Assembly: GCF_039566955.1 (NCBI RefSeq)
Contig: NZ_CP154796.1
Location: 2,480,001 to 2,544,000, forward strand
Length of the DNA stretch: 64,000 nt
Direction of reading: 5' to 3'
From: Micromonospora sp. DSM 45708
GTDB taxonomy: Bacteria > Actinomycetota > Actinomycetes > Mycobacteriales > Micromonosporaceae
Below the pieces are notes generated by a model. That model was not told the origin of the DNA and did no database searches. It saw only the letters and a program-made list of their open reading frames with translations. The position numbers and the translations under genes are program-made. Shown in pieces: positions 1-64,000 of the stretch. Position 1 is the stretch's first letter. The number at the start of each line of letters is the position of its first letter.

Positions 1-1
1 G

Positions 2-721
2 GCCGCGCTGCTGCGCGACGGGGTGCCGGCGGCCCTGGTGCTCGTCATCGCGTTGCTCATCGGCCCGATCCTGGGGTTCCTGATGGGCTGCGCGATCCAC
101 TTCTTCGACATCCAACCGTTCATCGTCACGCTCGCCGGGATGTTCTTCGCCCGGGGCATGTGCACGTTCATCAGCGGCGCCTCGATCTCCATCACCGACG
201 GTTTCTGGACCGGCATGTCCCAGGAGCGCATCGGCAATCCGGCCGGGAACTTCGTGTCGATCAGTGTGCTGATCGCGTTCGCGGTGGTCCTGGTCGCCGC
301 GTACGTGCTGGCGTACACCCGGTTCGGCCGCAACGTGTACGCGGTCGGCGGCAACGCGCAGTCGGCGCTGCTGATGGGACTGCCGGTCGGGCGCACCCGG
401 ATCGCCGTCTACACCATCAGCGGGTTGTGCTCGGCGATCGGCGGCATCCTGCTGTCGTTCTACACGCTCTCCGGCGCGCCGCTGATCGCCGTCGGCATGG
501 AGCTGGACGTGATCGCCGCGGTCGTGATCGGCGGGACCGTCCTGACCGGCGGGTCCGGCTACGTCTTCGGCACTGTTCTCGGCGTGCTGGTGCTCGGCGT
601 CATCCAGACGCTGATCACGTTCGACGGCAGCCTCAACTCCTGGTGGACGAAGATCGTGATCGGCGGGCTGCTGTTCGCGTTCATCCTCCTCCAGCGCCTC
701 ATCGGCATCCGGTTCAAGTGA
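2..721 (+). CDS. Pentose-type sugar ABC transporter permease (5' end outside window)
   Basis: Membrane permease of a ribose/arabinose/galactose-type ABC importer (AraH/RbsC/YjfF family, BPD_transp_2 fold). The frame is open from the first bases of the window, so the N-terminus is missing and about 239 residues are visible. They form a run of hydrophobic segments. The family signature shows in the stretch around [13 protein letters not shown] (about residues 105-117), followed by a helix ending in GLPVGR, the cytoplasmic loop that contacts the ATPase. The stop lies 26 bases before araA, with no terminator between them, so the two are probably co-transcribed and the imported sugar is most likely L-arabinose. 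The exact substrate is inferred from the neighbour only. Confidence 0.9.
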
Positions 722-747
722 CGGCTCCTAGCGCGGAAGGCAACAAC

Positions 748-2250
748 ATGGCAACTCACCCCCAGCCCGAGGTCTGGTTCCTCACCGGCAGTCAGGGCCT
801 CTACGGCGAGGACACGCTCCGACAGGTCGCCGACCAGTCCCGGGAGATCGCCGCCCGGTTGGACGCCTCGCCGGACATCCCGGTCCGGGTGTGCTGGAAG
901 CCGGTCCTGACCTCCAGCGCGGACATTCTGGCGGTGTGCCGGGACGCGGCCGTGCAGGGCGCGGTCGGGGTGATCGCCTGGATGCACACGTTCTCGCCGG
1001 CGAAGATGTGGATCGCCGGGCTGGACGCGCTGCAGACGCCGCTGCTGCACCTGCACACGCAGGCCAACGTGGCGCTGCCGTGGGACACCATCGACATGGA
1101 CTTCATGAACCTGAACCAGGCCGCGCACGGCGACCGCGAGTTCGGGTACATCCAGACCCGGCTCGGGGTGGCCCGCAAGACGGTCGCCGGCCACGTCACC
1201 GACCCGCGGGTGGTCGGTCGGGTGGCGGCCTGGGCCCGCGCGGCGGTCGGCTGGTCGTCGATGCGGACGTTGCGGCTGGCCCGGTTCGGCGACAACATGC
1301 GCGACGTCGCGGTGACCGAGGGGGACAAGGTCGAGGCGGAGCTGCGGTTCGGCGTCTCGGTCAACACCTACGGCGTCAACGACCTGGTCGACGCGGTCGA
1401 CCAGGTAGCCGACGCGCAGGTGGACGACCTGGTCAAGGAGTACGACGACACCTACCGGGTGGACGCCGCGCTGCGCCCCGGCGGCGACCGGCACGACTCG
1501 CTGCGCTACGCCGCCCGCCAGGAGCTGGGTCTGCGCACGTTCCTGGACGCCGGCGGCTTCCGCGCGTTCACCACGAACTTCGAGGACCTGGGCGGCCTGC
1601 GCCAGCTCCCCGGCATCGCGGTGCAGCGGCTGATGGCCGACGGTTACGGGTTCGGCGGCGAGGGGGACTGGAAGACCTCCGTGCTGGTACGGACGTTGAA
1701 GGCGATGGCCGTCGGCGTCGAGGGCGGCACGTCCTTCATGGAGGACTACACCTACGACCTGTCGGTCGGGCACGAGCTGGTCCTCGGCGCGCACATGCTG
1801 GAGGTGTGCCCGAGCATCGCCGCGGACGTGCCGACGGCGGAGGTGCACCCGTTGAGCATCGGTGGGCGGGAGGACCCGGTCCGGCTGGTCTTCGACGCGG
1901 CGTCCGGCCCGGCCGTGGTGCTCGGCATGGCCGACATGGGGGAGCGGTTCCGGCTGGTGGCCAACGTGGTCGACGTGGTGCCGCCGCCGCAGCCGTTGCG
2001 TCGGCTGCCGGTGGCCCGTGCGGTCTGGCGGCCCCGACCGGACCTGTCCGGCTCGGCGGAGGCGTGGATCACGGCGGGCGCGCCGCACCACACCGTGCTC
2101 TCCCAGGCGGTCGGCGTGGAGGAGCTGCGCGACCTGGCCGCGATGACGCGTACCGAGCTGGCGATCATCGACGGCGACACCGAGGCGCACCGCTTCGCCG
2201 ACGAGCTGCGCTGGAACCAGGCGTACTACCGGCTCGCCCGCGGGTTCTGA
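748..2250 (+). CDS. araA: L-arabinose isomerase
   Basis: Cytoplasmic enzyme that converts L-arabinose to L-ribulose, the first step of bacterial arabinose catabolism. The 500-residue length is normal for the family. Recognisable family segments include [13 protein letters not shown] near the N-terminus, [12 protein letters not shown] (about residue 80-91), the EGDWKTS stretch and [12 protein letters not shown] (about residues 329-340). The start is ATG 748, preceded by a GGAAGG ribosome site 7 bases upstream. Longer readings of this frame run into the upstream permease and are not needed. It follows a sugar permease and precedes a strong terminator and a LacI-type regulator. araB and araD are not in the window and may lie upstream. 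Confidence 0.97.
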
Positions 2251-2269
2251 CCGCCGCCGCAGCACCGTG

Positions 2270-2315
2270 ACGGGTGGTGGGGGGGCCCCCCCCCCCCCGC
2301 CCCCCCACCACCCGT
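2270..2315 (+). terminator. araA terminator: 16-bp perfect stem with G7/C-run core
   Basis: Arms 2270-2285 and 2300-2315 are perfect reverse complements (ACGGGTGGT then seven G). The 14-base loop is 13 C followed by G. The sequence after the stem is T-rich for this genome (TTGTGTCTTCTTCTCC). It lies 20 bases after the araA stop. Confidence 0.85.
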
Positions 2316-2647
2316 TTGTGTCTTCTTCTCCGAGCCGTGACGCGGGTCACCATTTTCCGCACCCCTGAGGTGTCGAAGAATTGCCCGGCCCGGGGGCGCC
2401 GGCGCTCGCCGGAAATGCCCCGCTGGGGGCCCTGGGTACGGGCCCGGAGCTGCGGCTTCCCGCCGGTCGCCACGAAATGAGAATGGGCTCGGCGTCAATT
2501 CCCCGATAATCCGACAGGATGACGCGAACGGTGGATCGACCGTCCCGTGGCCGGTGGGACAACTGGCGTAGACTGTCGCCACCCGGGCCGGCCCGGTCGA
2601 CGTCGACCCGGTTCGGCCACGTGGGCAGTGGCGAAAGTGAGGTGGCC
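2316..2647. other. Gene-free stretch before the LacI-type regulator
   Basis: About 330 bases with no credible coding frame. A TAGACT hexamer at about 2566-2571 could be a -10 box for the regulator, but no convincing -35 partner is visible. No operator palindrome like those at 8508 and 8594 was found here. Confidence 0.4.
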
Positions 2648-3652
2648 GTGCGCGGTCCTGCGATGACGGACGTGGCACGCCTCGCCGGCGTCTCGCACCA
2701 GACGGTCTCCCGGGTGCTGAACGGGCATCCCAATGTGCGGGAGCAGACCCGACTACGGGTCCAGGCGGCGATCACCGAACTCGGCTACCGACCCAACCGC
2801 GCGGCCCGCGCGTTGGTCACCGGCCGGTCCCAGGTGATCGGCGTGGTCGCGCAGAACACCACGCTCTACGGCCCGGCCTCGCTGCTGGCCGCGCTGGAGC
2901 AGACCGCCGCCGAGGCCGGCTTCGCGGTCAGCGTCGGCAGCGTCAGCGACCTCGACCACCGGTCCATCTCGGCCGCGGTGGAGCGTCACCTCGCGCACCG
3001 GGTGGCCGGCATCGTGGTGATAGCGCCGGTCGAGTCGGCCGGTGAAGCGCTGGAACGGTTGCCCCACGACGTGCCGCTGGTGACCGTCGACGGCGACCCG
3101 CGCCGGCCGATCCCACTGGTGACGGTCGACCAGGTGGCCGGTGCCCGGGCCGCCACCCAGCATCTGCTCGACGCCGGGCACCGCACGGTCTGGCACGTGT
3201 CCGGCCCGTCGGACTGGTTCGACAGCGCCGGCCGGATCGAGGGCTGGCGCGAGGCGTTGCGGCTCGCCGGCGCCGAGGTGCCGCCGCTGGTCCCGGCGGA
3301 CTGGTCCGCCGCGGCGGGCTACCGGTGCGGTCAGATGCTGGCCCGGATGCCGGAGGTCACCGCCGTCTTCACCGCCAACGACCACCTGGCGCTCGGCGTG
3401 CTGCGCGCGTTGCACGAGCACGGTCGACGGGTGCCGGACGACATCAGCGTGGTCGGCTTCGACGACGTGCCCGAGGCGGCCTACTTCATCCCGCCGCTGA
3501 CCACCGTGCGACCCGACTTCGGGGCGGTGGCCCGGGCGAGCCTCGATCTGCTGCTGACCCAGATCGAGTCCGCCAGCGTCGGGCCGCTGCGGCAGACCAT
3601 CGCGCCGACGCTGGTCCCGCGCCGCAGCGTCGGCCCACCCCCGCTGCGCTGA
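2648..3652 (+). CDS. LacI-family transcriptional regulator (probable arabinose regulator)
   Basis: DNA-binding sugar-responsive repressor. The N-terminal LacI helix-turn-helix (about residues 6-55) reads MTDVARLAGVSHQTVSRVLN, with the hinge RPNRAARALVTGRS. A periplasmic-binding-protein-like effector domain follows (about 65-325), with FTANDHLALGVLRALHEHG and VVGFDDVPEA. GTG 2648 is chosen because AAAGTGAGG lies just upstream with good spacing; ATG 2663, the usual family start, is the alternative. Length 334 residues is typical. It lies between araA and the arabinofuranosidase genes, so control of the arabinan island is the natural inference. The GH54 promoter carries operators of LacI type (8508, 8594). 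The stop codon lies inside a tandem 19-bp repeat. Confidence 0.93.
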   Translation: MRGPAMTDVARLAGVSHQTVSRVLNGHPNVREQTRLRVQAAITELGYRPNRAARALVTGRSQVIGVVAQNTTLYGPASLLAALEQTAAEAGFAVSVGSVSDLDHRSISAAVERHLAHRVAGIVVIAPVESAGEALERLPHDVPLVTVDGDPRRPIPLVTVDQVAGARAATQHLLDAGHRTVWHVSGPSDWFDSAGRIEGWREALRLAGAEVPPLVPADWSAAAGYRCGQMLARMPEVTAVFTANDHLALGVLRALHEHGRRVPDDISVVGFDDVPEAAYFIPPLTTVRPDFGAVARASLDLLLTQIESASVGPLRQTIAPTLVPRRSVGPPPLR

Positions 3653-3717
3653 GCCCTTCCCGCTGCGCTGAGCCCTTCCCGCTGCGCTGAGCCCTTCCCG
3701 CTGCGCTGAGCCCTCTC
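3642..3717. repeat. Four tandem 19-bp repeats overlapping the regulator's stop codon
   Basis: Unit CGCTGCGCTGAGCCCTTCC repeats at 3642, 3661, 3680 and 3699. The first three are perfect and the last ends CCCTCTC. The first unit supplies the final codons and TGA stop of the LacI-type gene. Degenerate echoes (GCGCTGACCC, CGCTGAGCCG) continue to about 3765. Confidence 0.9.
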
Positions 3718-3821
3718 GCGGCGCTGACCCGTTTTTGCGACGCTGAGCCGTTTCGCTGCGCTGCGCGTTCTGGACCTGACCCGGCCCCGCCTCGCGCCGG
3801 GCGACCATGCCCGCCGTCCGC

Positions 3822-3962
3822 CCTGTCAAGCTGAGAGCACGAATGACTCAGCCCTCGCTCGGCCGACCCCCGCCGTCCGGAGGACGCGACGAAGTGACGA
3901 CGCGTGACGTTGGGCGACCGGAGCTTGGCCGGCTGACTCGTTGGTGCTCTCAGCTCGACAGG
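3822..3962. repeat. 141-bp element with 32-bp imperfect terminal inverted repeats (MITE-like)
   Basis: Left arm 3822-3853 (begins CCTGTCAAGCTGAGAGCAC) and right arm 3931-3962 (ends GTGCTCTCAGCTCGACAGG) are reverse complements with four mismatches in 32. The 77-bp core has no open frame and shows weaker further complementarity (GCTCGGCCGACCC against GGGCGACCGGAGC). No clear target duplication was seen. It lies between convergent genes, so it could be a mobile-element remnant or simply a large bidirectional terminator. Confidence 0.7.
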
Positions 3963-4172
3963 GACGCCGAGGGGTTGCCGATCGGGAGGTCCGCCGAGCC
4001 CGTCGGGCGGCAGGGGCACCGACGGCTGCCGACCGGCCGTCCGCCGAGCCCGTCCGGTCAGCCGGCTCGCGCGGCGGGGTCGAGCCGTCGCCGCCGGGTC
4101 GCCCGGCCCGGCGGCGACGGCGTCACCACGGGTGTACGCGCGGGGCGGGCGTCCCGTCGCGTACCCCGAATC
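3963..4172. other. Gene-free spacer with a short direct repeat
   Basis: Contains two copies of TCCGCCGAGCCCGTC 50 bases apart (3990 and 4040) within related sequence. No gene is supported here. It lies downstream of the GH127 stop on the opposite strand. Confidence 0.5.
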
Positions 4173-6929
4173 TCAGACGAAGCGCCAGCGCTGGTGCGCG
4201 GCGCCGGTGTCGTCGCCGAGCACGGCCTGCGCTCCCTGGCTGCCGGAGCCGCCGTTCAGGCCGAGCACCCGGCCTCCGTTCGCGCACTGGACGCGGAAGT
4301 AGCCGTTCCCGCCGTGACGCAGCCGCCAGCGGTGGTCGGCGGCGCCGTTGTCGGCCCACTGGACGATCCGCGCGCCGGCGGCGGTGGAGCCGCCCTCGAC
4401 GCCGAGCACCTTGCCGCTGTTCGAGTTGCGCAGCCGCAGGTAGCCGCCGGTGTCCACGAGCGCGGTCCAGAGGTGGTCGGCGGTGCCGGAGTCGCCCCAC
4501 TGGATGACCAGCCCGCCGTCGGCGGTGGACATGTCCTGCACGCCGAGCACGAGCCCGCTGCCGAGGTTCTGGAGCCGGCGGGCGCCGTTGGGCAGGAAAC
4601 GCCACTGGTTGTCCGCGCTGCCGTTGTCCGGGTCCTGCACCGCCGTCGCGCCCTGCGCGGTCGAGCCGCCGGAGATGCCGAGCAGCTTGCCGCTGTTGAC
4701 GTTGCGCAGCTTGTGGGTGCCGTCGCCGACGTCGACGACCGTCCAGAGATGGTCGGCGGTGCCGTTGTCGGCCCACTGGAGGATCCGCGCGTTGTCGGCG
4801 GTGGACATGTTCTCCACGCCGAGCACCTTGCCGCTGTTGACGTTGCGTAGCTTCAGCGCCGACCCGTCGACCAGGAGCTGCCAGTCGTGGTCGGCGGTGC
4901 CGGTGTCGCCCCACTGGAGGGCGAGCCCGCCGTCGGCGGTGGACATGTTCTGGATGCCCAGCACGAGCCCGCTGGCGGCGTTGGCCAGTCGGAAGCTCGC
5001 CTCGCCGCCACCGCCGCTGCCCGGACCGGCCCGCCAGTAGACCGTGTAGTTGAACCCGTGCGCGTCGTAGAAGGGCCCGAGGTTGACGGCGGCGCCGTTC
5101 GCCGTGGCGGTGAACGCCAGGGATCCGCTGCCGGTCCGGGTGACCGAGGCGACGTCCAGCGTCGGCAGCGCGCTCAACGTGGTGTTGCCGTAGTTGCCGG
5201 AGAGCACCACCGGGCCGTACGTGACCGCCTGGACCGCCGCGTCGTCGTTGGCGGCGACCGTGGTCACCCGCATCGGCAGGCGGACCGTGACCACGTCCCC
5301 GGCGGCCCAGTCGCGGGTCAGGACAGCGTAGCTGCCCGGCGTGGTGGCGATGCCCTGCGCCGTGCCGTTGACACTGACGGTCGCCCCGGTGGTCCACGAC
5401 GGGATCCGGATCCGCATCGTCCACGACCCGGCCACCGAGCCGGTGACCGTGAGCGTCGTGGTGTCGGAGACCGGGTACGAGGTGCTCTGGGTGACCGTGA
5501 TGCCGCGCTGGCTCCAGGTGAGCACCGAGGGCAGGAACAGGTTGACGGTCAGCGTGGTGCCGTTGTGGTAGTAGATGCCGTCGGCCAGGTTGGTGTTGGT
5601 CTCCAGCCCGGTGCCCTGGCAGCACCAGAAGGAGTTGTAGTCGGTGCTCCAGGTGCCGCCGCCCCAGGCCGGGCCGACACCGCGTCGACCGCCCGGGTTC
5701 AGCGGGGTGAAGTACGTGACGTGGCCGTGGCTGTCGGCCGGGTTCTGCTGGCCGATCATGTGGTTGAGCAGCGCCCGCTCGTAGAAGTCGACGTACGCGA
5801 CCCGGTCGGGGTCGAGCTGCCACAGCTCCCGGGTCAGCTTGAGCATGTTGTAGGTGTTGCACGCCTCGCAGGTGTCGTTACGCAGGTAACCGGCGATGGC
5901 GTTGGGCGCGCGGAAGTGCTCGGCCTGGCTGTTGCCGCCGATGGCGTACGTGTGCGCGCCGACGGTGATGTTCCAGGCGTTGGTGGCGATGTCGCGGTAG
6001 CGGGTGGTGCCGGTGGCCTTGTACTCCCGGGCCGCCCCGATCCACTTGGGCACCTGGGTGTTCGCGTGCAGCCCGTTGAGCTGGTCGGAGTTCGACGCGA
6101 GCGGGTTGAACCCGGCGGCGTGGTCGAAGCGTTGCGCCGCGGTCAACCACCGGGCGTCGCCGGTCTGCTGGTAGAGGTCGGTGAGCACCGCGTTCATGCC
6201 GCCGAACTCGGTGCCGAGCATGGCCTGCATCTGGGCCGAGGTGAGCCGGCCGGTGCGCCAGTCGACCCAGCCGGCGAGCGCCAGCAGCACGTCGCGGGCC
6301 TGCGTGCTGCCGATCAGGCGCCACACGTCGAGCAGGCCGGCCAGTGTCTTGTGGATGCAGTAGTAGGGCACGTTGCCGTTGCTCAGCGTCCGTGCCTCCA
6401 GCGCGGTGAAGTCGGACTCTGCGAAGCCGGACAGGTAGCCGGTGTTGAAGCCGGCCGCGCCGTTGTTGGCCTGGCACTTCGCCAGCTCGGCGACCATGGT
6501 GACCGCCTTGTCCCGGCAGGTGGTGTCGCCGGTCACCGCCCAGGCCTGCGCCCAGGCGGTCAGGAAGTGGCCCTGCATGTGGGTGCGGAACGGGAACGTC
6601 GGCGCGTCCCAGCCGCCGTTGGCGGCGGCCCCGGCGGTGGAGAGCCGGTGGTTGGCGCGGAAGTTGTAGAGCAGCCGGTTGACGTCGACGAAACGCAGGT
6701 AGGACAGCGTGCGGTTCTGGTTGTCCAACCAGCGGCTCGTGGTCAGCCGTACCTGGCCGGGGTCGAACGCGTACGCGGAGACGCCGATGTCCGGGCGGGC
6801 CGGGGCCAGGGCGGCGCCGGCCGTGCCGCCGCCGGTGAGGGAGCCGACGGCGGCGCCGGCGCCGGCCGCGACGGCGGTCGCGCCGGTCGCGCGCAGGAGC
6901 ATCCGGCGGTTCATGAGGGGAGCGGGCAT
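4173..6929 (-). CDS. Secreted GH127 beta-L-arabinofuranosidase with double ricin-type module
   Basis: Extracellular glycoside hydrolase releasing L-arabinofuranose. 918 residues. The N-terminus has a Tat-like signal (NRRMLLRAT, then an Ala-rich core ending near residue 40). The catalytic GH127 (DUF1680) domain spans about 55-630. Known family zinc and catalytic residues are visible: TCEAC at 353-357 (Glu355, Cys357), the WCC pair Cys436-Cys437 containing the cysteine nucleophile, and EHF at 337 as candidate acid/base. Residues about 643-918 hold six repeats of about 45 residues with Q/D-x-W ends, enough for two beta-trefoil carbohydrate-binding modules. ATG 6929 has GGAGG six bases upstream. 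It lies downstream of the GH54 gene, separated by a hairpin. Confidence 0.93.
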   Translation of the reverse strand: MPAPLMNRRMLLRATGATAVAAGAGAAVGSLTGGGTAGAALAPARPDIGVSAYAFDPGQVRLTTSRWLDNQNRTLSYLRFVDVNRLLYNFRANHRLSTAGAAANGGWDAPTFPFRTHMQGHFLTAWAQAWAVTGDTTCRDKAVTMVAELAKCQANNGAAGFNTGYLSGFAESDFTALEARTLSNGNVPYYCIHKTLAGLLDVWRLIGSTQARDVLLALAGWVDWRTGRLTSAQMQAMLGTEFGGMNAVLTDLYQQTGDARWLTAAQRFDHAAGFNPLASNSDQLNGLHANTQVPKWIGAAREYKATGTTRYRDIATNAWNITVGAHTYAIGGNSQAEHFRAPNAIAGYLRNDTCEACNTYNMLKLTRELWQLDPDRVAYVDFYERALLNHMIGQQNPADSHGHVTYFTPLNPGGRRGVGPAWGGGTWSTDYNSFWCCQGTGLETNTNLADGIYYHNGTTLTVNLFLPSVLTWSQRGITVTQSTSYPVSDTTTLTVTGSVAGSWTMRIRIPSWTTGATVSVNGTAQGIATTPGSYAVLTRDWAAGDVVTVRLPMRVTTVAANDDAAVQAVTYGPVVLSGNYGNTTLSALPTLDVASVTRTGSGSLAFTATANGAAVNLGPFYDAHGFNYTVYWRAGPGSGGGGEASFRLANAASGLVLGIQNMSTADGGLALQWGDTGTADHDWQLLVDGSALKLRNVNSGKVLGVENMSTADNARILQWADNGTADHLWTVVDVGDGTHKLRNVNSGKLLGISGGSTAQGATAVQDPDNGSADNQWRFLPNGARRLQNLGSGLVLGVQDMSTADGGLVIQWGDSGTADHLWTALVDTGGYLRLRNSNSGKVLGVEGGSTAAGARIVQWADNGAADHRWRLRHGGNGYFRVQCANGGRVLGLNGGSGSQGAQAVLGDDTGAAHQRWRFV

Positions 6930-6956
6930 GCGAAGCCTCCGGGACGGGAAGACGGA

Positions 6957-6990
6957 GTCGGCCGGGCGGGCCGTCGCCCGCCCGGCCGAC
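6957..6990 (-). terminator. Hairpin between GH54 and GH127 genes
   Basis: Perfect 15-bp GC stem (6957-6971 with 6976-6990) and a 4-base loop, just after the GH54 stop and 28 bases before the GH127 start. There is no U-tract, so it may attenuate read-through or stabilise the upstream mRNA rather than fully terminate. Confidence 0.65.
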
Positions 6991-6993
6991 GGA

Positions 6994-8607
<1,614 letters not shown>

Positions 8608-8680
8608 TGATTGTCGACGCGTCACCGATGCCGTACGCTCTGGGGCGCGGTCCGCCCTCACGGTTCTGTGAGGAGCAACC

Positions 8681-9946
8681 ATGCCCTTGAACCGCCTGCT
8701 GACCCTGGGGGTCGGCGCCTGTGCGGCGGTCGCGCTCAGCGTGCCGGTGGCCGCGGTCCCGGCCTCGGCCACCGCGTCCCACCCCCACCGCGACGGCGGC
8801 AGCCTGGTGCTGGTCGGTGGCGCGCTCGCCGACGACAACCGGGAGATCTACGACGACATCGTCCGGCTGGCCGGTGGTCCCGGCAGGGCCCGGATCGGCA
8901 TCCTCACCGCGGGCGCGCCGGTGCCCGCCGAGGATCCCGACGCCGGCACGCCGGAGTGCAACAACAGTGTCTGCAACGGCGACTACTACGCCGAGCTGTT
9001 CCGCTCCTACGGGGTGGCCGACGCCCGGTGGATCCCGATCGACCTGGACCACCCGGGCGCGGCCGACGATCCGGCGGTGGTCCGGCAGGTCGAGTCGATG
9101 ACCGGCTTCTTCCTCGGCGGCGGCGACCAGTACCGCTACGTCACCACGATGACCCGGGGGGCGGCGCAGCGGGACAGCGCGGCGCTGGCCGCGATCCGGC
9201 GCAAGCTGCGGGGCGGCGCGGTGGTCGCCGGCACCAGCGCGGGCGCGCAGATCATGGCCGGCCGCGACATGATCACCGGCGGCTCCACCGAGCCGGGGCT
9301 GCGCGACGGCGCGAAGCCGGGCTACTTCGACGACCCGGACGTGCTCGGCTACCTGCCGCGCGGCGGGTTCGGGTTCTTCACCGCCGGGCTGGTCGACACG
9401 CACTTCTCCCGCCGGGGGCGGGAGGCACGGTCGATCCGCCTCGCCTCGGACACCGGGCACAAGCGGGTGTTCGGTCTGGACGAGAACACCGCGCTGGAGG
9501 TGACCGGCGTCGGCGGCCGGCGGCAGTCGCTGCGGGTGCTCGGGCAGCGTGGCGTCGGCGTGCTGGACCTGCGCCGGGCCCGGGTCACCGACCACGGCGG
9601 GGTGTGGGGGATCGAGGGTGTGCGGTGGAGCCGGCTCACCGCCGGGGACGCGTACGACGCGCCGCGCTGGCGGCTCGTGCCGGCCGCCGGCAAGCCGCGC
9701 GTCCGGCCGGTGGCCGGACCGTGCACCGCGACGCCGTCCGAGGACGTCTTCTACGACTACGCCATGGTCGGGCTGGTCGAGGACGGGCTGGCCGCCCGCA
9801 CCGGGTGCGTGACGGTCAGCGGCACGTCGTACGAGAAGGACCCGGTGTGGGCGGCGCGGCTGACCCGGGGCGCCGGTTTCGCGGCGTACCGGGGGGCGAC
9901 GGCGACCACGTTCACCGACGTGGTGGTCGGCATCCGACCGGTCTGA
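8681..9946 (+). CDS. Secreted cyanophycinase-like peptidase (S51 family)
   Basis: Member of the serine peptidase S51/cyanophycinase family, which cuts cyanophycin (multi-L-arginyl-poly-L-aspartate) to beta-Asp-Arg dipeptides. 421 residues with an N-terminal signal peptide ending near residue 32, so it acts outside the cell. The core starts at LVLVGGALADDNREIYDD. Family motifs are FFLGGGDQYRY (143-153), the nucleophile elbow GTSAGA with Ser186, and VDTHFSRRGR. ATG 8681 has GTGAGGAGC upstream. The region after about residue 270 is longer than in cytoplasmic cyanophycinases and is not recognised. The substrate is inferred from the family; related S51 members act on other peptides. Confidence 0.85.
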   Translation: MPLNRLLTLGVGACAAVALSVPVAAVPASATASHPHRDGGSLVLVGGALADDNREIYDDIVRLAGGPGRARIGILTAGAPVPAEDPDAGTPECNNSVCNGDYYAELFRSYGVADARWIPIDLDHPGAADDPAVVRQVESMTGFFLGGGDQYRYVTTMTRGAAQRDSAALAAIRRKLRGGAVVAGTSAGAQIMAGRDMITGGSTEPGLRDGAKPGYFDDPDVLGYLPRGGFGFFTAGLVDTHFSRRGREARSIRLASDTGHKRVFGLDENTALEVTGVGGRRQSLRVLGQRGVGVLDLRRARVTDHGGVWGIEGVRWSRLTAGDAYDAPRWRLVPAAGKPRVRPVAGPCTATPSEDVFYDYAMVGLVEDGLAARTGCVTVSGTSYEKDPVWAARLTRGAGFAAYRGATATTFTDVVVGIRPV

Positions 9947-9998
9947 CGCGGTGGTGCGGCGGCGTCGGGCGGGCGTCCGGCGCCACCGTCATCTCGAT

Positions 9999-10012
9999 GT
10001 AACAGAAGTTAC
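9999..10012. promoter_or_regulatory. Operator GTAAC-N4-GTTAC, site 1 of second S51 gene
   Basis: GTAACAGAAGTTAC is a perfect 5+5 inverted repeat. Its centre is 39 bp from the next site (10038-10051). The same pair at the same spacing occurs before the amino-acid importer (12462, 12501). Confidence 0.8.
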
Positions 10013-10037
10013 GTATTGAGCAGTGAACTTAATGGAT

Positions 10038-10051
10038 GTAACTTCTGTTTC
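10038..10051. promoter_or_regulatory. Operator GTAAC-N4-GTTTC, site 2 of second S51 gene
   Basis: GTAACTTCTGTTTC differs from the GTAAC-N4-GTTAC palindrome at one position. It lies 28 bp upstream of the start codon at 10080. Confidence 0.75.
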
Positions 10052-10079
10052 ATCGCTTCGTGGCCCCTCGGAGGTGCCC

Positions 10080-11507
10080 ATGTCCCCTTCCCGCAACGCT
10101 CGCCGGCTCGCCGTGACGGCGTCCGCCGCCGCGCTCCTCACCGTCGTCCCGCTCGGCGTCACCGCCGCGCACGCCCAGGTCACCCGGGTACGCCAGGGCA
10201 GCGCCACCGACGCCGCCCGGGCGAGCTGGTCCGGCCCGGCGTACACCATGAACGGCTCCGGCGGCATCGTCACCGCCACCATGACGAAGGCGGTCGACGC
10301 GATCCGCGGCGGCACCGGCGCGATCGACGTGGTGGTGGTCGCCGGCTCCGGCACCGGCACGCCGGAATGCGACGTGATCACGCCGCTGGCCGGCGTCAAC
10401 TCCTGCACCACGCTCACCCTCACCGCCGCCGCCGACGGGAACAACAGCCAGGTCAACGCGGACATCCGCAACGCCGAGTTCGTCTACTTCGCCGGCGGCG
10501 ACCAGTGCCGTTACGTGGCCTGGAAGGGCACCGCGCTGGAGGCGTCGGTGGAGTCGGTGGTGGCCAAGGGCGGCGGCGTCGGCGGCGGCAGCGCCGGCCA
10601 CCACGTCAACAGCGACGTGGTCTACGACGCCTGCACCGCGAGCGCCACCTCGGCGACCGCGCTGGCCAACCCGTACGACCGGTCGTTGACGTTCACCACC
10701 GGCATGTTCCGCTGGCCGAACTACGCCGGCACCATCAACGACTCGCACTTCGTCACCCGGGACCGGATGGGCCGGACCATCGCGTTCGTGGCCCGCGCGG
10801 TCAAGGACGGGCTGGTCTCCGGCGGCAAGGCGTGGGGCGTCGGGGTCGAGGAGGGTGCCTCGCTCTACGTCGACCGGGCCGGCCGGGCCACGCTCAGCGG
10901 CCCGAGCGCGTACGTGGTGCTCGGCGACCACCAGCCCGAGGTGGCGGTGTCCGGGCAGCCGCTGACCTACACCGGCGTCAAGATCTGGAAGCTGACCGAC
11001 GGGCAGAGCTACGACTTCGCCAACCGGCCCACCTGCGGCTACTACCTGCGCAGCGTGCGCGCCGGCGTGCCGGACGCCAGCCTCTACAGCGGTACGCCGG
11101 TGACCGACTGCTCGTCCACGCCGCCGCCGTCCGGCGGGTCGTCCTACGCCGAGGTGGAGCCGAACGACTCCCGGACCGCCGCCAACGACGTCTCCGGGCT
11201 GACGTTCCCGGCCACGATCACCGGGGACATGAAGAGCGCCTCCGACCGGGACTACTTCGCACTGACGCTCGGTAGTGGACAGACGCTGACCGTCAACTGC
11301 GCGGTGCCGTCCGCGTACGACGCGGACCTCTACCTGCTCAGCGCCACCGGCAGCACGTTGACCCGGTCGGTGAACGACGGGGCCGGGACGGACGAGTCGG
11401 TCACGCTGACCCGGACCGCCTCCGGCTCGGCCACCTACCACCTCGACCTGGAGGCGTACGCCGGCTCCGGCACGGCCGACTACGCCTGCGCGGTCACGAA
11501 GTCCTGA
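10080..11507 (+). CDS. Secreted S51/cyanophycinase-like protein with C-terminal PPC domain
   Basis: Second S51-type protein, 475 residues, with a signal peptide (residues 1 to about 32, ending AHAQ). The peptidase-like region (about 60-350) keeps the family motif YFAGGDQCRYV. Its nucleophile elbow is altered to GGGSAGHH, with Ser171 still present. The C-terminus (about 358-475) is a pre-peptidase C-terminal (PPC) beta-sandwich, seen in EVEPNDSRTAAND and DRDYFALTL, typical of secreted hydrolases and often removed on maturation. ATG 10080 is chosen for CGGAGGT seven bases upstream; a longer reading from 10023 would run through the operator. Two GTAAC-type operators precede it, linking it to the RpiR regulator and importer downstream. 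Confidence 0.82.
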   Translation: MSPSRNARRLAVTASAAALLTVVPLGVTAAHAQVTRVRQGSATDAARASWSGPAYTMNGSGGIVTATMTKAVDAIRGGTGAIDVVVVAGSGTGTPECDVITPLAGVNSCTTLTLTAAADGNNSQVNADIRNAEFVYFAGGDQCRYVAWKGTALEASVESVVAKGGGVGGGSAGHHVNSDVVYDACTASATSATALANPYDRSLTFTTGMFRWPNYAGTINDSHFVTRDRMGRTIAFVARAVKDGLVSGGKAWGVGVEEGASLYVDRAGRATLSGPSAYVVLGDHQPEVAVSGQPLTYTGVKIWKLTDGQSYDFANRPTCGYYLRSVRAGVPDASLYSGTPVTDCSSTPPPSGGSSYAEVEPNDSRTAANDVSGLTFPATITGDMKSASDRDYFALTLGSGQTLTVNCAVPSAYDADLYLLSATGSTLTRSVNDGAGTDESVTLTRTASGSATYHLDLEAYAGSGTADYACAVTKS

Positions 11508-11521
11508 CCGGGACGGGGTTC

Positions 11522-11551
11522 GTGGGCGGGCGGCGACGCCCGCCCGCCCAC
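11522..11551 (+). terminator. GC hairpin after the second S51 gene
   Basis: An 11-bp perfect stem (11522-11532 with 11541-11551) and an 8-base loop, 14 bases after the stop at 11507. No U-tract, as is common in this genome. It separates the S51 gene from the RpiR regulator. Confidence 0.65.
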
Positions 11552-11578
11552 GGACCGACGGGCCGTTACGCTCTGCTC

Positions 11579-12463
11579 GTGCCGAACTCCGATGCTGTCG
11601 ACGAACCGCACGTGGTGGGCGTCGCGGCGCTGATCCGCGGGCGGCTCGGCGAGTGCAGCCCGGCCGAGCGCCGGGTCGCCCGCGCCCTGCTCGCCGCCTA
11701 CCCGTCCGCCGGCCTGGGCACGGTGGCGGCGCTTGCCGAACGCGCCGAGGTGAGCGCACCGACCGTGCTGCGGCTGCTGTCCCGGCTCGGTTTCGGCGGG
11801 TACCCGGAGTTCCAGCGCGCGCTGCGCGACGAGCTGGCGGAGCGGGAGACGTCGCCGCTGACCGCCTACCGGGCCGCCGAGCACGGCGGGACGCCACCGG
11901 CGGGCGCGTTGCCCCGGGCCGCGGCGACGCTGCCGGAGGCGGTGGCCGGCACGCTGGCCGACCTGCCCCAGGGCGAGTTGGACGCCGCCGTGCGCCTCCT
12001 GGCCGACCAGCAGTTCCGGGTCACCGCGGCCGGTGGTCGGTTCTCCGCGCTGGTGGCCCACTATCTGGTGCTGCACCTGATGCAGGTGCGGGGCAACAGC
12101 CGGCTGCTGCCCCCCGGGCCGGTGGAGCGCGCGGACCTGCTGGTCGACGTCGGCAAGCGGGATCTCGTCGTGCTCTTCGACTTCCGCCGGTACGAGGAGT
12201 CGACGCTGGCGCTGGCCCGGGAGGTGACCGCCCGGGGCGCGCGGGTGGTGCTGTTCACCGACCGGTGGCTGTCGCCGGTGGCCGGGCTGGCCGAGGTGGT
12301 GCTGCCCGCGCGGGTCGAGTCGCCGTCGCCGTACGACAGCTTCGTGCCCACGCTGGCGTTGGTGGAGACGCTGGTCGCGGCGCTGATCGACAGGCTCGGC
12401 CCGGTGGCCGGCGCGCGGCTCAAGGCGATGGAGGGGGCGCAGCAGGCGTTCGGCGACCACTGA
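11579..12463 (+). CDS. RpiR/MurR-family transcriptional regulator
   Basis: Transcription factor with an N-terminal RpiR helix-turn-helix (about residues 10-85, CSPAERRVARALLAAYP through VSAPTVLRLLSRLGFGGYPE) and a C-terminal SIS fold (about 125-275) that normally binds a phosphorylated sugar or amino sugar. 294 residues, normal size. GTG 11579 is the most likely start; no good ribosome site precedes it, so the message may be leaderless. Identical paired GTAAC-N4-GTTAC operators flank the gene: before the S51 gene upstream and before the importer downstream, the latter overlapping this gene's own stop codon. It is therefore the best candidate for the local regulator of both units. That link is inferred. 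Confidence 0.9.
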   Translation: MPNSDAVDEPHVVGVAALIRGRLGECSPAERRVARALLAAYPSAGLGTVAALAERAEVSAPTVLRLLSRLGFGGYPEFQRALRDELAERETSPLTAYRAAEHGGTPPAGALPRAAATLPEAVAGTLADLPQGELDAAVRLLADQQFRVTAAGGRFSALVAHYLVLHLMQVRGNSRLLPPGPVERADLLVDVGKRDLVVLFDFRRYEESTLALAREVTARGARVVLFTDRWLSPVAGLAEVVLPARVESPSPYDSFVPTLALVETLVAALIDRLGPVAGARLKAMEGAQQAFGDH

Positions 12464-12475
12464 AACGTCCGTTAC
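12462..12475. promoter_or_regulatory. Operator GAAAC-N4-GTTAC, site 1 of importer operon
   Basis: GAAACGTCCGTTAC overlaps the RpiR stop codon. Its centre is 39 bp from the second site, the same geometry as at 9999/10038. A GTTAC-N8-GTAAC overlap (12471-12488) follows. Confidence 0.75.
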
Positions 12476-12500
12476 AAAAAACTGTAACCCCACCGAGATC

Positions 12501-12514
12501 GTAACGTGAGTTAC
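12501..12514. promoter_or_regulatory. Operator GTAAC-N4-GTTAC, site 2 of importer operon
   Basis: GTAACGTGAGTTAC is a perfect 5+5 inverted repeat, 43 bp upstream of the binding-protein start at 12558. Confidence 0.8.
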
Positions 12515-12557
12515 AGTCCGGGGGCTGGCTGTTCCGGCCCCCGGAAGGACTTCCCCC

Positions 12558-13499
12558 ATGCGTATCCGATCCCTCGCCCTGGTCGGCGCGACCACGGTGT
12601 TGCTCGCCGCCACCGCCGCCTGCGGCTCCGCCGCGACCGGTGACGCCACCGACGAGATCACGCCCGTCTCGGTCACCATCGACGGTGTCGGCCCGGTCGA
12701 GACCGACAAGGCCGTCGCCGCCAAGGTCCCGTCCGACGTGCGCGGTCGCGGCACCGTCACGGTCGCCACCAACGCCCCCTACCAGCCGTTCATCGACTTC
12801 AAGGTGGAAGGCCGCACCGACCAGTTCGTCGGCCTCGACCACGACCTGTTCCAGGCCGCCTCGGCCCGGCTCGGCCTCAAGGCCACCTTCACCCAGCAGC
12901 CGTTCGACGGCCTGGTGCCCGGTCTCCAGGCCGCCAAGTACGACGCCATCGCCGGAGGCATCACCGACAAGAAGGAACGCCAGCAGGTCGCCACGTTCGT
13001 CGACTACTCCGCCTCCGGCACCGGGTTCCTGGTCGCCGCCGGCAACCCGCTCGGCGTGCGGACCGTGGCCGACCTCTGCGGACGCACCGTCGCCGTGCAG
13101 AAGGCCAGCAACCAGGCGAAGAACCTGGCCACGTACGCCAAGGAGAGCTGCGCCGGCCGGCCGCTGGAGGTCAAGGAGTACCCGGAGAACCCGCAGGCCG
13201 TGCAGGCGCTGATCGCCGGCAACGTGCAGGTGGTCGCCGCCACCCGGGTCAACCTGGTGGAGACCGCCGGCTCGCTCGCCGGCAAGGCCGAGCTGGTCGA
13301 CGACCCGTCCTCGCCCAACGGCTGGCTGGCCAGCCCGAACGGCTTCGGGTTCCTCAAGGCGAACAAGGAACTGGCCGAGGCGTACCGGGCCGCCGTGCAG
13401 TCGCTGATCGACGACGGCACCTACGGCAAGATCCTGGCCCGCTGGAAGCAGACCCCGATCGCGATCGACAAGGCCACCGTCGACCAGGCCATCGACTGA
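12558..13499 (+). CDS. Amino-acid ABC transporter substrate-binding lipoprotein
   Basis: Extracytoplasmic receptor of a polar amino-acid importer (SBP_bac_3 family). 313 residues. Lipoprotein signal with lipobox LAATAAC, so the acylated Cys is near residue 22. The binding fold (about 65-300) includes [17 protein letters not shown] and the paired segments [16 protein letters not shown] and [19 protein letters not shown], typical of His/Arg/Gln/Glu receptors. ATG 12558 follows GGAAGGAC. It is the first gene of an operon with permease, ATPase and an M20 peptidase. A strong hairpin after it probably keeps its expression above that of the membrane parts. The operators upstream suggest RpiR control. 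Confidence 0.92.
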
Positions 13500-13523
13500 C
13501 CCGGCGGACCACCCCCCCGAACC

Positions 13524-13585
13524 GCGGTCGCCGGGCGCCCTCTTCGACTCCGTGAGGGCGGGCCCGAAGGGCGCCCGGCGACCGC
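13524..13585 (+). terminator. Large hairpin between binding-protein and permease genes
   Basis: A perfect 18-bp stem (13524-13541 with 13568-13585) and a 26-base loop, 24 bases after the binding-protein stop and 27 bases before the permease start. No U-tract. It fits a partial terminator or 3' stabiliser that raises the ratio of receptor to transporter. Confidence 0.75.
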
Positions 13586-13612
13586 CGCACCCCTGCCGGA
13601 GGCACTCCCACG

Positions 13613-14470
13613 ATGACCACCACCGAACCCCCGACGGTACGGGTCGTCCCCGTCCGCCACTACGGCCGCTGGCTGACCGCGCTGGTCGTGGCCGGGCTGG
13701 CCGCGCTGTTCCTGCGGGCGCTGCTGACCAGCCCCAACCTCGAACCCGGCACCGTGGCCCACTACCTGTTCCAGGACTACGTGCTCGACGGCGTGGTCAC
13801 CACGCTCTGGCTCACGCTGCTCGCCATGCTGCTCGGCACCGCCGGCGGCGTCCTGCTCGCCGTGCTGCGGCTCTCCGACAACCCGGTGCTGCGCGGCGTC
13901 TCCTGGACGTTCATCTGGGTCTTCCGCGGCACCCCGCTGCTCGTGCAGATCATCTTCTTCGGGTTCCTCGGCGCGCTGTTCCCCCGGATCACGCTCACCG
14001 TGCCGTTCACCGGCACCGTCCTGTTCGACCGCCCCACCAGCGTGGTGGTCACCGGCACCGTCGCCGCCGTGCTCGCGCTGTCGCTCAACGAGATGGCGTA
14101 CGCGGCCGAGGTGATCCGCGGCGGCATCCTGGCCGTCGACGACGGGCAGACCGAGGCCGCCGCCGCGCTCGGCATGGGACCCACGCTCACCCTGCGCCGG
14201 GTGGTGCTGCCCCAGGCCATGCGCGTGATCATCCCGCCGATGGGCAACGAGACCATCACCATGCTCAAGTCGACGGCGCTCGTGTCGATCATCGCCGGAC
14301 GGGACCTGATGACCGCCGTGCAGAGCGTCTACCAGAACAACTACAAGGTGATCCCGCTGCTCCTGGTGGCGGCGATCTGGTACCTCGCCCTGGTCAGCCT
14401 CCTCTCCGCCGGCCAGTGGCTGGTCGAGCGGCGGTTCGGCCGCGGCTTCGCCCGGGGAGGCGTGCGATGA
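13613..14470 (+). CDS. Amino-acid ABC transporter permease (HisMQ type)
   Basis: Membrane subunit of the polar amino-acid importer, 285 residues. About five to six hydrophobic segments are visible. The cytoplasmic EAA-type loop, [24 protein letters not shown], is near residues 181-204 and contacts the ATPase. ATG 13613 has GGAGG upstream. Its stop overlaps the ATPase start as ATGA. No second permease is present, so it probably works as a homodimer. Confidence 0.93.
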
Positions 14471-15228
14471 CGGCGATGGTCCTGGCCGAGGGCGTGACCA
14501 AGCGGTTCGGCCCGGTCGAGGTGCTCAAGGGCATCGACCTGACCGTGGCCCCCGGCGAGGTGGCCTGCCTGCTCGGCCCCTCCGGCTCCGGCAAGTCGAC
14601 GTTCCTGCGCTGCGTCAACCACCTGGAGCGCATCGACGGCGGGCAGCTCCGGGTCGACGGCGAGCTGGTCGGCTACCGCCGCCAGGGCGACAAGCTGCAC
14701 GAGTTGAAGGCCCGCGAGGTGGCCGTGCGCCGCCGCGACATCGGCATGGTGTTCCAGCGGTTCAACCTGTTCCCGCACCTCACCGCGCTCGGCAACGTCA
14801 CCGAGGCGCCGGTGCGGGTGCTGCGCACCCCGCGCGGGCGGGCCCGCGAGGAGGCGATGCGGCTGCTCGACCGCGTCGGGCTGGCCGAGCGCGCGCACCA
14901 CTACCCGGGTCAGCTCTCCGGCGGCCAGCAGCAGCGGGTGGCGATCGCCCGGGCGCTGGCCATGCGCCCGAAACTGATGCTCTTCGACGAGCCCACCTCC
15001 GCGCTCGACCCGGAGCTGGTCGGCGAGGTGCTCGACGTGATGAAGGGCCTCGCCGCCGACGGCATGACCATGGTGGTGGTGACCCACGAGATGGGCTTCG
15101 CCCGCGAGGTCGCCGACCAGGTCGCGTTCCTCGACGACGGCGTGGTGGTCGAGGCCGGCCCGCCGGACGAGGTGCTCGGCCGGCCCCGCCACGAGCGCAC
15201 CCGCGCCTTCCTCGACAAGGTGCTCTGA
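14467..15228 (+). CDS. Amino-acid ABC transporter ATPase
   Basis: ATP-hydrolysing subunit of the amino-acid importer (GlnQ/HisP type), 253 residues. Walker A is GPSGSGKST (about 38-46), the Q-loop [10 protein letters not shown], the signature LSGGQQQR and Walker B MLFDEP, followed by H-loop VTHEMGFA. A slightly long insertion between Walker A and the Q-loop ([17 protein letters not shown]) is common in this subgroup. ATG 14467 overlaps the permease stop, and its own TGA overlaps the next ATG (TGATG), so translation is coupled. Confidence 0.96.
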
Positions 15229-16394
15229 TGGACCCGTTGCTGCGCGCCGCCGGTGACCGGCTGACCGCCTACCACGACCGGCTCGCCCGACTGGTCGCGC
15301 TCGACTCCGGCTCCGGCCAGGTCGACGGTCTGCGGGAGGTCGCCGACCTGGTGCAGGGCTGGTGCCTCGCCGCCGGGCTGGCCGTGGAGCGGGAACCGGT
15401 CGCCGACCCGGCCGGCCGGCCGCTCGGCGACGTGCTGACCGCCCGCCGCCGGGGCGCCGGTACCCGCCGGATCCTGCTCGCCGGTCACCTGGACACCGTG
15501 TTCCCGCCCGGCACGGCCGCCGCCCGCCCGTTCCGGGTGCAGGACGGCCGGGCGTACGGGCCGGGGGTCAGCGACGACAAGGGCGGCGTGCTCGCCGGAC
15601 TCGCCGCCGTCGAGGTGCTCGCTTCGCTGGACCGGCACGACTACGGCGAACTGGTGCTGGTCTGCACGCCGGACGAGGAGATCGGGTCGGTGGGCAGCCG
15701 GCCGTTGCTGCGTACCCTCGGGGCCGAGGCCGACGTGGCGCTCTGCCTGGAGTGTGCCCGCGACAACGGCGACCTGGTCTCCGCCCGCAAGGGCGTCGCC
15801 GACCTCGCGGTGACGCTGCGCGGGCGGGCCGCGCACGCCGGCATCGAACCGGAGCGGGGCGCCAACGCGCTGCTCGCCGCCGCCCGGCTGACCGTGGCGC
15901 TGGACCAGCTCAACGGCCGGTGGCCCGGGGTGACGGTGAACGTCGGCGCGTTGGAGGCCGGCGGCCGGCCCAACGTGGTCGCCGACCGGGCCCGGATGCT
16001 TGTCGACCTGCGCGCCTGGCGCACCGGCGAGTACGAGGCCGCGCTCGCCGAGATCCGCCGGCTGGTCGCCGCGCCGGTCGTGTCCGGGGTGCACGCCGAG
16101 CTGACCGTGCAGGCGCCCACCCCGCCGTGGGAGCCGGACCCGGCCGGGCGTCGGCTGGCCGAGCTGGCCGCGAAGGTGGGTGCCGGGCTCGGCGTGCCGG
16201 TGTCGCACACCGCGACCGGCGGCTGCGCCGACGCCAACCTGTTGGCCGAGGCCGGCGCGACGGTGCTCGACGGGCTCGGCCCGGTCGGCGGCGCCGATCA
16301 CAGCCCGGGGGAGTGGCTCGACCTCGACTCGGTCGTCCCGCGGGTGGCGTTGCTGGCGGGCCTGATCGACGCGCTCGGCCGGTCGCGGGCGTAG
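15228..16394 (+). CDS. M20-family zinc metallopeptidase
   Basis: Cytoplasmic dizinc peptidase or amidohydrolase of the M20 (glutamate carboxypeptidase/ArgE/DapE) family, 388 residues. The metal site is visible: GHLDTV (His87, Asp89), SDDKGG (Asp117), CTPDEEIGS (Glu150 and Glu151), and a C-terminal GADHSPGEW. The dimerisation lid is around 175-290. Its start overlaps the ATPase stop, so it is made with the importer and most likely hydrolyses an imported dipeptide or acylated amino acid. If the upstream S51 proteins release beta-Asp-Arg, this would be the candidate dipeptidase. That role is a hypothesis; no residue here proves substrate choice. Confidence 0.9.
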   Translation: MDPLLRAAGDRLTAYHDRLARLVALDSGSGQVDGLREVADLVQGWCLAAGLAVEREPVADPAGRPLGDVLTARRRGAGTRRILLAGHLDTVFPPGTAAARPFRVQDGRAYGPGVSDDKGGVLAGLAAVEVLASLDRHDYGELVLVCTPDEEIGSVGSRPLLRTLGAEADVALCLECARDNGDLVSARKGVADLAVTLRGRAAHAGIEPERGANALLAAARLTVALDQLNGRWPGVTVNVGALEAGGRPNVVADRARMLVDLRAWRTGEYEAALAEIRRLVAAPVVSGVHAELTVQAPTPPWEPDPAGRRLAELAAKVGAGLGVPVSHTATGGCADANLLAEAGATVLDGLGPVGGADHSPGEWLDLDSVVPRVALLAGLIDALGRSRA

Positions 16395-16434
16395 CGCGGC
16401 TGCCGGCCCGGCCCCCGGGCGGTCCCGACCCCGC

Positions 16435-16980
16435 TCAGGGCAGCCGGGCCTGCGCCCGGTTCGGTGGCCGTAGGCGGCCGAGGCGTCGGGCCGGTGGCGG
16501 GGCGCCGGGGCGCACCTCGACGAGGGTCCGCTCCGCGTCGTGCCAGATCATGCCGTGCAGGCCGCAGCGGCCCGACCGCACCGCCTGATCGAGCAGGGGG
16601 GAGTGCCGGCGCAGCGCGGCGAGGGTGGCGCGCACCCGCTCGGGTCCGCTGCCGTGCGGCAGCGAGCAGGCGGTGTGGCCGAGCACCACCACCAGGGGTA
16701 CGCCGAGGTGGCCGACCGCGTACTCCAGGCTGCCCCGCACCGAGGGCCCGGCGCTCAGGCCGGCGGCGCGCACCGCGAACACGTCGGCGCCGCCGAACAC
16801 CGTCGCCGCTTCCGGCTGCGGATCGGCGCAGGAGAGGACCGCCGCCACCGGGGCTCCGGCCGGGGTGGACGGCGTGGGCGCCGCCCCCACCCGGAAACGG
16901 TGGTGTCCCGCGCGCAGCCGGGCGAGGGCGAAGCTCGGGCTGAGGGGCCACCCCCGCGGCGGGGATCCGGTCATGTCCAT
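16435..16980 (-). CDS. Beta-carbonic-anhydrase-like protein, altered active site
   Basis: 181 residues related to beta-class carbonic anhydrases, which interconvert CO2 and bicarbonate. The three zinc ligands are present: Cys51 in CADPQP, His102 and Cys105 in LGHTAC. Helix motifs VRAAG (71-75) and SLEYAVGHLGVPLVVVLGH follow. The canonical CxDxR dyad is changed: Asp53 is kept but the Arg is Gln55, and VRNAG is VRAAG. Activity may therefore be weak or changed. ATG 16980 has GAGGAGC upstream; the longer frame start at 17025 lies in the operator region. It is divergent from the DabB-DabA gene, which supports a role in inorganic-carbon handling. Confidence 0.85.
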   Translation of the reverse strand: MDMTGSPPRGWPLSPSFALARLRAGHHRFRVGAAPTPSTPAGAPVAAVLSCADPQPEAATVFGGADVFAVRAAGLSAGPSVRGSLEYAVGHLGVPLVVVLGHTACSLPHGSGPERVRATLAALRRHSPLLDQAVRSGRCGLHGMIWHDAERTLVEVRPGAPPPARRLGRLRPPNRAQARLP

Positions 16981-17020
16981 CACTGCTCCTCGTGACGAGC
17001 CGCTGTCATGCGTCTCACGA

Positions 17021-17042
17021 TACACGAATTAGAAATCGTGTA
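17021..17042. promoter_or_regulatory. Inverted repeat TACACGA-N8-TCGTGTA between carbonic anhydrase and DabBA genes
   Basis: A perfect 7+7 inverted repeat (17021-17027, 17036-17042) in an AT-richer patch of the 92-bp divergent intergenic region, 31 bp upstream of the DabBA start. It looks like an operator for a dimeric regulator that is not encoded nearby. Confidence 0.65.
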
Positions 17043-17072
17043 ATAGAGTGCGCTTGTCTGAAGGAGGTGGCG

Positions 17073-20000
17073 ATGGACGTCGCACTGGTCCTGGGAGTCC
17101 TGATCGGACCCGCGTCAGCGGTGCTCGGCGCGCTGGCGGTGCCCGACCCACGCCGGGCAGCCCGGCTGGTCGGCGCGTTGCTCGGTCTCGGCGCGGTGGC
17201 GGCCACCGCGCTGCTGGTCCGGGTGGCGACCGACCCGGCCCTACCAGGCGTGCTCATCCGCGTCGACACGTTCGGGCCGGCGTTCTCCGTCGGCGTCCGC
17301 GTCGACCGGTTCGGCGCGCTGTTCGTACTGCTCGTCTGTGGGCTGGCCGCGGTCGTCGCCGGCTACGCGCGCCGCTACCTTGACGGCGAGCCGGGGGCCC
17401 GCGCGCTCCAGGCGCGGGTGGCGGCGGCCACCACCGCGACGCTGGTGATGGCGACCGCCCCCAGCCTGGTGCAGCTGGCCGTCGGCTGGATCGCGGCCGG
17501 GCACCTGCTGATCGGCCTCATCGGCCACTACCGCGACCAGCCCCGGGTACGGGCCGCCGCACGCCGGACCCGACGACTGTTCCTCGTCGGCGACGCCGCG
17601 CTGGTCGCCGGCCTCGCGCTGCTGGTCACGCCGACCGGCGACGCCGACCTGGACGCGGTACGCGCCGAGGCCGGCGACCGGCCCGGATGGCTGCTGGCCG
17701 TCGCCGGCGCGCTGCTGCTGGTGGCCGGCGCGGTGCGGTCCGCGCAGGTGCCGGCACACCGCTGGCTGCCGTCCACGCTGGACGCGCCGACCCCGGTCTC
17801 GGCGTTCCTGCACGCCGGAATGGTCAACGTGGCCGGGTTCCTCATGATCACGTTGGCGCCGGTGGTGACCGCCGCGCCCGGGATGATGCCGGCGATGGTG
17901 CTCGTCGGCCTCGTCACCGCCGTCTCGGGGCTGCTGTTCGCGGCGGTGCGCACCGACGTCAAGGGCACCCTCGCCCGGTCCACCGTGGCGCAGATGGGGT
18001 TCATGCTCGCCCAGTGCGGGCTCGGCGCGTTCGGGCTGGCCGCCGTGCACCTGGTCGGGCACGCCGTCTACAAGGCGTACGCGTTCCTCTCCGCCGGCGG
18101 CACGCTCCAGGCGCAGGCCCGTGCCGCGGGCGCGCCACGGCCGGCGGGCCCGCCGCCCACCCGGTCCCGCGTCCTGGCCGCGGCGACGGTGGTCGTCGCC
18201 GTGCTGGCCACCGAGCTGCTGCTCGGCGCGACCGTCAGCGGCGCCCTCGGCGCCGCGCTGGTCGCCGCCGCCGCGCTCGCCGCCGTGTGGTCCGGCCTCG
18301 CCGACCGCGCGTTGCCGGCCCGGACCGCCCTCACCCTCACCGTCGCGGTGGCGGCGCTGGCCGGCGGACACCTCGTCGCCGGGCGGGCCGTCAGCCGCTG
18401 GCTGGCGCTGCCGACCGGGACGAGCCTGCTCGGCGTCGGCGCCGTGGCGTCCGTGCTCGCCGTGGTGGCCGTCGCCGGGGTCGTCCTGCGGCGTCGGCCG
18501 AGCGCCACGCTGTGGTGGTGGGCCTGGCACGACGGCGGCGCGAACCCGCGGGCCCGTCGGTCGGCCCCACCCGGAGGGCCGACCCCCGCGGCGCTGACGA
18601 CGCCGCGTCCCGGCCTGCTCGACCGTTCGGACGGCGCCCGGGTCGTCGCCGCCGCGACCGCCGCCGCCGACCACGTCGGCGCGGTCGGACCCCTGGACTC
18701 CTTCGTCGCGGTGAACCCCCTCTCCGGCCGGGAACGCGTGCCGTTCGCCCGGGCCACCGCCGAGCTGCGGGGCCTCGCCGACGCGCGGACCCACCTGCCG
18801 GCCGCCGAGTACCGCCGGCGACTGCGCGCCGGCCGGATCACGCCGGCCGACCTCACCGCCGTGCTCCCCCCGCCACCGCGTGCCGGGTCGGTGGTGGTCG
18901 GTCACCGGCGGATCGACGTCACCGACCTCCAGCTCACCGTGCTGGGCCACCCGGTGCACGACGGGCCGCCGCCGCCGGCCGACCTGCTCGCGGTGGCCCG
19001 CCGCCGGCTCGCCGACCTGCCCGCGCGACCCCGACCCCGCCTCCCGCACGAGGCCGGACCGCGCACCCTTGCCGAAACGCTCGACCGGGCGCTGGGCACC
19101 CGGATCGCCGCCGACGTCGACGACCTGGTCGCCGCCTGGTGCGCGGCGCACAGCGGACGCCCGGCGGCGCTCTGGCCGGTGCCCGGCCCGGCGGACGAGG
19201 GCTGCTGGGCGCGCTGGCGGCGGATGGCCGGCGCCGACCCGGCACTGGCCCGGTGGGGCGTCACCGGCCTCGCGGCCCTCGTCGACGCGTTGCCCCCCGC
19301 GCCCGAGCAGGCCGTCGCGGTGCTCCTGCGCGCGGTCGGGGTGCCACCCGTGGCCTGGTCCACCTACCTCTCCCGGTCCCTGCTCCGGCTGCCCGGGTGG
19401 GCCGGGCACGCCCGCTGGGCGCAGGCCCACCGGGGACCGGGGCCGGCACTGAGCCCGCTGGACCTGCTCGCCGTACGCCTCACCTACGAGTACGCGCTCG
19501 CCGGCGCCGCCGCCCAGCGCCACCTGGAACTGCCCCCGGTGCTGGACGCGGTAGCCGCCGCGACACCCACCACGCTGCCGAGGTCGGCCGGGATCACGCC
19601 GGAGGCCCTCGCCCGGCTGGCCGGCGCGCTCGACGTCGACGTCGCCGCGCTGGCGTGCCTGCCCGGCGAGACCGTGGCCGTGCTGCGGGACGTCGCGTGC
19701 CAGCTCACACCGTCGCGGCAGGCCGAGGTGTGGCTCGCCGCCGCGGAGCACGCGTACCGGCGCCGACTGCGCCACCGGCTGGACCGGGGCGAGCGCCGGC
19801 CGGCCGCCGGCCCGCCGGTGCTCGCCCAGGCGGTGTTCTGCATCGACGTACGCAGCGAGGGCCTGCGTCGGCACCTGGAGGCGACCGGACCGGTCGACAC
19901 GTACGGCTTCGCCGGCTTCTTCGGCCTGCCGGTGCGTACCGTGACCGCCGGCGCCCGGCGGGGACGCGACCGCTGCCCGGTCCTCATGCGACCGGTGGCC

Positions 20001-21308
20001 ACGGTCGAGGAGTCACCGGCGTCGGCGCGGGCCGGCCACGCGGTGCGGGTCCGGCGCTCGCGCCAGGCCTGGCGTCGCGCCTACGCCGCCGCCAAGGCGA
20101 ACCCGGTCGGCGCGTTCGCCTTCGTCGAGGTCGCCGGCGTGCTCGCCACCGCCGCCCTGCTCGTGCGCGCCGCCGCGCCGGGCCGGTTCGCGCCGGTCCA
20201 CGACCACACCGCACCGACCGCCGTCGACCTGGCCGCCGCGATGACGCTCGACGAACAGGTCTACTACGCCGAGGCGACGCTGCGCACGATCGGGCTCACC
20301 ACCGGTTTCGCGCCGCTGGTGCTGCTCTGCGGGCACGGCGCCACCAGCGCCAACAACCCGTACGCCGCCGCGCTGGACTGCGGCGCCTGCGGCGGCAACC
20401 GGGGCGGGGTGAGCGCGCGGCTCGTCGCCGGGGTGCTCAACCGGCCCGAGGTGCGCGCCGCCCTGGCCGACCGGGGCATCCACCTGCCCGACGGCACGCA
20501 CGTGCTGGCCGGCGAGCACGACACCGTCACCGACGAGGTGCGCCTGTTCGACGTGGACACGGTCCCCGCCGGGCTGCGACCGGCGGTCGGGGAGCTGTCC
20601 GGCCGGCTGGCCGAGGCGGGCGCGCGGTTGCGGGTGGAGCGGGCCGCGCGGCTGCCCGGCCGGCCGCGTCCGCGCCGCCTGCCCCGGCGCGCCGGCGACT
20701 GGGCGCAGGTCCGCCCGGAGTGGGCGCTGGCCGGCAACGCCGCGTTCATCGCCGCGCCCCGCGAGCTGACCGCCGGGGTCGACCTCGGCTGCCGGACGTT
20801 CCTGCACTCCTACGACTGCGCCGCCGACCGGGACGCGGCGGCGCTGGAGACGATCATGACCGGTCCGCTGGTGGTGGCCGCCTGGATCAACCTCCAGTAC
20901 TACTTCTCCACGGTGGATCCGCAGCGGCTCGGCGCGGGCACCAAGACCGTGCACACCGTCCTCGGCGACGCGCTCGGCGTCCTCTCCGGCTCCGGCGGTG
21001 ACCTGCGCGTCGGCCTCCCGCTCCAGTCGGTCGCCGACGGCACCCGACCGGCGCACGAGCCGCTGCGGCTGCTCGCCGTGATCCGCGCCCCGCACCACCT
21101 GGTCGACGCGGTGCTGGGCCGCAACCCCGGGCTGCGCCACCTGGTCGACGGCGGGTGGCTGTCGCTGACCGTCGTCGACCCCCGCACCGGCGAGTGGTCC
21201 GAGCCCGCGCCGGGCGGATCGTGGCGGGCGCTGCCCGCCGCGCACCTCGCCCCCGAGCCGCCCGCGCGCCACCCGGCGCCCGCGGCGGAGAAGGAGTACA
21301 CGGCATGA
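17073..21308 (+). CDS. dabBA: DabB-DabA fusion: inorganic-carbon (CO2/bicarbonate) accumulation transporter
   Basis: A single 1411-residue chain joining both parts of a DAB carbon-accumulation complex. Residues 1 to about 490 match DabB, an NADH-dehydrogenase-5/proton-antiporter-like membrane protein (many hydrophobic helices; STLDAPTPVSAFLHAGMVN, VKGTLARSTVAQMGFM). About 490-540 is a Pro/Gly/Arg linker. About 540-1400 is DabA (DUF2309), the carbonic-anhydrase-like subunit. Its zinc site is visible: CID at 923-925 (Cys923, Asp925), His1088 in CGHGA and Cys1103 in LDCGACGG, with the spacing expected for DabA. ATG 17073 has a full AAGGAGGTGG upstream. Its stop overlaps the PII-like start (ATGA). 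In characterised systems DabA and DabB are separate chains. Confidence 0.93.
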   Translation: MDVALVLGVLIGPASAVLGALAVPDPRRAARLVGALLGLGAVAATALLVRVATDPALPGVLIRVDTFGPAFSVGVRVDRFGALFVLLVCGLAAVVAGYARRYLDGEPGARALQARVAAATTATLVMATAPSLVQLAVGWIAAGHLLIGLIGHYRDQPRVRAAARRTRRLFLVGDAALVAGLALLVTPTGDADLDAVRAEAGDRPGWLLAVAGALLLVAGAVRSAQVPAHRWLPSTLDAPTPVSAFLHAGMVNVAGFLMITLAPVVTAAPGMMPAMVLVGLVTAVSGLLFAAVRTDVKGTLARSTVAQMGFMLAQCGLGAFGLAAVHLVGHAVYKAYAFLSAGGTLQAQARAAGAPRPAGPPPTRSRVLAAATVVVAVLATELLLGATVSGALGAALVAAAALAAVWSGLADRALPARTALTLTVAVAALAGGHLVAGRAVSRWLALPTGTSLLGVGAVASVLAVVAVAGVVLRRRPSATLWWWAWHDGGANPRARRSAPPGGPTPAALTTPRPGLLDRSDGARVVAAATAAADHVGAVGPLDSFVAVNPLSGRERVPFARATAELRGLADARTHLPAAEYRRRLRAGRITPADLTAVLPPPPRAGSVVVGHRRIDVTDLQLTVLGHPVHDGPPPPADLLAVARRRLADLPARPRPRLPHEAGPRTLAETLDRALGTRIAADVDDLVAAWCAAHSGRPAALWPVPGPADEGCWARWRRMAGADPALARWGVTGLAALVDALPPAPEQAVAVLLRAVGVPPVAWSTYLSRSLLRLPGWAGHARWAQAHRGPGPALSPLDLLAVRLTYEYALAGAAAQRHLELPPVLDAVAAATPTTLPRSAGITPEALARLAGALDVDVAALACLPGETVAVLRDVACQLTPSRQAEVWLAAAEHAYRRRLRHRLDRGERRPAAGPPVLAQAVFCIDVRSEGLRRHLEATGPVDTYGFAGFFGLPVRTVTAGARRGRDRCPVLMRPVATVEESPASARAGHAVRVRRSRQAWRRAYAAAKANPVGAFAFVEVAGVLATAALLVRAAAPGRFAPVHDHTAPTAVDLAAAMTLDEQVYYAEATLRTIGLTTGFAPLVLLCGHGATSANNPYAAALDCGACGGNRGGVSARLVAGVLNRPEVRAALADRGIHLPDGTHVLAGEHDTVTDEVRLFDVDTVPAGLRPAVGELSGRLAEAGARLRVERAARLPGRPRPRRLPRRAGDWAQVRPEWALAGNAAFIAAPRELTAGVDLGCRTFLHSYDCAADRDAAALETIMTGPLVVAAWINLQYYFSTVDPQRLGAGTKTVHTVLGDALGVLSGSGGDLRVGLPLQSVADGTRPAHEPLRLLAVIRAPHHLVDAVLGRNPGLRHLVDGGWLSLTVVDPRTGEWSEPAPGGSWRALPAAHLAPEPPARHPAPAAEKEYTA

Positions 21309-21646
21309 ACGAACTGGGACTGACCCGCATGGTCAAGGTGGAGGTCGTCACGCGCGCCGACGACGCCGACGCCGTCCGCACCCTGCTGCACGCCTCCGGG
21401 GTGAGCGGCTGGACGAGCCTGAGCGGCGTCTCCGGCTTCGGCCACCACGGCACCCACGAGGGCCGGCTGCTCTTCAACGACCGGGCCGGGCTCGTCATGG
21501 TCATCGCCGTGCTCCCGCACGGCCGGGCCGAGCCGGTGGTCACCGGCCTGCGCGACATCCTGGCCGAGCGGCCCGGCGTGATGTTCGTCAGCGACGCCTG
21601 GGTCAGCCGGCCCGAGTACTTCGGCGCCGACCGCGCGGCGGAGTGA
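21305..21646 (+). CDS. Small PII-like regulatory protein next to DAB transporter
   Basis: 113-residue protein with a PII-like ferredoxin fold (MVKVEVVTRADDADAVRTLL, then GVSGFGHHG in the T-loop position). Such proteins are known next to bicarbonate and DUF2309 transporters, where they sense nucleotides or bicarbonate and modulate uptake. Start ATG 21305 overlaps the DabBA stop by four bases, so the two are coupled. A perfect hairpin follows the stop. Confidence 0.8.
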   Translation: MNELGLTRMVKVEVVTRADDADAVRTLLHASGVSGWTSLSGVSGFGHHGTHEGRLLFNDRAGLVMVIAVLPHGRAEPVVTGLRDILAERPGVMFVSDAWVSRPEYFGADRAAE

Positions 21647-21664
21647 CCACGGCGGCGCGCAGGG

Positions 21665-21704
21665 GTGGGCGCCCCGACGGGATCCGTCCCGTCGGGGCGC
21701 CCAC
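21665..21704 (+). terminator. Terminator of the DabBA-PII operon
   Basis: A perfect 17-bp stem (21665-21681 with 21688-21704) and a 6-base loop, 18 bases after the PII-like stop and 26 bases before the next start. Confidence 0.8.
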
Positions 21705-21729
21705 CCGACCGGTGTCGTACGGTGACCGC

Positions 21730-22911
21730 ATGGGACGCCTCGCGCGGTGGCGTCGGATGGCCCGGGCACACCCGACCGTGACCGATGCGCTGCTGGCCGC
21801 GCTGCTCTTCGTGGTCAGCCTGCTCCCGGTGAACCCGCCCGGTGGCCCGCCGCGCGACCCGCTGACGGTCGGCGCGGTGCTGCTCGCGCTGGCCGGCTGC
21901 GGCGCGCTGGTGCTGCGCCGCCGCCATCCGTTACCGGTGCTCGTCCTGGTCACCGCCGCGGCGGCGACCGCGCTGCTGGTGCAACAGGCGCGAGGGCCGT
22001 TCGTGCTGACCGTGGCGCTGGCCGCGTACACGGTGGCGACCCGGACCGACCGACGGACCGCGGTGGCGGCCGGCGCGGCGAGCGGCCTGGTGCTCGGCGG
22101 CGGCGCGGTCGTCGCGCTCGGGGTGGGCTGGCTGGACCCGGCGGTCGTGGTGCTGCTGCTCTGGTTCGGCGTCGCGGTGGCGGCCGGCGACGCGGTACGC
22201 AGCCGGCGGGCCTACGTGGCGGTGCTGGAGGAGCGGGCACGGCGGGCCGAGCGGACCCGCGAGGAGGAGGCCCGCCGCCGGGTGGTGGAGGAGCGGCTGC
22301 GGATCGCCCGGGAGCTGCACGACGTGGTGGCCCACCAGATCGCGTTGATCAACGTGCAGGCCGGGGTGGCCGGGCACCTGCTGCGGGAGCGGCCCGACGC
22401 GGCCGAGGAGGCGCTCGGGCACGTCCGGTCCGCGGCCCGCACCGTGCTGGACGAGCTGGCCGTCCTGCTCGGCCTGCTCCGTCGCGGTGAGCCGGACGCG
22501 CCGACCGAGCCGGCGCCCGGCCTGGGCCGTCTCGACGCCCTCGTCGACGGTTTCGCCGCCGCGCAGCCGGTGCGCTGGACCCTGACCGGCCGGCCCCGGC
22601 CGCTGCCGGGCGCGGTCGACGTGGCGGCCTACCGGATCGTCCAGGAGTCGCTGACCAACGCCCACCGGCACGCGCCCGGCGCGACCGTCACGGTGGGGGT
22701 GGCCTACACCGCCACCGGCGTGGTGGTGGAGATCCGCGACGACGGGCCGGGCCCGAGCGGACCGGGTGACCCCGGCACCGGTCTCGGCCTGCTCGGGATG
22801 CGGGAGCGGGCCGAGGCGGTGGGCGGCGCGTTCCACGCCGGCGCCGGGCCCGCCGGCGGCTTCCGGGTCCGCGCGGAACTGCCCGCCCCGATCCCGCAGG
22901 AGGTGGCATGA
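21730..22911 (+). CDS. Sensor histidine kinase (NarL-type system 1)
   Basis: Membrane sensor kinase of the HisKA_3/DesK group, 393 residues. The N-terminal half (to about 160) has about five hydrophobic segments and no large extracellular sensor. A coiled region RRAERTREEEARRR leads to the phospho-acceptor His197 in RIARELHDVVAHQ. The HATPase domain (about 285-390) has the N-box ESLTNAHRHAPG and G-box DDGPG and GLGLLGMRERA. ATG 21730 avoids the upstream terminator that the longer frame would include. Its stop overlaps the response-regulator start (ATGA). With the next three genes it forms a signalling-plus-ABC-exporter unit. Confidence 0.93.
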   Translation: MGRLARWRRMARAHPTVTDALLAALLFVVSLLPVNPPGGPPRDPLTVGAVLLALAGCGALVLRRRHPLPVLVLVTAAAATALLVQQARGPFVLTVALAAYTVATRTDRRTAVAAGAASGLVLGGGAVVALGVGWLDPAVVVLLLWFGVAVAAGDAVRSRRAYVAVLEERARRAERTREEEARRRVVEERLRIARELHDVVAHQIALINVQAGVAGHLLRERPDAAEEALGHVRSAARTVLDELAVLLGLLRRGEPDAPTEPAPGLGRLDALVDGFAAAQPVRWTLTGRPRPLPGAVDVAAYRIVQESLTNAHRHAPGATVTVGVAYTATGVVVEIRDDGPGPSGPGDPGTGLGLLGMRERAEAVGGAFHAGAGPAGGFRVRAELPAPIPQEVA

Positions 22912-23585
22912 CCGTCCGGGTCCTGCTCGCCGACGACCAGACCCTCATCCGCGCCGGCTTCCGCGCGCTCGTCGACTCCGCGCCGGACCTGTGCGTGGTG
23001 GGGGAGGCCGCCACCGGGCGGGAGGCGGTCGAGCGGGCCCGCGCCACCCGCGCCGACGTGGTGCTGATGGACATCCGGATGCCCGAACTCGACGGCCTGG
23101 CCGCCACCCGGGAGATCACCGCCGACGAGGACCTGGCCGGCGTACGGGTGCTGATCCTGACCACGTTCGAGGTCGACGAGTACGTCTTCGAGGCGCTGCG
23201 CGCCGGCGCCAGCGGCTTCCTCGGCAAGGGCGTGGAACCGGCCGAGCTGCTCGACGCGATCCGTACCGTCGCGGCCGGGGAGGCGCTGCTGTCCCCGAAG
23301 GCCACCCGAGGGCTGATCGCCCGGTTCCTGGCCCAGCCCGACCCGCGGCCCGGGGCCACCCCGGAGCGGCTGCGGGCGCTCACCGAGCGGGAACGCGAGG
23401 TGGTCACGCTGGTCGCCGCCGGGCTGAGCAACGAGCAGATCGCCCAGCGGCTGGTGGTCTCCCCGCTGACCGCGAAGACCCACGTCAACCGCGCGATGAC
23501 CAAGCTCGACGCCCGGGACCGGGCCCAACTGGTGGTGATCGCCTACCAGAGCGGGCTGGTCCGGGCCGACCCGCCGGCGCGGTAG
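22908..23585 (+). CDS. NarL/FixJ-type response regulator 1
   Basis: 225-residue DNA-binding response regulator. The receiver domain (1-120) has the acidic pocket LADD at 7-10 and phospho-acceptor Asp55 in LMDIRMPELDG. The LuxR-type HTH (about 155-215) reads LTEREREVVTLVAAGLSNEQIA. It is coupled to the kinase upstream by a 4-base overlap. It probably controls the ABC exporter that follows. Confidence 0.95.
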   Translation: MTVRVLLADDQTLIRAGFRALVDSAPDLCVVGEAATGREAVERARATRADVVLMDIRMPELDGLAATREITADEDLAGVRVLILTTFEVDEYVFEALRAGASGFLGKGVEPAELLDAIRTVAAGEALLSPKATRGLIARFLAQPDPRPGATPERLRALTEREREVVTLVAAGLSNEQIAQRLVVSPLTAKTHVNRAMTKLDARDRAQLVVIAYQSGLVRADPPAR

Positions 23586-23676
23586 CCGGACCGCTGACGT
23601 ACCGCGGTCGCGGTACGCGCAGGTGTCCGCGTCCGGCCGACGCGCCGGCCGGGGTACGCGGGCCAGGGTTGAGCAC

Positions 23677-24597
23677 ATGATCGAAGCCCACGACCTGAGC
23701 AAACGCTACGGCGACAAGCTCGCCGTCGACGCCCTGACCTTCACCGTGCGGCCCGGCGCGGTGACCGGTTTCCTCGGTCCCAACGGCGCCGGCAAGTCCA
23801 CCACCATGCGCATGATCCTCGGCCTGGACGCGCCGAGCTCCGGGACCGTGCGGGTCAACGGCCGCCGCTACGCCGAGCACCGGGACCCGCTGCGTCAGGT
23901 CGGTGCGCTGCTGGAGGCCAGGGCGGTGCACACCGGCCGGTCCGCCCGCAACCACCTGCTCGCCGTGGCCGCCACCCACGGCATCGGCCGCCGCCGCGTC
24001 GACGAGGTGATCGACCTGGTCGGGCTGCGTGAGGTGGCCGGCCGGCGGGCCGGCGGCTTCTCACTGGGCATGGGCCAGCGGCTGGGCATCGCCGGCGCGC
24101 TGCTCGGCGACCCGGCCGTGGTGATGCTCGACGAGCCGGTCAACGGCCTCGACCCGGACGGCATCCGGTGGATCCGTGGCCTGCTCAAGGGCCTCGCCGC
24201 CGAGGGCCGGACGGTCTTCGTCTCGTCGCACCTGATGAGCGAGATGGCCCAGACCGCCGAGCATCTGATCGTGGTCGGCCGGGGCCGGCTGATCGCCGAC
24301 GTGTCGCTCGCCGAGTTCACCCGCCGGGCCTCCCACGGCACCGTACGGGTGCGCTCGCCCCAGGCCACGGCGCTGCGCGACCTGCTGGCCGGTCCGGACG
24401 TCACCATCACCGGCGGCGAGCCCGGCGTGCTGGACGTCAGCGGGCTGCGCCCCGAGACGATCGGCGACCGGGCCGCCGCCGCCGGACTCACCCTGCACGA
24501 GCTGACCCCCACCGAGGCGTCGCTCGAAGAGGCGTTCATGACCATGACCCGTGACGCCGTCGAGTACGCCGGCGCCACCGAAGGAGCGGACCGATGA
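23677..24597 (+). CDS. ABC exporter ATPase (antibiotic/drug-resistance type)
   Basis: ATPase of an ABC-2 export system, 306 residues. Walker A is GPNGAGKST (about 35-43). The signature is unusual, SLGMGQRLG rather than LSGGQ, as in many bacitracin/lantibiotic-type exporters. Walker B is VVMLDEPVNGLDP, with H-loop VSSHLMSEM. The C-terminal tail (about 220-306) is regulatory. ATG 23677 is used, since the longer frame lacks homology. It overlaps the permease gene as ATGA. Confidence 0.93.
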   Translation: MIEAHDLSKRYGDKLAVDALTFTVRPGAVTGFLGPNGAGKSTTMRMILGLDAPSSGTVRVNGRRYAEHRDPLRQVGALLEARAVHTGRSARNHLLAVAATHGIGRRRVDEVIDLVGLREVAGRRAGGFSLGMGQRLGIAGALLGDPAVVMLDEPVNGLDPDGIRWIRGLLKGLAAEGRTVFVSSHLMSEMAQTAEHLIVVGRGRLIADVSLAEFTRRASHGTVRVRSPQATALRDLLAGPDVTITGGEPGVLDVSGLRPETIGDRAAAAGLTLHELTPTEASLEEAFMTMTRDAVEYAGATEGADR

Positions 24598-25421
24598 CCA
24601 CCGCGGCCCCACCCGCCACCACCGTCCCGACCGACGCCCGGATCACCGTCCCCCGGGTGGTCCGAAGCGAATGGATCAAGTTCCGGTCCCTGCGCTCGTC
24701 GCTGATCATGCTGACCGCGACCGTGGCGGTGTTCGCCGCGCTCGGGCTCGGCTTCTCGACGTTCCTGGCCGACGCCACGATCGAGCCGGGCACCCCGGCG
24801 CCGCCCGGCGGGCCGTCGTCGCTCGACCCGCTCGGCGCCAGCCTCGGCGGCGTCAACCTCGCCCAACTGCTCGTCGGCACGCTCGGCGTGCTGCTGGCCG
24901 CCGGCGAGTACGGCACCGGCATGATCCGGACGTCCCTCGCCGCCGTGCCGGCCCGCTGGCCGGTGCTCGCCGGCAAGGTCGTCGTGCTGGCCGGCGTCAC
25001 GCTGGCCGTGCTGGTGCCGACCACGCTGCTCACCTTCCTCGGCGGGCAGGCGATCCTGGGCGACCAGGGCATCTCGCTCGCCGACGACGGCGTGCCGCGC
25101 GCGGTGCTCGGCACGGCCGGCTACCTCGCGGCAGTCGGCGTGCTCGGCGCGGCGCTCGGCTCGCTGTTGCGCACCACCGCCGGCGCGCTGACCAGCGTGG
25201 TCGCGCTGCTGCTGGTCGTGCCGGGAGTGGTGTCGCTGCTGCCGGAGAGCTGGTCGGGACGGATCTCGCCGTACCTGCCGTCCAACGCCGGGCAGGCGGT
25301 CATGAGCGTGGGCGGGGGCGGTGACCTGCTCTCCCCGGGCGCCGGCGCGGCCGTCCTCGTGGTCTGGCTGGTCGCGCTGCTCGGCGCCGCCCTGGTCGTG
25401 CTGCGCCGCCGGGACGCCTGA
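24594..25421 (+). CDS. ABC-2 exporter permease
   Basis: 275-residue membrane partner of the preceding ATPase. The N-terminal RSEWIKFRSLRSSLIML is the common start of ABC-2 permeases in actinobacteria. Six hydrophobic segments are visible: about 28-48, 82-104, 118-146, 165-190, 195-215 and 248-268. The substrate is unknown. Confidence 0.92.
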   Translation: MTTAAPPATTVPTDARITVPRVVRSEWIKFRSLRSSLIMLTATVAVFAALGLGFSTFLADATIEPGTPAPPGGPSSLDPLGASLGGVNLAQLLVGTLGVLLAAGEYGTGMIRTSLAAVPARWPVLAGKVVVLAGVTLAVLVPTTLLTFLGGQAILGDQGISLADDGVPRAVLGTAGYLAAVGVLGAALGSLLRTTAGALTSVVALLLVVPGVVSLLPESWSGRISPYLPSNAGQAVMSVGGGGDLLSPGAGAAVLVVWLVALLGAALVVLRRRDA

Positions 25422-25436
25422 CCCCCGCGCCGCCGG

Positions 25437-25460
25437 CCGGCCGCGGAACCCCGCGGCCGG
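25437..25460. terminator. Bidirectional hairpin between convergent genes
   Basis: A 10-bp perfect stem CCGGCCGCGG (25437-25446 with 25451-25460) and a 4-base loop, between the ABC-2 permease stop and the stop of the minus-strand response regulator, which it abuts. Confidence 0.65.
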
Positions 25461-26096
25461 TCAGCGGCGGATGATGCCGAGGTCGGTGGCGGCGGCGACC
25501 GCCGCGGTGCGGGAGTCGACGCGCAGCTTGGTGTAGATGCGCGACAGGTGCGACTTGACGGTGCCCTCGGTCAGGTGCAGGCGTCGGCCGACGGCCTGGT
25601 TGGACAGCCCGTCCGCGACCAGGCCGAGCACCTCGGTCTCCCGCCGGGTCAGCGCCGTGTCCGGCGTGCGCAGCCGGTTCATCAGCCGGTCCGCGACGGC
25701 CGGGGCCAGCGCGGTGCGGCCGGCGGCGGCGGCCCGCACGGCGGCGGCCAGCTCGTCCGGCGAGGCGTCCTTGAGCAGGTAGCCGGTCGCGCCCGCCTCG
25801 ATCGCGGGCAGCGTGTCCGCGTCGCTGTCGTAGGTGGTGACGATCAGCACCCGGGGCGCGTGCGGCCGGGCGGTGATGGCGGCGGTCGCCTCGACCCCGC
25901 TCGGGCCGGCGCCGAACCGCAGGTCCATCAGCACCACGTCGACGTCGCCGCCGGCGGCGCGGGCCACCGCCTCCTCGGCGGTGGCCGCCTCGGCCACCAC
26001 GACCAGGCCCGGTTCGGTCTCCAACACGGCCCGCAGCCCGGCCCGGACGACCGGGTGGTCGTCGGCGATCAGCAGCCGGACCGGGGTGCCGGTCAC
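25461..26096 (-). CDS. NarL/FixJ-type response regulator 2
   Basis: 211-residue response regulator. The receiver has IADD at 10-13 and phospho-acceptor Asp58 in LMDLRFG. The LuxR HTH (about 145-205) reads LTRRETEVLGLVADGLSNQAVG. GTG 26096 is chosen because it overlaps the kinase stop as GTGA and gives a standard N-terminus. It pairs with the kinase immediately upstream. Confidence 0.94.
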   Translation of the reverse strand: MTGTPVRLLIADDHPVVRAGLRAVLETEPGLVVVAEAATAEEAVARAAGGDVDVVLMDLRFGAGPSGVEATAAITARPHAPRVLIVTTYDSDADTLPAIEAGATGYLLKDASPDELAAAVRAAAAGRTALAPAVADRLMNRLRTPDTALTRRETEVLGLVADGLSNQAVGRRLHLTEGTVKSHLSRIYTKLRVDSRTAAVAAATDLGIIRR

Positions 26097-27295
26097 GGAC
26101 GCCCGCCGGGCGGGGTGCGGGGGAGCCGGGCCGACACGGTGGCGCCCCGGCCGGGGGCGGCGGCCACGGTCAGGGCGCCGCCGAGCGCGCGGGTCCGCGC
26201 CCGCATGGCGGCGAGGCCGAACCCACCGCCGTCGGGCCCGGGAGCCGGCAGCCGCCCGGGGTCGAAACCGCCGCCGTCGTCGGTCACGTCCAGGGTCACC
26301 CGGTCGGCGCGGTAGCCGAGCGTCACCTCGACGGTGCTGGCCCGGGCGTGGCGCACGGTGTTGGCCAGGGCCGCCTGGGCGACGCGCAGCAGCGCGACCT
26401 CGTACGCGGTCGGCAGCGGGACCGGGGCCCCGGTGACCGCGAACCGGGCGGCGAGCCGGTGCCGGGCGCCGGTGGTGGCGCAGAGACGCTCCAACGCGCC
26501 GGCCAGTGTGGTGTCGTCCAACGCCGGTGGGGTGAGCGCGGCGACGAAGCGCCGGGCCTCGGCGAGATTGTCCGCCGCCGCCTGCCGGGCCTGCTCGACG
26601 TGGCGGGCGGCGGTGTCCGGCCGCTCCGGCAGCACCCGACCGGCGGCGCGCAGCAGCAACTGGATGCTGGTCAGGCCCTGCGCCAGCGTGTCGTGGATCT
26701 CGGCGGCCAGCCGCTCCCGTTCCGCCGCCACCCCGGCCTCGTGCTGCGCCCGGGCCAGGTCGGCGCGGGTCGCGGTCAGCTCCTCGACCAGCCGCCGGTG
26801 GCGCTCGCTCTCCCGGTAGAGCGCCTGGTAGCCCCGGACCACCGCCACCGCGACCGCGGCGCCGAGCACCGGACCGACCGTGCCGGCCACGCTGACCGCG
26901 CCGCGGTGGGCGGCGAAGGCGACGACGGCCGTCACGGCGGTCACCGCGACGGCGACCGGCCCGGCACGCCGGGGCAGCAGGTGCAGTTGCAGCAGGTAGA
27001 GCGGGAACGCGATCCACAGCCCGTCCACGGTCAGCACGGTCAGCGCCAGCCACCCGACGCCGACCGCCGCCAGCCACCAGGCGGCGGCCCGTCGGGAGCG
27101 GCGGACGCCGGGCAGGAACGCCCCGGCCGCGTACGTCAGCAGGCCCGCCGCCGCGACCGCGGCGATCACCGGCGCGTGCGGCTGCCCGGTGACGACGGCC
27201 CGGAGCCCGGCGAGCGCGAAGAGGACCCCCGCCAGCAGGTGCAGGCACCAGGCCAGTACGCGGGCGGTGGAGGTCAGGGCGGGAACGGCGGTCAC
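26093..27295 (-). CDS. Sensor histidine kinase (system 2)
   Basis: 400-residue membrane sensor kinase of the HisKA_3 type. About five to six hydrophobic segments occur within residues 10-155. Phospho-acceptor His201 lies in RLAAEIHDTLAQGLTSIQ, and the HATPase G-boxes in TDDGGGFD and GFGLAAMRAR. It starts at GTG 27295. It is divergent from the FtsX-like permease gene at 27465, so the two units may share control. Confidence 0.92.
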   Translation of the reverse strand: MTAVPALTSTARVLAWCLHLLAGVLFALAGLRAVVTGQPHAPVIAAVAAAGLLTYAAGAFLPGVRRSRRAAAWWLAAVGVGWLALTVLTVDGLWIAFPLYLLQLHLLPRRAGPVAVAVTAVTAVVAFAAHRGAVSVAGTVGPVLGAAVAVAVVRGYQALYRESERHRRLVEELTATRADLARAQHEAGVAAERERLAAEIHDTLAQGLTSIQLLLRAAGRVLPERPDTAARHVEQARQAAADNLAEARRFVAALTPPALDDTTLAGALERLCATTGARHRLAARFAVTGAPVPLPTAYEVALLRVAQAALANTVRHARASTVEVTLGYRADRVTLDVTDDGGGFDPGRLPAPGPDGGGFGLAAMRARTRALGGALTVAAAPGRGATVSARLPRTPPGGRP

Positions 27296-27464
27296 GGCCC
27301 TCCCAGCCTAGAGGAGGCGCAGGTCAGCGGGGATCTGTCGAAAGTTGTAACCGGTCCACCGCCGTTCCGCCCGGGAAGTGCCGTCCGCCGCCGGATGCCC
27401 GAGCCACCACCCGGCGACGACCGTGGAAGCGACCCACCCCGCCGTCGAGAGGAACGGGCCGTCC

Positions 27465-28523
27465 GTGTTCGTCGCCTGGAGAGACCTCAGGTTCGCCAAG
27501 GGGCGCTTCGCCCTGATGGGAACCGTCATCGTGCTGATCACCCTGCTGGTCGGCCTGCTGTCCGGGCTGACCGCCGGACTGGGCCGGCAGAACACCTCCG
27601 CGATCACCGGTCTGCCCGCCGACCGGATCGCCTTCGGCGGCCCGCAGCCGTCGTACGCCGACTCGACAGTCACCCAACGGCAGTGGCAGCGCTGGGCCGA
27701 CACGCCCGGCGTCACCGCCGCCGAGCCGCTCGGTGTCGGCACCACCCGGGTCACCGCCGGTGGCCGCAGCGCCGCCGTCGCCGTGTTCGGCGTCCGGGCC
27801 GGCTCCCGCCTCGCCCCCGGCGACCTCGACGACCACACGGTGGTGCTGTCCACCCCGGCCGCCACCGACCTGGGCCTGCGTGCCGGCGACCGCCTCACCG
27901 TGGCCGGCCGGGAGCTGACCGTGGCGGCGGTCCGCGGGGATGCCTCCTTCAGTCACACCCCGGTGGTGTGGACCAGCCTCGAGCAGTGGCGGCGGACCGG
28001 CAACGCCGACGCGGGCACCGCCACCGTGATCGCGCTGCGCACCGACGCCGGCGTGGACGTGGCCGCCACCGACCGGGCCGCCGGCACCCGGACCGTCCGC
28101 ACCGGCGACTCGCTGGCCGCGATCGGCTCGTACCGCTCGGAGAACGGTTCGCTCCAGCTCATGCGCGGCTTCCTGTTCGCGATCTCCGCCCTGGTCATCG
28201 GCGCCTTCTTCACGGTGTGGACGATCCAGCGCAGCGGCGACGTCGCGGTCCTGAAGGCCCTCGGCGCCTCCACCGCCGCCCTGCTCACCGACGCGCTCGG
28301 GCAGGCCGGCGTCCTGCTGGTCGGCGGCACCGCGCTCGGCACCGCCCTGGCCGCCGCGCTCGGCGCGCTCGTCTCCGGCTCGGACGTGCCGTTCGTGCTG
28401 ACGCCCGCCACCGTCGCCGTCCCGGCCACGGTGACGATCGTCCTCGGCATGCTCGGCGCCGCCCTGTCCGTGCGCCGCATCACCGCCGTCGACCCGCTCA
28501 CCGCGCTGGGGAGCGCCCGATGA
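27465..28523 (+). CDS. FtsX/MacB-type ABC permease
   Basis: 352-residue membrane subunit of a MacB-like exporter. One N-terminal transmembrane helix (about 18-40) and an extracytoplasmic domain (about 45-225) precede three C-terminal helices (FLFAISALVIGAFFTVW, then about 275-300 and 318-338). GTG 27465 is preferred because a GAGAGGA site lies upstream and the protein begins with the usual VAWRDLRFAKGRFALMG. The longer frame from 27378 adds unrelated residues. It overlaps the ATPase start by ATGA. Confidence 0.9.
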   Translation: MFVAWRDLRFAKGRFALMGTVIVLITLLVGLLSGLTAGLGRQNTSAITGLPADRIAFGGPQPSYADSTVTQRQWQRWADTPGVTAAEPLGVGTTRVTAGGRSAAVAVFGVRAGSRLAPGDLDDHTVVLSTPAATDLGLRAGDRLTVAGRELTVAAVRGDASFSHTPVVWTSLEQWRRTGNADAGTATVIALRTDAGVDVAATDRAAGTRTVRTGDSLAAIGSYRSENGSLQLMRGFLFAISALVIGAFFTVWTIQRSGDVAVLKALGASTAALLTDALGQAGVLLVGGTALGTALAAALGALVSGSDVPFVLTPATVAVPATVTIVLGMLGAALSVRRITAVDPLTALGSAR

Positions 28524-29194
28524 GCCTGGACCTGACCGACGTCACGCTCACCTACCCGGACGGCGAGACCCGGCTCACCGCGCTCGACCACGTGACGCTC
28601 TCGGTCGCGAAGGGCGACCTGACCGCCGTGGTCGGCCCGTCCGGGTCGGGCAAGTCCAGCCTGCTCGCGGTCGCCGCCACGCTCGTCACCCCGGACGCCG
28701 GCGCCGTCCACGTCGACGGCGTCGCCACCACCGGGATGGGCCGCGGCGCGCTCGCCGCGCTGCGCCGGCGCGCGATCGGCATCGTCTTCCAGCAGCCCAA
28801 CCTGCTGCCGTCGCTGACCGCCGCCGAGCAGCTCCAGGTGATGGCCACCCTCGCCGGCCGGTCGCCGGCCGGGGCCCGGGACCGGGCGCGGGAGATGCTC
28901 GACGCGGTCGGGCTCGCCGCCCAGGCCGGTCGGCGCCCGCACCAGCTCTCCGGCGGCCAGCGTCAGCGGGTCAACATCGCCCGCGCCCTGATGAACGACC
29001 CGGTCGTCCTGCTTGTCGACGAGCCGACCAGCGCGCTCGACCACGAGCGCGGCGCCGCCGTCATCGACCTGATCGGCCGGCTCACCCGCGAGCGGGGCAC
29101 CGCCACGGTGCTGGTCACCCACGACCGCGACCACCTCGCCGCCGCCGGCCGGACCGTGGAGATGCGCGACGGCCGCCTGCACGACGCGACCTGA
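28520..29194 (+). CDS. MacB/LolD-type ABC ATPase
   Basis: 224-residue ATPase partner of the FtsX-like permease. Walker A is GPSGSGKSS (about 37-45), Q-loop FQQPNLLPS, signature LSGGQRQR, Walker [13 protein letters not shown], and H-loop VTHDRDHL. It is coupled to the permease gene. Such pairs move peptides, lipids or antibiotics; the substrate is unknown here. Confidence 0.95.
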   Translation: MSLDLTDVTLTYPDGETRLTALDHVTLSVAKGDLTAVVGPSGSGKSSLLAVAATLVTPDAGAVHVDGVATTGMGRGALAALRRRAIGIVFQQPNLLPSLTAAEQLQVMATLAGRSPAGARDRAREMLDAVGLAAQAGRRPHQLSGGQRQRVNIARALMNDPVVLLVDEPTSALDHERGAAVIDLIGRLTRERGTATVLVTHDRDHLAAAGRTVEMRDGRLHDAT

Positions 29195-29278
29195 GTGGTA
29201 CAGCAGGCGCTACTTCCCGCCGCCGGCGCTGCCGGCCGCCGCCGCCGTGACCTATCGTGGCGGCCGGGGGTGGGACCG

Positions 29279-30505
29279 ATGGGGTACGTGCGCAGGCGGG
29301 TCCGCGCCTCGGTGGACGCGTGGGCGCACCTCGTCGGCGGGTCGGGCACCGCGCTGCTGGCGTGGGGCGCGCTGCTCTGGGTGCTCGCCGTCGCCGTCGC
29401 CTGCCTGGTCGGCGTCGGGCTGCTGCTGGTCCCCGGCGCGTTGCGCGCGGTGCGTTCGGTGGCCGACCGGGAACGCGCCCGGTTGTCCCGCTGGGGCGGT
29501 CCGCTCCCCGAGGTCGGACGGTCCCCGGCCGACCCGCGCGCGGCGCTGCGCGACCCGGTGGTCCGGCGGGAGTTGGGCTGGGTGGGGCTGCACGCGGTGC
29601 TCGGCCTCGGCATCGGGCTGCTGGGTCTCGCGCTGCCGCTCTACGCCGCGCAGGACCTCACCTTTCCACTGTGGTTCCGGCTGTTGCGGCCCGAGGACGG
29701 CGCGCCGGGGGTCTTCTGGTGGCGGATCGACGGGCTGCCCGACGCGCTCCTGGTCGGGCTGGCCGGGGTGGCGTGGCTGATCGCCGCGGTCGCGTTCGGC
29801 CCGGCGCTGGCGCGCGCCCAGGCCCGGCCGGGCCGCTGGTTGCTCGCCCCGCCGCCCGGGGTCGACCTGTCGCTGCGGGTCGCCGAGCTCACCGTCACCC
29901 GGGCCGCCGCGCTGGACGCGCACGCGGTGGAGTTGCGCCGCATCGAACGGTCGCTGCACGACGGCACCCAGAACCGGCTGGTCGCGGTGAACGTGCTGCT
30001 GGGCGCCGCGCGGCGGGCCGTCCGACGGGACCCGACCCGGGCCGACGAGATCCTCGAACGGGCCCAGCAGGCGGCGGAGCAGGCGCTCGGCGAGCTGCGG
30101 ACGGTGGTGCGCGGCATCCTGCCGCCGGTGCTGGACGACCGGGGGCTCGTCGGCGCGCTGGCCGGCCTGGCCGGCGGGTGCGCGGTGCCGTGCCGGCTCA
30201 CCGTCGACGTCCCGGTGCGGTGCGCGGTCGCGGTCGAGGCCACCGCCTACTTCGTGGTGGCCGAGGCGCTGACCAACGTGGTCCGGCACAGCGGCGCGGG
30301 CGCGGTGGACGTCGCGGTGCGCCGCGAGCGGGACCGGCTGCTGGTGACCGTCGCCGACGACGGACACGGCGACGCGGACGAGACGCGTGGCTCCGGCCTG
30401 ACCGGCATCCGGCGGCGGGTCGAGGCGTACGACGGCCGGATGACGCTGACCAGTCCCCGGGGAGGACCGACGACAATGCACGTGGAGCTGCCATGCGGAT
30501 CGTGA
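29279..30505 (+). CDS. Sensor histidine kinase (system 3)
   Basis: 408-residue membrane sensor kinase. Helices lie near 25-55, 95-125 and 155-185. The dimerisation/phospho-acceptor motif is RRIERSLHDGTQNRL with His227. HATPase motifs are EALTNVVRHSGAG, VADDGHG and GSGLTGIRRR. ATG 29279 is chosen; the frame before it is Ala-rich and lacks homology. The regulator start lies inside the last codons (13-base overlap). Confidence 0.92.
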   Translation: MGYVRRRVRASVDAWAHLVGGSGTALLAWGALLWVLAVAVACLVGVGLLLVPGALRAVRSVADRERARLSRWGGPLPEVGRSPADPRAALRDPVVRRELGWVGLHAVLGLGIGLLGLALPLYAAQDLTFPLWFRLLRPEDGAPGVFWWRIDGLPDALLVGLAGVAWLIAAVAFGPALARAQARPGRWLLAPPPGVDLSLRVAELTVTRAAALDAHAVELRRIERSLHDGTQNRLVAVNVLLGAARRAVRRDPTRADEILERAQQAAEQALGELRTVVRGILPPVLDDRGLVGALAGLAGGCAVPCRLTVDVPVRCAVAVEATAYFVVAEALTNVVRHSGAGAVDVAVRRERDRLLVTVADDGHGDADETRGSGLTGIRRRVEAYDGRMTLTSPRGGPTTMHVELPCGS

Positions 30506-31155
30506 TCGCCGAGGACGATGCGCTGCTGCGCGAGGGGCTGGCGCTGCTGCTGCGGGCCGAGGACCTGGACGTGGTGGCCACCGCCGGCGACCCGGACGGG
30601 TTCCTGGCCGCGGTGGACGCGCACGGGCCCGACGTGGCGATCGTCGACGTGCGGATGCCGCCCACCCACACCGACGAGGGCATCGTCGCCGCGGTCGAGG
30701 CACGTCGCCGCCGGCCCGGCCTCGCGGTGCTGGTGCTGTCCGCGTACGTCGAGCAGACGTTCGCCACCGAGTTGTTCTCGGTCGGCGCCGCCGGCCTCGG
30801 GTACCTGCTCAAGGAACGCGTCGGGCGGGTCGAGGAGTTCCTGGGCGCGCTGCACCGGGTCGCGGCCGGCGGCAGCGTCATCGACCCGGAGGTGGTCGGG
30901 CAGCTGCTGGCCCGCAACCGTCGCGCCGACGACGCGTTGGCGCAGTTGTCGCCGCGCGAGCACGAGGTGCTGGCGCTGATGGCGGAGGGCCTCGGCAACA
31001 CCGCGATCGCCGAGCGGCTGTTCGTCACCGAGGGCGCGGTGCACAAGCACATCCGCAACATCTTCGCGAAGCTCCAGCTTCCGCCGGACGACCGCGCGGA
31101 CCGTCGGGTCACCGCCGTGCTGCGCTACCTCAACGACGGCCGGCGCGCCGCCTGA
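30493..31155 (+). CDS. NarL/FixJ-type response regulator 3
   Basis: 220-residue response regulator. The acidic pocket is AEDD at 6-9 and phospho-acceptor Asp52 is in IVDVRMPP. The LuxR HTH (about 150-210) reads LSPREHEVLALMAEGLGNTAIA. It overlaps the kinase gene. Unlike systems 1 and 2, no dedicated transporter follows; the MacB-like pair just upstream is on the same strand and may be its target. Confidence 0.94.
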   Translation: MRIVIAEDDALLREGLALLLRAEDLDVVATAGDPDGFLAAVDAHGPDVAIVDVRMPPTHTDEGIVAAVEARRRRPGLAVLVLSAYVEQTFATELFSVGAAGLGYLLKERVGRVEEFLGALHRVAAGGSVIDPEVVGQLLARNRRADDALAQLSPREHEVLALMAEGLGNTAIAERLFVTEGAVHKHIRNIFAKLQLPPDDRADRRVTAVLRYLNDGRRAA

Positions 31156-31171
31156 GCGACGCGCCGGCCGT
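31136..31171. terminator. Hairpin overlapping the response-regulator stop
   Basis: A 12-bp perfect stem ACGGCCGGCGCG (31136-31147 with 31160-31171) and a 12-base loop that contains the TGA stop. It lies between convergent genes. Confidence 0.6.
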
Positions 31172-31183
31172 GACGGTGCCGGG

Positions 31184-32341
31184 TCAGCGGGCGCAGAGCG
31201 CCGCGTCGACGCTGTCGGTGACCGCCTCGAGCATCTCCGGCGACGTCGGGAGCCCGGTCACCGCGACCACCGCGCCGCGTCCGTCCGTGGTGGCCAGGTT
31301 GCGCGTCTCGAAGCCCTGGATGTCGCCGCCGTGCCCCCAGGCGTGGCCACCGCACGGCAGGTCGTGCCGGGCGATCCCCAGGCCGTACGCCCAGCCCCCG
31401 GTGGGCTCGAACCCGGGCGCGTCGACCGTGCGCATCATGGCCGCCTGCTGCGCGGGTCGGAGCAACCGGCCGGCCAGCAACGCCTCGAAGAACGTCCGCA
31501 GGTCGCCCGGTGTCGAGATGAGCTGCCCGGCGGACCAGCCCAGGGACGGGTCCATCTCGGTCACGTCGACCCACGGCGCGTCCGGCGCGACCGCCACGTA
31601 GCCCTGCGGGTGCCGGCCGGTGAGGCGCTGGTCCCCGGCCGCCGGCCAGGAGGTGTCGCGCAGTCGCAGCGGCGCGATGATCCGCCGGGTGATCTCCTCG
31701 CCGATCGGGCGTTCGGTGACCCGCTCGACGATCAGGCCGGCCAGGACGTAGTTGGTGTTGCTGTACTCCCACGTCGTGCCCGGGGCGTGACGCCGCGGCC
31801 GGGTCAGCGCCGCGTCCACCAGCCGCCGCGGTTCGAGGTACGCGTGCGCGCGGTCCACCAGGTCCTGCGGCGCGGTGAACAGCACGTCGTCGTAGTCGGG
31901 CAGGCCGCTGGTCTGCTGGAGCAACTGGCGTACCGTGATCCGCCGCCCGTCGTTGCCGTGGCCCCGCACCAGGCCGGGCAGGTAGCGCTCGACGGTGGCG
32001 TCCAGGTCGATCCGGCCCTCGCCGACGAGTTGGAGGACGACCACCGCGGTGAAGGTCTTGGTGTTGCTGCCGATGCGCACCCGGCCGTCGGTGGGCACGC
32101 CGCGACCGGTCCGCAGGTCGCCGACCCCGGCGGTGCGGTCGCGCACCCGGCCGTCGGCGCCGCGCACGGAGGCCAGCGCGCCGGGGAAGTGCTGGTCCGC
32201 GACCAGCCGGTCGAGGTGCTGCTGGAGCACGTCGGGCCGGTCGGTCCGGGTGGGTGCGGCGGACGCGGCGGGCACGCCCAGGGCGGTGGCGGTCAGCACG
32301 GCCAGCGCGCCGGCGGCGAGCGGACGGGTTCGGCGGGTCAT
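31184..32341 (-). CDS. Secreted serine hydrolase (beta-lactamase / D-Ala-D-Ala carboxypeptidase family)
   Basis: 385-residue secreted member of the class C beta-lactamase-like (Pfam Beta-lactamase) family. Signal peptide 1 to about 29 (ASAA). The catalytic SxxK is Ser92-Lys95 in GSNTKTF, the YxN is YSN at 193-195, and the third motif is HGG at 338-340. This fits a D,D-carboxypeptidase or esterase at least as well as a resistance enzyme. ATG 32341 has GAGGAGTTC upstream; the longer frame to 32410 hides the signal peptide. It is divergent from a small membrane protein. Confidence 0.92.
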   Translation of the reverse strand: MTRRTRPLAAGALAVLTATALGVPAASAAPTRTDRPDVLQQHLDRLVADQHFPGALASVRGADGRVRDRTAGVGDLRTGRGVPTDGRVRIGSNTKTFTAVVVLQLVGEGRIDLDATVERYLPGLVRGHGNDGRRITVRQLLQQTSGLPDYDDVLFTAPQDLVDRAHAYLEPRRLVDAALTRPRRHAPGTTWEYSNTNYVLAGLIVERVTERPIGEEITRRIIAPLRLRDTSWPAAGDQRLTGRHPQGYVAVAPDAPWVDVTEMDPSLGWSAGQLISTPGDLRTFFEALLAGRLLRPAQQAAMMRTVDAPGFEPTGGWAYGLGIARHDLPCGGHAWGHGGDIQGFETRNLATTDGRGAVVAVTGLPTSPEMLEAVTDSVDAALCAR

Positions 32342-32493
32342 CGGGAACTCCTCTTCGGCACGGCTTCCGTTACGGCTTCCAGCCTTGGCGAACCGGGTGC
32401 CGCGCTCCATCCCGCCTGCTGCCCGACGGGGGTACCGCAGGCACCACCCGTGGCCGTCACCGGTGGTGGCGGGCGTCGGCTACGGTGGCCGGC

Positions 32494-32964
32494 GTGACGA
32501 CGCAGGACAGCAGACCATCGTTCGCGCCGGACGCCGTGGTCGTGGTCGGCGCGCTGGTGGCCACCGTGGGCTATCTGACCCCGTGGTTCCGCGCCGGGGA
32601 CGGCTACTCCTGGTCCTTCTCCGGCTGGGCCTACGCGTCGTTGAGCACCGGCGGCGGCTGGACCCTGTTGACGCTGGGTTGGCTGGTGGTGGCGTTGGTG
32701 GCCGGCGGCTGGGCGCGGGCGTACCCGGGCGCCGCGCTGACCGCCTTGACGGCGGCCGTGGGCGCGTGGACGTTCGCGCTGACCGTGGTCGCGGCGAGCT
32801 TCGCCGAGCTGCGGGAGCGCGGCAGCATCAACTGGATCGCGGAACTGCCGTTCGGGATCGGGCTGCCGGTGATGGCGACCGGCTTCGGCCTGTTGGTCGC
32901 CGGCGCGGTCCGCGCCGTGGTGCGCTCGACGGTCGGGGCGCTCGACGCCACCGCGCGCAGGTAG
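32494..32964 (+). CDS. Small four-helix membrane protein, function unknown
   Basis: 156 residues starting at GTG 32494 (VTTQDSRPSFAPDA). Four hydrophobic segments lie at about 14-32, 48-68, 72-98 and 122-145. Between the last two is a soluble loop (ELRERGSINWIAELP). No family is recognised. The longer frame from 32254 overlaps the divergent hydrolase gene and is unlikely. No operon partner. Confidence 0.7.
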   Translation: MTTQDSRPSFAPDAVVVVGALVATVGYLTPWFRAGDGYSWSFSGWAYASLSTGGGWTLLTLGWLVVALVAGGWARAYPGAALTALTAAVGAWTFALTVVAASFAELRERGSINWIAELPFGIGLPVMATGFGLLVAGAVRAVVRSTVGALDATARR

Positions 32965-33057
32965 CTTCGGGCCAGCGTCGCGGGCCGGTGGCAGACCGGG
33001 TCGGGCAGGGAGCGCCGGACCGGTCGGGGACGGATAAGGCCGGATCGTGCACCGTCC

Positions 33058-33818
33058 GACAACGGCATCTTCGTCGGCGGCAGCAACAACATCATCGAGC
33101 GCACGGTGACCCGGTTCAACCGCGACAGCGGCCTGCAACTGTCCCGCATCGCCTCCAGCACGCCGCGTGACCAGTGGCCGGCGAACAACCTCATGGTCAG
33201 CGTCGAGTCGCACGACAACGCCGACTCCGACGGCGAGGACGCCGACGGGTTCGCCGCCAAGCTCACCGTCGGCAACGGCAACGTCTTCCGGTACGCGGTG
33301 TCCCACCACAACATCGACGACGGCTGGGACCTCTACACGAAGACCGACACCGGCGCGATCGGGCCGGTGACCATCGAGGACTCCTCTCCTACAACAACGG
33401 CACGCTGAGCAACGGCACGCAGAACGGCAACGGCGACCGTAACGGCTTCAAGCTCGGGGGCGAGGACATCGTGGTCAACCACACCGTCCGGCGCACCATC
33501 GCGTACCGCAACGGCAAGCACGGGTTCACCTACAACCGGAACCCGGGCTCGATGACGATCTCGAACAACCTGAGCATCGACAACACCGAGCGCAACTTCT
33601 CGTTCGACGCCGGCACCTCGGTCTTCCGCACCAACACGTCCTGCCGCAGCGGCAGCGGGTCGAACAACAAGACGGTCGGCAACGTGGACGGCTCGAACCA
33701 GTTCTGGTCCGGCGCCAACGGTTCCCGCTGCGCCACCTACTCGGGCGCGCTCGGCTGGTCCTTCGCCTCCGACGGTCGTCTGGTCGTCACGCTGGGCGGG
33801 CGGGTCGTCTCGCTCTGA
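33058..33818 (+). pseudogene. Remnant of a pectate-lyase-like (PL9, right-handed beta-helix) gene
   Basis: Two overlapping frames together encode the C-terminal part of a parallel beta-helix polysaccharide lyase resembling family PL9. The first (33058 to about 33380) reads DNGIFVGGSNNIIERTV through EDADGFAAKL and HHNIDDGWDLYTK. It breaks near 33380-33386, where GAGGACTCCTCTCC appears to lack one base. The sequence resumes in a second frame with SYNNGTLSNG and ends at 33818. The N-terminal half, signal peptide and start are absent; homology begins abruptly with no ribosome site. It is therefore truncated and frameshifted. PL9 is my best guess from the DADGFAAK and DDGWDL motifs. Confidence 0.8.
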
Positions 33819-33866
33819 CCCGTCCCGTGACCGCCGGTGCCGGCGGACGCGTGAGCGGACCTCACG

Positions 33867-33913
33867 GATCTTGGTACGGGCACGCCCTCGGAAGACATGC
33901 CCGTACCAAGATC
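33867..33913. terminator. 16-bp hairpin downstream of the lyase remnant
   Basis: GATCTTGGTACGGGCA (33867-33882) pairs perfectly with 33898-33913 across a 15-base loop, and TTG follows. It would stop transcription from the remnant before the iron-regulated operon. Confidence 0.75.
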
Positions 33914-33948
33914 TTGTGCGTCCCGACGGGGGAGCGCCCGGGACCGGC

Positions 33949-33987
33949 TTGACAACATGATCGCTGGTTAGGTTAGCCTAACCTTCG
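33949..33987 (+). promoter_or_regulatory. Iron-regulated promoter with DtxR/IdeR box, siderophore uptake operon
   Basis: TTAGGTTAGCCTAACCTT at 33968-33985 is a nearly perfect DtxR/IdeR iron box. A TTGACA -35 lies at 33949 and the -10 region falls inside the box. The box ends one base before GTG 33987, so the message is probably leaderless or nearly so. Confidence 0.88.
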
Positions 33988-34811
33988 TGACGAGCGGAAC
34001 GATGCGGGCCGACGGCCTGCGGGGCAGTGCGCTGCGCCTGGGCTACCACGGCACCACCGTGGTGCACGACGCGGCCATCACGCTGCGGCCGGCGGCGGTG
34101 ACCGCGCTGGTCGGGCCCAACGGCAGCGGCAAGTCCACGCTGCTGCGCGGGCTGGCCCGCCTGCACCCGCTCCAGCACGGCGAAATCGTGCTCGCCGACG
34201 GCACCCCGGCCCGCGCGCTGTCGGCGCGCGACTTCGCCCGCCGGGTCACCCTGCTGGCGCAGAGCCGCCCCACCCCGAGCGGCGTCACCGTCCGGGACGT
34301 GGTCGGCTACGGCCGGCACCCGTACCGGCAGCGGTGGCGGGCCGGCGACCCGGACGGCCCGGCCGCGATCGACCGGGCCATGGCGGTGACCGGCGTGGAC
34401 GCCATGGCGGACCGGCCGGTCGACGCGCTGTCCGGCGGTGAACTCCAACGGGTCTGGCTGGCCACCTGCCTGGCCCAGGACACCGCCGTGCTGCTGCTGG
34501 ACGAGCCGACCACCTTCCTCGACCTGCGCTACCAGGTGGAGATCCTCGACCTGATGCGGGACCTCGCCGACACCGCCGGCGTGGCCGTCGGCGTGGTGCT
34601 GCACGACCTCAACCAGGCCGCCGCCGTCGCCGACCACGTGGTGCTGCTGCACTCCGGCCGGGTGCGCGGCGCCGGGACCCCACGCGAGGTGTTCACCGAG
34701 GCGGCGCTCACCGAGGCGTACGGCATCCGCGTCGAGGTCACCGCCGACCCGGCCACCGGCCTGCTCTCCACCCGTCCCGTCGGCCGGCACACCACCCGTG
34801 CCGCCCGCTGA
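33987..34811 (+). CDS. Ferric-siderophore ABC transporter ATPase (FecE/FepC type)
   Basis: ATPase of an iron-siderophore importer, 274 residues. Walker A is GPNGSGKST (about 43-51), Q-loop LLAQSR, signature ALSGGELQR, Walker B VLLLDEPTTFLD, H-loop VLHDLNQAA; the last two are typical of the FecE/BtuD group. GTG 33987 is directly after the iron box; ATG 34002 (GAGCGGA upstream) is an equally plausible start. It is the first gene of the uptake operon. Confidence 0.94.
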   Translation: MTSGTMRADGLRGSALRLGYHGTTVVHDAAITLRPAAVTALVGPNGSGKSTLLRGLARLHPLQHGEIVLADGTPARALSARDFARRVTLLAQSRPTPSGVTVRDVVGYGRHPYRQRWRAGDPDGPAAIDRAMAVTGVDAMADRPVDALSGGELQRVWLATCLAQDTAVLLLDEPTTFLDLRYQVEILDLMRDLADTAGVAVGVVLHDLNQAAAVADHVVLLHSGRVRGAGTPREVFTEAALTEAYGIRVEVTADPATGLLSTRPVGRHTTRAAR

Positions 34812-34839
34812 ACCCATTCCTGCCACGGAAGAGAAACCG

Positions 34840-35826
34840 ATGTTGCGTACCCGTCTGACCCTGCTGGCCGCCGCCGCGACCGCGCTGCTGATCGCCGGCT
34901 GCGGCACCACCGAGGCGCCCGCCGCCGCCCCGTCCACCTCCGGCCCGGCCGCCACCGGCCCGGTCACCGTCACCGACAGCCGCGGCAAGGCGATCACGCT
35001 GAAGAACCCGGCCACCAAGGTGGTCGGCCTGGAGTGGGGCGAGGTCGAGATGCTCGTCGGCCTCGGCGTGATGCCCGTCGGCGTGGCCGACCCCAAGGGG
35101 TACGCCACCTGGGTCACCGCCGCGCCGCTGGACCCGGGCGTCAAGGACGTCGGCACCCGGGGCGAGCCGAGCGTCGACGCCGTCGTGGCGCTCCAGCCGG
35201 ACCTGGTGGTGATGGAGGCCGAGCGCGGCGCCGCGATCGTCACCCAACTGGAGAAGTACGTCCCGGTGCTGGTCACCAAGGGCAGTGACGCCACCGACAA
35301 CCTCGCCCGGATGCGGTCCGACCTCACCATGATCGCCACCGCCACCGGCCGCACCGCGCAGGGCGAGAAGCTGCTCGCCGAATTCGACGCCGCGCTCGCC
35401 GACGGCCGGAAGAAGATCGCCGACGCCGGCGCGGCGGGCCGGCAGTTCGCCTTCGCCGACGGCTGGAAGGAGGGCAGCACGGTCTCCATCCGCATGTTCG
35501 GTCAGGGCGCGCTCGTCTCCCAGCTCGGCATCCAGCTCGGCCTCAAGAACGCCTGGACCGGCAAGACCGACGAGATGTGGGGCCTGGGCCAGACCGACGT
35601 CGAGGGGCTCAGCGTCCTCAAGGGACAGGACCTGCACTTCTTCTACAACGCCTCGGACGGTCAGGACGTCTTCGCCGACGGCCTCGCCGGCAACGCGATC
35701 TGGCGCTCCCTGCCGTTCGTGCAGCAGAACAAGCTGCACAAGATGCCGAACGGCATCTGGACGTTCGGCGGGACCCTGTCCGCGAAGCAGTACGTCGACC
35801 AGCTCGTCGCCGTCTACACGGCCTGA
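34840..35826 (+). CDS. Ferric-siderophore-binding lipoprotein (FecB/FhuD-like)
   Basis: Extracellular receptor of the siderophore importer, 328 residues. Lipobox LLIAGC puts the lipidated Cys at about 21. A TroA/Peripla_BP_2 fold follows: VTVTDSRGKAITLKNPATKVVGLEWGEVEMLVGLGV in the first lobe and VDAVVALQPDLVV at its edge. Family members of this kind bind ferric hydroxamates or citrate. With a des pathway in the same window, ferrioxamine is the likely ligand, by inference. The start ATG 34840 is preceded by GGAAGAGA. Confidence 0.92.
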   Translation: MLRTRLTLLAAAATALLIAGCGTTEAPAAAPSTSGPAATGPVTVTDSRGKAITLKNPATKVVGLEWGEVEMLVGLGVMPVGVADPKGYATWVTAAPLDPGVKDVGTRGEPSVDAVVALQPDLVVMEAERGAAIVTQLEKYVPVLVTKGSDATDNLARMRSDLTMIATATGRTAQGEKLLAEFDAALADGRKKIADAGAAGRQFAFADGWKEGSTVSIRMFGQGALVSQLGIQLGLKNAWTGKTDEMWGLGQTDVEGLSVLKGQDLHFFYNASDGQDVFADGLAGNAIWRSLPFVQQNKLHKMPNGIWTFGGTLSAKQYVDQLVAVYTA

Positions 35827-35833
35827 GCCGGCG

Positions 35834-37933
35834 ATGATCGCCACCGTCGTACCGGAGCCGGCCACCCGGCCGGCCCCGGTCGGGTCGCCCCCCGCCCGCC
35901 GCCGGGTCGCCGGCGCGTTCCTCCTCGCCGCCGCGCTGCTCGTGGCGATCACCGCGGTGCACCTCACCCAGGGCACGTCGTCGGTGGGCGCGCTCGACCT
36001 GCTCCGGCTGCTCACCGGCGCGGACGACGAGACCGCCCGGGTGCTGGTCGCCTCCCGGCTGCCGCGTCTGCTCACCGGCCTGGCGGTCGGTGTGGCGCTC
36101 GGGTTCGCCGGCGCGGCGCTCCAGTCCACCACCCGCAACCCGCTCGCCTCGCCGGACACGCTCGCCGTGAACGCCGGCGCGCACCTGGCGATCGTGACCA
36201 CCGCCGCGTTCGGCATCGCGCTGCCGGCGCTGCCCGCCGGTGGGCTGGCGTTCTGCGGCGGGCTGGCCGCCGCCGCGCTGGTGATGCTGCTGTCCGCCGG
36301 CGGCCAGACCGCGACCACCCGGCTGATCCTCGCCGGCTCGGCCACCGCGATGGCGCTCGCCTCGCTCACCATGCTGCTCCTGCTGCTGTTCGAACAGGCC
36401 ACCATCGGGCTGTTCGCCTGGGGCAACGGCTCGCTCGTGCAGGGCGACCTGGTCGCGTTCACCCAGCTCGGCCCGGTGATCGTCATCGCCGCGCTGCTGC
36501 TCGTCGCGCTCGGGCACCGGCTGGACCTGCTCGCCCTCGGCGACGACACCGCCACCGTGCTCGGGCTCGACGTGCGCCGGACCCGACTCGTCGTGGTGCT
36601 GCTCGCGGTGCTGCTCTCCGCCGCCGCGGTCACGCTGGCCGGGCCGATCGGCTTCGTCGGGCTGGGCGCGCCGGTGATCGTCCGGCTGCTCGGCCGGTGG
36701 GTGCCGGAGGTGCACCGGCACCGGGTGCTGATGCCGCTGGCCGGCATGGTCGGCGTGATCATCGTGCTCGGCTCCGACGTGCTGCTGCGGGCCGTGCTCG
36801 GTGGGCAGGCCGGGGTGGAGGTGCCCACCGGCGTGGTCACTACGCTGTTCGGCGCGGTCCTGCTGGTCTGGCTGGCCCGCCGGCACCGCGACGCCGGACC
36901 CACCCGGCAGCCCCCCGCCGGCCACGCCGCCGTCCGCTCCCGCGCCGTCCACGGCGCCGTCGTCACCGTCTGCGCGGTGGCCGTCGCCACGGCGCTGGTG
37001 GCCGGCATGCTGGCCGGGGACACGTGGGTGCTGCTCGGCGACATCGTCAACTGGGTCCAGGGCCGCACCGGGCCGGCGTACACCTTCGTGCTGGACGCGC
37101 GCTGGCCGCGCGTCGCGGCGGCGCTGCTGGCCGGCGCCGCGCTCGCGCTGGCCGGCACCACCGTGCAGGCGGTCTGCCGCAACCCCCTCGCCGAGCCCGG
37201 CATCCTCGGCATCACCGGCGGCGCGGGGATCGGCGCGGTGGCGCTGCTGACGTTCGCCCCGGCGGCCGGCGTGCTCGCGCTCTCCGGCGCGGCCGGCCTC
37301 GGCGCGGTGGCCGCGTTCGCGCTGGTCTACGGGCTGGCCCGCCGGCGCGGGCTGAACTCCGACCGGCTCGTCCTGATCGGCTTCGCGGTCTGGCAGGGCG
37401 GCGCCGCGGTCATCACGTTCATCGTGGTCTCCTCCGACCCGTGGAACACCGGCAAGGCGCTGACCTGGCTGTCCGGCTCCACCTACGGGCGTACCGCGCC
37501 CCAGGTGCTGCCGGTGGCGCTGGCGCTGCTGGTCGCCGTCGGAGTGGTGGCCGCGGTACGCCGGGAGCTGGACCTGCTGGCGCTCGACGACGACACGCCC
37601 CGGGTGCTCGGCGTCCGGCTGGAACGCGCCCGGTTGGTCGCGCTCGGCCTGGCGGCGCTGCTCACCGCCACCGCCGTGTCGGCGGTCGGCGTGATCGGCT
37701 TCGTCGGCCTGGTCGCGCCGCACGCCGCGCGGGCGCTGGTCGGTGGCCGGCACACCCGCGTGCTGCCGGTGGCGGTGCTGCTCGGCGCCACGCTGGTCAG
37801 CCTCGCCGACACGCTCGGTCGCACCGTCATCGCCCCGGCGCAGGTCCCGGCCGGCCTGGTCACCGCGCTGATCGGCACCCCCTATTTCGTCTGGCTGCTG
37901 TGGCGCTCCCGCGCCGCCGCCGGCGTCAGCTGA
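35834..37933 (+). CDS. Fused FecCD-type siderophore permease (FhuB-like, two domains)
   Basis: 699-residue permease in which two FecCD domains are joined head to tail (about 20-345 and 370-695), as in E. coli FhuB. Each half repeats the family pattern: an ASRLPRLLTGLAVGVALG-type segment, ALQSTTRNPLASP in the first half and TVQAVCRNPLAEPGILG in the second, and the C-terminal GPIGFVGLGAPV or GVIGFVGLVAPH segment. One chain therefore supplies the whole membrane channel. The gene starts 7 bases after the lipoprotein stop. Confidence 0.95.
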   Translation: MIATVVPEPATRPAPVGSPPARRRVAGAFLLAAALLVAITAVHLTQGTSSVGALDLLRLLTGADDETARVLVASRLPRLLTGLAVGVALGFAGAALQSTTRNPLASPDTLAVNAGAHLAIVTTAAFGIALPALPAGGLAFCGGLAAAALVMLLSAGGQTATTRLILAGSATAMALASLTMLLLLLFEQATIGLFAWGNGSLVQGDLVAFTQLGPVIVIAALLLVALGHRLDLLALGDDTATVLGLDVRRTRLVVVLLAVLLSAAAVTLAGPIGFVGLGAPVIVRLLGRWVPEVHRHRVLMPLAGMVGVIIVLGSDVLLRAVLGGQAGVEVPTGVVTTLFGAVLLVWLARRHRDAGPTRQPPAGHAAVRSRAVHGAVVTVCAVAVATALVAGMLAGDTWVLLGDIVNWVQGRTGPAYTFVLDARWPRVAAALLAGAALALAGTTVQAVCRNPLAEPGILGITGGAGIGAVALLTFAPAAGVLALSGAAGLGAVAAFALVYGLARRRGLNSDRLVLIGFAVWQGGAAVITFIVVSSDPWNTGKALTWLSGSTYGRTAPQVLPVALALLVAVGVVAAVRRELDLLALDDDTPRVLGVRLERARLVALGLAALLTATAVSAVGVIGFVGLVAPHAARALVGGRHTRVLPVAVLLGATLVSLADTLGRTVIAPAQVPAGLVTALIGTPYFVWLLWRSRAAAGVS

Positions 37934-37951
37934 GCCCGAGAGGAAGTCACC

Positions 37952-38857
37952 ATGACCAGCACCCTGGCCGCCGCGCCGTGGCGCGTGTTCACCGTCGAGG
38001 TCCGCGCGTTGCGCCGGCTCGGCCCGTCGTTCCTGCGCGTCACGTTCACCGGACCGGACCTGGACCGGTTCGCCGACAACGGCTACGACCAGCGGATCAA
38101 GCTGGCGCTGCCGCTGGTCGACGGCGGTGCGGCGGAGCTGCCCGAGGGGCCCGACTGGTACCAGCGGTGGCGGGACCTGCCGGCGGACCGGCGTAGCCCG
38201 ATCCGCACCTACACGGTCCGGGCGGCCCGCCCGGCGGCGTACGAGATCGACGTGGACGTGGCGCTGCACGGCGACGGCGGCCCGGCCACCCGGTGGGCGC
38301 GGCGGGCCCGGCTCGGGGACCGGCTCGCGCTGGTCGGCCCGGACGCGGGCTGGCCGGGCGGGCACGGCGGCGTCGAGTTCCGGCCGCCGGCCGGCGCGAC
38401 GCTGCTGCTGGCCGGCGACGAGACCGCCGCGCCGGCGATCTGCGCGATCCTGGACCGGCTGCCGGCCGACGCGCACGGCCACGCCGTGGTGGAGGTGCCG
38501 GAGGCGGGGGACGAGCTGCCGTGCCGCGTCCCGGCCGGCGTGACCGTGAGCTGGCTGCCCCGGGGCGGGACCCCGCACGGCAGCCGGCTCACCCCGGCCG
38601 TGACGGACCTCGCCGCCCGGCTGTTGCCGACGCCGACCGGGTCGCCGGCCGGCCCGCCGCCGGTCGAGGTGGACGTCGACCGGGAGGTGCTCTGGGAGGT
38701 GCCGGACCGGCCCGACGGCGCCGCGCTCTACGCCTGGCTGGCCGGGGAGGCGGCGGTGATCCGGGGCCTGCGCCGGCACCTGGTCACCGACCGTGGGCTC
38801 GACCGCCGGGCGGTGGCGTTCATGGGCTACTGGCGGGCCGGTCGGGCCGAGTCCTGA
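37952..38857 (+). CDS. Siderophore-interacting protein (FAD-dependent ferric-siderophore reductase)
   Basis: 301-residue cytoplasmic flavoprotein of the SIP/ViuB family, which reduces imported ferric siderophore so that iron is released. The N-terminal FAD-binding part has FLRVTFTGPDL and the flavin motif RTYTVR (about residues 89-94). The NAD(P)H part has LLLAGDETAAPAICAIL and the conserved C-terminal FMGYWRAGRAES. ATG 37952 has GAGAGGAAG upstream. Last gene of the iron-uptake operon. Confidence 0.94.
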   Translation: MTSTLAAAPWRVFTVEVRALRRLGPSFLRVTFTGPDLDRFADNGYDQRIKLALPLVDGGAAELPEGPDWYQRWRDLPADRRSPIRTYTVRAARPAAYEIDVDVALHGDGGPATRWARRARLGDRLALVGPDAGWPGGHGGVEFRPPAGATLLLAGDETAAPAICAILDRLPADAHGHAVVEVPEAGDELPCRVPAGVTVSWLPRGGTPHGSRLTPAVTDLAARLLPTPTGSPAGPPPVEVDVDREVLWEVPDRPDGAALYAWLAGEAAVIRGLRRHLVTDRGLDRRAVAFMGYWRAGRAES

Positions 38858-38861
38858 CCGG

Positions 38862-39471
38862 TCACCCACGCAGCGTCTCGTGCGGTGGCCGGCCGTACGC
38901 GTCGCGGTAGGCGGCGGCGAAGCGGCCGGGGCTGGTCCAGCCCCAGCGGCGGGCGATGCCGGCGACCGTCTCGGCCCCGCCCGGCTCGGCGGCGTGCTCG
39001 TCCAGCCAGGCCCGTGCCCGCGAGGCCGAGGAACCGGAAGTTCGCCGCCGTGGTCTCCGTCCGGGTCGTCGCGACGTGCGCCACCTGCTGGTGCGGCAGC
39101 CGGATCATGGTGCCGACCACGTCCGTCCAACCCAGCACCGACGGGCGCTGCGGGTAGCGGGCGACCGCGCCGGCCGGGGCCAGCCACTCCTCGTCGCCGT
39201 CGGTGAACCGGAACCGGCCGCGCAGCACGTGCACGGTCATGAAGTCGGGGTACGGCCCGGTGCGGGCCCGGGCGTCCATCGAGTGCACGATCCGGTCCAG
39301 CCCGAGCGGCCCGTCCTGCACGGTGCGCAGCGCGAAGCGGAAACCGCGCCGGGAGCCGGCGAAGCGTGGCCGGTGTTCGGCGTACGCCTGGGCGATGGTG
39401 TGGTGGGCGAGATCCGGGTCCCCGGTCACCAGTTCGTACCGTCGCACCGCCGTGCCCGTTCCGGTCGTCAT
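38862..39471 (-). pseudogene. AraC-family regulator pseudogene (internal deletion and frameshift)
   Basis: From ATG 39471 the frame reads a normal cupin-type AraC N-terminus closely similar to the neighbour at 39551 (HSMDARARTGPYPDF, RGRFRFTDGDEEW, FRFLGLA). At about 39030 the sequence jumps out of frame to what should be the C-terminus: AWLDEHAAEP, then directly ETVAGIARRWGWTSPGRF and a TGA at 38862. Compared with the intact copy, about 110 residues before the HTH and about 45 residues containing the first HTH helices are missing. It cannot bind DNA normally. Confidence 0.85.
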
Positions 39472-39550
39472 GGGACCGTGTCTCCGTCCGGTCGGGGAAC
39501 TCCTTCCGGTATGAACGCGTGAGCCTCCGATCCGCAACGGGTCGTCCCGG

Positions 39551-40519
39551 TCACTCGCGCAGCGTCTCGCGCGGTTGCCGCCCGTACATGTCGCGGTAGG
39601 CGGCGGCGAAGCGGCCGGGGCTGGTCCAGCCCCAGCGGCGGGCGATGCCGGCGACCGTCTCGCCGCCGGTTGGGTCGGCGGTGAGCAGGTCGCGGTGGGC
39701 GCGGGCGAGACGGACCTGGCGGAGGTAGGTGAGCGGGCTGTACCCGAGGTGCCGTTGGAAGGCGGCCTGGAGTCCGCGTGGTCCGACGCCGCAGGCGGCG
39801 GCGACCTCGGCCACGGTGACCGGCTCGGCGGCGTGCTCGTCCAGGTACGCCTGCGCGCGTCGGACGACCGGGGGCGCGACCCGGCGGGGCTGTGGCACGT
39901 AGCCGACGGTCATGGTGGTGTTCGGGAAGACGGTGAGCGCGGTGGTGGCGGTCAGGTCGGCCAGCGTCGCCTGGACCAGCGGCTGGTCGAGGCCGTCGTC
40001 GCCGGTGGCGGACATCCCGTACAGGAACGCCGACAGGTGCGCCCAGGCCCGGGCCATGGCCGGCGACACCGGCGCGAGACCGAGGAAACGGAACGTGTGC
40101 GGGGCCGCCTCCACCCGGCTGGCCGCGACGCGCGTCACCAGCCCCATCGGCAGCCGGACCGTGGTGGCCACCGAGTCGGTCCAGTACAGCACCGACCGGC
40201 GCAGCGGATACCGGCCGACGCCGCCGGCCGGCATCAGCAGCTCCTCGTCACCGTCGACGAACCGGAACCGGCCCCGGACCACGTGCAGGGCCAGGAAGTC
40301 GGGGTACGGCCCGGCTTCCGTCCGGGCGTCCATGGAGTGCGCGGCCCGGGTGAGGCCGAGCGGACCGGCCTGCACGCCCCGCCACGCGAAGTGGAAGTCG
40401 CGTCGGGTGCCCCGGAAGTGTGGGTTGTGCTCGCCGCACACCTCGGTGATGGCCCGACGGGCGACGTCCGGGTCCCGGGTGGACAGCTCGAACCGCCGTG
40501 CCGGACGGTCGTCCGTCAC
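39551..40519 (-). CDS. AraC-family transcriptional regulator (cupin sensor domain)
   Basis: 322-residue regulator. The N-terminal ligand-sensing region (about 1-200) contains RGRFRFVDGDEELLMPAGG. The C-terminal double HTH (about 222-320) reads VTVAEVAAACGVGPRGLQAAF and ETVAGIARRWGWTSPGRFAAAY. GTG 40519 is chosen (VTDDRPARRFEL, with CGGAGCGG upstream), matching the pseudogene's start region; the longer frame is antisense-like Arg-rich sequence. It lies next to its own decayed duplicate. No target is evident. Confidence 0.9.
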   Translation of the reverse strand: MTDDRPARRFELSTRDPDVARRAITEVCGEHNPHFRGTRRDFHFAWRGVQAGPLGLTRAAHSMDARTEAGPYPDFLALHVVRGRFRFVDGDEELLMPAGGVGRYPLRRSVLYWTDSVATTVRLPMGLVTRVAASRVEAAPHTFRFLGLAPVSPAMARAWAHLSAFLYGMSATGDDGLDQPLVQATLADLTATTALTVFPNTTMTVGYVPQPRRVAPPVVRRAQAYLDEHAAEPVTVAEVAAACGVGPRGLQAAFQRHLGYSPLTYLRQVRLARAHRDLLTADPTGGETVAGIARRWGWTSPGRFAAAYRDMYGRQPRETLRE

Positions 40520-41131
40520 CGATCCCGCTCCGTCGGCGCCGTCACTTCCGCCGCGCGCGGCGTGTCGCCGGGGTGGGGGTTGGCCGCCACGTCGTTGTCG
40601 GCCGACTCCGGTCTGCCCGGTCGGCCTGTCCGCTGCCCGGTCACGTGCCACCTCCCACTGCGCCGGTCCGGGGCTCGTACGCCTGGATGAACGGATCACT
40701 TGCCGGGCGGCAACGGTTCGACACGGACGGTTCGGTTCGGGTGCGACACGCCGGAGGAACCCGTCAGTCCGCTTTCCGCAATTCGCTGGTCGATTAGCGA
40801 ACACCGGCGCGACGCGATGCGCCGGACCGGTTCACCGGCCGGCAACAAGTCATCGGCTCCACACTCGACTTACCCGGTCGGAGGCCGTCCGATCCGGAAG
40901 ATGACGACGATGTGGTTACGGAACGCGTCAAGCGAAATTGTCGGGTAGCTGACTGTTCGGGCGTCCCGGCCGGTGCCGGTCCCCGGCTCTACCGTCTGCC
41001 TGTCCGAGCCGTTGTCCCCGGCCCGGCGACAGACGGCCGGCCGGTCGGAGTCAGGCGACGATGCCGACCCCGGTCGGCCGGTCCCCGCGCGGTCGCGGAC
41101 CGGTCGGGTGGGCACACCGGAGGAGGTGCGG
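40520..41131. other. 612-bp gene-poor region upstream of the RiPP-like cluster
   Basis: Lower GC than its surroundings, especially 40700-40950. No convincing gene is visible. A short frame from ATG 40817 to 40948 (43 codons, ending MWLRNASSEIVG) lacks a ribosome site and a lasso-type leader. The stretch probably carries the divergent promoters of the AraC gene and the ABC-2 permease. Confidence 0.5.
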
Positions 41132-41998
41132 ATGAGGGGCGTCGAGGCGCCGGTCGCCGTACCCGGCACTCCGGCTGCCGGCGGCGTGCCGTCCCGCTGG
41201 CGGGTCGCCGGGCGCGCGGTGGCGGCGCTGCTGCGCCGGGACCTGACCGGACGCCGCGGACTGCGCATGCCGTTCCTGCTGGACCTGGTGTTCGGCGTGC
41301 TGAATTTGCTGGTCTTCCTGTTCGTGTCCCGGGTGCTCGTCCCGCACCCGGGCGCCGGTTTCACCGGCCCGGGCGGCTACTTCGACTTCGTGGCGGTGGG
41401 CATCGTGTTCCTGCTGGTGCTCCAGTCCGCCATCGTGCAGGTGGTCACGCGGGTGGCCGCCGAGCAACGGGACGGGCTGCTGGAGCTGTGGGCGGCGCAG
41501 CCGGTGCCGGGCTGGTCGCTCGCGCTGGGGCTGGTCGCGTACCCGTTCGGGTTCGCGCTGCTGCGCGCCGGCCTCTACCTGGGCCTGCTGGCCGGCGTCC
41601 TCGGCCTGCGCGTCACCGACACGTCCTGGCCCGCAGCGGCGGTGATGCTCGTCCTCGCCGCGCTGGGCGCGCTGCCGTTCGGGATGGCGCTGATGGGCCT
41701 CACCGTGGCGGTCGGCTACGGCGACCCGGCGGCCCGGTTGGCGGTGGTGGCGCTGTCGTTCCTGTCCGGCACCTACTTCCCGACCTCGGCGCTGCCCGGC
41801 GTCCTGCACCCGGTGTGCGCGGTGCTGCCGACCCGGGTCGCGCTGGACGGGTTGCGGGCCGCGCTCGCCGGCGGTGACTGGCGCCCGGCCGCCGGGACGC
41901 TCGCCGGCGTCACCGCGGTGCTGCTGCCGCTCTCCGCCTGGATCTTCGACCGCGCGCTGTGGCTGGCCCGACGCAGAGGGGTGCTCACCCGTGACTGA
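41132..41998 (+). CDS. ABC-2 type permease of RiPP-like cluster
   Basis: 288-residue membrane transporter subunit with six hydrophobic stretches (about 48-68, 85-105, 130-160, 165-195, 210-230, 255-275). The pattern LLRRDLTGRRGLRMPFLLDLVFGVLNLL fits actinobacterial ABC-2 permeases found with lasso or other RiPP genes. ATG 41132 has GGAGGAGGT upstream. It overlaps the next gene by 8 bases. Its ATPase partner is most likely the gene at 45038. Confidence 0.88.
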   Translation: MRGVEAPVAVPGTPAAGGVPSRWRVAGRAVAALLRRDLTGRRGLRMPFLLDLVFGVLNLLVFLFVSRVLVPHPGAGFTGPGGYFDFVAVGIVFLLVLQSAIVQVVTRVAAEQRDGLLELWAAQPVPGWSLALGLVAYPFGFALLRAGLYLGLLAGVLGLRVTDTSWPAAAVMLVLAALGALPFGMALMGLTVAVGYGDPAARLAVVALSFLSGTYFPTSALPGVLHPVCAVLPTRVALDGLRAALAGGDWRPAAGTLAGVTAVLLPLSAWIFDRALWLARRRGVLTRD

Positions 41999-43124
41999 CC
42001 TCATCCCGCGTCCCACCGGTCGCGACGTGGCGTACGGCATCGTGCTGGGCCTGGACCCGGCCGCGTCGGCCCCGGCCGCCCGGTCCGGCCCGGCGCTGCC
42101 GCCGTTGGTGGCCCTGGAACGGGCCGTGCTGCCGGCGCTGCGCCGGCCGCCCTGCCTGGTCAGCTTCTCCGGCGGCCTGGACTCCTCGCTGGTGCTGGCC
42201 ATCGCCACCCGGGTGGCGCGGCGGGAAGGGCTGCCCGACCCGGTGCCGGTCACCTGGCGGTTCACCGACGCGGCCCGCGCCCAGGAGACGCCCTGGCAGG
42301 CCAGGATCATCGCGGAGCTGGACCTGACCCGGCAGTGGCAGATCCTCCAGGCCGGCGACGACCTGGACCTGGTCGGGCCGGTCGCCCGGCGGCTGCTGAC
42401 CCGGTACGGGCAGGTGCACCCGCCGAACCGGCACCTGCACCTGCCGCTCGTGGAGCTGGCCCGTGGCGGCGCGTTGCTCACCGGCGTCGGCGGGGACCAG
42501 ATCCTCGCCGGCTGGCGGCGGCGTCCCGGCCCGCTGCGGGGCCGACTGGGCCGGCTCCGGGCCGGCCTGCGACGCCGCCCACCGGATCCGTTGCCCTGGC
42601 TGCGCCCGGAGGTGACCCGGCAGGCGCGGCGCGCGTTCGCCGCCGAGCAGCGCGCCGAGCCGCGCCGGCTGGCCGCACGGATCGCCTGGCACCTGCGCCG
42701 CCGGGACCTCACCATGCGCCGGATCGGTCTGGCCGCGATCGCCGCCGACCACGACGTGCTGGCCGTGACGCCGCTGCTGGACGAGCGGTTCGCCGCCGCG
42801 CTCGCGACCCGCCACGGCCGGCTGCGGTCCCCGTCGCGACCGGAGTTGCTCGTGGCGATCGCCGACGCCGCGTTGCCCCCGGTGATCATCGCGCCGCGTC
42901 GCAAGGCCGCCTTCGACGAGGTGTTCCTCCGGTCGGCCACCCGCGAGCTGGTACGTGCCTGGGACGGCAGCGGCGTCGACGACTCGCTGGTCGACGTCGC
43001 GGCGCTGCGCCGGGAGTGGTCGCGTTGGCGGTTCGACTCGCGGACCGCGGCGTTGGTGCAGCAGGTGTGGCTGGCCGGCCTGTCGGCCAGCGAGGGACGA
43101 CCCGATCTGGAGGCGCCGAGATGA
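41991..43124 (+). CDS. Asparagine-synthetase-like protein (lasso-cyclase C-like, lacks N-terminal glutaminase domain)
   Basis: 377 residues of the AsnB/beta-lactam-synthetase ATP-binding domain. The PP-loop LVSFSGGLDSSLVLA starts near residue 56 (Ser60-Ser66), and LLTGVGGDQILAG is the second conserved segment. In lasso-peptide clusters the C protein uses ATP to activate a side-chain carboxylate and close the macrolactam ring. Characterised C proteins are about 600 residues with an N-terminal glutaminase-like domain. Here only about 55 residues precede the PP-loop, so that domain is missing. GTG 41991 overlaps the permease stop. It overlaps the PqqD-like gene by ATGA, so all three are coupled. 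Confidence 0.85.
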   Translation: MTDLIPRPTGRDVAYGIVLGLDPAASAPAARSGPALPPLVALERAVLPALRRPPCLVSFSGGLDSSLVLAIATRVARREGLPDPVPVTWRFTDAARAQETPWQARIIAELDLTRQWQILQAGDDLDLVGPVARRLLTRYGQVHPPNRHLHLPLVELARGGALLTGVGGDQILAGWRRRPGPLRGRLGRLRAGLRRRPPDPLPWLRPEVTRQARRAFAAEQRAEPRRLAARIAWHLRRRDLTMRRIGLAAIAADHDVLAVTPLLDERFAAALATRHGRLRSPSRPELLVAIADAALPPVIIAPRRKAAFDEVFLRSATRELVRAWDGSGVDDSLVDVAALRREWSRWRFDSRTAALVQQVWLAGLSASEGRPDLEAPR

Positions 43125-43402
43125 CGAGCGAACCGTCCGTGTTGTACCGGGTCCGCGGCGACCGGGTCGCGTGGCGGACCACCGGCGACGAGACGGTGCT
43201 GCTGGACATCGGGCAGTCCGTCTACTTCGCGCTGGACCGCGCCGCCACCTCGCTGTGGCCGTACCTGGTGGCCGGCGCCACCACCGCCCAACTGGCCGAG
43301 GTGCTGGTCGGGCAGGCCGAGGTGGAGCGGGAGCGGGCCGTTGCCGACGTGCGGTCGTTCCTGGCCGACCTGGAGGCCGCCGGGCTGCTCGAACGGGTCT
43401 GA
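43121..43402 (+). CDS. PqqD-like / lasso B1 peptide-recognition protein
   Basis: 93-residue PqqD-type RiPP recognition element, which binds the leader of a precursor peptide and presents it to modifying enzymes. Visible: VLYRVRGDRVAWR, the strand-turn DETVLLDIGQSVYFALDRAATSLW and the helical tail VERERAVADVRSFLADLEAAGLLE. Its presence implies a leader-bearing substrate peptide. It is coupled to the cyclase-like gene by ATGA and is convergent with the B2 gene. Confidence 0.88.
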   Translation: MTSEPSVLYRVRGDRVAWRTTGDETVLLDIGQSVYFALDRAATSLWPYLVAGATTAQLAEVLVGQAEVERERAVADVRSFLADLEAAGLLERV

Positions 43403-43409
43403 CCCTTGG

Positions 43410-43817
43410 TCAGGGCAGCCAGGCGGGCGGGACGGGCCGGCGCAGGATCTCCGCCAGCTCGTGCCGGTGCGGGTCCGGGTCGCCGTCGAGCCAGGCGTGG
43501 GCGTGGAAGCCGGCGTCCGGCGCGCTGACCCCGATCACCACGGTCCGCAGCACCCGCCGCCGGGCGAGGAAGCGCTGGCGCACCAGCGCGCTCTCCAGGC
43601 AGTTGCCGCCGCCGCGGCGCAGCGCGCGCCGGACCAGCGCGTCGGTGCCGCCGGGCGGCGGCGCGGGCAGGCGCACCGCGTCCAGCCCGCCACGGGCGAG
43701 TTGCCGGCGGACCCGTCGGCAGGCCAGCAGCGTCCACGCCACCAGCGCCAGGCCGAGTGGCCCGTGCCGGCGGGTCACCCCGGCCAGGGCGTGCAGCGCG
43801 CGTACCGGGTCAGCCAT
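43410..43817 (-). CDS. Lasso-peptide B2-type leader protease (transglutaminase fold)
   Basis: 135-residue transglutaminase-like cysteine protease of the B2 (PF13471) family, which removes the leader from a lasso precursor. The catalytic triad is visible: Cys73 in GNCLESALV, His107 in FHAHAWL and Asp near 111-113. Length is normal for a stand-alone B2. ATG 43817 overlaps the nucleotidyltransferase stop by 8 bases, so the two are co-expressed, convergent with the permease-cyclase-B1 operon. Confidence 0.9.
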   Translation of the reverse strand: MADPVRALHALAGVTRRHGPLGLALVAWTLLACRRVRRQLARGGLDAVRLPAPPPGGTDALVRRALRRGGGNCLESALVRQRFLARRRVLRTVVIGVSAPDAGFHAHAWLDGDPDPHRHELAEILRRPVPPAWLP

Positions 43818-44736
43818 GACGTCGCCGCGCGGTCCGCAGTTCCCGCACCCCCCGGGGCAGCCACCGGACGTGCCGGCAGGTCCGGCGGGCGTACGCCCGC
43901 GCCAGGTGCCACCGGCCGCCGCGGGCCGCCGGGTCGGCCTGCCGGAGGTACGCCGGTGGCGGCAGCGCCAGCCGGCCGAGCAGGCGCAGCCGGCGCAGCC
44001 ACGGGCCGGGCAGTTCCACCGCGCCGGCCAGCCCGACCGTGGTGGGGGTGGCCCGGCGGGCGGCGAGCCACATCGACGCCGGCTCGGCGGCGGCCGACAG
44101 ACCGAGCCGGTCGGCGACCACCGCGCCGGCCGGCCGCAGCCGCATTCCGACGGTGAACGCCGGGACGGCGTCGCAGCGCGTGGCCAGTCGACCGGCCGCG
44201 GCCCAGGCGGGCGGCGGCAGCACCGCCAGCGCGCGGTCCAGGTCGAACGCGGGTTTGTCGCTGTCCCCCGGGCAGGCGGCGTGCAGTGCGGCCAGCAGCG
44301 CGGCGCCGGCCTCGTCGGGGACGAGGACCCGCCCGCCGGCCAGGTCGAGCGGCTCCGCCGTGCCGCGCAGCGACCGCCACAGCGCGTCCGAATCGCCGAC
44401 GCCGGCGAAGCCGCGGTGCAGGTCCACGGTCAGCGGCAGCGTGCCGGGCGCGGTGAAGGGCTGTTCGTGCCAGGGCGCCGCGACGTCGTACGGCTCGGGC
44501 GGCAGCGTCGGGTGGTAGCCGGCGGCGTGCAGGGCGGCCCGCGCGGCGGTGAGGGTCGCCGGCGCGACGAGCAGGTCCACGTCGCCGTAGACCCGGTCGA
44601 CGCCGAGCCGGCGGGCCAGGCCGGCGCCCTTGAGCAGCAGGCAGTCGACGCCGTGGCGGCGCAGCAGATCGCTGGTGGCCGTCGCCAGGGCGTCCAGGGC
44701 GAGGCAGCGCACCGCGAGGCCGGCGGTGGCGGTCAC
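43810..44736 (-). CDS. Nucleotidyltransferase-family protein of RiPP-like cluster
   Basis: 308-residue member of the nucleotidyltransferase family (PF14907) often found in actinobacterial lasso clusters. The fold motif is LLRRHGVDCLLLKGAGL (about 23-39) followed by VYGDVDLLV (about 49-57), whose two Asp residues would bind metal, and VDLHRGF. The biochemical role in RiPP pathways is not settled; tailoring by nucleotidyl transfer is possible. It starts at GTG 44736, overlapping the stop of a small upstream ORF. Confidence 0.85.
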   Translation of the reverse strand: MTATAGLAVRCLALDALATATSDLLRRHGVDCLLLKGAGLARRLGVDRVYGDVDLLVAPATLTAARAALHAAGYHPTLPPEPYDVAAPWHEQPFTAPGTLPLTVDLHRGFAGVGDSDALWRSLRGTAEPLDLAGGRVLVPDEAGAALLAALHAACPGDSDKPAFDLDRALAVLPPPAWAAAGRLATRCDAVPAFTVGMRLRPAGAVVADRLGLSAAAEPASMWLAARRATPTTVGLAGAVELPGPWLRRLRLLGRLALPPPAYLRQADPAARGGRWHLARAYARRTCRHVRWLPRGVRELRTARRRHG

Positions 44737-44855
44737 CGCGGCGCCCCGACGGACACGGGGTGGTGTCCAGGAGCCGCCGGGGTGGTGTCCAGTGCGGTCC
44801 GGTCGCGGGGACGGAGCAGCGGTGACATCGAACGCGCCTTCCGAGTCGGATTCAC
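44733..44855 (-). CDS. Small ORF coupled to the nucleotidyltransferase gene (possible peptide)
   Basis: Frame of 40 codons from GTG 44855, or 31 codons from ATG 44828, which has GGAAGG seven bases upstream. It ends in TGA overlapping the nucleotidyltransferase GTG (GTGA). The product reads MSPLLRPRDRTALDTTPAAP then GHHPVSVGAPR. It lies where a precursor gene could be. However, it lacks the Y-x-x-P lasso leader, and after the Gly there is no Asp/Glu at position 7-9 for ring closure. It may be only a leader ORF for translational coupling. Confidence 0.35.
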   Translation of the reverse strand: MNPTRKARSMSPLLRPRDRTALDTTPAAPGHHPVSVGAPR

Positions 44856-44900
44856 ATTAATCGACAGTGGGCTATCTCCGATATACCACTTCCCGCTGCC
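44838..44900. promoter_or_regulatory. AT-rich divergent promoter region in RiPP-like cluster
   Basis: The only AT-rich patch between the minus-strand nucleotidyltransferase unit and the plus-strand ATPase, containing TTCACATTAATCG and GATATACCAC. It probably holds the promoter of the minus-strand genes. Exact boxes cannot be assigned. Confidence 0.4.
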
Positions 44901-45037
44901 CGGAGTGCCCCCGGTGCGGCCGGCCGTCGCTATCCGGCCGGCCCGTGCGGTTTCCGTACCGGTCCCTGCCGCCGGGTCCCGGCGCGCGACCCGTTCGCGG
45001 GTCTCACCCGGGCGCGGCTCGCTAGGATCGACGGGTC

Positions 45038-45652
45038 ATGCTGCGACTGGACGACGCCGGGCGCGCCTTCGGACGGCGCGCGATCTTCTCGGGCCTCGAT
45101 CTGGAGGTCGCGCCCGGCACCCGGCTGCTGCTCACCGGCGGCAACGGCGCGGGCAAGACCACGCTGCTGCGCTGCCTGGCCGGCGTCCTCACGCTGAGCC
45201 GTGGCCGGGCCGCCGTCGCCGGCCACCCGGCCGGCTCCGCCGCCGCCCGCCGCCTGGTCGGCGTCGCGCTCGCCCCGGAGCAGACGCTCTGCGGCGGGCT
45301 CTCCGCGCACGCCAACCTGATGCTGGTGGCCCGGATGCGCCTGCCCACCCGCCGGGCCGCCGAGGCGGTCGCCCGGGTCGAGGAGGAGTTCGCCATCACC
45401 GGGTACGCCCGGGAGTCGGCGAACCGCTGCTCGGCCGGCATGCGGGCCCGGGTCAGCGTCGCCCGCGCCCTGCTCGGCGACCCGCCGGTGGTCCTGCTGG
45501 ACGAGCCCGGCCGCTCCCTCGACGCACAGGCGCGGGCGCTGTTCTGGGCCGCGCTGGACCGCCGCCCGGAGTCGACGGTCGTGCTCGCCTCCCACCTGCC
45601 CGAGGACCGGTCCCACTGCGACCGTTCCCTGGCCATGCCGGTCCACCGCTGA
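45038..45652 (+). CDS. ABC transporter ATPase of RiPP-like cluster
   Basis: Compact 204-residue ATPase of the CcmA/ABC-2 export type. Walker A is GGNGAGKTT (about 35-43). The signature is degenerate (NRCSAGMRARV for LSGGM), Walker B VVLLDEP, and the H-loop region ends VVLASHLPED. No ribosome site is visible; TAGGAT at 45023 is a good -10, which would give a leaderless or nearly leaderless message. It probably pairs with the ABC-2 permease at 41132 to export the cluster product or give immunity. Confidence 0.88.
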   Translation: MLRLDDAGRAFGRRAIFSGLDLEVAPGTRLLLTGGNGAGKTTLLRCLAGVLTLSRGRAAVAGHPAGSAAARRLVGVALAPEQTLCGGLSAHANLMLVARMRLPTRRAAEAVARVEEEFAITGYARESANRCSAGMRARVSVARALLGDPPVVLLDEPGRSLDAQARALFWAALDRRPESTVVLASHLPEDRSHCDRSLAMPVHR

Positions 45653-45811
45653 CCCGCCCCGCCCTCGTCCGGTGATGGTCGCGGGCGTTCTCGGACCTCT
45701 GCTCGCGCGGACGGGCGACCGAGGTGCCCACGACAAACGTGATGGCGGCTACCGGATCGACGAACACGGCGACGCAACCGCCCGGGGACGCTCCTTACCA
45801 AGCTCTCGGGT

Positions 45812-47590
45812 CTACCCAGCGAAGCGGGCGATCGGGTTGGTCAGCGGGCCGGCGAACTGGAGCGCGGCGGACGGGTCGGTCAGGTCCACCATCTGCTGGT
45901 TGTTCCGGAGCTGGAGCCGGTTGAGGCAGGACAGCGGGAACTCCGGCGCGAACAGGTCGTGCCGCCGCATCCGCTCGGCCAGGTGCGGCACCGTCTCGGC
46001 GTACCCGGTGGCACACTCGGCGACCGTGCGCCAGAAGTCGTCCTGGTCCAGCACGCCCGCGGTGTGCAGGGTGGCGCTCAGGTGTCGCAGGAAGCAGTCG
46101 AACACGTCGGTGAAGATGGCCAGGATCTTCTCCTCGTCGGGGACCCTCGCCCGCACCCGGCGGACCCGCTCCGGCAGGTCGGCGTCCGGGTCCATGACCA
46201 CGATCTCCTCGGCGATGTCCTTGAACACCACCCGCTCCACCGCGCCGTCGTGCAGCACCAGGATGACGTTCTCGCCGTGCGGCATGAACGCCAGGTCGTA
46301 GGCGTAGAGGCTGTGCAGCAGCGGCACCAGGTAGGCGTCCAGGTAGCGGCGCAGCCACCGCGCCGGCGTCAGCCCGGAGGTCGCGATCAGCGCGCCGGCC
46401 AGCGGGCGGCCCTCCCGGTCGGCGTGCAGCAGCGACGCCATGGTGGCCAGCCGACGGCCCGGGGCCAGGCCGGGCACCGGGCTCTCCCGCCAGAGCGCGG
46501 CCAGCATCTTCCGGTACGGCGACCCGGGCGCGGTCGCCGCCTCGTACTGCCGGTGCCGGTAGCCGATCGCGGCCCGCTCCCGCAGGATGGTCAGCCCGGC
46601 GCGGGCGAACACCGGATCGCCGGCGATCAGCGCGGCCAGCCAGTCGTTGATGGCCGGCGTCGCCGCCATGTACGCGGCCGAGAGCCCGCGCAGGAAGCCC
46701 ATGTTCAGCACCGACAGCGCGGTCTTCACGTAGTGCTTCGTCGGGTCGGTGACGTTGAAGAAGGTCCGGACGGACTGCTGGGCCAGGTGGTCGTCCGGCC
46801 CTTCGCCGAGGCAGACCAGCCGACGCTCGGCCACCTCACCGGCGAACGTGACGGCGAGCCGGTGCCACCACTGCCACGGGTGCACCGGGATGAGCAGGTA
46901 GTCGGCCGGGTCGAGGCCGAGCCCGGTCAGCGTGGCGGCGAACCGGGCGAGCGTCTCCGCGCCCAGCTCGGCCCGGACCAGCGTGTCGTAGTCCAGGTCG
47001 TCGGCGCTGGTGAACGTGGTGTGGTCGCGGTGCGCGGCGAGCCAGAGCAGCCGGAGGGGGGCGGCGGCCTCCGGGGCGTACCGGTGATGCTCGTGGACGC
47101 CGAAGCCGAGCCGCCCGTTGTTGGCCACGAAGCACGGGTGTCCCTCGGTCATGCCGGTCTCGACGGTCTGGAAGTCGGCGGCGGCCAGCTCGGCGGCGGT
47201 GACCGCCGGTCGGCCCAGCTTGTACGCGGTGCCCGCGAGCGTGGAGGTGATCTCCTCCAGGTAGACCGGCAGGACCGCGTCGGTGAGCCCGAGCGCGCCG
47301 CGCAGCTCCAGGCAGAGGTCGACCGCGTCGGGTGGCAGCTCCCGGCCGTCGCGGTGCCGGGTGATGCTGGCGGCGTCGACCTGCCAGTGGTCCAGCGCGA
47401 GCACCTCGGCGGCGAACCGGTACTCCACCGTGCCGTCGTCGCCGCGCACGGTCCACCACCCGTCGCCGGCCGGCTCGGGGGTGATCAGGCGCTCGTGGGC
47501 GAACTCGGCGAGCGCCTTGCGGACCAGCAACCGGTTGGCGGTCGCCCACGTCTCGGGGGTCAGGTGGTCGACGGATGCGATCGGGTTCAC
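45812..47590 (-). CDS. desD: DesD-like NIS siderophore synthetase (IucA/IucC family)
   Basis: 592-residue ATP-dependent synthetase that joins and cyclises N-hydroxy-N-succinyl (or acetyl) cadaverine units into desferrioxamine. Family segments are KLGRPAVT and TEGHPCF (about 145-170), LLIPVHPWQW, KTALSVLNMGFLRGL, and PHGENVILVLHDG near residue 440. The C-terminal FhuF-like domain ends NRLQLRNNQQMVDL. The start GTG 47590 overlaps the desC stop as GTGA. Last gene of the desABCD operon; the stop faces the RiPP ATPase gene. Confidence 0.95.
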   Translation of the reverse strand: MNPIASVDHLTPETWATANRLLVRKALAEFAHERLITPEPAGDGWWTVRGDDGTVEYRFAAEVLALDHWQVDAASITRHRDGRELPPDAVDLCLELRGALGLTDAVLPVYLEEITSTLAGTAYKLGRPAVTAAELAAADFQTVETGMTEGHPCFVANNGRLGFGVHEHHRYAPEAAAPLRLLWLAAHRDHTTFTSADDLDYDTLVRAELGAETLARFAATLTGLGLDPADYLLIPVHPWQWWHRLAVTFAGEVAERRLVCLGEGPDDHLAQQSVRTFFNVTDPTKHYVKTALSVLNMGFLRGLSAAYMAATPAINDWLAALIAGDPVFARAGLTILRERAAIGYRHRQYEAATAPGSPYRKMLAALWRESPVPGLAPGRRLATMASLLHADREGRPLAGALIATSGLTPARWLRRYLDAYLVPLLHSLYAYDLAFMPHGENVILVLHDGAVERVVFKDIAEEIVVMDPDADLPERVRRVRARVPDEEKILAIFTDVFDCFLRHLSATLHTAGVLDQDDFWRTVAECATGYAETVPHLAERMRRHDLFAPEFPLSCLNRLQLRNNQQMVDLTDPSAALQFAGPLTNPIARFAG

Positions 47591-48156
47591 GCCGGCTGGT
47601 CTCCTTCGGTGGCGTCGCGGAACTGGTCCCGGGTGACGACGCTGAGCAGCGCGTCCTTCTCCGGCTTGCGGATCTCGCCGACGACGGTGAAGCCGACGGC
47701 GGCGTTGAGCGCGTGCACGGCGTGGTTGCGGACGTCCGGCTCCACCACCACCCGGCGGGTGGCCGGGTCGGCGAAGAGCCACGCCAGAACCGTGGTGATG
47801 ACGGCGCGGGTGAAGCCGTGCGCGGGCGTGTCGGTGGGCGCGCAGAGGAAGTGCATGCCGACGTCGCCGGGCTCCGGCTGGTAGAGGCCGACCAGCTCCA
47901 CCCGGGCCGGGTCGTACCGTTCGGCCAGGAACGCGGGCCGGCCACGCCAGGACCCGAGGTACGCGTCGTGGTGCGGGTGGGCGGCGATCCGCCGGTACTC
48001 CCGCGCCACGGCGGCCACGTCGGCGTCGCCCATCAGCCAGAACGCCGCCTTCGGGTGGGTGACCCAGCGGTGCAGCAGCGGCGCGTCGGCGTCCGGGTCC
48101 AGCGGGCGCAGCGCGAACAGGCCGAGCCGCGCGTCGATCCGCGTGAACACGCTCAT
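47587..48156 (-). CDS. desC: DesC-like N-hydroxycadaverine acyltransferase
   Basis: 189-residue GNAT-fold acyltransferase (AlcB/IucB type) that acylates N-hydroxycadaverine in desferrioxamine biosynthesis. Visible: LRPLDPDADAPLLHRWVTHP, VGLYQPEPGDVGMHFL and RRVVVEPDVRNHAVHALNAAVGF (acyl-CoA site). ATG 48156 gives a standard-length enzyme. The frame stays open upstream through nine 57-bp repeats to ATG 48669, which overlaps the desB stop. A start there would add 171 residues of a repeated 19-residue unit. No good ribosome site lies before 48156, so the real start is uncertain. Confidence 0.9.
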   Translation of the reverse strand: MSVFTRIDARLGLFALRPLDPDADAPLLHRWVTHPKAAFWLMGDADVAAVAREYRRIAAHPHHDAYLGSWRGRPAFLAERYDPARVELVGLYQPEPGDVGMHFLCAPTDTPAHGFTRAVITTVLAWLFADPATRRVVVEPDVRNHAVHALNAAVGFTVVGEIRKPEKDALLSVVTRDQFRDATEGDQPA

Positions 48157-48669
48157 GCTGTGCCGGCTGGGCATGCGCTCACGGCCCTCGCTGCGCTCGG
48201 TGCATTCGCTCATGCTGTGCCGGCTGGGCATGCGCTCACGGCCCTCGCTGCGCTCGGTGCATTCGCTCATGCTGTGCCGGCTGGGCATGCGCTCACGGCC
48301 CTCGCTGCGCTCGGTGCATTCGCTCATGCTGTGCCGGCTGGGCATGCGCTCACGGCCCTCGCTGCGCTCGGTGCATTCGCTCATGCTGTGCCGGCTGGGC
48401 ATGCGCTCACGGCCCTCGCTGCGCTCGGTGCATTCGCTCATGCTGTGCCGGCTGGGCATGCGCTCACGGCCCTCGCTGCGCTCGGTGCATTCGCTCATGC
48501 TGTGCCGGCTGGGCATGCGCTCACGGCCCTCGCTGCGCTCGGTGCATTCGCTCATGCTGTGTCGGCTGGGCATGCGCTCACGGCCCTCGCTGCGCTCGGT
48601 GCATTCGCTCATGCTGTGTCGGCTGGGCATGCGCTCACGGCCCTCGCTGCGCTCGGTGCGTTCGCTCAT
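48157..48669 (-). repeat. Nine tandem 57-bp repeats between desB and desC, in frame with desC
   Basis: 513 bp made of exactly nine 57-bp units. On the coding strand each unit starts ATGAGCGAATGCACCGAGCG and encodes MSECTERSEGRERMPSRHS. The seven units nearest desC are identical. The two nearest desB share one C-to-T change (plus strand), and the very first has Arg for Cys. The first ATG overlaps the desB stop (ATGA). Every unit carries two in-frame ATG codons and a GAGGG. There are no spacers, so this is not CRISPR. Confidence 0.98.
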
Positions 48670-49940
48670 GCCGGCACCCCGAACTCCTGGAACGCGATGG
48701 CCTTCTCGATCGGGTAGTGCTCCCGGCCGGTCAGCTCCCGGATGATCCACGAGTTGCGGTACGCGCCCATGCCCAGGTCGGGTGACGTGATGCTGTGCGT
48801 GTGGGTGCCGCCGTTCTGGAGGAACACGCCCCGGCCGGTGCGGTCGACGCTGTAGTTGCGGGCCACGTCGAGGCGGCCGTGCGTGTCGAAGCGGAGCCGG
48901 TCGCGCACCGGCGCGAGGAACTCCGGCACCCGGTGGCGGTAGCCGGTGGCCAGCACCAGACCGTCGGTGTCCAGGGTGAACGCGCGGTCCTGCTCGGTGT
49001 GGCGCAGCCCGAGCCGGTAACGCCCGTCGGCGTACGCGGCGTCGACCAGTTCGGTGTTGGTGAGCAGCCGGGTCGGGGCCGGGCCGGTCAGGCTCTTGGC
49101 GTAGAGCGTGTCGTAGATGTCGTTGATCAGGTCGGCGTTGACGCCCTTGAACAGCGGCTTCTGCGCGGCCTCCAGCCGGTAGCGGGTCTCCTCCGGCAGC
49201 GCGTGGAAGTAGTCCACGTAGTCCGGTGACGTCATCTCCAGCGTCAGCTTCGTGTATTCCAGGGGGAAGAACCGCGGCGAGCGGGTCACCCAGGTGAGCT
49301 GGTAGCCGTACGTGTCGATGTCGCCGAGCAGGTCGTGGTAGATCTCGGCGGCGCTCTGGCCGCTGCCGACGATAGTGATGCTGCGTTTGGCCCGCAGCGC
49401 CGCCCGGTGCTCCCGGTAGCGCGAGTTGTGGATCAGGTCGCCGCCCAGGCCCTGGCACGCCGGCGGCAGGTGCGGCGGGGTGCCGGTGCCCAGCACCAGG
49501 TGCCGGGCGCGGTGGGTGACCGGTCCGTCCGGCGTGTCGGCGTGCACCACGTAGCGGTCGTCGGTCCCGTCGTACTCGACCCGGGTGACGGTGTGCCGGA
49601 AGCGCAGGTTCGCCAGCTTGCCGGCGGCCCAGCGGCAGTAGGCGCTGTACTCGGCGCGCAGCGGGAAGAAGCTCTCCCGGATGTAGAACGGGTAGAGCCG
49701 GCCGATCTCCTTGAGATAGCTCAGGAACGAGTACGGCGAGGTCGGGTCCGCGAGCGTGACCAGGTCGGCCAGGAACGGCGTCTGCAACCGGGCCGATTCG
49801 AGCAGCATCCCGGGATGCCAGTCGACGCCGTCGCGGGCCTCCAGGAACAGCCCGTCCAGGTCGTCGATCGGCGCGGTGAGACAGGCCAGACCGAGGTTGT
49901 ACGGGCCCAGCCCGACAGCGATGAAGTCGTACGTCGACAT
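48666..49940 (-). CDS. desB: DesB-like cadaverine/lysine N-monooxygenase
   Basis: 424-residue FAD/NADPH-dependent N-hydroxylase making N-hydroxycadaverine. The FAD motif is [10 protein letters not shown] (about 9-18), the NADPH motif [10 protein letters not shown] (about 198-207), and the C-terminal motif [16 protein letters not shown] 49940 has GAGGAGAACC upstream. Its stop overlaps the first ATG of the 57-bp repeat array. Second gene of the des operon. Confidence 0.95.
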
Positions 49941-49948
49941 GGTTCTCC

Positions 49949-51454
49949 TCAGCCGACCGGGGACAGCGTGGCCGCGGTGCGGGCGTACCAGGCGGCGTGC
50001 TCGGCGATCAGGTCGCGCACCGCGACCACGTCGTCCACGGTGGTTTCCGGGTTGAGCAGCGTCAGCTTCAGCCAGTGCGCCCCGTCGACCTTCGTGCCGG
50101 CGACCAGCGCCGCGCCGGAGGCGGCGAGCGCCTCGCGGGCGTGCAGGTTCGCCTCGTCCACCAGGTGCGGCGGCGCGCCGGGCGGCACGTACCGGAAGAC
50201 CACGGTGCTCAACTGGGCGGGGGCCGCCACCTCGAAGCGGGGATCGGCGTCGAGGTGCCGCCAGGCGTCGGCGGCCAGGTCGACGACGCGGTCGAACAGC
50301 GCGCCGATCGCGTCCGGCCCCATGATGCGCAGCGTCAGCCACAGCTTGCCCGCGTCGAAGCGCCGGGTGGTCTGAAGGCTCTTGTCGACCTGGTTCGGGA
50401 TGCCCTGCTCGGCCGCGCGGGCCGGGTTGAGGTAGTCGGCGTGCCAGGTGGCGTGCCGCAGCGTCCGGCCGTCGCGCACCAGCAGCGCGCTGGAGCTGAC
50501 CGGCTGGAAGAACGACTTGTGGTAGTCGACGGTCACCGAGGCGGCCCGCTCGATGCCGTCGAGCAGGTGCCGGCGGGTGGGGGAGACCAGCAACCCGCAG
50601 CCGTACGCGGCGTCCACGTGCAGCCAGACGCCGGCGGCGGTGCAGATGTCGGCGATCTCCGGCAGCGGGTCGATGGTGCCGAAGTCGGTGGTGCCGGCGG
50701 TGGCGACGACCGCCATCACCACCTGCCCGTCGCGCCGGCAGCGGTCGATGGTGCGGGCCAGTTCGTCGGTGCGCATCCGGCGGCCGGCGTCGGTGGGCAC
50801 GGTGAGCACCGCGTCGGCGGCGAGGCCGAGCAGCTTGGCGGCCTTCTGCACGCTGAAGTGACCGGCCGCCGAGGTGATGATGCGCAGCCGGGCCAGCACC
50901 TCCGGCCGGGCCGGCCGGGGGGCGACCGAGCCCACCTCCCGCCGGTACGCCTCCTCCCGGGCCAGCAGCATCGCCTGGAGATTGGACTGGGTGCCGCCGC
51001 TGGTGAACACGCCGTCGGCGGTGGCGCCGAGGCCGATCCGTCCGGCCGTCCAGTCGATCAGGCGGCGTTCCATCAGCGTCGCGCCGGCGCTCTGGTCCCA
51101 GGTGTCCAACGAGGAGTTGACGGCGCTGAGCACCGCCTCGCCGAGCAGCGCCGGGATGACCACCGGGCAGTTCAGGTGCGCGAGGTAGCGCGGGTGGTGG
51201 AACCAGACCGCGTCACGCAGCCACACGTCGTGCAGTTCGTCCAGGGCGGCGTCGGTGTCGCCCAGCGGCCGGTCCAGGTCGATGCCGCCGACCAGTGACG
51301 CCAGCGCCTCCGGCCGGACGCCGGTGCCCGGCCGGTCCACTTCGGCGACCCGGCGGGCGACCCGGTCGACGCCGCGGGCCAGCACGTCCCGGTACCGCTC
51401 GACGGTGCCGTCGTGGAACAGGTGGGCGCGCGCTGCGCCGACGGTCGAACTCAT
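49949..51454 (-). CDS. desA: DesA-like lysine decarboxylase (PLP-dependent)
   Basis: 501-residue pyridoxal-phosphate decarboxylase of the group II (Dopa/Dab decarboxylase-like) type, producing cadaverine from lysine for desferrioxamine. PLP-site motifs are [20 protein letters not shown] and the Schiff-base Lys in [13 protein letters not shown] 51454 is chosen over the longer frame to 51499. First gene of desABCD; an iron box lies upstream at 51512. The gap to desB is only 8 bases. Confidence 0.95.
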
Positions 51455-51511
51455 GCGACTTCCCGGTGGTCGTGCGGACAGGGGCGCGGCGACGGCCACG
51501 CGGCAGTCAGA

Positions 51512-51530
51512 TTAGGTTAGGCTCACCTAA
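51512..51530. promoter_or_regulatory. DtxR/IdeR iron box between desA and the acylase fusion gene
   Basis: TTAGGTTAGGCTCACCTAA matches the 19-bp iron-box palindrome at 18 positions. It lies 57 bp from the desA start and 21 bp from the divergent gene at 51552, so one box can serve both directions. Confidence 0.9.
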
Positions 51531-51551
51531 CTATCAAGGAGGGGTGGTCGG

Positions 51552-54224
51552 ATGCGTGTCGAACGCGACCGGTGGGGCGTACCGCAGTTGTGGGCCGACG
51601 ACGTGGACGCGCTCGCGCGGCTCCAGGGACGCGTCACCGCGTACGACAGGGCCTGGCAGCTCAGCGTCGAACGGTGGCGGGCCGAGGGCCGGCTCGCCGC
51701 CCACGTCGGCGCCGCGGAGCTGCCCTGGGACCGGTTCGCCCGGCGCGCGCGCCTGGACGACACCGCCCGCCGCTGCCACGAACGGCTCGACCCGGCCACC
51801 CGCCGATGGCTCGCGGCGTACGTCGACGGCGTCAACGACGGGCTCGACGAGGGCGCCGCCGCCGCGCCCGAGTTCACCGCCACCGGCAGCGCGCCGGAGC
51901 CGTGGCATCCGTGGACGCCGCTCGGCGTGTTCCTGGTCCAGCACGCGCTGTTCTCCACGTTCCCGAACAAGCTCTGGCACGCGCACGTCGCCCGCACGCT
52001 CGGCCCGGAGGCGGTCGGCCGGTTCGCGGTGGAGGGGCCGGCGTCCGCCGGCAGCAACGCCTGGGCGCTGCCCGCCGACCCGGCCACCGGACGCGGCCCG
52101 CTGATCGCCGGCGACCCGCACCGGCTGCTCGAACTGCCCGGCGTCTACCAGCAGATCCGGCTCGCCTGCCCGGAGTTCGACGCCGTCGGGCTCGCCTTCC
52201 CCGGCGTACCCGGGTTGCCGCACTTCGGTCACACCGGCGGAGTCGCCTGGGCCGTCACCAACGCGATGGCCGACTACCAGGACCTCTACCGCGAACAGCT
52301 CCGCCGCGACGGCGACCGGCTGCTGGCTCGCGACGCCTCCGGCTGGGTGCCGGTCGCGCGGCACGTCGAGGAGATCGAGGTACGCGGCGGGCCCGTCGAA
52401 CGCGTCGAGATCGTCGAGACGCCGCGCGGTCCCGTCGTCGACCACGACCGGGTCACCGGCGAGGCACTCAGCCTGCGCACACCGAGCCGCGTCGAGGCCC
52501 GGCTCGGCGTCGAGGCGCTGCTGCCGCTGCTGCGCGCCCGCCACACCGGCGACGTCGCGGACGCGCTGCGCGCCTGGGTCGAGCCGGTCAACAGCGTGCT
52601 CGCCGCCGACACCGGCGGCACGGTCCGTCGCCTGGTCGCCGGCCTGGTCCCGGTACGCGACGACCGCTGCCGCCGCGAGCCGGTGCCCGGCTGGGAGCCG
52701 CGCCACCACTGGCGCGGCGACTACCTGCCGATGGTGGACGAGACGGTGGCGGCCGGCGGTGCCGGTCGCGCGGCCGGGGCGTCAGACGGCGACGGTGACG
52801 GTCGCGCGGGCGACGGCGTCGCGGTCTGCGCCAACGACCGTCGCCCGGACGTCGCCGCGCACGGTGTCGACTTCGCGCCGCCGCACCGCGCCCGGCGGAT
52901 CCGTGCCCTGCTCGCCGACGGCGTCGAGGCGTCCACCGTGCACACCGACGCCCGCCTCCCGGCGACACCGACGTACCGGCTGCTGCGCCGGCTCGACGCC
53001 GTCGGGCTCGGCGCGCCGGCCCGCGCGCTGTGCGACCGGCTGCTGGCCTGGAACCGCGAGATGGCGGCCGACTCGCCCGACGCCGGGGCGTACGCGGCCT
53101 GGCGCGCCGCGTTCGCCCGCCGGCTGGTCGCCCACCCGTCGCTGCGGGCGTTGCACGAGCCGTCCGGGTACGACGAGTTGTTCACCCCCTGGACCGACCC
53201 GGCGACCCGGATCGGCCTGGCCCTGGACCACCTCGTCGACGGGCCCGGCGTCGACGTGGTGTCGCTCGGGGTCGACGCGCTGGTCGAGGTGGCCGCCGGG
53301 CCGCCGCCGGAGCCGTGGGGCCGCCGGCATCTGCCGCACCCGCTGCACCTGGGCGTGGCCGCCGAGACCTCGGCCGCCGTCGCGGCGATGCGGGAGCGGG
53401 CGGCGCTCGGCGGGGACACCGACTGCGTGCTGGCCACCTCCAGTGTTCCCGGCCTCTCCGCCGCCTGCTGGCGGGGGCCGGTCGCCCGCTACGTCTGGGA
53501 CCTGACCGACCGGGCGGCCAGCCGCTGGATCGTCCCGTTCGGCGCGTCCGGGCGACCCGGCGACCCGCATTTCACCGACCAGTTCCCGCACTGGGCCGCC
53601 GGGACGCTGATCCCGGTGCCCGCCGGCCCTCTTCCGAAGGACGACACCATGACGATTCCCCTGGAGCACGCCCCCGACCTCGGTGAGCTGGCGTTGGCGC
53701 CCGTGCGGCCCGACCGGCACGCCGAGCTGCTGCACGGCTGGGTCACGCTGCCCCGCAACCGGTTCTGGGGCATGGGCGCGCACACGTGCGACGAGGTGCG
53801 CGCGGTCTACGCCTTCCTGGACGGGCTGGACACCCACCACGCGTACCTGATCATGCTGGACGGCGAGCCGGTCGGGCTGTTCCAGACCTACCGGCCGGAG
53901 GCGGACCCGGTGGGGGAGCGCTACCCGGTCCGGCCCGGCGACGTGGGCATGCACCTGCTGCTCAACCCGCCCCGGCGCTACGCGCGCGGCCTCACCTCGG
54001 CCGTCGTCCCGGCGCTGATCCGGTTCCTGCTGCGCGACCCGGCCGCCCGGCGGGTGGTGGTCGAGCCGGACGTGCGTAACGAGGCCGCGCTGCGTCGACT
54101 GCGGACGGAGGGCTTCGCGTTCGCCGACGAGATCGACATGCCGGAGAAGCGCGCCCAGTTGGCGTTCCTCACGCGGGAGCGGTTCGAGTCCGGCGCTCAC
54201 ATTTCCGATAGCCGCGTTCGGTAG
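51552..54224 (+). CDS. Penicillin-acylase-like protein fused to a second DesC-like acyltransferase
   Basis: 890 residues with two enzymes in one frame. Residues 1 to about 690 form an Ntn-hydrolase of the penicillin amidase family. The autocatalytic nucleophile is Ser168 in SAGSNAWAL, followed by IAGDPH. No signal peptide is present, so unlike classical acylases it stays in the cytoplasm. Residues about 700-890 are a GNAT acyltransferase closely resembling DesC (GVWDVGMHLL-like block PGDVGMHLLLNPP, RRVVVEPDVRNEAALRRL). ATG 53649 with GAAGGA upstream could also start the GNAT alone (191 residues). ATG 51552 has AAGGAGG. Penicillin amidase genes (desG) are reported near des clusters that make aryl desferrioxamines. 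Here a role in acyl exchange is inferred. Confidence 0.85.
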   Translation: MRVERDRWGVPQLWADDVDALARLQGRVTAYDRAWQLSVERWRAEGRLAAHVGAAELPWDRFARRARLDDTARRCHERLDPATRRWLAAYVDGVNDGLDEGAAAAPEFTATGSAPEPWHPWTPLGVFLVQHALFSTFPNKLWHAHVARTLGPEAVGRFAVEGPASAGSNAWALPADPATGRGPLIAGDPHRLLELPGVYQQIRLACPEFDAVGLAFPGVPGLPHFGHTGGVAWAVTNAMADYQDLYREQLRRDGDRLLARDASGWVPVARHVEEIEVRGGPVERVEIVETPRGPVVDHDRVTGEALSLRTPSRVEARLGVEALLPLLRARHTGDVADALRAWVEPVNSVLAADTGGTVRRLVAGLVPVRDDRCRREPVPGWEPRHHWRGDYLPMVDETVAAGGAGRAAGASDGDGDGRAGDGVAVCANDRRPDVAAHGVDFAPPHRARRIRALLADGVEASTVHTDARLPATPTYRLLRRLDAVGLGAPARALCDRLLAWNREMAADSPDAGAYAAWRAAFARRLVAHPSLRALHEPSGYDELFTPWTDPATRIGLALDHLVDGPGVDVVSLGVDALVEVAAGPPPEPWGRRHLPHPLHLGVAAETSAAVAAMRERAALGGDTDCVLATSSVPGLSAACWRGPVARYVWDLTDRAASRWIVPFGASGRPGDPHFTDQFPHWAAGTLIPVPAGPLPKDDTMTIPLEHAPDLGELALAPVRPDRHAELLHGWVTLPRNRFWGMGAHTCDEVRAVYAFLDGLDTHHAYLIMLDGEPVGLFQTYRPEADPVGERYPVRPGDVGMHLLLNPPRRYARGLTSAVVPALIRFLLRDPAARRVVVEPDVRNEAALRRLRTEGFAFADEIDMPEKRAQLAFLTRERFESGAHISDSRVR

Positions 54225-54242
54225 GCATTCAGATAGTTAATA

Positions 54243-54268
54243 TCCCCCCAAATCGGACAAGCGGGGGA
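54243..54268 (+). promoter_or_regulatory. Possible hairpin covering the ribosome site of the surface-protein gene
   Basis: TCCCCC at 54243-54248 can pair with GGGGGA at 54263-54268, which is the ribosome site directly before ATG 54269. The stem is short, so this is tentative. Confidence 0.35.
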
Positions 54269-57200
54269 ATGATGATCAAGAGGTTCAGCGGTACGTGGTG
54301 GAGAGCCGCCGCGGTCGTGGCCGTCGCGGCGCTCACCGCGCCGTTCCCGGTGACGGCCGCGTCGGCCGCCCCGGGCCAACCGCCGCCGCAGCAGGCGGTG
54401 CGGGCCGTCGGGCCGGTCAACCCGGTCGCGCCGGCACAGAGCTTCGGGGTGATGACCGAGGGCAACTCCCGGGTGGTCACCAACGAGAACGACGGCACCA
54501 TGGCCGTCGGCGGCGACCTCGCCTTCGGCAACTACCAGCTCGCGAACAACACCGCCGGCTCGTTCGTCGTGCCCGGCGACAGCCGCCCGACCGCGCTCGT
54601 CGTGGGCGGCCGGGTCGACTTCGCCGCCAGTGTGCCCGGCACCCGGCTCCAGGTGCTGTCCCAGGGGTACGCCAAGGTCGGGAACCTCACCGGCACGTTC
54701 GTCCGGGACACCGACAACAACGGCGCCGCGGTCAACACCCGGATCCTGCCGACGAACAACTACGACGCCTTCCCCCGGGTGGAGTTGACCGTCCGGCAGG
54801 CGCCCGCCAACGTCGGCCCCACCTCGCCGGTCAACTTCACCGACGCGTTCGCGTCGTTCCGCTCCACCTCGACCGGGCTGGCCGGCTGCGAGAACAGCGT
54901 GGTGCTCACGAATCCCAACGGCCAGGTGCTGCCCCGGCCGATCCCGCCGGGCAGCAACGCGGTGATCAACCTGACCAGCGGCGTCACCAACGTGTTGAAC
55001 ATCGGCGCCGCCGACCTGAACAACATCGACACGCTCACCTTCCGCGACCAGCCCACCGCGACCACACCGCTGCTGATCAACGTGGACACCACCGGCGTCG
55101 GCAACACGTTCGACTGGACCGCGCCCAACTTCTCCGGCATCGGCGGCCAGCAGGCCCAGTACGTCCTGATCAACTTCCCGACCGCGACCCGGCTCACGCT
55201 CACCGCCGGGGCGCGCACGGTCGAGGGCAGCATCTACGCCCCCAACGCCGACTTCACCGACCTGTCGGCCAGCAACACCGAGGGCAGCGTGATCACCCGA
55301 ACCCTCGACCACGAGGGCGGTGAGATCCACTACTTCCCGTTCAGCACCACGCTCACCTGCAACGGCGGCACGCCGGCCAGCATCGCCGTGGTCAAGTCGT
55401 CGACCACCGCGCTGATCGGCTCCGTCGGGCAGCAGGTGCCGTACTCGTTCCGGGTGGTCAACACCGGCGGCGTCGCACTGACCGGCATCACCGTCACCGA
55501 CACGCAGACGCCGCCGTCGTCGAACGCCGACCTGGGCCCGATCACCTGCCCGGTGACCGCGCTCGACCCGGGCGCGTCCACCACCTGCACGGCGACGTAC
55601 ACGGTCACCCAGGCCGACCTGGACCACGGCGGCGTCTCCGACTCGGCCACCGTGCGGGGCACCCCGGCCGGCGGCGGCACGCCGGTGGTCTCCGACCCCA
55701 GCGGCCTCACCATCCCGGCCGAGGTCCTCACCCCGTCGATCGCGGTGCAGAAGTCCTCCACCACCACGACGATCACGGCCCTCGGCCAGCAGGTGCCGTA
55801 CCGGTTCGTGGTGACGAACACCGGCGGCCTGACCCTGTCGAACGTGAACGTGACGGACGTGCAGACGCCGCCGTCGTCGAACGCGAACCTCGGGCCGACC
55901 ACCTGCCCGACGAGCACCCTCGCGCCCGGTGTGTCGATGATCTGCACGGCCACGTACACGGTGTCACAGGCCGATCTCGACCACGGGTCGGTGTCGAACA
56001 CGGCGACCGCGCACGGCACGCCGTCGGGAACCACGACGCCGATCGACTCGGACCCGTCGACCCTGACGATCGACGTGGCGCCGGTGGATCCGTCGATCAC
56101 GGTGGTGAAGTCCTCCACCACGACGACCATCACGGCCGCCGGCCAGCAGGTGCCGTACCGGTTCGCGGTGACGAACACCGGCGCGTTGACGCTGTCGAAC
56201 GTGAACGTGACGGACGTGCAGACGCCGCCGTCGTCGAACGCGAACCTGGGCCCGATCACCTGCGCGGACACCACGCTCGCGCCGGGCGCGTCGACCACGT
56301 GCGCGGCCACGTACACGGTGTCGCAGGCCGATCTCGACCTCGGTTCGGTGTCGGACACCGCGACCGCGCACGGTACGCCGGCCGGCAGCGCCACGCCTGT
56401 CGACTCGGACCCGTCGACCCTGACGATCGCGGCGACGCCGGAGGCCCCGGCGATCACGGTGGTGAAGTCCTCCACCACGACGACCGTCACGGTCGCCGGC
56501 CAGCAGGTGCCGTACCGGTTCGCGGTGACCAACACCGGTGGCGTCACGCTGTCGGACGTGAACGTGACGGACGTGCAGACGCCGCCGTCGTCGAACGCGG
56601 ACCTGGGCCCGATCACCTGCCCGGTGACGACCCTGGCGCCGGGCACGTCGACCACGTGCACGGCCACGTACACGGTGTCGCAGGCCGATCTCGACCACGG
56701 CTCGCTCAGCGACACCGCGACCGCGCACGGCACCCCGGTCGGCGGTGAGACCCCTATCGACTCGGACCCGTCGACCCTGACCATCCCGGCCGCCGCGGTG
56801 ACCCCCTCGACCAGCGTGGAGAAGACGTCCACCACGACGGTGGTCACCGCGCCCGGACAGCAGGTGCCGTACCGCTTCGTGGTGGTCAACACCGGCGGGC
56901 TCACGCTGTCCAACGTGAACGTGACAGACGTGCAGACGCCGCCGTCGTCGAACGCGAACCTGGGCCCGATCACCTGCGCGGACACCACGCTCGCGCCGGG
57001 CGCGTCGACCACGTGCGCGGCCACGTACACGGTGTCGCAGGCCGATATCGACCACGGCTCGCTCAGCGACACCGCGACCGCGCACGGCACCCCGGCCGGC
57101 AGCGCCACGCCGATCGACTCCGACCCGGCCACGCTCACGGTCCCGGTCGGTGACCCGGAGTCCGGCATCGACGTCGTCAAGTCGTCCCCCACGGTGGCGA

Positions 57201-58447
57201 TCACCGAACCCGGCCAGCAGGTCACCTACACCTACCGGGTGGTCAACACCGGTGGCTTCACGCTGACCAGGGTCACGGTGAACGACACCCTGCTGCCACC
57301 GGCCGATCGCGAGAACCAGACCGTGATCACGTGCGGCCCGGACAACGTGCCGAACGGCACCGTCACGCTGGCGCCGGGTGAATCCGTCGAGTGCCGGGCC
57401 ACGTACACCGTCTCGGTGGAGGACTTCGCCCAGGCGTCGCTGCTCGACACCGCGACCGCGACCGGCACCCCGCCCACCGGCCCGCCGCCGGTCTCCGGGC
57501 CGTCGACGAACGACATCCCGATCCTGCACCCGGGGATCGCGCTCACCAAGAGCGTGACGCCGGAGACGGTGTCCCGTCCGGGTGAGGTGGTCACCTACCG
57601 CTACGTGGTCACCGACACCGGCAACACCACGCTGTCCCACGTCACCATCGACGAGACGGCCTTCTCCGGCAGCGGTCGGCCCTCGGCGACCACCTGCGCC
57701 GACTCCACGCTCGTGCCGGGGCAGAGCACCACCTGCACCGCGACCTACGCGGTCACCGAGGCCGACCTCAGGGCCGGAGAGGTCACGAACACGGCGGTCG
57801 CCGTCGGCACGCCACCCACCGTCCCCGGCCAGGAGCCGCCCGCCCCGGTCCGGTCCGATCCGGCCTCGGCCACGGTGACCGTCACCAGAGGCGCGGCGAT
57901 CACGGTCACGAAGTCCGCCGACCCGACCGAGGTGCACAAGGTCGGCCAGCAGGTGGAGTACCGATTCCAGGTCACCAACACCGGCTCGGTGACCCTGACC
58001 GGGGTGACCGTGACGGACACGCTGGCGCCGCCGGCCGACCCGGCGAACCTCGGGCCGATCACCTGCGGGCCGGACGGGACGCCCAACGGTGAGGTCACCC
58101 TGGCGCCGGGGGAGACGATCACCTGTACGGCGACCTACACCGTCTCCCGGGCGGACGCCGGGGAGCGCTGCATCACCGACACCGCGACCGCGACCGGAAC
58201 GCCGCCGTCCGGCCCGGCGCCCGTCTCACCGGAGGACACGTTCTGCGTCCAGGTGAAGATCAAGCCGGGCCCCGGCCCGCACCCCAAGCCCGGCCCGTGG
58301 CCGTGGCACCACGGCAAGCTGCCGATCACCGGTAGCTCGTTCCTGCTGCCGCTCTCCGTCGTCGGCGGGCTGGTGCTGCTGACCGGCATCACGCTGACGG
58401 TGTGGAGTCGGCGTCGTCGGGCCGCACCGTGGCACGGCGCGGCCTGA
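54269..58447 (+). CDS. Large LPXTG-type cell-surface protein with DUF11-like repeats
   Basis: 1392-residue secreted surface protein. A signal peptide (1 to about 34) is followed by a choice-of-anchor-A domain (about 50-365; GVMTEGNSRVVTNENDG, GSIYAPNADFTDLSASNTEGS). Eight Ig-like DUF11/DUF7507 repeats of about 118 residues follow (about 370-1325). The tail is a Pro/Gly/Lys linker, sorting motif LPITG at 1351-1355, one membrane helix and RRRR, so sortase anchoring is likely. Repeats share VPYRF, VTNTGG, VTDVQTPPSS and TCTATYTV. ATG 54269 or 54272 can start. The role is probably adhesion or wall structure. No sortase gene is in the window. Confidence 0.9.
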   Translation: MMIKRFSGTWWRAAAVVAVAALTAPFPVTAASAAPGQPPPQQAVRAVGPVNPVAPAQSFGVMTEGNSRVVTNENDGTMAVGGDLAFGNYQLANNTAGSFVVPGDSRPTALVVGGRVDFAASVPGTRLQVLSQGYAKVGNLTGTFVRDTDNNGAAVNTRILPTNNYDAFPRVELTVRQAPANVGPTSPVNFTDAFASFRSTSTGLAGCENSVVLTNPNGQVLPRPIPPGSNAVINLTSGVTNVLNIGAADLNNIDTLTFRDQPTATTPLLINVDTTGVGNTFDWTAPNFSGIGGQQAQYVLINFPTATRLTLTAGARTVEGSIYAPNADFTDLSASNTEGSVITRTLDHEGGEIHYFPFSTTLTCNGGTPASIAVVKSSTTALIGSVGQQVPYSFRVVNTGGVALTGITVTDTQTPPSSNADLGPITCPVTALDPGASTTCTATYTVTQADLDHGGVSDSATVRGTPAGGGTPVVSDPSGLTIPAEVLTPSIAVQKSSTTTTITALGQQVPYRFVVTNTGGLTLSNVNVTDVQTPPSSNANLGPTTCPTSTLAPGVSMICTATYTVSQADLDHGSVSNTATAHGTPSGTTTPIDSDPSTLTIDVAPVDPSITVVKSSTTTTITAAGQQVPYRFAVTNTGALTLSNVNVTDVQTPPSSNANLGPITCADTTLAPGASTTCAATYTVSQADLDLGSVSDTATAHGTPAGSATPVDSDPSTLTIAATPEAPAITVVKSSTTTTVTVAGQQVPYRFAVTNTGGVTLSDVNVTDVQTPPSSNADLGPITCPVTTLAPGTSTTCTATYTVSQADLDHGSLSDTATAHGTPVGGETPIDSDPSTLTIPAAAVTPSTSVEKTSTTTVVTAPGQQVPYRFVVVNTGGLTLSNVNVTDVQTPPSSNANLGPITCADTTLAPGASTTCAATYTVSQADIDHGSLSDTATAHGTPAGSATPIDSDPATLTVPVGDPESGIDVVKSSPTVAITEPGQQVTYTYRVVNTGGFTLTRVTVNDTLLPPADRENQTVITCGPDNVPNGTVTLAPGESVECRATYTVSVEDFAQASLLDTATATGTPPTGPPPVSGPSTNDIPILHPGIALTKSVTPETVSRPGEVVTYRYVVTDTGNTTLSHVTIDETAFSGSGRPSATTCADSTLVPGQSTTCTATYAVTEADLRAGEVTNTAVAVGTPPTVPGQEPPAPVRSDPASATVTVTRGAAITVTKSADPTEVHKVGQQVEYRFQVTNTGSVTLTGVTVTDTLAPPADPANLGPITCGPDGTPNGEVTLAPGETITCTATYTVSRADAGERCITDTATATGTPPSGPAPVSPEDTFCVQVKIKPGPGPHPKPGPWPWHHGKLPITGSSFLLPLSVVGGLVLLTGITLTVWSRRRRAAPWHGAA
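55379..58250 (+). repeat. Eight about-355-bp repeats encoding DUF11-like domains
   Basis: Units begin near 55379, 55737, 56092, 56449, 56806, 57163, 57532 and 57895, each with a variant of ITVVKSS. Units 2-5 are very similar in DNA, including identical stretches such as GACGTGCAGACGCCGCCGTC, which suggests recent duplication or conversion. Units 6-8 are more diverged. Confidence 0.85.
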
Positions 58448-58531
58448 TCGACCCGTTCCCGATGGGTGGCGGTGCCGGGCGTGCCCGGCACCGCCACCAC
58501 GGCGTTGGGCGCAGGCCGGCCGGTGGCGCGG

Positions 58532-59497
58532 TCAGACCTCGGTGAGCCGGACCGCGTCGGCGATGACCAGGCCGGCGGCGGAGCTCCACCGGCTGACCGC
58601 CACCCGGTCGGCGTCGCCGGCCGCCAGCGTGAACGTGCCGAGGTTGCGCCACTGCCCGCCGGTCGCCCGCTGGTCGACGTAGACGGTCCGGTTGCCGGTG
58701 GTGGTGGCCACGACGTACGGCGTCGAGGCGTTGTAGCCCGAGTTCGCCGGCCACCACGCCTCGACCCGGTAGTTGCCGGTGCGCGGGATGTTGAACCTGT
58801 ACCAGGCGGCGTCACTCGCGGCGACCGGGTCGGCGTAGCGGTAGTCGGCGCCGTAGCGCTGCCCGGAGAACGACGAGACGCCCCAGTTGCCGCTGGCGGA
58901 GAACCGGCCGGCGGTCGCGTTGTCCACGACCGAGGACCAGCCGCCGCCACCGCCGGACATCTTCGCCGCGACGTCGGCCCGCATCGTGTTCAGGTCGATG
59001 AAGGACGGGTCGATCTTGCCGGTGGTGCTGGTCTCCCGGTGCCCACGGGCATAGCTGGAGTCTCTGCCGAGCCGGGTGAGCACGGCGGCGGTGGCGGCGA
59101 TGCTGGCGGTGTACTGCGCGGTGGTCATCCGCTGGTCCACACCGTTGTAGTCGATCTCCCAGCCGATCATCAACGTGTTGCCGTCGCCGGCCGGGATCGG
59201 CCCGCTGCCGCCGCTGACGCCGGCGTGGTTGCACCGGCCGGCGGAGATCACGTGGAACACGCCGTGGTAGTCGACGAGCGCCTGGCAGAGCGGGCCGGCC
59301 AGGTCGGGGCGACCGTTGATGCAGATGTTGAGCGCCGGGTGCGGGTTGGTGGCGCTGGAGGTGGCCGCGGTGTGGTGCCAGAGCACGCCGATCGGGTCGA
59401 ACGAGCCGGGGCGGGCCCGGTTGAGCCAGTCACCCTCCACGACGACCTGCACGCCGGCGGCCCGCAGCACGTCCACCAGCCAGGGAATGGTGGCCAT
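58532..59497 (-). CDS. PGRP-type N-acetylmuramoyl-L-alanine amidase with C-terminal golvesin-like domain
   Basis: 321-residue amidase-like protein. The N-terminal amidase_2/PGRP domain (about 25-185) has GVLWHHTAA with a candidate zinc His, FHVISAGRCNHAG, and ARGHRETS with a second His. The C-terminus (about 195-321) is a galactose-binding-like/golvesin-type domain (WYRFNIPRTGNYRVEAWWP). Such enzymes cut the peptide from peptidoglycan glycan or bind it. The protein has no signal peptide, but ATG 59497 overlaps the stop of a 50-codon ORF that is a signal peptide, so a frameshift or coupled export is possible. Confidence 0.85.
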   Translation of the reverse strand: MATIPWLVDVLRAAGVQVVVEGDWLNRARPGSFDPIGVLWHHTAATSSATNPHPALNICINGRPDLAGPLCQALVDYHGVFHVISAGRCNHAGVSGGSGPIPAGDGNTLMIGWEIDYNGVDQRMTTAQYTASIAATAAVLTRLGRDSSYARGHRETSTTGKIDPSFIDLNTMRADVAAKMSGGGGGWSSVVDNATAGRFSASGNWGVSSFSGQRYGADYRYADPVAASDAAWYRFNIPRTGNYRVEAWWPANSGYNASTPYVVATTTGNRTVYVDQRATGGQWRNLGTFTLAAGDADRVAVSRWSSAAGLVIADAVRLTEV

Positions 59498-59649
59498 CAC
59501 CGCTCCTGGAGCAGATCGGCCAGGCACTCCGCCTTCGGTGCGGCGACGGCCGCGCCGGGACGGGCGACCACGGTCAGCGCGGCGGCCACCAGGGCCGGGA
59601 TGCCGAGCAGACCTCGGCGCCGCAGACGGACGGATCGGGACGTGGGCAT
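59497..59649 (-). CDS. 50-residue signal-peptide-like ORF overlapping the amidase start
   Basis: MPTSRSVRLRRRGLLGIPAL starts the product: an Arg-rich n-region, a hydrophobic core and an AVAAPK cleavage region, then only about 15 residues ending LADLLQER. ATG 59649 has GAAGGAGC upstream. The TGA overlaps the amidase ATG (TGATG). It is either a tiny secreted peptide or the detached signal peptide of the amidase after a frameshift. Confidence 0.65.
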   Translation of the reverse strand: MPTSRSVRLRRRGLLGIPALVAAALTVVARPGAAVAAPKAECLADLLQER

Positions 59650-59813
59650 GGCGCTCCTTCGGCGACGGTGCTCGGCATCCAATCGATCGACGGATGTGAG
59701 TGCGGGCACGCTATCCCGACGCCGGCCGTTCTGTCGATACCCTTCAACCCCAGTCTTTTGGCTGAAAGGAATTGCCATCCACGGAGCCTCGGTGACCTGC
59801 GGTCGAACGGCAA

Positions 59814-59847
59814 CGAGCCGGTCCCGCCGCTCGGCGGGACCGGCTCG
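59814..59847 (-). terminator. Terminator hairpin downstream of the SGNH lipase gene
   Basis: A perfect 15-bp stem (59814-59828 with 59833-59847) and a 4-base loop, 15 bases after the lipase stop on the minus strand. Confidence 0.8.
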
Positions 59848-59862
59848 CCCGGGTGGATCGGC

Positions 59863-60753
59863 TCAGTTCAGGTGGGCCAGCAGCGCGGTGGCCATGCCCT
59901 GCTCGCCCCGGGCGTTCGGGTGGAACGGCGCGGCCGAGTTCTGCGGCACCAGACCCTCGACCCAGCGGGTGCCACTGCTCTTGCACGCGTCCTTGCCGAT
60001 CGACGGCGTGTAGACGTCGGCGTAGCTCGCGCCGTTGGCCGCCGCGGTGTCGGCCAGCATGGTGTTCAGCGCCTTCTCGACACCGCGCAGGTACGGCACG
60101 TCCTGGTAGGCGATCGGCACCACCGGCCAGCAGCCGTACCCGCTGTCCGGCAGGATCGCCGGGTAGCCGAGCACCACGACCCGGGCGTTCGGCGCGGCCT
60201 GCCGCACCGAGCGCAGCACCGCTGTCACCTTCGGCACGGTGGCCGCGATCCGGGCCCGGAGCTGGTCGGTGCCGCCGGCGGTGAACCGGTCCTTGCACGG
60301 CGAGCCGAGCGGGCTGCTGACGCTCGCCTCCGCGCAGTCGCTGATGATCCCCGAGAACCCGATGTCGTTGCCCCCGATCTGCACCGTCACCAGCGCCGTG
60401 GTCGAGGTGACGGCGTTGAGCTGCGGCGGCACGTTGATGCCGAGCTGGCCGTCGCCGCCGTACAGGATGTCGTCGGTGGTGGCGCCGGAGCAGCTCACGT
60501 CCGCGAACGACGACGACCCGGCGGACGCGGCGACCAGCGTCGGGTAGTTGCGGTTGGACCGCAGGCAGTTCAGGTCGACCTGGGTGGGGATCAGCGGTCC
60601 GGCGGTGTACGAGTCGCCGAGCGCCACGTAGCGCCCGGCGGGCACGGCGGCGTTGGCGGGCGCGGTGACGGCGAGCAGCACGCCGGCGGTGGCCGCGGCG
60701 AGCGCGGCCAGTCGTGCGGCCGTACGCCTCAGCGGCAGATGGGGACGGTTCAT
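59863..60753 (-). CDS. Secreted SGNH/GDSL-family lipase or esterase
   Basis: 296-residue secreted hydrolase close to Streptomyces SGNH lipases and SEST-type esterases. A signal peptide ends near residue 36 (ANAA). Block I is ALGDSYTAG with the nucleophile Ser, block III is IGGND with the oxyanion Asn, and block V is APFHPNARG with the catalytic His. Several Cys (SCSGAT, SDCAEA, GSPCKDR, GYGCWP) suggest three disulfides. ATG 60753 has GGGAGGG upstream. A promoter TTGACG-17-CAGACT lies at 60824-60796. Confidence 0.93.
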   Translation of the reverse strand: MNRPHLPLRRTAARLAALAAATAGVLLAVTAPANAAVPAGRYVALGDSYTAGPLIPTQVDLNCLRSNRNYPTLVAASAGSSSFADVSCSGATTDDILYGGDGQLGINVPPQLNAVTSTTALVTVQIGGNDIGFSGIISDCAEASVSSPLGSPCKDRFTAGGTDQLRARIAATVPKVTAVLRSVRQAAPNARVVVLGYPAILPDSGYGCWPVVPIAYQDVPYLRGVEKALNTMLADTAAANGASYADVYTPSIGKDACKSSGTRWVEGLVPQNSAAPFHPNARGEQGMATALLAHLN

Positions 60754-60795
60754 GGCGCCCTCCCGGGAGCGGGATCGGGGGTGGTGGTGGTCGGG

Positions 60796-60824
60796 AGTCT
60801 GCCGATGCCGGTGATGTCCGTCAA
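60796..60824 (-). promoter_or_regulatory. Promoter of the SGNH lipase gene
   Basis: On the minus strand TTGACG (60824-60819), a 17-bp spacer and CAGACT (60801-60796) form a good sigma-70/HrdB-type promoter about 43 bp upstream of the start. Confidence 0.6.
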
Positions 60825-60873
60825 TATGTGACGTGCTCATTAAGGGGTGGTCGGGGGTGTGGGCCGCGTGGGC

Positions 60874-61332
60874 CTATCCCGCTGTCCGGACCGCCGTGGA
60901 CGACATCGCGGCCAGCTCGGGCCGCGCCGGCAGGAAGACCGTGGGGATGCCCAGCGACTCGTTCATCGCGGCGAGCCGGTGTTCGGCCTGGAGGTCGGTG
61001 CTGTTCCGCACGCCGCGCACGATCACTCCCACGCCGTGGTGGCGGCAGTAGCCGGCGGTCAATCCGCGCCAGGTCGCCACGGTGACCGTGGTCCACCCGG
61101 CCGGCAGGGCGGCCCGTACGGCGGCGGCCCGCTGCTCCTCGTCGCGGCCCGGCTGCTTGTCGCCGTTGACCGCGACGAGCACGACCACCTCGTCGAAGAG
61201 CCCGCGCGCCCGGTCCACCACGTCCAGGTGCCCGGGCGTGAGGGGGTCGAAGGTGCCGGGGTAGGCGGCCCGGAGGGGCGCGCGCTCCGGCCCTGCCGCT
61301 GGTTCGGGGGTCCCGGCCGGGTCGGTGCGCAT
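60874..61332 (-). CDS. coaD: Pantetheine-phosphate adenylyltransferase (CoaD-like)
   Basis: 152-residue nucleotidyltransferase of the CoaD family, which makes dephospho-CoA from phosphopantetheine and ATP. Motifs are YPGTFDPLTPGHLDVV (TxGH nucleotide site), VRGVRNSTDLQAE and the C-terminal MSSTAVR. ATG 61332 has a TACAGT -10-like box six bases upstream, which fits a leaderless message. The usual coaD neighbours (rsmD, rpmF) are absent, so this may be a second or paralogous copy. Nothing in the active-site motifs looks broken. Confidence 0.85.
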   Translation of the reverse strand: MRTDPAGTPEPAAGPERAPLRAAYPGTFDPLTPGHLDVVDRARGLFDEVVVLVAVNGDKQPGRDEEQRAAAVRAALPAGWTTVTVATWRGLTAGYCRHHGVGVIVRGVRNSTDLQAEHRLAAMNESLGIPTVFLPARPELAAMSSTAVRTAG

Positions 61333-61542
61333 GGCCCGACTGTAGGTGTCGGGGCGGCTGGTCGACGCCCCGGCCGGAGGCACGACCGTCCACAATGGCA
61401 GGGTCATCAGGGCGCTCGGACGACGGGTGCGGAGTCATTTCTTCGTCACGCGAACTAAAGGTGGCGGTTCAGGGGGTGTCGAGGTGGTGGCATCGGCGGA
61501 CCCCGGCCTTCCCCGACGCGCTCATTGCCGCCATTTGTCCAG

Positions 61543-61571
61543 CTCGCAGGCCGGGGTGCCGAGCCTGCGAG
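61543..61571. promoter_or_regulatory. Inverted repeat upstream of the ROK gene promoter
   Basis: CTCGCAGGC (61543-61551) pairs perfectly with 61563-61571 across 11 bases, just upstream of the TTGACG -35 at 61585. It could be an operator or a short hairpin. Confidence 0.45.
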
Positions 61572-61584
61572 ATCAGATCGTTAC

Positions 61585-61620
61585 TTGACGCAATACTTCG
61601 TTCGCCGTAGGAAGGAAGTG
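61585..61620 (+). promoter_or_regulatory. Promoter giving a leaderless ROK regulator message
   Basis: TTGACG (61585-61590), a 17-bp spacer and TAGGAA (61608-61613) place the transcription start about at GTG 61620, the first codon of the ROK gene. Confidence 0.6.
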
Positions 61621-62783
61621 TGACAGACGTGGTGACCCCACCGACGAGCCCGGTGAGCCGGGAGCGGTCGAAGGAGATCAAGCGCAGCAGCGTGATCTCC
61701 GCCGCCCGCTCGGCCCGGGTGCTGTCCCGTGCCGAGCTGACCGAGCTGACCGGGCTGAGCCCCGCCACGCTCACCCCGCTGGTCCGGGACCTGATCGCCG
61801 AGGGATACCTGATCGAGCGCGGCCCCGGCGCCTCCCGCGCCGGTCGCCCCCGCGCCATCCTCGAATTCAACCCCCGCGCCGAGTTGGTCGCCGCCGTCGC
61901 GCTGGAACCGGCCCGGATCAGCTGCGAGATCGCCGACAGCGACGGCGCGGTGATCGCCCACCGCACGGTGCGGCGTACCGGCGACATCGTCGACCTGATC
62001 TGCACCGCCGTGCCGGAACTGGCCGGCGACGGGCTGCCCGCGCTGCGCGGCGTGGCCATCGCCGCGCCCGGCGTCTCCACCGGCGGCGCGGTGCGGCTCG
62101 CCCCCTCGGTCGGGCTGGTCGAGGCGCGCCCGGTGGGGGAGTCGGTGCAGCGACGGCTCGGCGTGCCGGTGGTGGTCGACAACGACGTGAACCTGATGGC
62201 CGCCGGTGAGCACGCGGCCGGCGCCGGTACCGACGTCGCCGACCTGCTCCTGCTGCACGTCGCCGACGGTATCGGCGCCGGGCTGGTGCTGGACGGGCAG
62301 GTCCGCCGCGGCTCCGGCGGCGCGGCCGGCGAGGTCGGCTTCCTGCCGCTCGACCCGGCCGACCGCGGCCACGACGGCATCGGCCCGTTCGAGGCCCGCT
62401 GGTCGGCCGGTGCCATCGCCGAGCGGGTGGTGGCACTGGCCCCGGGCCGCCGGCCGGCCGCGCCGGTCCGGGCGCTGGTGGAGCTGGCCGCCGCCGACGA
62501 GCGGGCCGCCGCGTACCTGGCCGAGGTGCTCACCGCCTGGGCCCGGCTCATCGTCTCCTGCGCCTGCGTGATCGACCCCGGCCGGGTGCTGCTCAGCGGC
62601 GCCGCCGCCGACCTCGACGACGCCGCCGTGGACCGGCTCCAGGCGCTGGTGTCCGCCGGCGCGCCCAGCCCGACCGAGGTCCGCCGCGCGGTCCTCGGCG
62701 ACCAGGCGGTGCTGCACGGCGCGGTCAGCTACGCGCTCTCGGCCGCCGCGTCCGGCCTGTCCACCCTGCTACCCGCCCCCTGA
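61620..62783 (+). CDS. ROK-family transcriptional regulator
   Basis: 387-residue ROK (NagC/XylR type) regulator. An N-terminal winged HTH (about 20-75, LSRAELTELTGLSPATLTPLV) is followed by the ROK sugar-kinase-like domain, with VVDNDVNLMAAGEHAAGAG and the glycine-rich GIGAGLVLDGQVRRGSGG and AAGEVGFLPL. The canonical zinc cysteines of ROK proteins (CGxxGCxE) are not present: the corresponding segment reads LDPADRGHDG, so metal binding is probably lost. Starts at GTG 61620; GTG 61629 is an alternative. It precedes an ABC importer and may control it. Confidence 0.9.
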   Translation: MTDVVTPPTSPVSRERSKEIKRSSVISAARSARVLSRAELTELTGLSPATLTPLVRDLIAEGYLIERGPGASRAGRPRAILEFNPRAELVAAVALEPARISCEIADSDGAVIAHRTVRRTGDIVDLICTAVPELAGDGLPALRGVAIAAPGVSTGGAVRLAPSVGLVEARPVGESVQRRLGVPVVVDNDVNLMAAGEHAAGAGTDVADLLLLHVADGIGAGLVLDGQVRRGSGGAAGEVGFLPLDPADRGHDGIGPFEARWSAGAIAERVVALAPGRRPAAPVRALVELAAADERAAAYLAEVLTAWARLIVSCACVIDPGRVLLSGAAADLDDAAVDRLQALVSAGAPSPTEVRRAVLGDQAVLHGAVSYALSAAASGLSTLLPAP

Positions 62784-62820
62784 CCGCTCCACCCCCCACA
62801 ACACCCCTCGGAGGTACCCC

Positions 62821-63870
62821 ATGAGACGTCGACTCCTGCTCGCCGGTGCGCTCGCCACCGTCCTCGCCGCCGGCACCGCCTGCGGCGGCGGCTCCGGTGA
62901 CTCCGGCTCCGGCTCCGGCGAGGTCGAGAAGCTGACGATCTACACGGCCCGCGACAAGAAGGTCACCACCTTCGTCGTCGACAAGTTCACCGCCAAGTAC
63001 CCCGAGTACAAGGGCAAGGTCGAGGTGCTCAACCTGGGCGCCCAGGAGATCCTGGAGCGGGTCCGGGCGGAGAAGGCCAACCCGCAGGCCGACGTCTGGT
63101 GGGGCGGCACCCAGCAGGGTCTCGCGTCGGGCGCGTCCGAGGACCTGCTCACCGGCTGGCAGCCGTCGTTCGCCGGCAAGATGGACGAGAAGTACAAGGA
63201 CCCGCAGGGCCGGTGGTTCGGCGAGATCCTGCTGCCCGAGGTCATCATGTACAACAACAAGGCGCTCACCCCGGAGCAGGCCCCGAAGGACTGGGACGAC
63301 CTGCTGAAGCCGGAGTTCAAGGACAAGATCATCATCCGGGACGTGGCGGCGTCCGGCACCATGCGGTCGATCTACGCCTCAATGATCGTGCGTCAGTCGC
63401 CGGACGGCAGCAACCCGCAGCCCGGCTACGACTGGCTGAAGAAGCTCGACGCCAACACCGGTGCGTACGCCGCCAACCCCACCGACCTCTACCTGAAGCT
63501 GTCCCGCCAGCAGGGCACGCTGAGCGCCTGGAACCTCCAGGACATCCTGCTCCAGGCCAACCAGGCCAACATGCCGTTCGGCTACGTGATGCCGGCCTCC
63601 GGCGCCCCGGTGCTGGTCGACGGCCTGGCCCAGGTCAAGGGCGGCAACAGCGCGGGCGCGCAGAAGTTCCTGGAGTTCCTCTTCGACGACTCGCTCCGCG
63701 CCGAGCTGGCCAAGGACTACTACCAGATCCCGGCCGTGGACATCGCGGAGAAGCCGGAGTGGCTGGCCCAGCTCAACCTCAAGCCGCTGGACGTCAACTG
63801 GGACGTGATCGGCAAGAACGAGACCGAGTGGATCAACCACTGGAACAGCCAGATCAAGAACAAGGGCTGA
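62821..63870 (+). CDS. ABC transporter extracellular binding lipoprotein (family 1, iron/phosphonate-like)
   Basis: 349-residue receptor lipoprotein. Lipobox LAAGTAC places the lipidated Cys at about 21, followed by a Gly/Ser linker. The type-2 binding fold starts LTIYTARDKKVTTFVVDKF and continues with VEVLNLGAQEILERVRAEKANPQADVWWGG and PKDWDDLLKPEFKDKI. This pattern is shared by receptors for ferric iron, 2-aminoethylphosphonate, thiamine and some sugars, so the ligand cannot be named. ATG 62821 has TCGGAGGTACC upstream. The adjacent ROK regulator hints at a carbohydrate. Other importer genes follow beyond the window. Confidence 0.9.
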   Translation: MRRRLLLAGALATVLAAGTACGGGSGDSGSGSGEVEKLTIYTARDKKVTTFVVDKFTAKYPEYKGKVEVLNLGAQEILERVRAEKANPQADVWWGGTQQGLASGASEDLLTGWQPSFAGKMDEKYKDPQGRWFGEILLPEVIMYNNKALTPEQAPKDWDDLLKPEFKDKIIIRDVAASGTMRSIYASMIVRQSPDGSNPQPGYDWLKKLDANTGAYAANPTDLYLKLSRQQGTLSAWNLQDILLQANQANMPFGYVMPASGAPVLVDGLAQVKGGNSAGAQKFLEFLFDDSLRAELAKDYYQIPAVDIAEKPEWLAQLNLKPLDVNWDVIGKNETEWINHWNSQIKNKG

Positions 63871-63876
63871 CCGGCC

Positions 63877-63909
63877 GGGACGCCGGATGCCGCGCGCACC
63901 CGGCGTCCC
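63877..63909 (+). terminator. Hairpin after the binding-lipoprotein gene
   Basis: A 10-bp perfect stem GGGACGCCGG (63877-63886 with 63900-63909) and a 13-base loop, 7 bases after the stop. It is probably a partial terminator between receptor and transporter genes. Confidence 0.6.
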
Positions 63910-63978
63910 GCCGTCGCCCTCCGCACCACCCACCCCGTCACCGGTCCGATCCGGTTACCGGACGCAAGGAGAGACATC

Positions 63979-64000
63979 ATGATCGATGTCACGCTGGAGT
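63979..64000 (+). CDS. Start of the next importer gene (cut by window end)
   Basis: ATG 63979 follows AAGGAGAG, an excellent ribosome site, and opens MIDVTLE before the window ends. By position and N-terminus this is probably the ABC ATPase for the preceding receptor, but only seven codons are visible. Confidence 0.55.

Follow-up and report, generated by a model that had tools for sequence, protein, structure and literature searches.

Paired operator sites and an RpiR-family regulator at a probable cyanophycin-harvesting locus in Micromonospora and other actinobacteria

Two pairs of operator sites probably switch cyanophycin-harvesting genes on and off in Micromonospora and other actinobacteria. 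Both lie in a 64 000 nt stretch of Micromonospora sp. DSM 45708 DNA (contig NZ_CP154796.1, positions 2 480 001–2 544 000; here called the window, with coordinates counted from its first base), one upstream of genes for a cyanophycinase-like protein (S51b) and an RpiR-family regulator, the other upstream of genes for an ABC importer and an M20 metallohydrolase. This gene order, like the sites, their spacing and conservation and their co-occurrence with RpiR, was computed directly. The explanation that we favour, with moderate confidence, is that RpiR would bind TGTAAC-N4-GTTACA operators over the S51b–rpiR and importer–M20 promoters and repress both, and hence its own gene. Secreted S51 enzymes would cut extracellular cyanophycin to beta-Asp-Arg, the importer would bring beta-Asp-Arg into the cell and the M20 protein would split it into Asp and Arg; a breakdown product entering the cell, likeliest beta-Asp-Arg or a derivative, would bind the altered SIS domain of the regulator and free the repressor from DNA.

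Operator sites in the window and the genome

The four GTAAC-N4-GTTAC sites reported by the first-pass annotation start where it placed them, at 9999 (GTAACAGAAGTTAC), 10038 (GTAACTTCTGTTTC), 12462 (GAAACGTCCGTTAC) and 12501 (GTAACGTGAGTTAC). Two are perfect and two have one mismatch, the distance is 39 bp within both pairs, and the RpiR gene (11579–12463) does lie between them, all as annotated. Across the 7.0 Mb genome the bare motif, allowing one mismatch, is only mildly enriched (22 matches, the reversed control giving 13). Extending the motif to the 16-mer TGTAAC-N4-GTTACA makes it more selective: with up to two mismatches it has 25 matches (24 for the reversed control, a total undivided by mismatch), none perfect and four with one mismatch, and those four are the window's operator sites; the numbers expected from base composition are about 0.6 for up to one mismatch and 17 for two. 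The genome scan for 39 bp pairs that the annotation had proposed (20 fixed bases, up to three mismatches) returned the two window pairs and nothing else, with none in the reversed control and 0.006 expected.

Two further perfect GTAAC-N4-GTTAC copies occur in the genome, at 3017360, just upstream of a reductase-like gene (named by eye), and at 3971333, where no gene stands out. Both copies lack a 39 bp partner and at least one of the outer bases, and as candidates for a wider regulon they were set aside as chance matches. The regulon had been described as joining secreted S51 proteins to the importer; this stands for the second S51 gene and the importer operon, but not for the first S51 gene, S51a, which lacks sites. 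No site with up to three mismatches is found in the 260 bp upstream of S51a (start at 8681) in the window's genome, nor is there an operator before S51a in the Micromonospora loci read, 4 of 26 having only partial S51a matches that could not be judged.

The two promoters

In the S51b promoter, site 1 (TGTAACAGAAGTTACG, 9998–10013) ends 2 bp upstream of a predicted −35 element (TTGAGC, 10016–10021, forward strand), and site 2 (TGTAACTTCTGTTTCA, 10037–10052) begins 2 bp upstream of the predicted −10 element TAACTT (10039–10044) that it contains; the same arrangement is seen in Streptomycetaceae-type promoters. Site 1 belongs to a 39 bp pair at 26 of the 27 Micromonospora loci. In all 26 loci with the pair the −35 element is TTGAG[CTAG] or TAGACC, constantly 17 bp upstream of the −10, and it is kept while much of the spacer varies.

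The importer promoter is organized differently. Site 1 (TGAAACGTCCGTTACA, 12461–12476) overlaps the RpiR stop codon with its left half, which is unconserved, whereas its right half, GTTACA, is perfect in all 26 Micromonospora loci read; the whole site is present with at most one mismatch in seven of them. An extra half-site, TGTAAC (12483–12488), lies between the two sites and is found with at most one mismatch in 26/26 Micromonospora loci and as [TC]GTAAC at 10 of the 12 loci from elsewhere in the Micromonosporaceae. Site 2 (CGTAACGTGAGTTACA, 12500–12515) occupies the promoter spacer and runs over the predicted −10 element TACAGT (12512–12517); it too is present in every Micromonospora locus read (26/26, up to two mismatches). 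In other Micromonosporaceae a −35 element TTCACA, 17 bp and then TACA[GT]T or TACGGT occupy the same place in eight of 12 loci; the corresponding −35 in the window is weak (CCCACC, 12489–12494). What is conserved at the Micromonospora importer is the GTTACA right half, the extra half-site and the downstream palindrome. The comparison of orthologous intergenic regions suggested by the first-pass annotation thus found the S51b pair and the downstream importer palindrome kept, but the full importer pair only in close relatives.

Conservation in other genera and the 39 bp spacing

A motif trained on Micromonospora alone was applied to non-Micromonospora loci, with the 95 % null level as threshold. 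It exceeds the null upstream of the binding-protein gene in 64/64 loci of other genera (67/67 with three added), ahead of the permease gene it does so in 0/64, of the ATPase gene in 0/65 and of the M20 gene in 0/65. For S51b it does so in 13 of the 14 loci whose S51b upstream DNA is distinct from that of the importer; these 14 remain from 34 after omission of 18 divergent loci sharing importer upstream DNA and two short S51b matches, and the figure before omission, 27/34, partly counts importer DNA twice. In two species the importer is inverted, and the operator site has moved along with it (L051 and L056). Site 2 of the Streptomycetaceae is mostly a half-site doubling as the −10, and may be promoter rather than operator. 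Absence of the sites from relatives had been named as one outcome that would tell against the annotation; the sites are conserved in relatives, and the 39 bp spacing across genera.

Among importer promoters outside Micromonospora, 39 bp comes out best of 64 spacings (z 5.0), and it is also first within the 23 importer loci outside Streptomyces/Kitasatospora (|z| 5.0) and the 41 within these genera (|z| 5.4); at the separate S51b promoters of other genera (13 loci) it is again first of 64 (|z| 4.8). When every spacing is allowed, 39 bp figures in the best pair at only 36 of the 64 importer loci. Cooperative binding had been read from this geometry, which does not by itself imply it: 39 bp is about 3.7 helical turns, and at S51b it is also the distance that places one site before the −35 and one over the −10. 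It is quite conceivable, though we would not put it above an even chance, that the spacing simply follows from how the promoter is built (−35, 17 bp spacer and a −10 whose TAAC falls within the operator) and not from contacts among the bound proteins. The 2 bp offsets from the −35 and −10 in S51b and Streptomycetaceae-type promoters agree with this, but the predicted promoter of the Micromonosporaceae importer is offset from the sites by about 10 bp, and yet the upstream half-site stays in the 39 bp register. Such an origin would account for the spacing alone and is compatible with repression by RpiR.

The RpiR-family regulator

The regulator gene (11579–12463, forward strand) is likely to be co-transcribed with S51b. 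Its product has an N-terminal HTH_6 domain and a C-terminal SIS domain, both above the Pfam cut-offs (44.5 and 64.4 bits), and its predicted structure (pLDDT 80) has its best PDB matches in RccR (8k3b) and NanR (4ivn), with MurR (7en5) also matched, all of which share its architecture and fold. Unlike the RpiR/MurR sugar-phosphate regulators it lacks the SIS loop SxSGxT, in place of which there is an aligned FD[FY]RRY, with D201, R203, R204 and Y205 invariant in 15 of 15 proteins. Judged by its sequence, the regulator is a member of the RpiR family by architecture that stands outside the sugar-phosphate sensors.

The 39 bp pair was found in 26 of 27 RpiR-positive Micromonospora genomes sampled and in one of 124 RpiR-negative ones (Fisher p 6e-27, uncorrected for relatedness); the reversed control of the pattern matched 3 of 151 genomes. 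The sole RpiR-negative match (G082) is repeat-like and is taken as chance. Genome G143, the only one sampled with an S51b gene (80 % identity) and no RpiR match, has decayed sites, with five and seven mismatches of 12. Among more distant regulators, those of 38–41 % identity (L095–L097) have a site at, or just upstream of, their own start; the motif is rare upstream of rpiR itself (14 % of 71). In G090 the neighbours of a distant RpiR (40–45 %) are an M20 gene, an oligopeptide importer and a gene of the isoaspartyl-peptidase family (Asparaginase_2), and this RpiR has a 39 bp pair in the S51b register. There are 23 loci where RpiR is matched but neither importer nor M20 is; at 12 of them no site comes within two mismatches of the motif, and in these RpiR is mostly at 43–52 % identity. 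The co-occurrence of pair and RpiR, the motif that follows the promoters across genera and the decay of the sites in G143 together make RpiR very probably the binder of the operators, in keeping with the earlier proposal that one regulator, the RpiR encoded between the pairs, serves both.

S51 proteins, importer and M20 metallohydrolase

The genes described here are all on the forward strand. S51a (8681–9946) encodes a predicted secreted serine peptidase (Pfam S51, 35.2 bits, cut-off 23.9) with a signal-like N-terminus as judged by eye, and S51b (10080–11507) a predicted secreted protein with a C-terminal PPC-like domain (21.5 bits, below cut-off). Since neither reaches the TIGR02069 cyanophycinase cut-off of 126.6 (99.2 and 55.2 bits respectively), both are named cyanophycinase-like. 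Cyanophycinases use a nucleophilic Ser, a His, a Glu and the arginines of HFxxRxRxxR, and these are present in S51a (aligned to 3en0 and 7uqv) and in S51b. When S51a is aligned to the solved cyanophycinases 3en0, 7uqw and 7uqv, GTSAG, DtHFsrRgReaR and DEnTA are found, and one motif arginine is absent in two of four S51a proteins aligned from other loci. S51b matches 7uqv weakly (E-value, 0.0004) and its structure model is poor (mean pLDDT 55.8, residues 148–252 below 50), but its GGGSAG and HFxxRDRMGR residues are invariant across 12 aligned sequences.

The importer comprises a family 3 substrate-binding protein (12558–13499; PF00497, 90.3 bits), with its best NCBIfam match, below cut-off, in the lysine/arginine/ornithine-binding subfamily, an amino-acid-type permease (13613–14470; PF00528, 70 bits; TIGR01726, 68.9 bits, cut-off 42.2) and an ATP-binding subunit (14467–15228; PF00005, 116.5 bits). 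The M20 metallohydrolase (15228–16394; PF01546, 102 bits) has its closest solved relative in carboxypeptidase G2 (6xj5 and 1cg2, E-value about 1e-47), to which HxD, DDKGG, DEE and a C-terminal His align as catalytic residues. Carboxypeptidase G2 cleaves the C-terminal glutamate from folates. None of the IadA, IaaA and CphZ families is over cut-off in the window's genome, and among 46 RpiR-positive genomes IadA is over cut-off in none, IaaA-type PF01112 in one (G090) and, for the CphZ family, PF04952 in none and PF24827 in two, neither of them the window's, with partial matches of 25.5–26.2 bits against a cut-off of 25. With the known beta-Asp-Arg dipeptidases missing, the final step of the proposed pathway rests on a guess at the M20 protein.

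The locus resembles one for cyanophycin scavenging, with secreted S51 enzymes, an amino-acid-type importer and M20 apparently replacing other beta-Asp-Arg dipeptidases. A cyanophycinase-like gene stands beside a transporter in a genome where the best CphA1 match (TIGR02068) is partial and scores 204 bits, the cut-off being 850. CphA1 is over cut-off in four of the 46 RpiR-positive genomes, and G236 carries it split into two stretches within a single frame; in such genomes the locus may act on polymer that the cell itself has made. The joining of S51b and importer in one regulon, proposed at first pass, is supported; its likely substrate, cyanophycin, went unnamed there.

Proposed mechanism and its alternatives

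Repression is the likeliest mode of action, since the operators overlap −35 and −10 elements. It is unlikely that RpiR instead activates from the upstream site, or combines activation with repression: in Streptomycetaceae-type promoters the upstream palindrome is the complete one and sits just before the −35, but in Micromonosporaceae the importer site kept best occupies the space between −35 and −10 and extends over the −10, the position of a repressor. Some RpiR proteins do activate, GlaR being an example (PMC6528599). Another regulator on the GTAAC half-sites, such as the nitrogen regulator GlnR, is highly improbable; the GlnR box, GTnAC-N6-GAAAC, likewise contains GTnAC, but the operators are N4 palindromes that track RpiR. 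With at most one mismatch that box occurs twice in the whole window and not at all in 9900–10100 or 12400–12559, and GlnR was rejected as the binder.

As to the substrate, there is an appreciable chance, though a lesser one than for cyanophycin, that operators and RpiR are paired as described but that the S51 proteins attack another Asp- or Arg-rich peptide, with the importer and M20 serving general peptide scavenging. The sub-cut-off S51 scores, the 45 of 46 genomes without a convincing known beta-Asp-Arg dipeptidase family and the kinship of M20 with carboxypeptidase G2 all point this way; against it, both window S51 proteins retain the cyanophycinase Ser, His and arginines, and the distant RpiR of G090 adjoins an isoaspartyl-peptidase-family gene. 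Under RpiR-controlled cyanophycin scavenging, a more tentative extension is that an RpiR branch in which invariant FD[FY]RRY replaces the sugar-phosphate loop might sense an isoaspartyl dipeptide or related amino-acid-derived ligand, and command a cyanophycin regulon of many actinobacterial genera ending in an M20 protein of a new beta-Asp-Arg hydrolase kind. If so, cyanophycin eating would be regulated in Micromonospora, Streptomyces, Kitasatospora, Nocardioides, Nocardiopsis and relatives, M20 would be a candidate for the beta-Asp-Arg hydrolase absent from these genomes, and the regulator would be an RpiR unable to read sugar phosphate by the usual route.

Comparison with known systems

A collection of openly licensed papers (CC0, CC BY and CC BY-SA) yielded nothing naming cyanophycin together with RpiR, nor cyanophycinase with either 'RpiR family' or Micromonospora. 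An amino-acid-type ABC importer is reportedly found together with a beta-Asp-Arg hydrolase in the CphZ/aot operon, and the window locus is similar in combining such an importer with a proposed beta-Asp-Arg hydrolase. The hydrolases differ, CphZ belonging to the M14/AstE-AspA family and the window's candidate to M20; CphZ appears in the excerpt of PMC10206079 as a cyanophycin dipeptide hydrolase (PNAS 2023, cited therein). The same excerpt describes a cyanophycin utilization locus (Ben Hania et al., 2017) in which cyanophycinase, transporter and peptidase are gathered for scavenging. That locus has IadA or IaaA where the window has M20, and the window adds an RpiR regulator with operators, which the excerpt does not mention there; common to both is the clustering of a cyanophycinase-type enzyme, a transporter and a peptidase.

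Paired putative operators in the cluster

The regulon joining S51b (10080-11507), the gene of a predicted secreted cyanophycinase-like protein, to an amino-acid-type ABC importer is real, judging by sequence comparison, and extends well beyond Micromonospora. All cluster genes lie on the + strand: S51a (8681-9946), for another such protein, comes first, and S51b is followed after 71 bp by rpiR (11579-12463), encoding a regulator with HTH_6 and SIS domains, and this, after 94 bp, by genes for the importer binding protein (12558-13499), permease (13613-14470) and ATPase (14467-15228) and for an M20 metallohydrolase (15228-16394). Farther on, a single open frame (17070-21308, +) fuses a DabB-like antiporter domain to the inorganic carbon transporter DabA, and a likely β-carbonic anhydrase gene (named by eye) adjoins it at 16435-17025 (-).

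Four GTAAC-N4-GTTAC sites are present where the first-pass annotation placed them, at 9999 and 10038 before S51b and at 12462 and 12501 before the importer; two are perfect and two have one mismatch, and the spacing is 39 bp in each pair, as claimed. Taken by itself the bare motif would not convince, since at up to one mismatch the 7,016,307-bp genome contains 22 matches against 13 for the reversed control. Adding the flanking bases makes it more selective: the extended form TGTAAC-N4-GTTACA at up to two mismatches gives 25 matches (control 24), and only four of the 25 have one mismatch, namely these sites (about 0.6 predicted from base composition). A genome scan for 39-bp pairs with at most three of 20 bases wrong returned two matches, both here (0.006 expected, control 0). 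Two further perfect copies of the bare motif occur in this genome, at G000:C1:3017360 and 3971333; in neither are the two outer bases both present, and neither is paired at 39 bp.

Distribution and fine structure in Micromonospora

The sites were found in relatives both within and beyond the genus. In a set of 151 Micromonospora genomes, sampled evenly from a larger group, RpiR was matched at E ≤ 1e-40 in 27: at 81 % identity or above in 26 and at 45 % in one (G090). The 39-bp pair pattern also occurs in 27 genomes, comprising 26 of the 27 RpiR-positive and one of the 124 RpiR-negative genomes (Fisher p = 6e-27, with genomes counted as if unrelated); the reversed control occurs in 3 of the 151. 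The sole RpiR-negative genome with the pair is G082, where it is repeat-like, and the RpiR-positive genome missed by the pattern, G106, has a pair at exactly 39 bp with five mismatches of 24. S51b is found in the 26 genomes with a close RpiR and in one other (27 of 151), G143, in which no other cluster gene was matched in the 14 kb around it (L229, G143:C1:1588000-1602000). This is a natural deletion, albeit a single case: the DNA upstream of S51b is still recognisable, and the operator sites have decayed to five and seven mismatches of 12. By eye, S51b there adjoins a stretch resembling a tRNA and a ketosynthase-like gene.

In the 27 Micromonospora loci compared (the window, L038-L062 and L078) the S51b pair is spaced by exactly 39 bp in 26, S51b being damaged in L058. 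In all 26, TTGAG[CTAG] or TAGACC starts two bases past site 1, the upstream operator, and a 17-bp spacer, much of it variable in sequence, separates it from TAACTT, TAACGT or TAATTT within site 2. The importer region was read in 26 loci (L062 ends too early), and here the claimed pair holds in part: site 2 (at most two mismatches), the right half of site 1 (perfect) and an extra half-site TGTAAC between them (at most one mismatch) are kept in all 26, whereas the whole of site 1 is kept to within one mismatch in only seven. The stop codon of rpiR forms the start of the left half of this site. In two species (L051 and L056) the importer is inverted and lies beyond S51b at its opposite end; the operator has moved along with it. 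In Micromonospora thermarum (L058/L150) S51b is represented by two partial matches and the locus looks damaged; the search for the importer ATPase gave no match there, and the importer sites are nevertheless 39 bp apart.

The sites in other genera

The best 80 of 370 relatives, kept from a scan of genomes with names, are from Micromonospora, Dactylosporangium, Catellatospora, Hamadaea, Nocardiopsis, Nocardioides, Actinomadura, Streptomyces, Kitasatospora, Streptacidiphilus and Nakamurella, and one bin labelled Spirochaetaceae. Gene order is variable, many Streptomyces and Kitasatospora having the order binding protein, permease, ATPase, M20, S51a, rpiR; an S51a match is present in 36 of 52 loci of this type. 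A weight matrix built from 52 Micromonospora sites was applied to the non-Micromonospora loci, with upstream regions shuffled in two-base blocks as the null. The best score exceeds the 95 % level upstream of the binding protein gene in all 64 loci (67 of 67 with three added), but never in front of the permease, ATPase and M20 genes (0/64, 0/65 and 0/65). The proportions are 29 % of 48 for S51a, 14 % of 71 for rpiR, and 13 of the 14 loci where S51b has a region separate from that of the importer; the S51b count for all loci (27 of 34) is inflated, since in 18 the gene is divergent from the importer and the upstream DNA is common to both. This divergent arrangement with a common operator region is seen in Streptomyces loci such as L166, L180, L190, L193, L203 and L208.

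When spacings of 17 to 80 bp were compared, 39 bp ranked first at the importer (z 5.0, 64 loci; |z| 5.6 averaged over 11 genera), both outside Streptomyces and Kitasatospora (23 loci, |z| 5.0) and inside them (41 loci, |z| 5.4), and also at the separate S51b promoters (13 loci, |z| 4.8). It counts against this spacing that in single loci 39 bp is among the best pairs over all spacings in 36 of 64 cases at the importer and 8 of 14 at S51b; partner sites frequently differ at 4 to 7 of 12 positions. S51a is probably part of the regulon in Catellatospora and related genera (L083-L088 and L090). In these loci S51a and S51b are divergent and their common region has several sites, at distances of 63 or 72 bp in some loci and 39 in others.

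An RpiR match without an importer or M20 match was found in 23 loci, of which 11 have at least one site at up to two mismatches. No such site is present in the fetched stretches of the other 12, mostly with RpiR at 43-52 % identity, and the motif thus accompanies this RpiR branch at loci that have the cluster, and elsewhere in part only. For three RpiRs of 38-41 % identity (L095-L097) a site coincides with the start of the gene or lies just ahead of it, and the distant RpiR of G090 (40-45 %; L063, G090:C1:116520-131326) is accompanied by a 39-bp pair in the same register as at S51b. Its cluster encodes an Asparaginase_2 protein, an oligopeptide importer, a CoA-transferase III, a DUF885 protein and an M20 enzyme. 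Asparaginase_2, the isoaspartyl aminopeptidase family, adjoins this regulator and among 46 genomes occurs in G090 only, which points to isoaspartyl peptides as the theme common to both clusters. In L132 (near 2226) and L133 (near 3482) a distant RpiR has a site TGTAACAGA[CT]GTTTCA at a distance of about 1.5 kb; by eye, the L133 site is flanked by a permease-like gene on one side and a second gene on the other, and an allantoinase-like fragment lies farther along.

Regulator and mode of regulation

The RpiR model (pLDDT 80) matches RccR, NanR and MurR. NanR and RccR have a strand-loop-helix with SxSGxT, whereas the same element here is FD[FY]RRY, and a sugar phosphate is therefore an unlikely effector; all 15 proteins aligned, with identities as low as 39 %, have D201, R203, R204 and Y205.

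The consensus of 45 Streptomycetaceae-type promoters (of 46 readable) is site 1, TCTAGCCA, 15 bp, TGTAACTTC, with a -35-like TAGCCA, a 17-bp spacer and a -10 TAACTT in the same register as at Micromonospora S51b. In most of these promoters only half of site 2 is present, and it may simply be the -10. In 8 of 12 loci of other Micromonosporaceae the importer promoter has TTCACA, followed after 17 bp by TACA[GT]T or TACGGT, site 2 being within the spacer and covering the -10; the matching -35 in this genome, CCCACC, is weak. Because the sites overlie the -35 and -10, repression is the likeliest mode of regulation. The first-pass annotation had drawn cooperative binding of a single regulator from the geometry; 39 bp is about 3.7 turns, and this claim, like that of full pairing at the importer, needs correction, the underlying observation being sound. 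S51b and the importer have different promoter registers but the same 39-bp register, which nevertheless hints at contact between the bound proteins.

Probable relationship to cyanophycin utilization

The solved cyanophycinases 3en0, 7uqw and 7uqv align with S51a, and one aligns weakly with S51b; both proteins keep the nucleophile Ser and HFxxRxRxxR. As each scores below the curated cyanophycinase cut-off, and one arginine of the motif is absent in two of four S51a proteins from other loci, we describe them as cyanophycinase-like. Of solved proteins, carboxypeptidase G2 is nearest to the M20 enzyme, and the catalytic residues align. M20 enzymes split N-acyl amino acids, and in cyanophycin the Asp side chain carries Arg via the Arg α-amino group, which makes β-Asp-Arg an N-acyl amino acid; we infer that the M20 enzyme splits it as the last step.

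Synthesis and dipeptidase genes were surveyed in 46 of 68 RpiR-positive genomes, 22 distant ones being set aside. CphA1 is over its cut-off in four of the 46 and not in the window's genome; in addition, G236 has it as two stretches of one 933-codon frame. IadA exceeds its cut-off in none (weak matches in 42), an IaaA-type protein of the asparaginase family occurs in G090 only, and the CphZ-family domain PF04952 in none. The CphZ-family catalytic domain PF24827 is over cut-off in two (26.2 and 25.5 bits against 25, covering half the model only), with six weaker matches, of which the window's genome has one (21.1 bits). Apart from the G090 IaaA-type gene, none of these known-type matches in the 46 genomes lies in the cluster, and the M20 enzyme is thus the best candidate for the last step.

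According to Sharon & Schmeing (PMC10206079), it is mostly in genomes lacking CphA1 that genes for cyanophycinase and for isoaspartyl dipeptidase are clustered, such clusters often include amino-acid transporters, and some phyla have a dipeptidase yet to be discovered; the authors also cite the cyanophycin utilization locus described by Ben Hania et al. A term search of the main text of that paper returned no Streptomyces, Micromonospora or M20, and an RpiR operator system with such a locus is not described in the literature searched. The locus reported here can be likened to the known cyanophycin-scavenging locus, as a variant of it with an added RpiR operator system.
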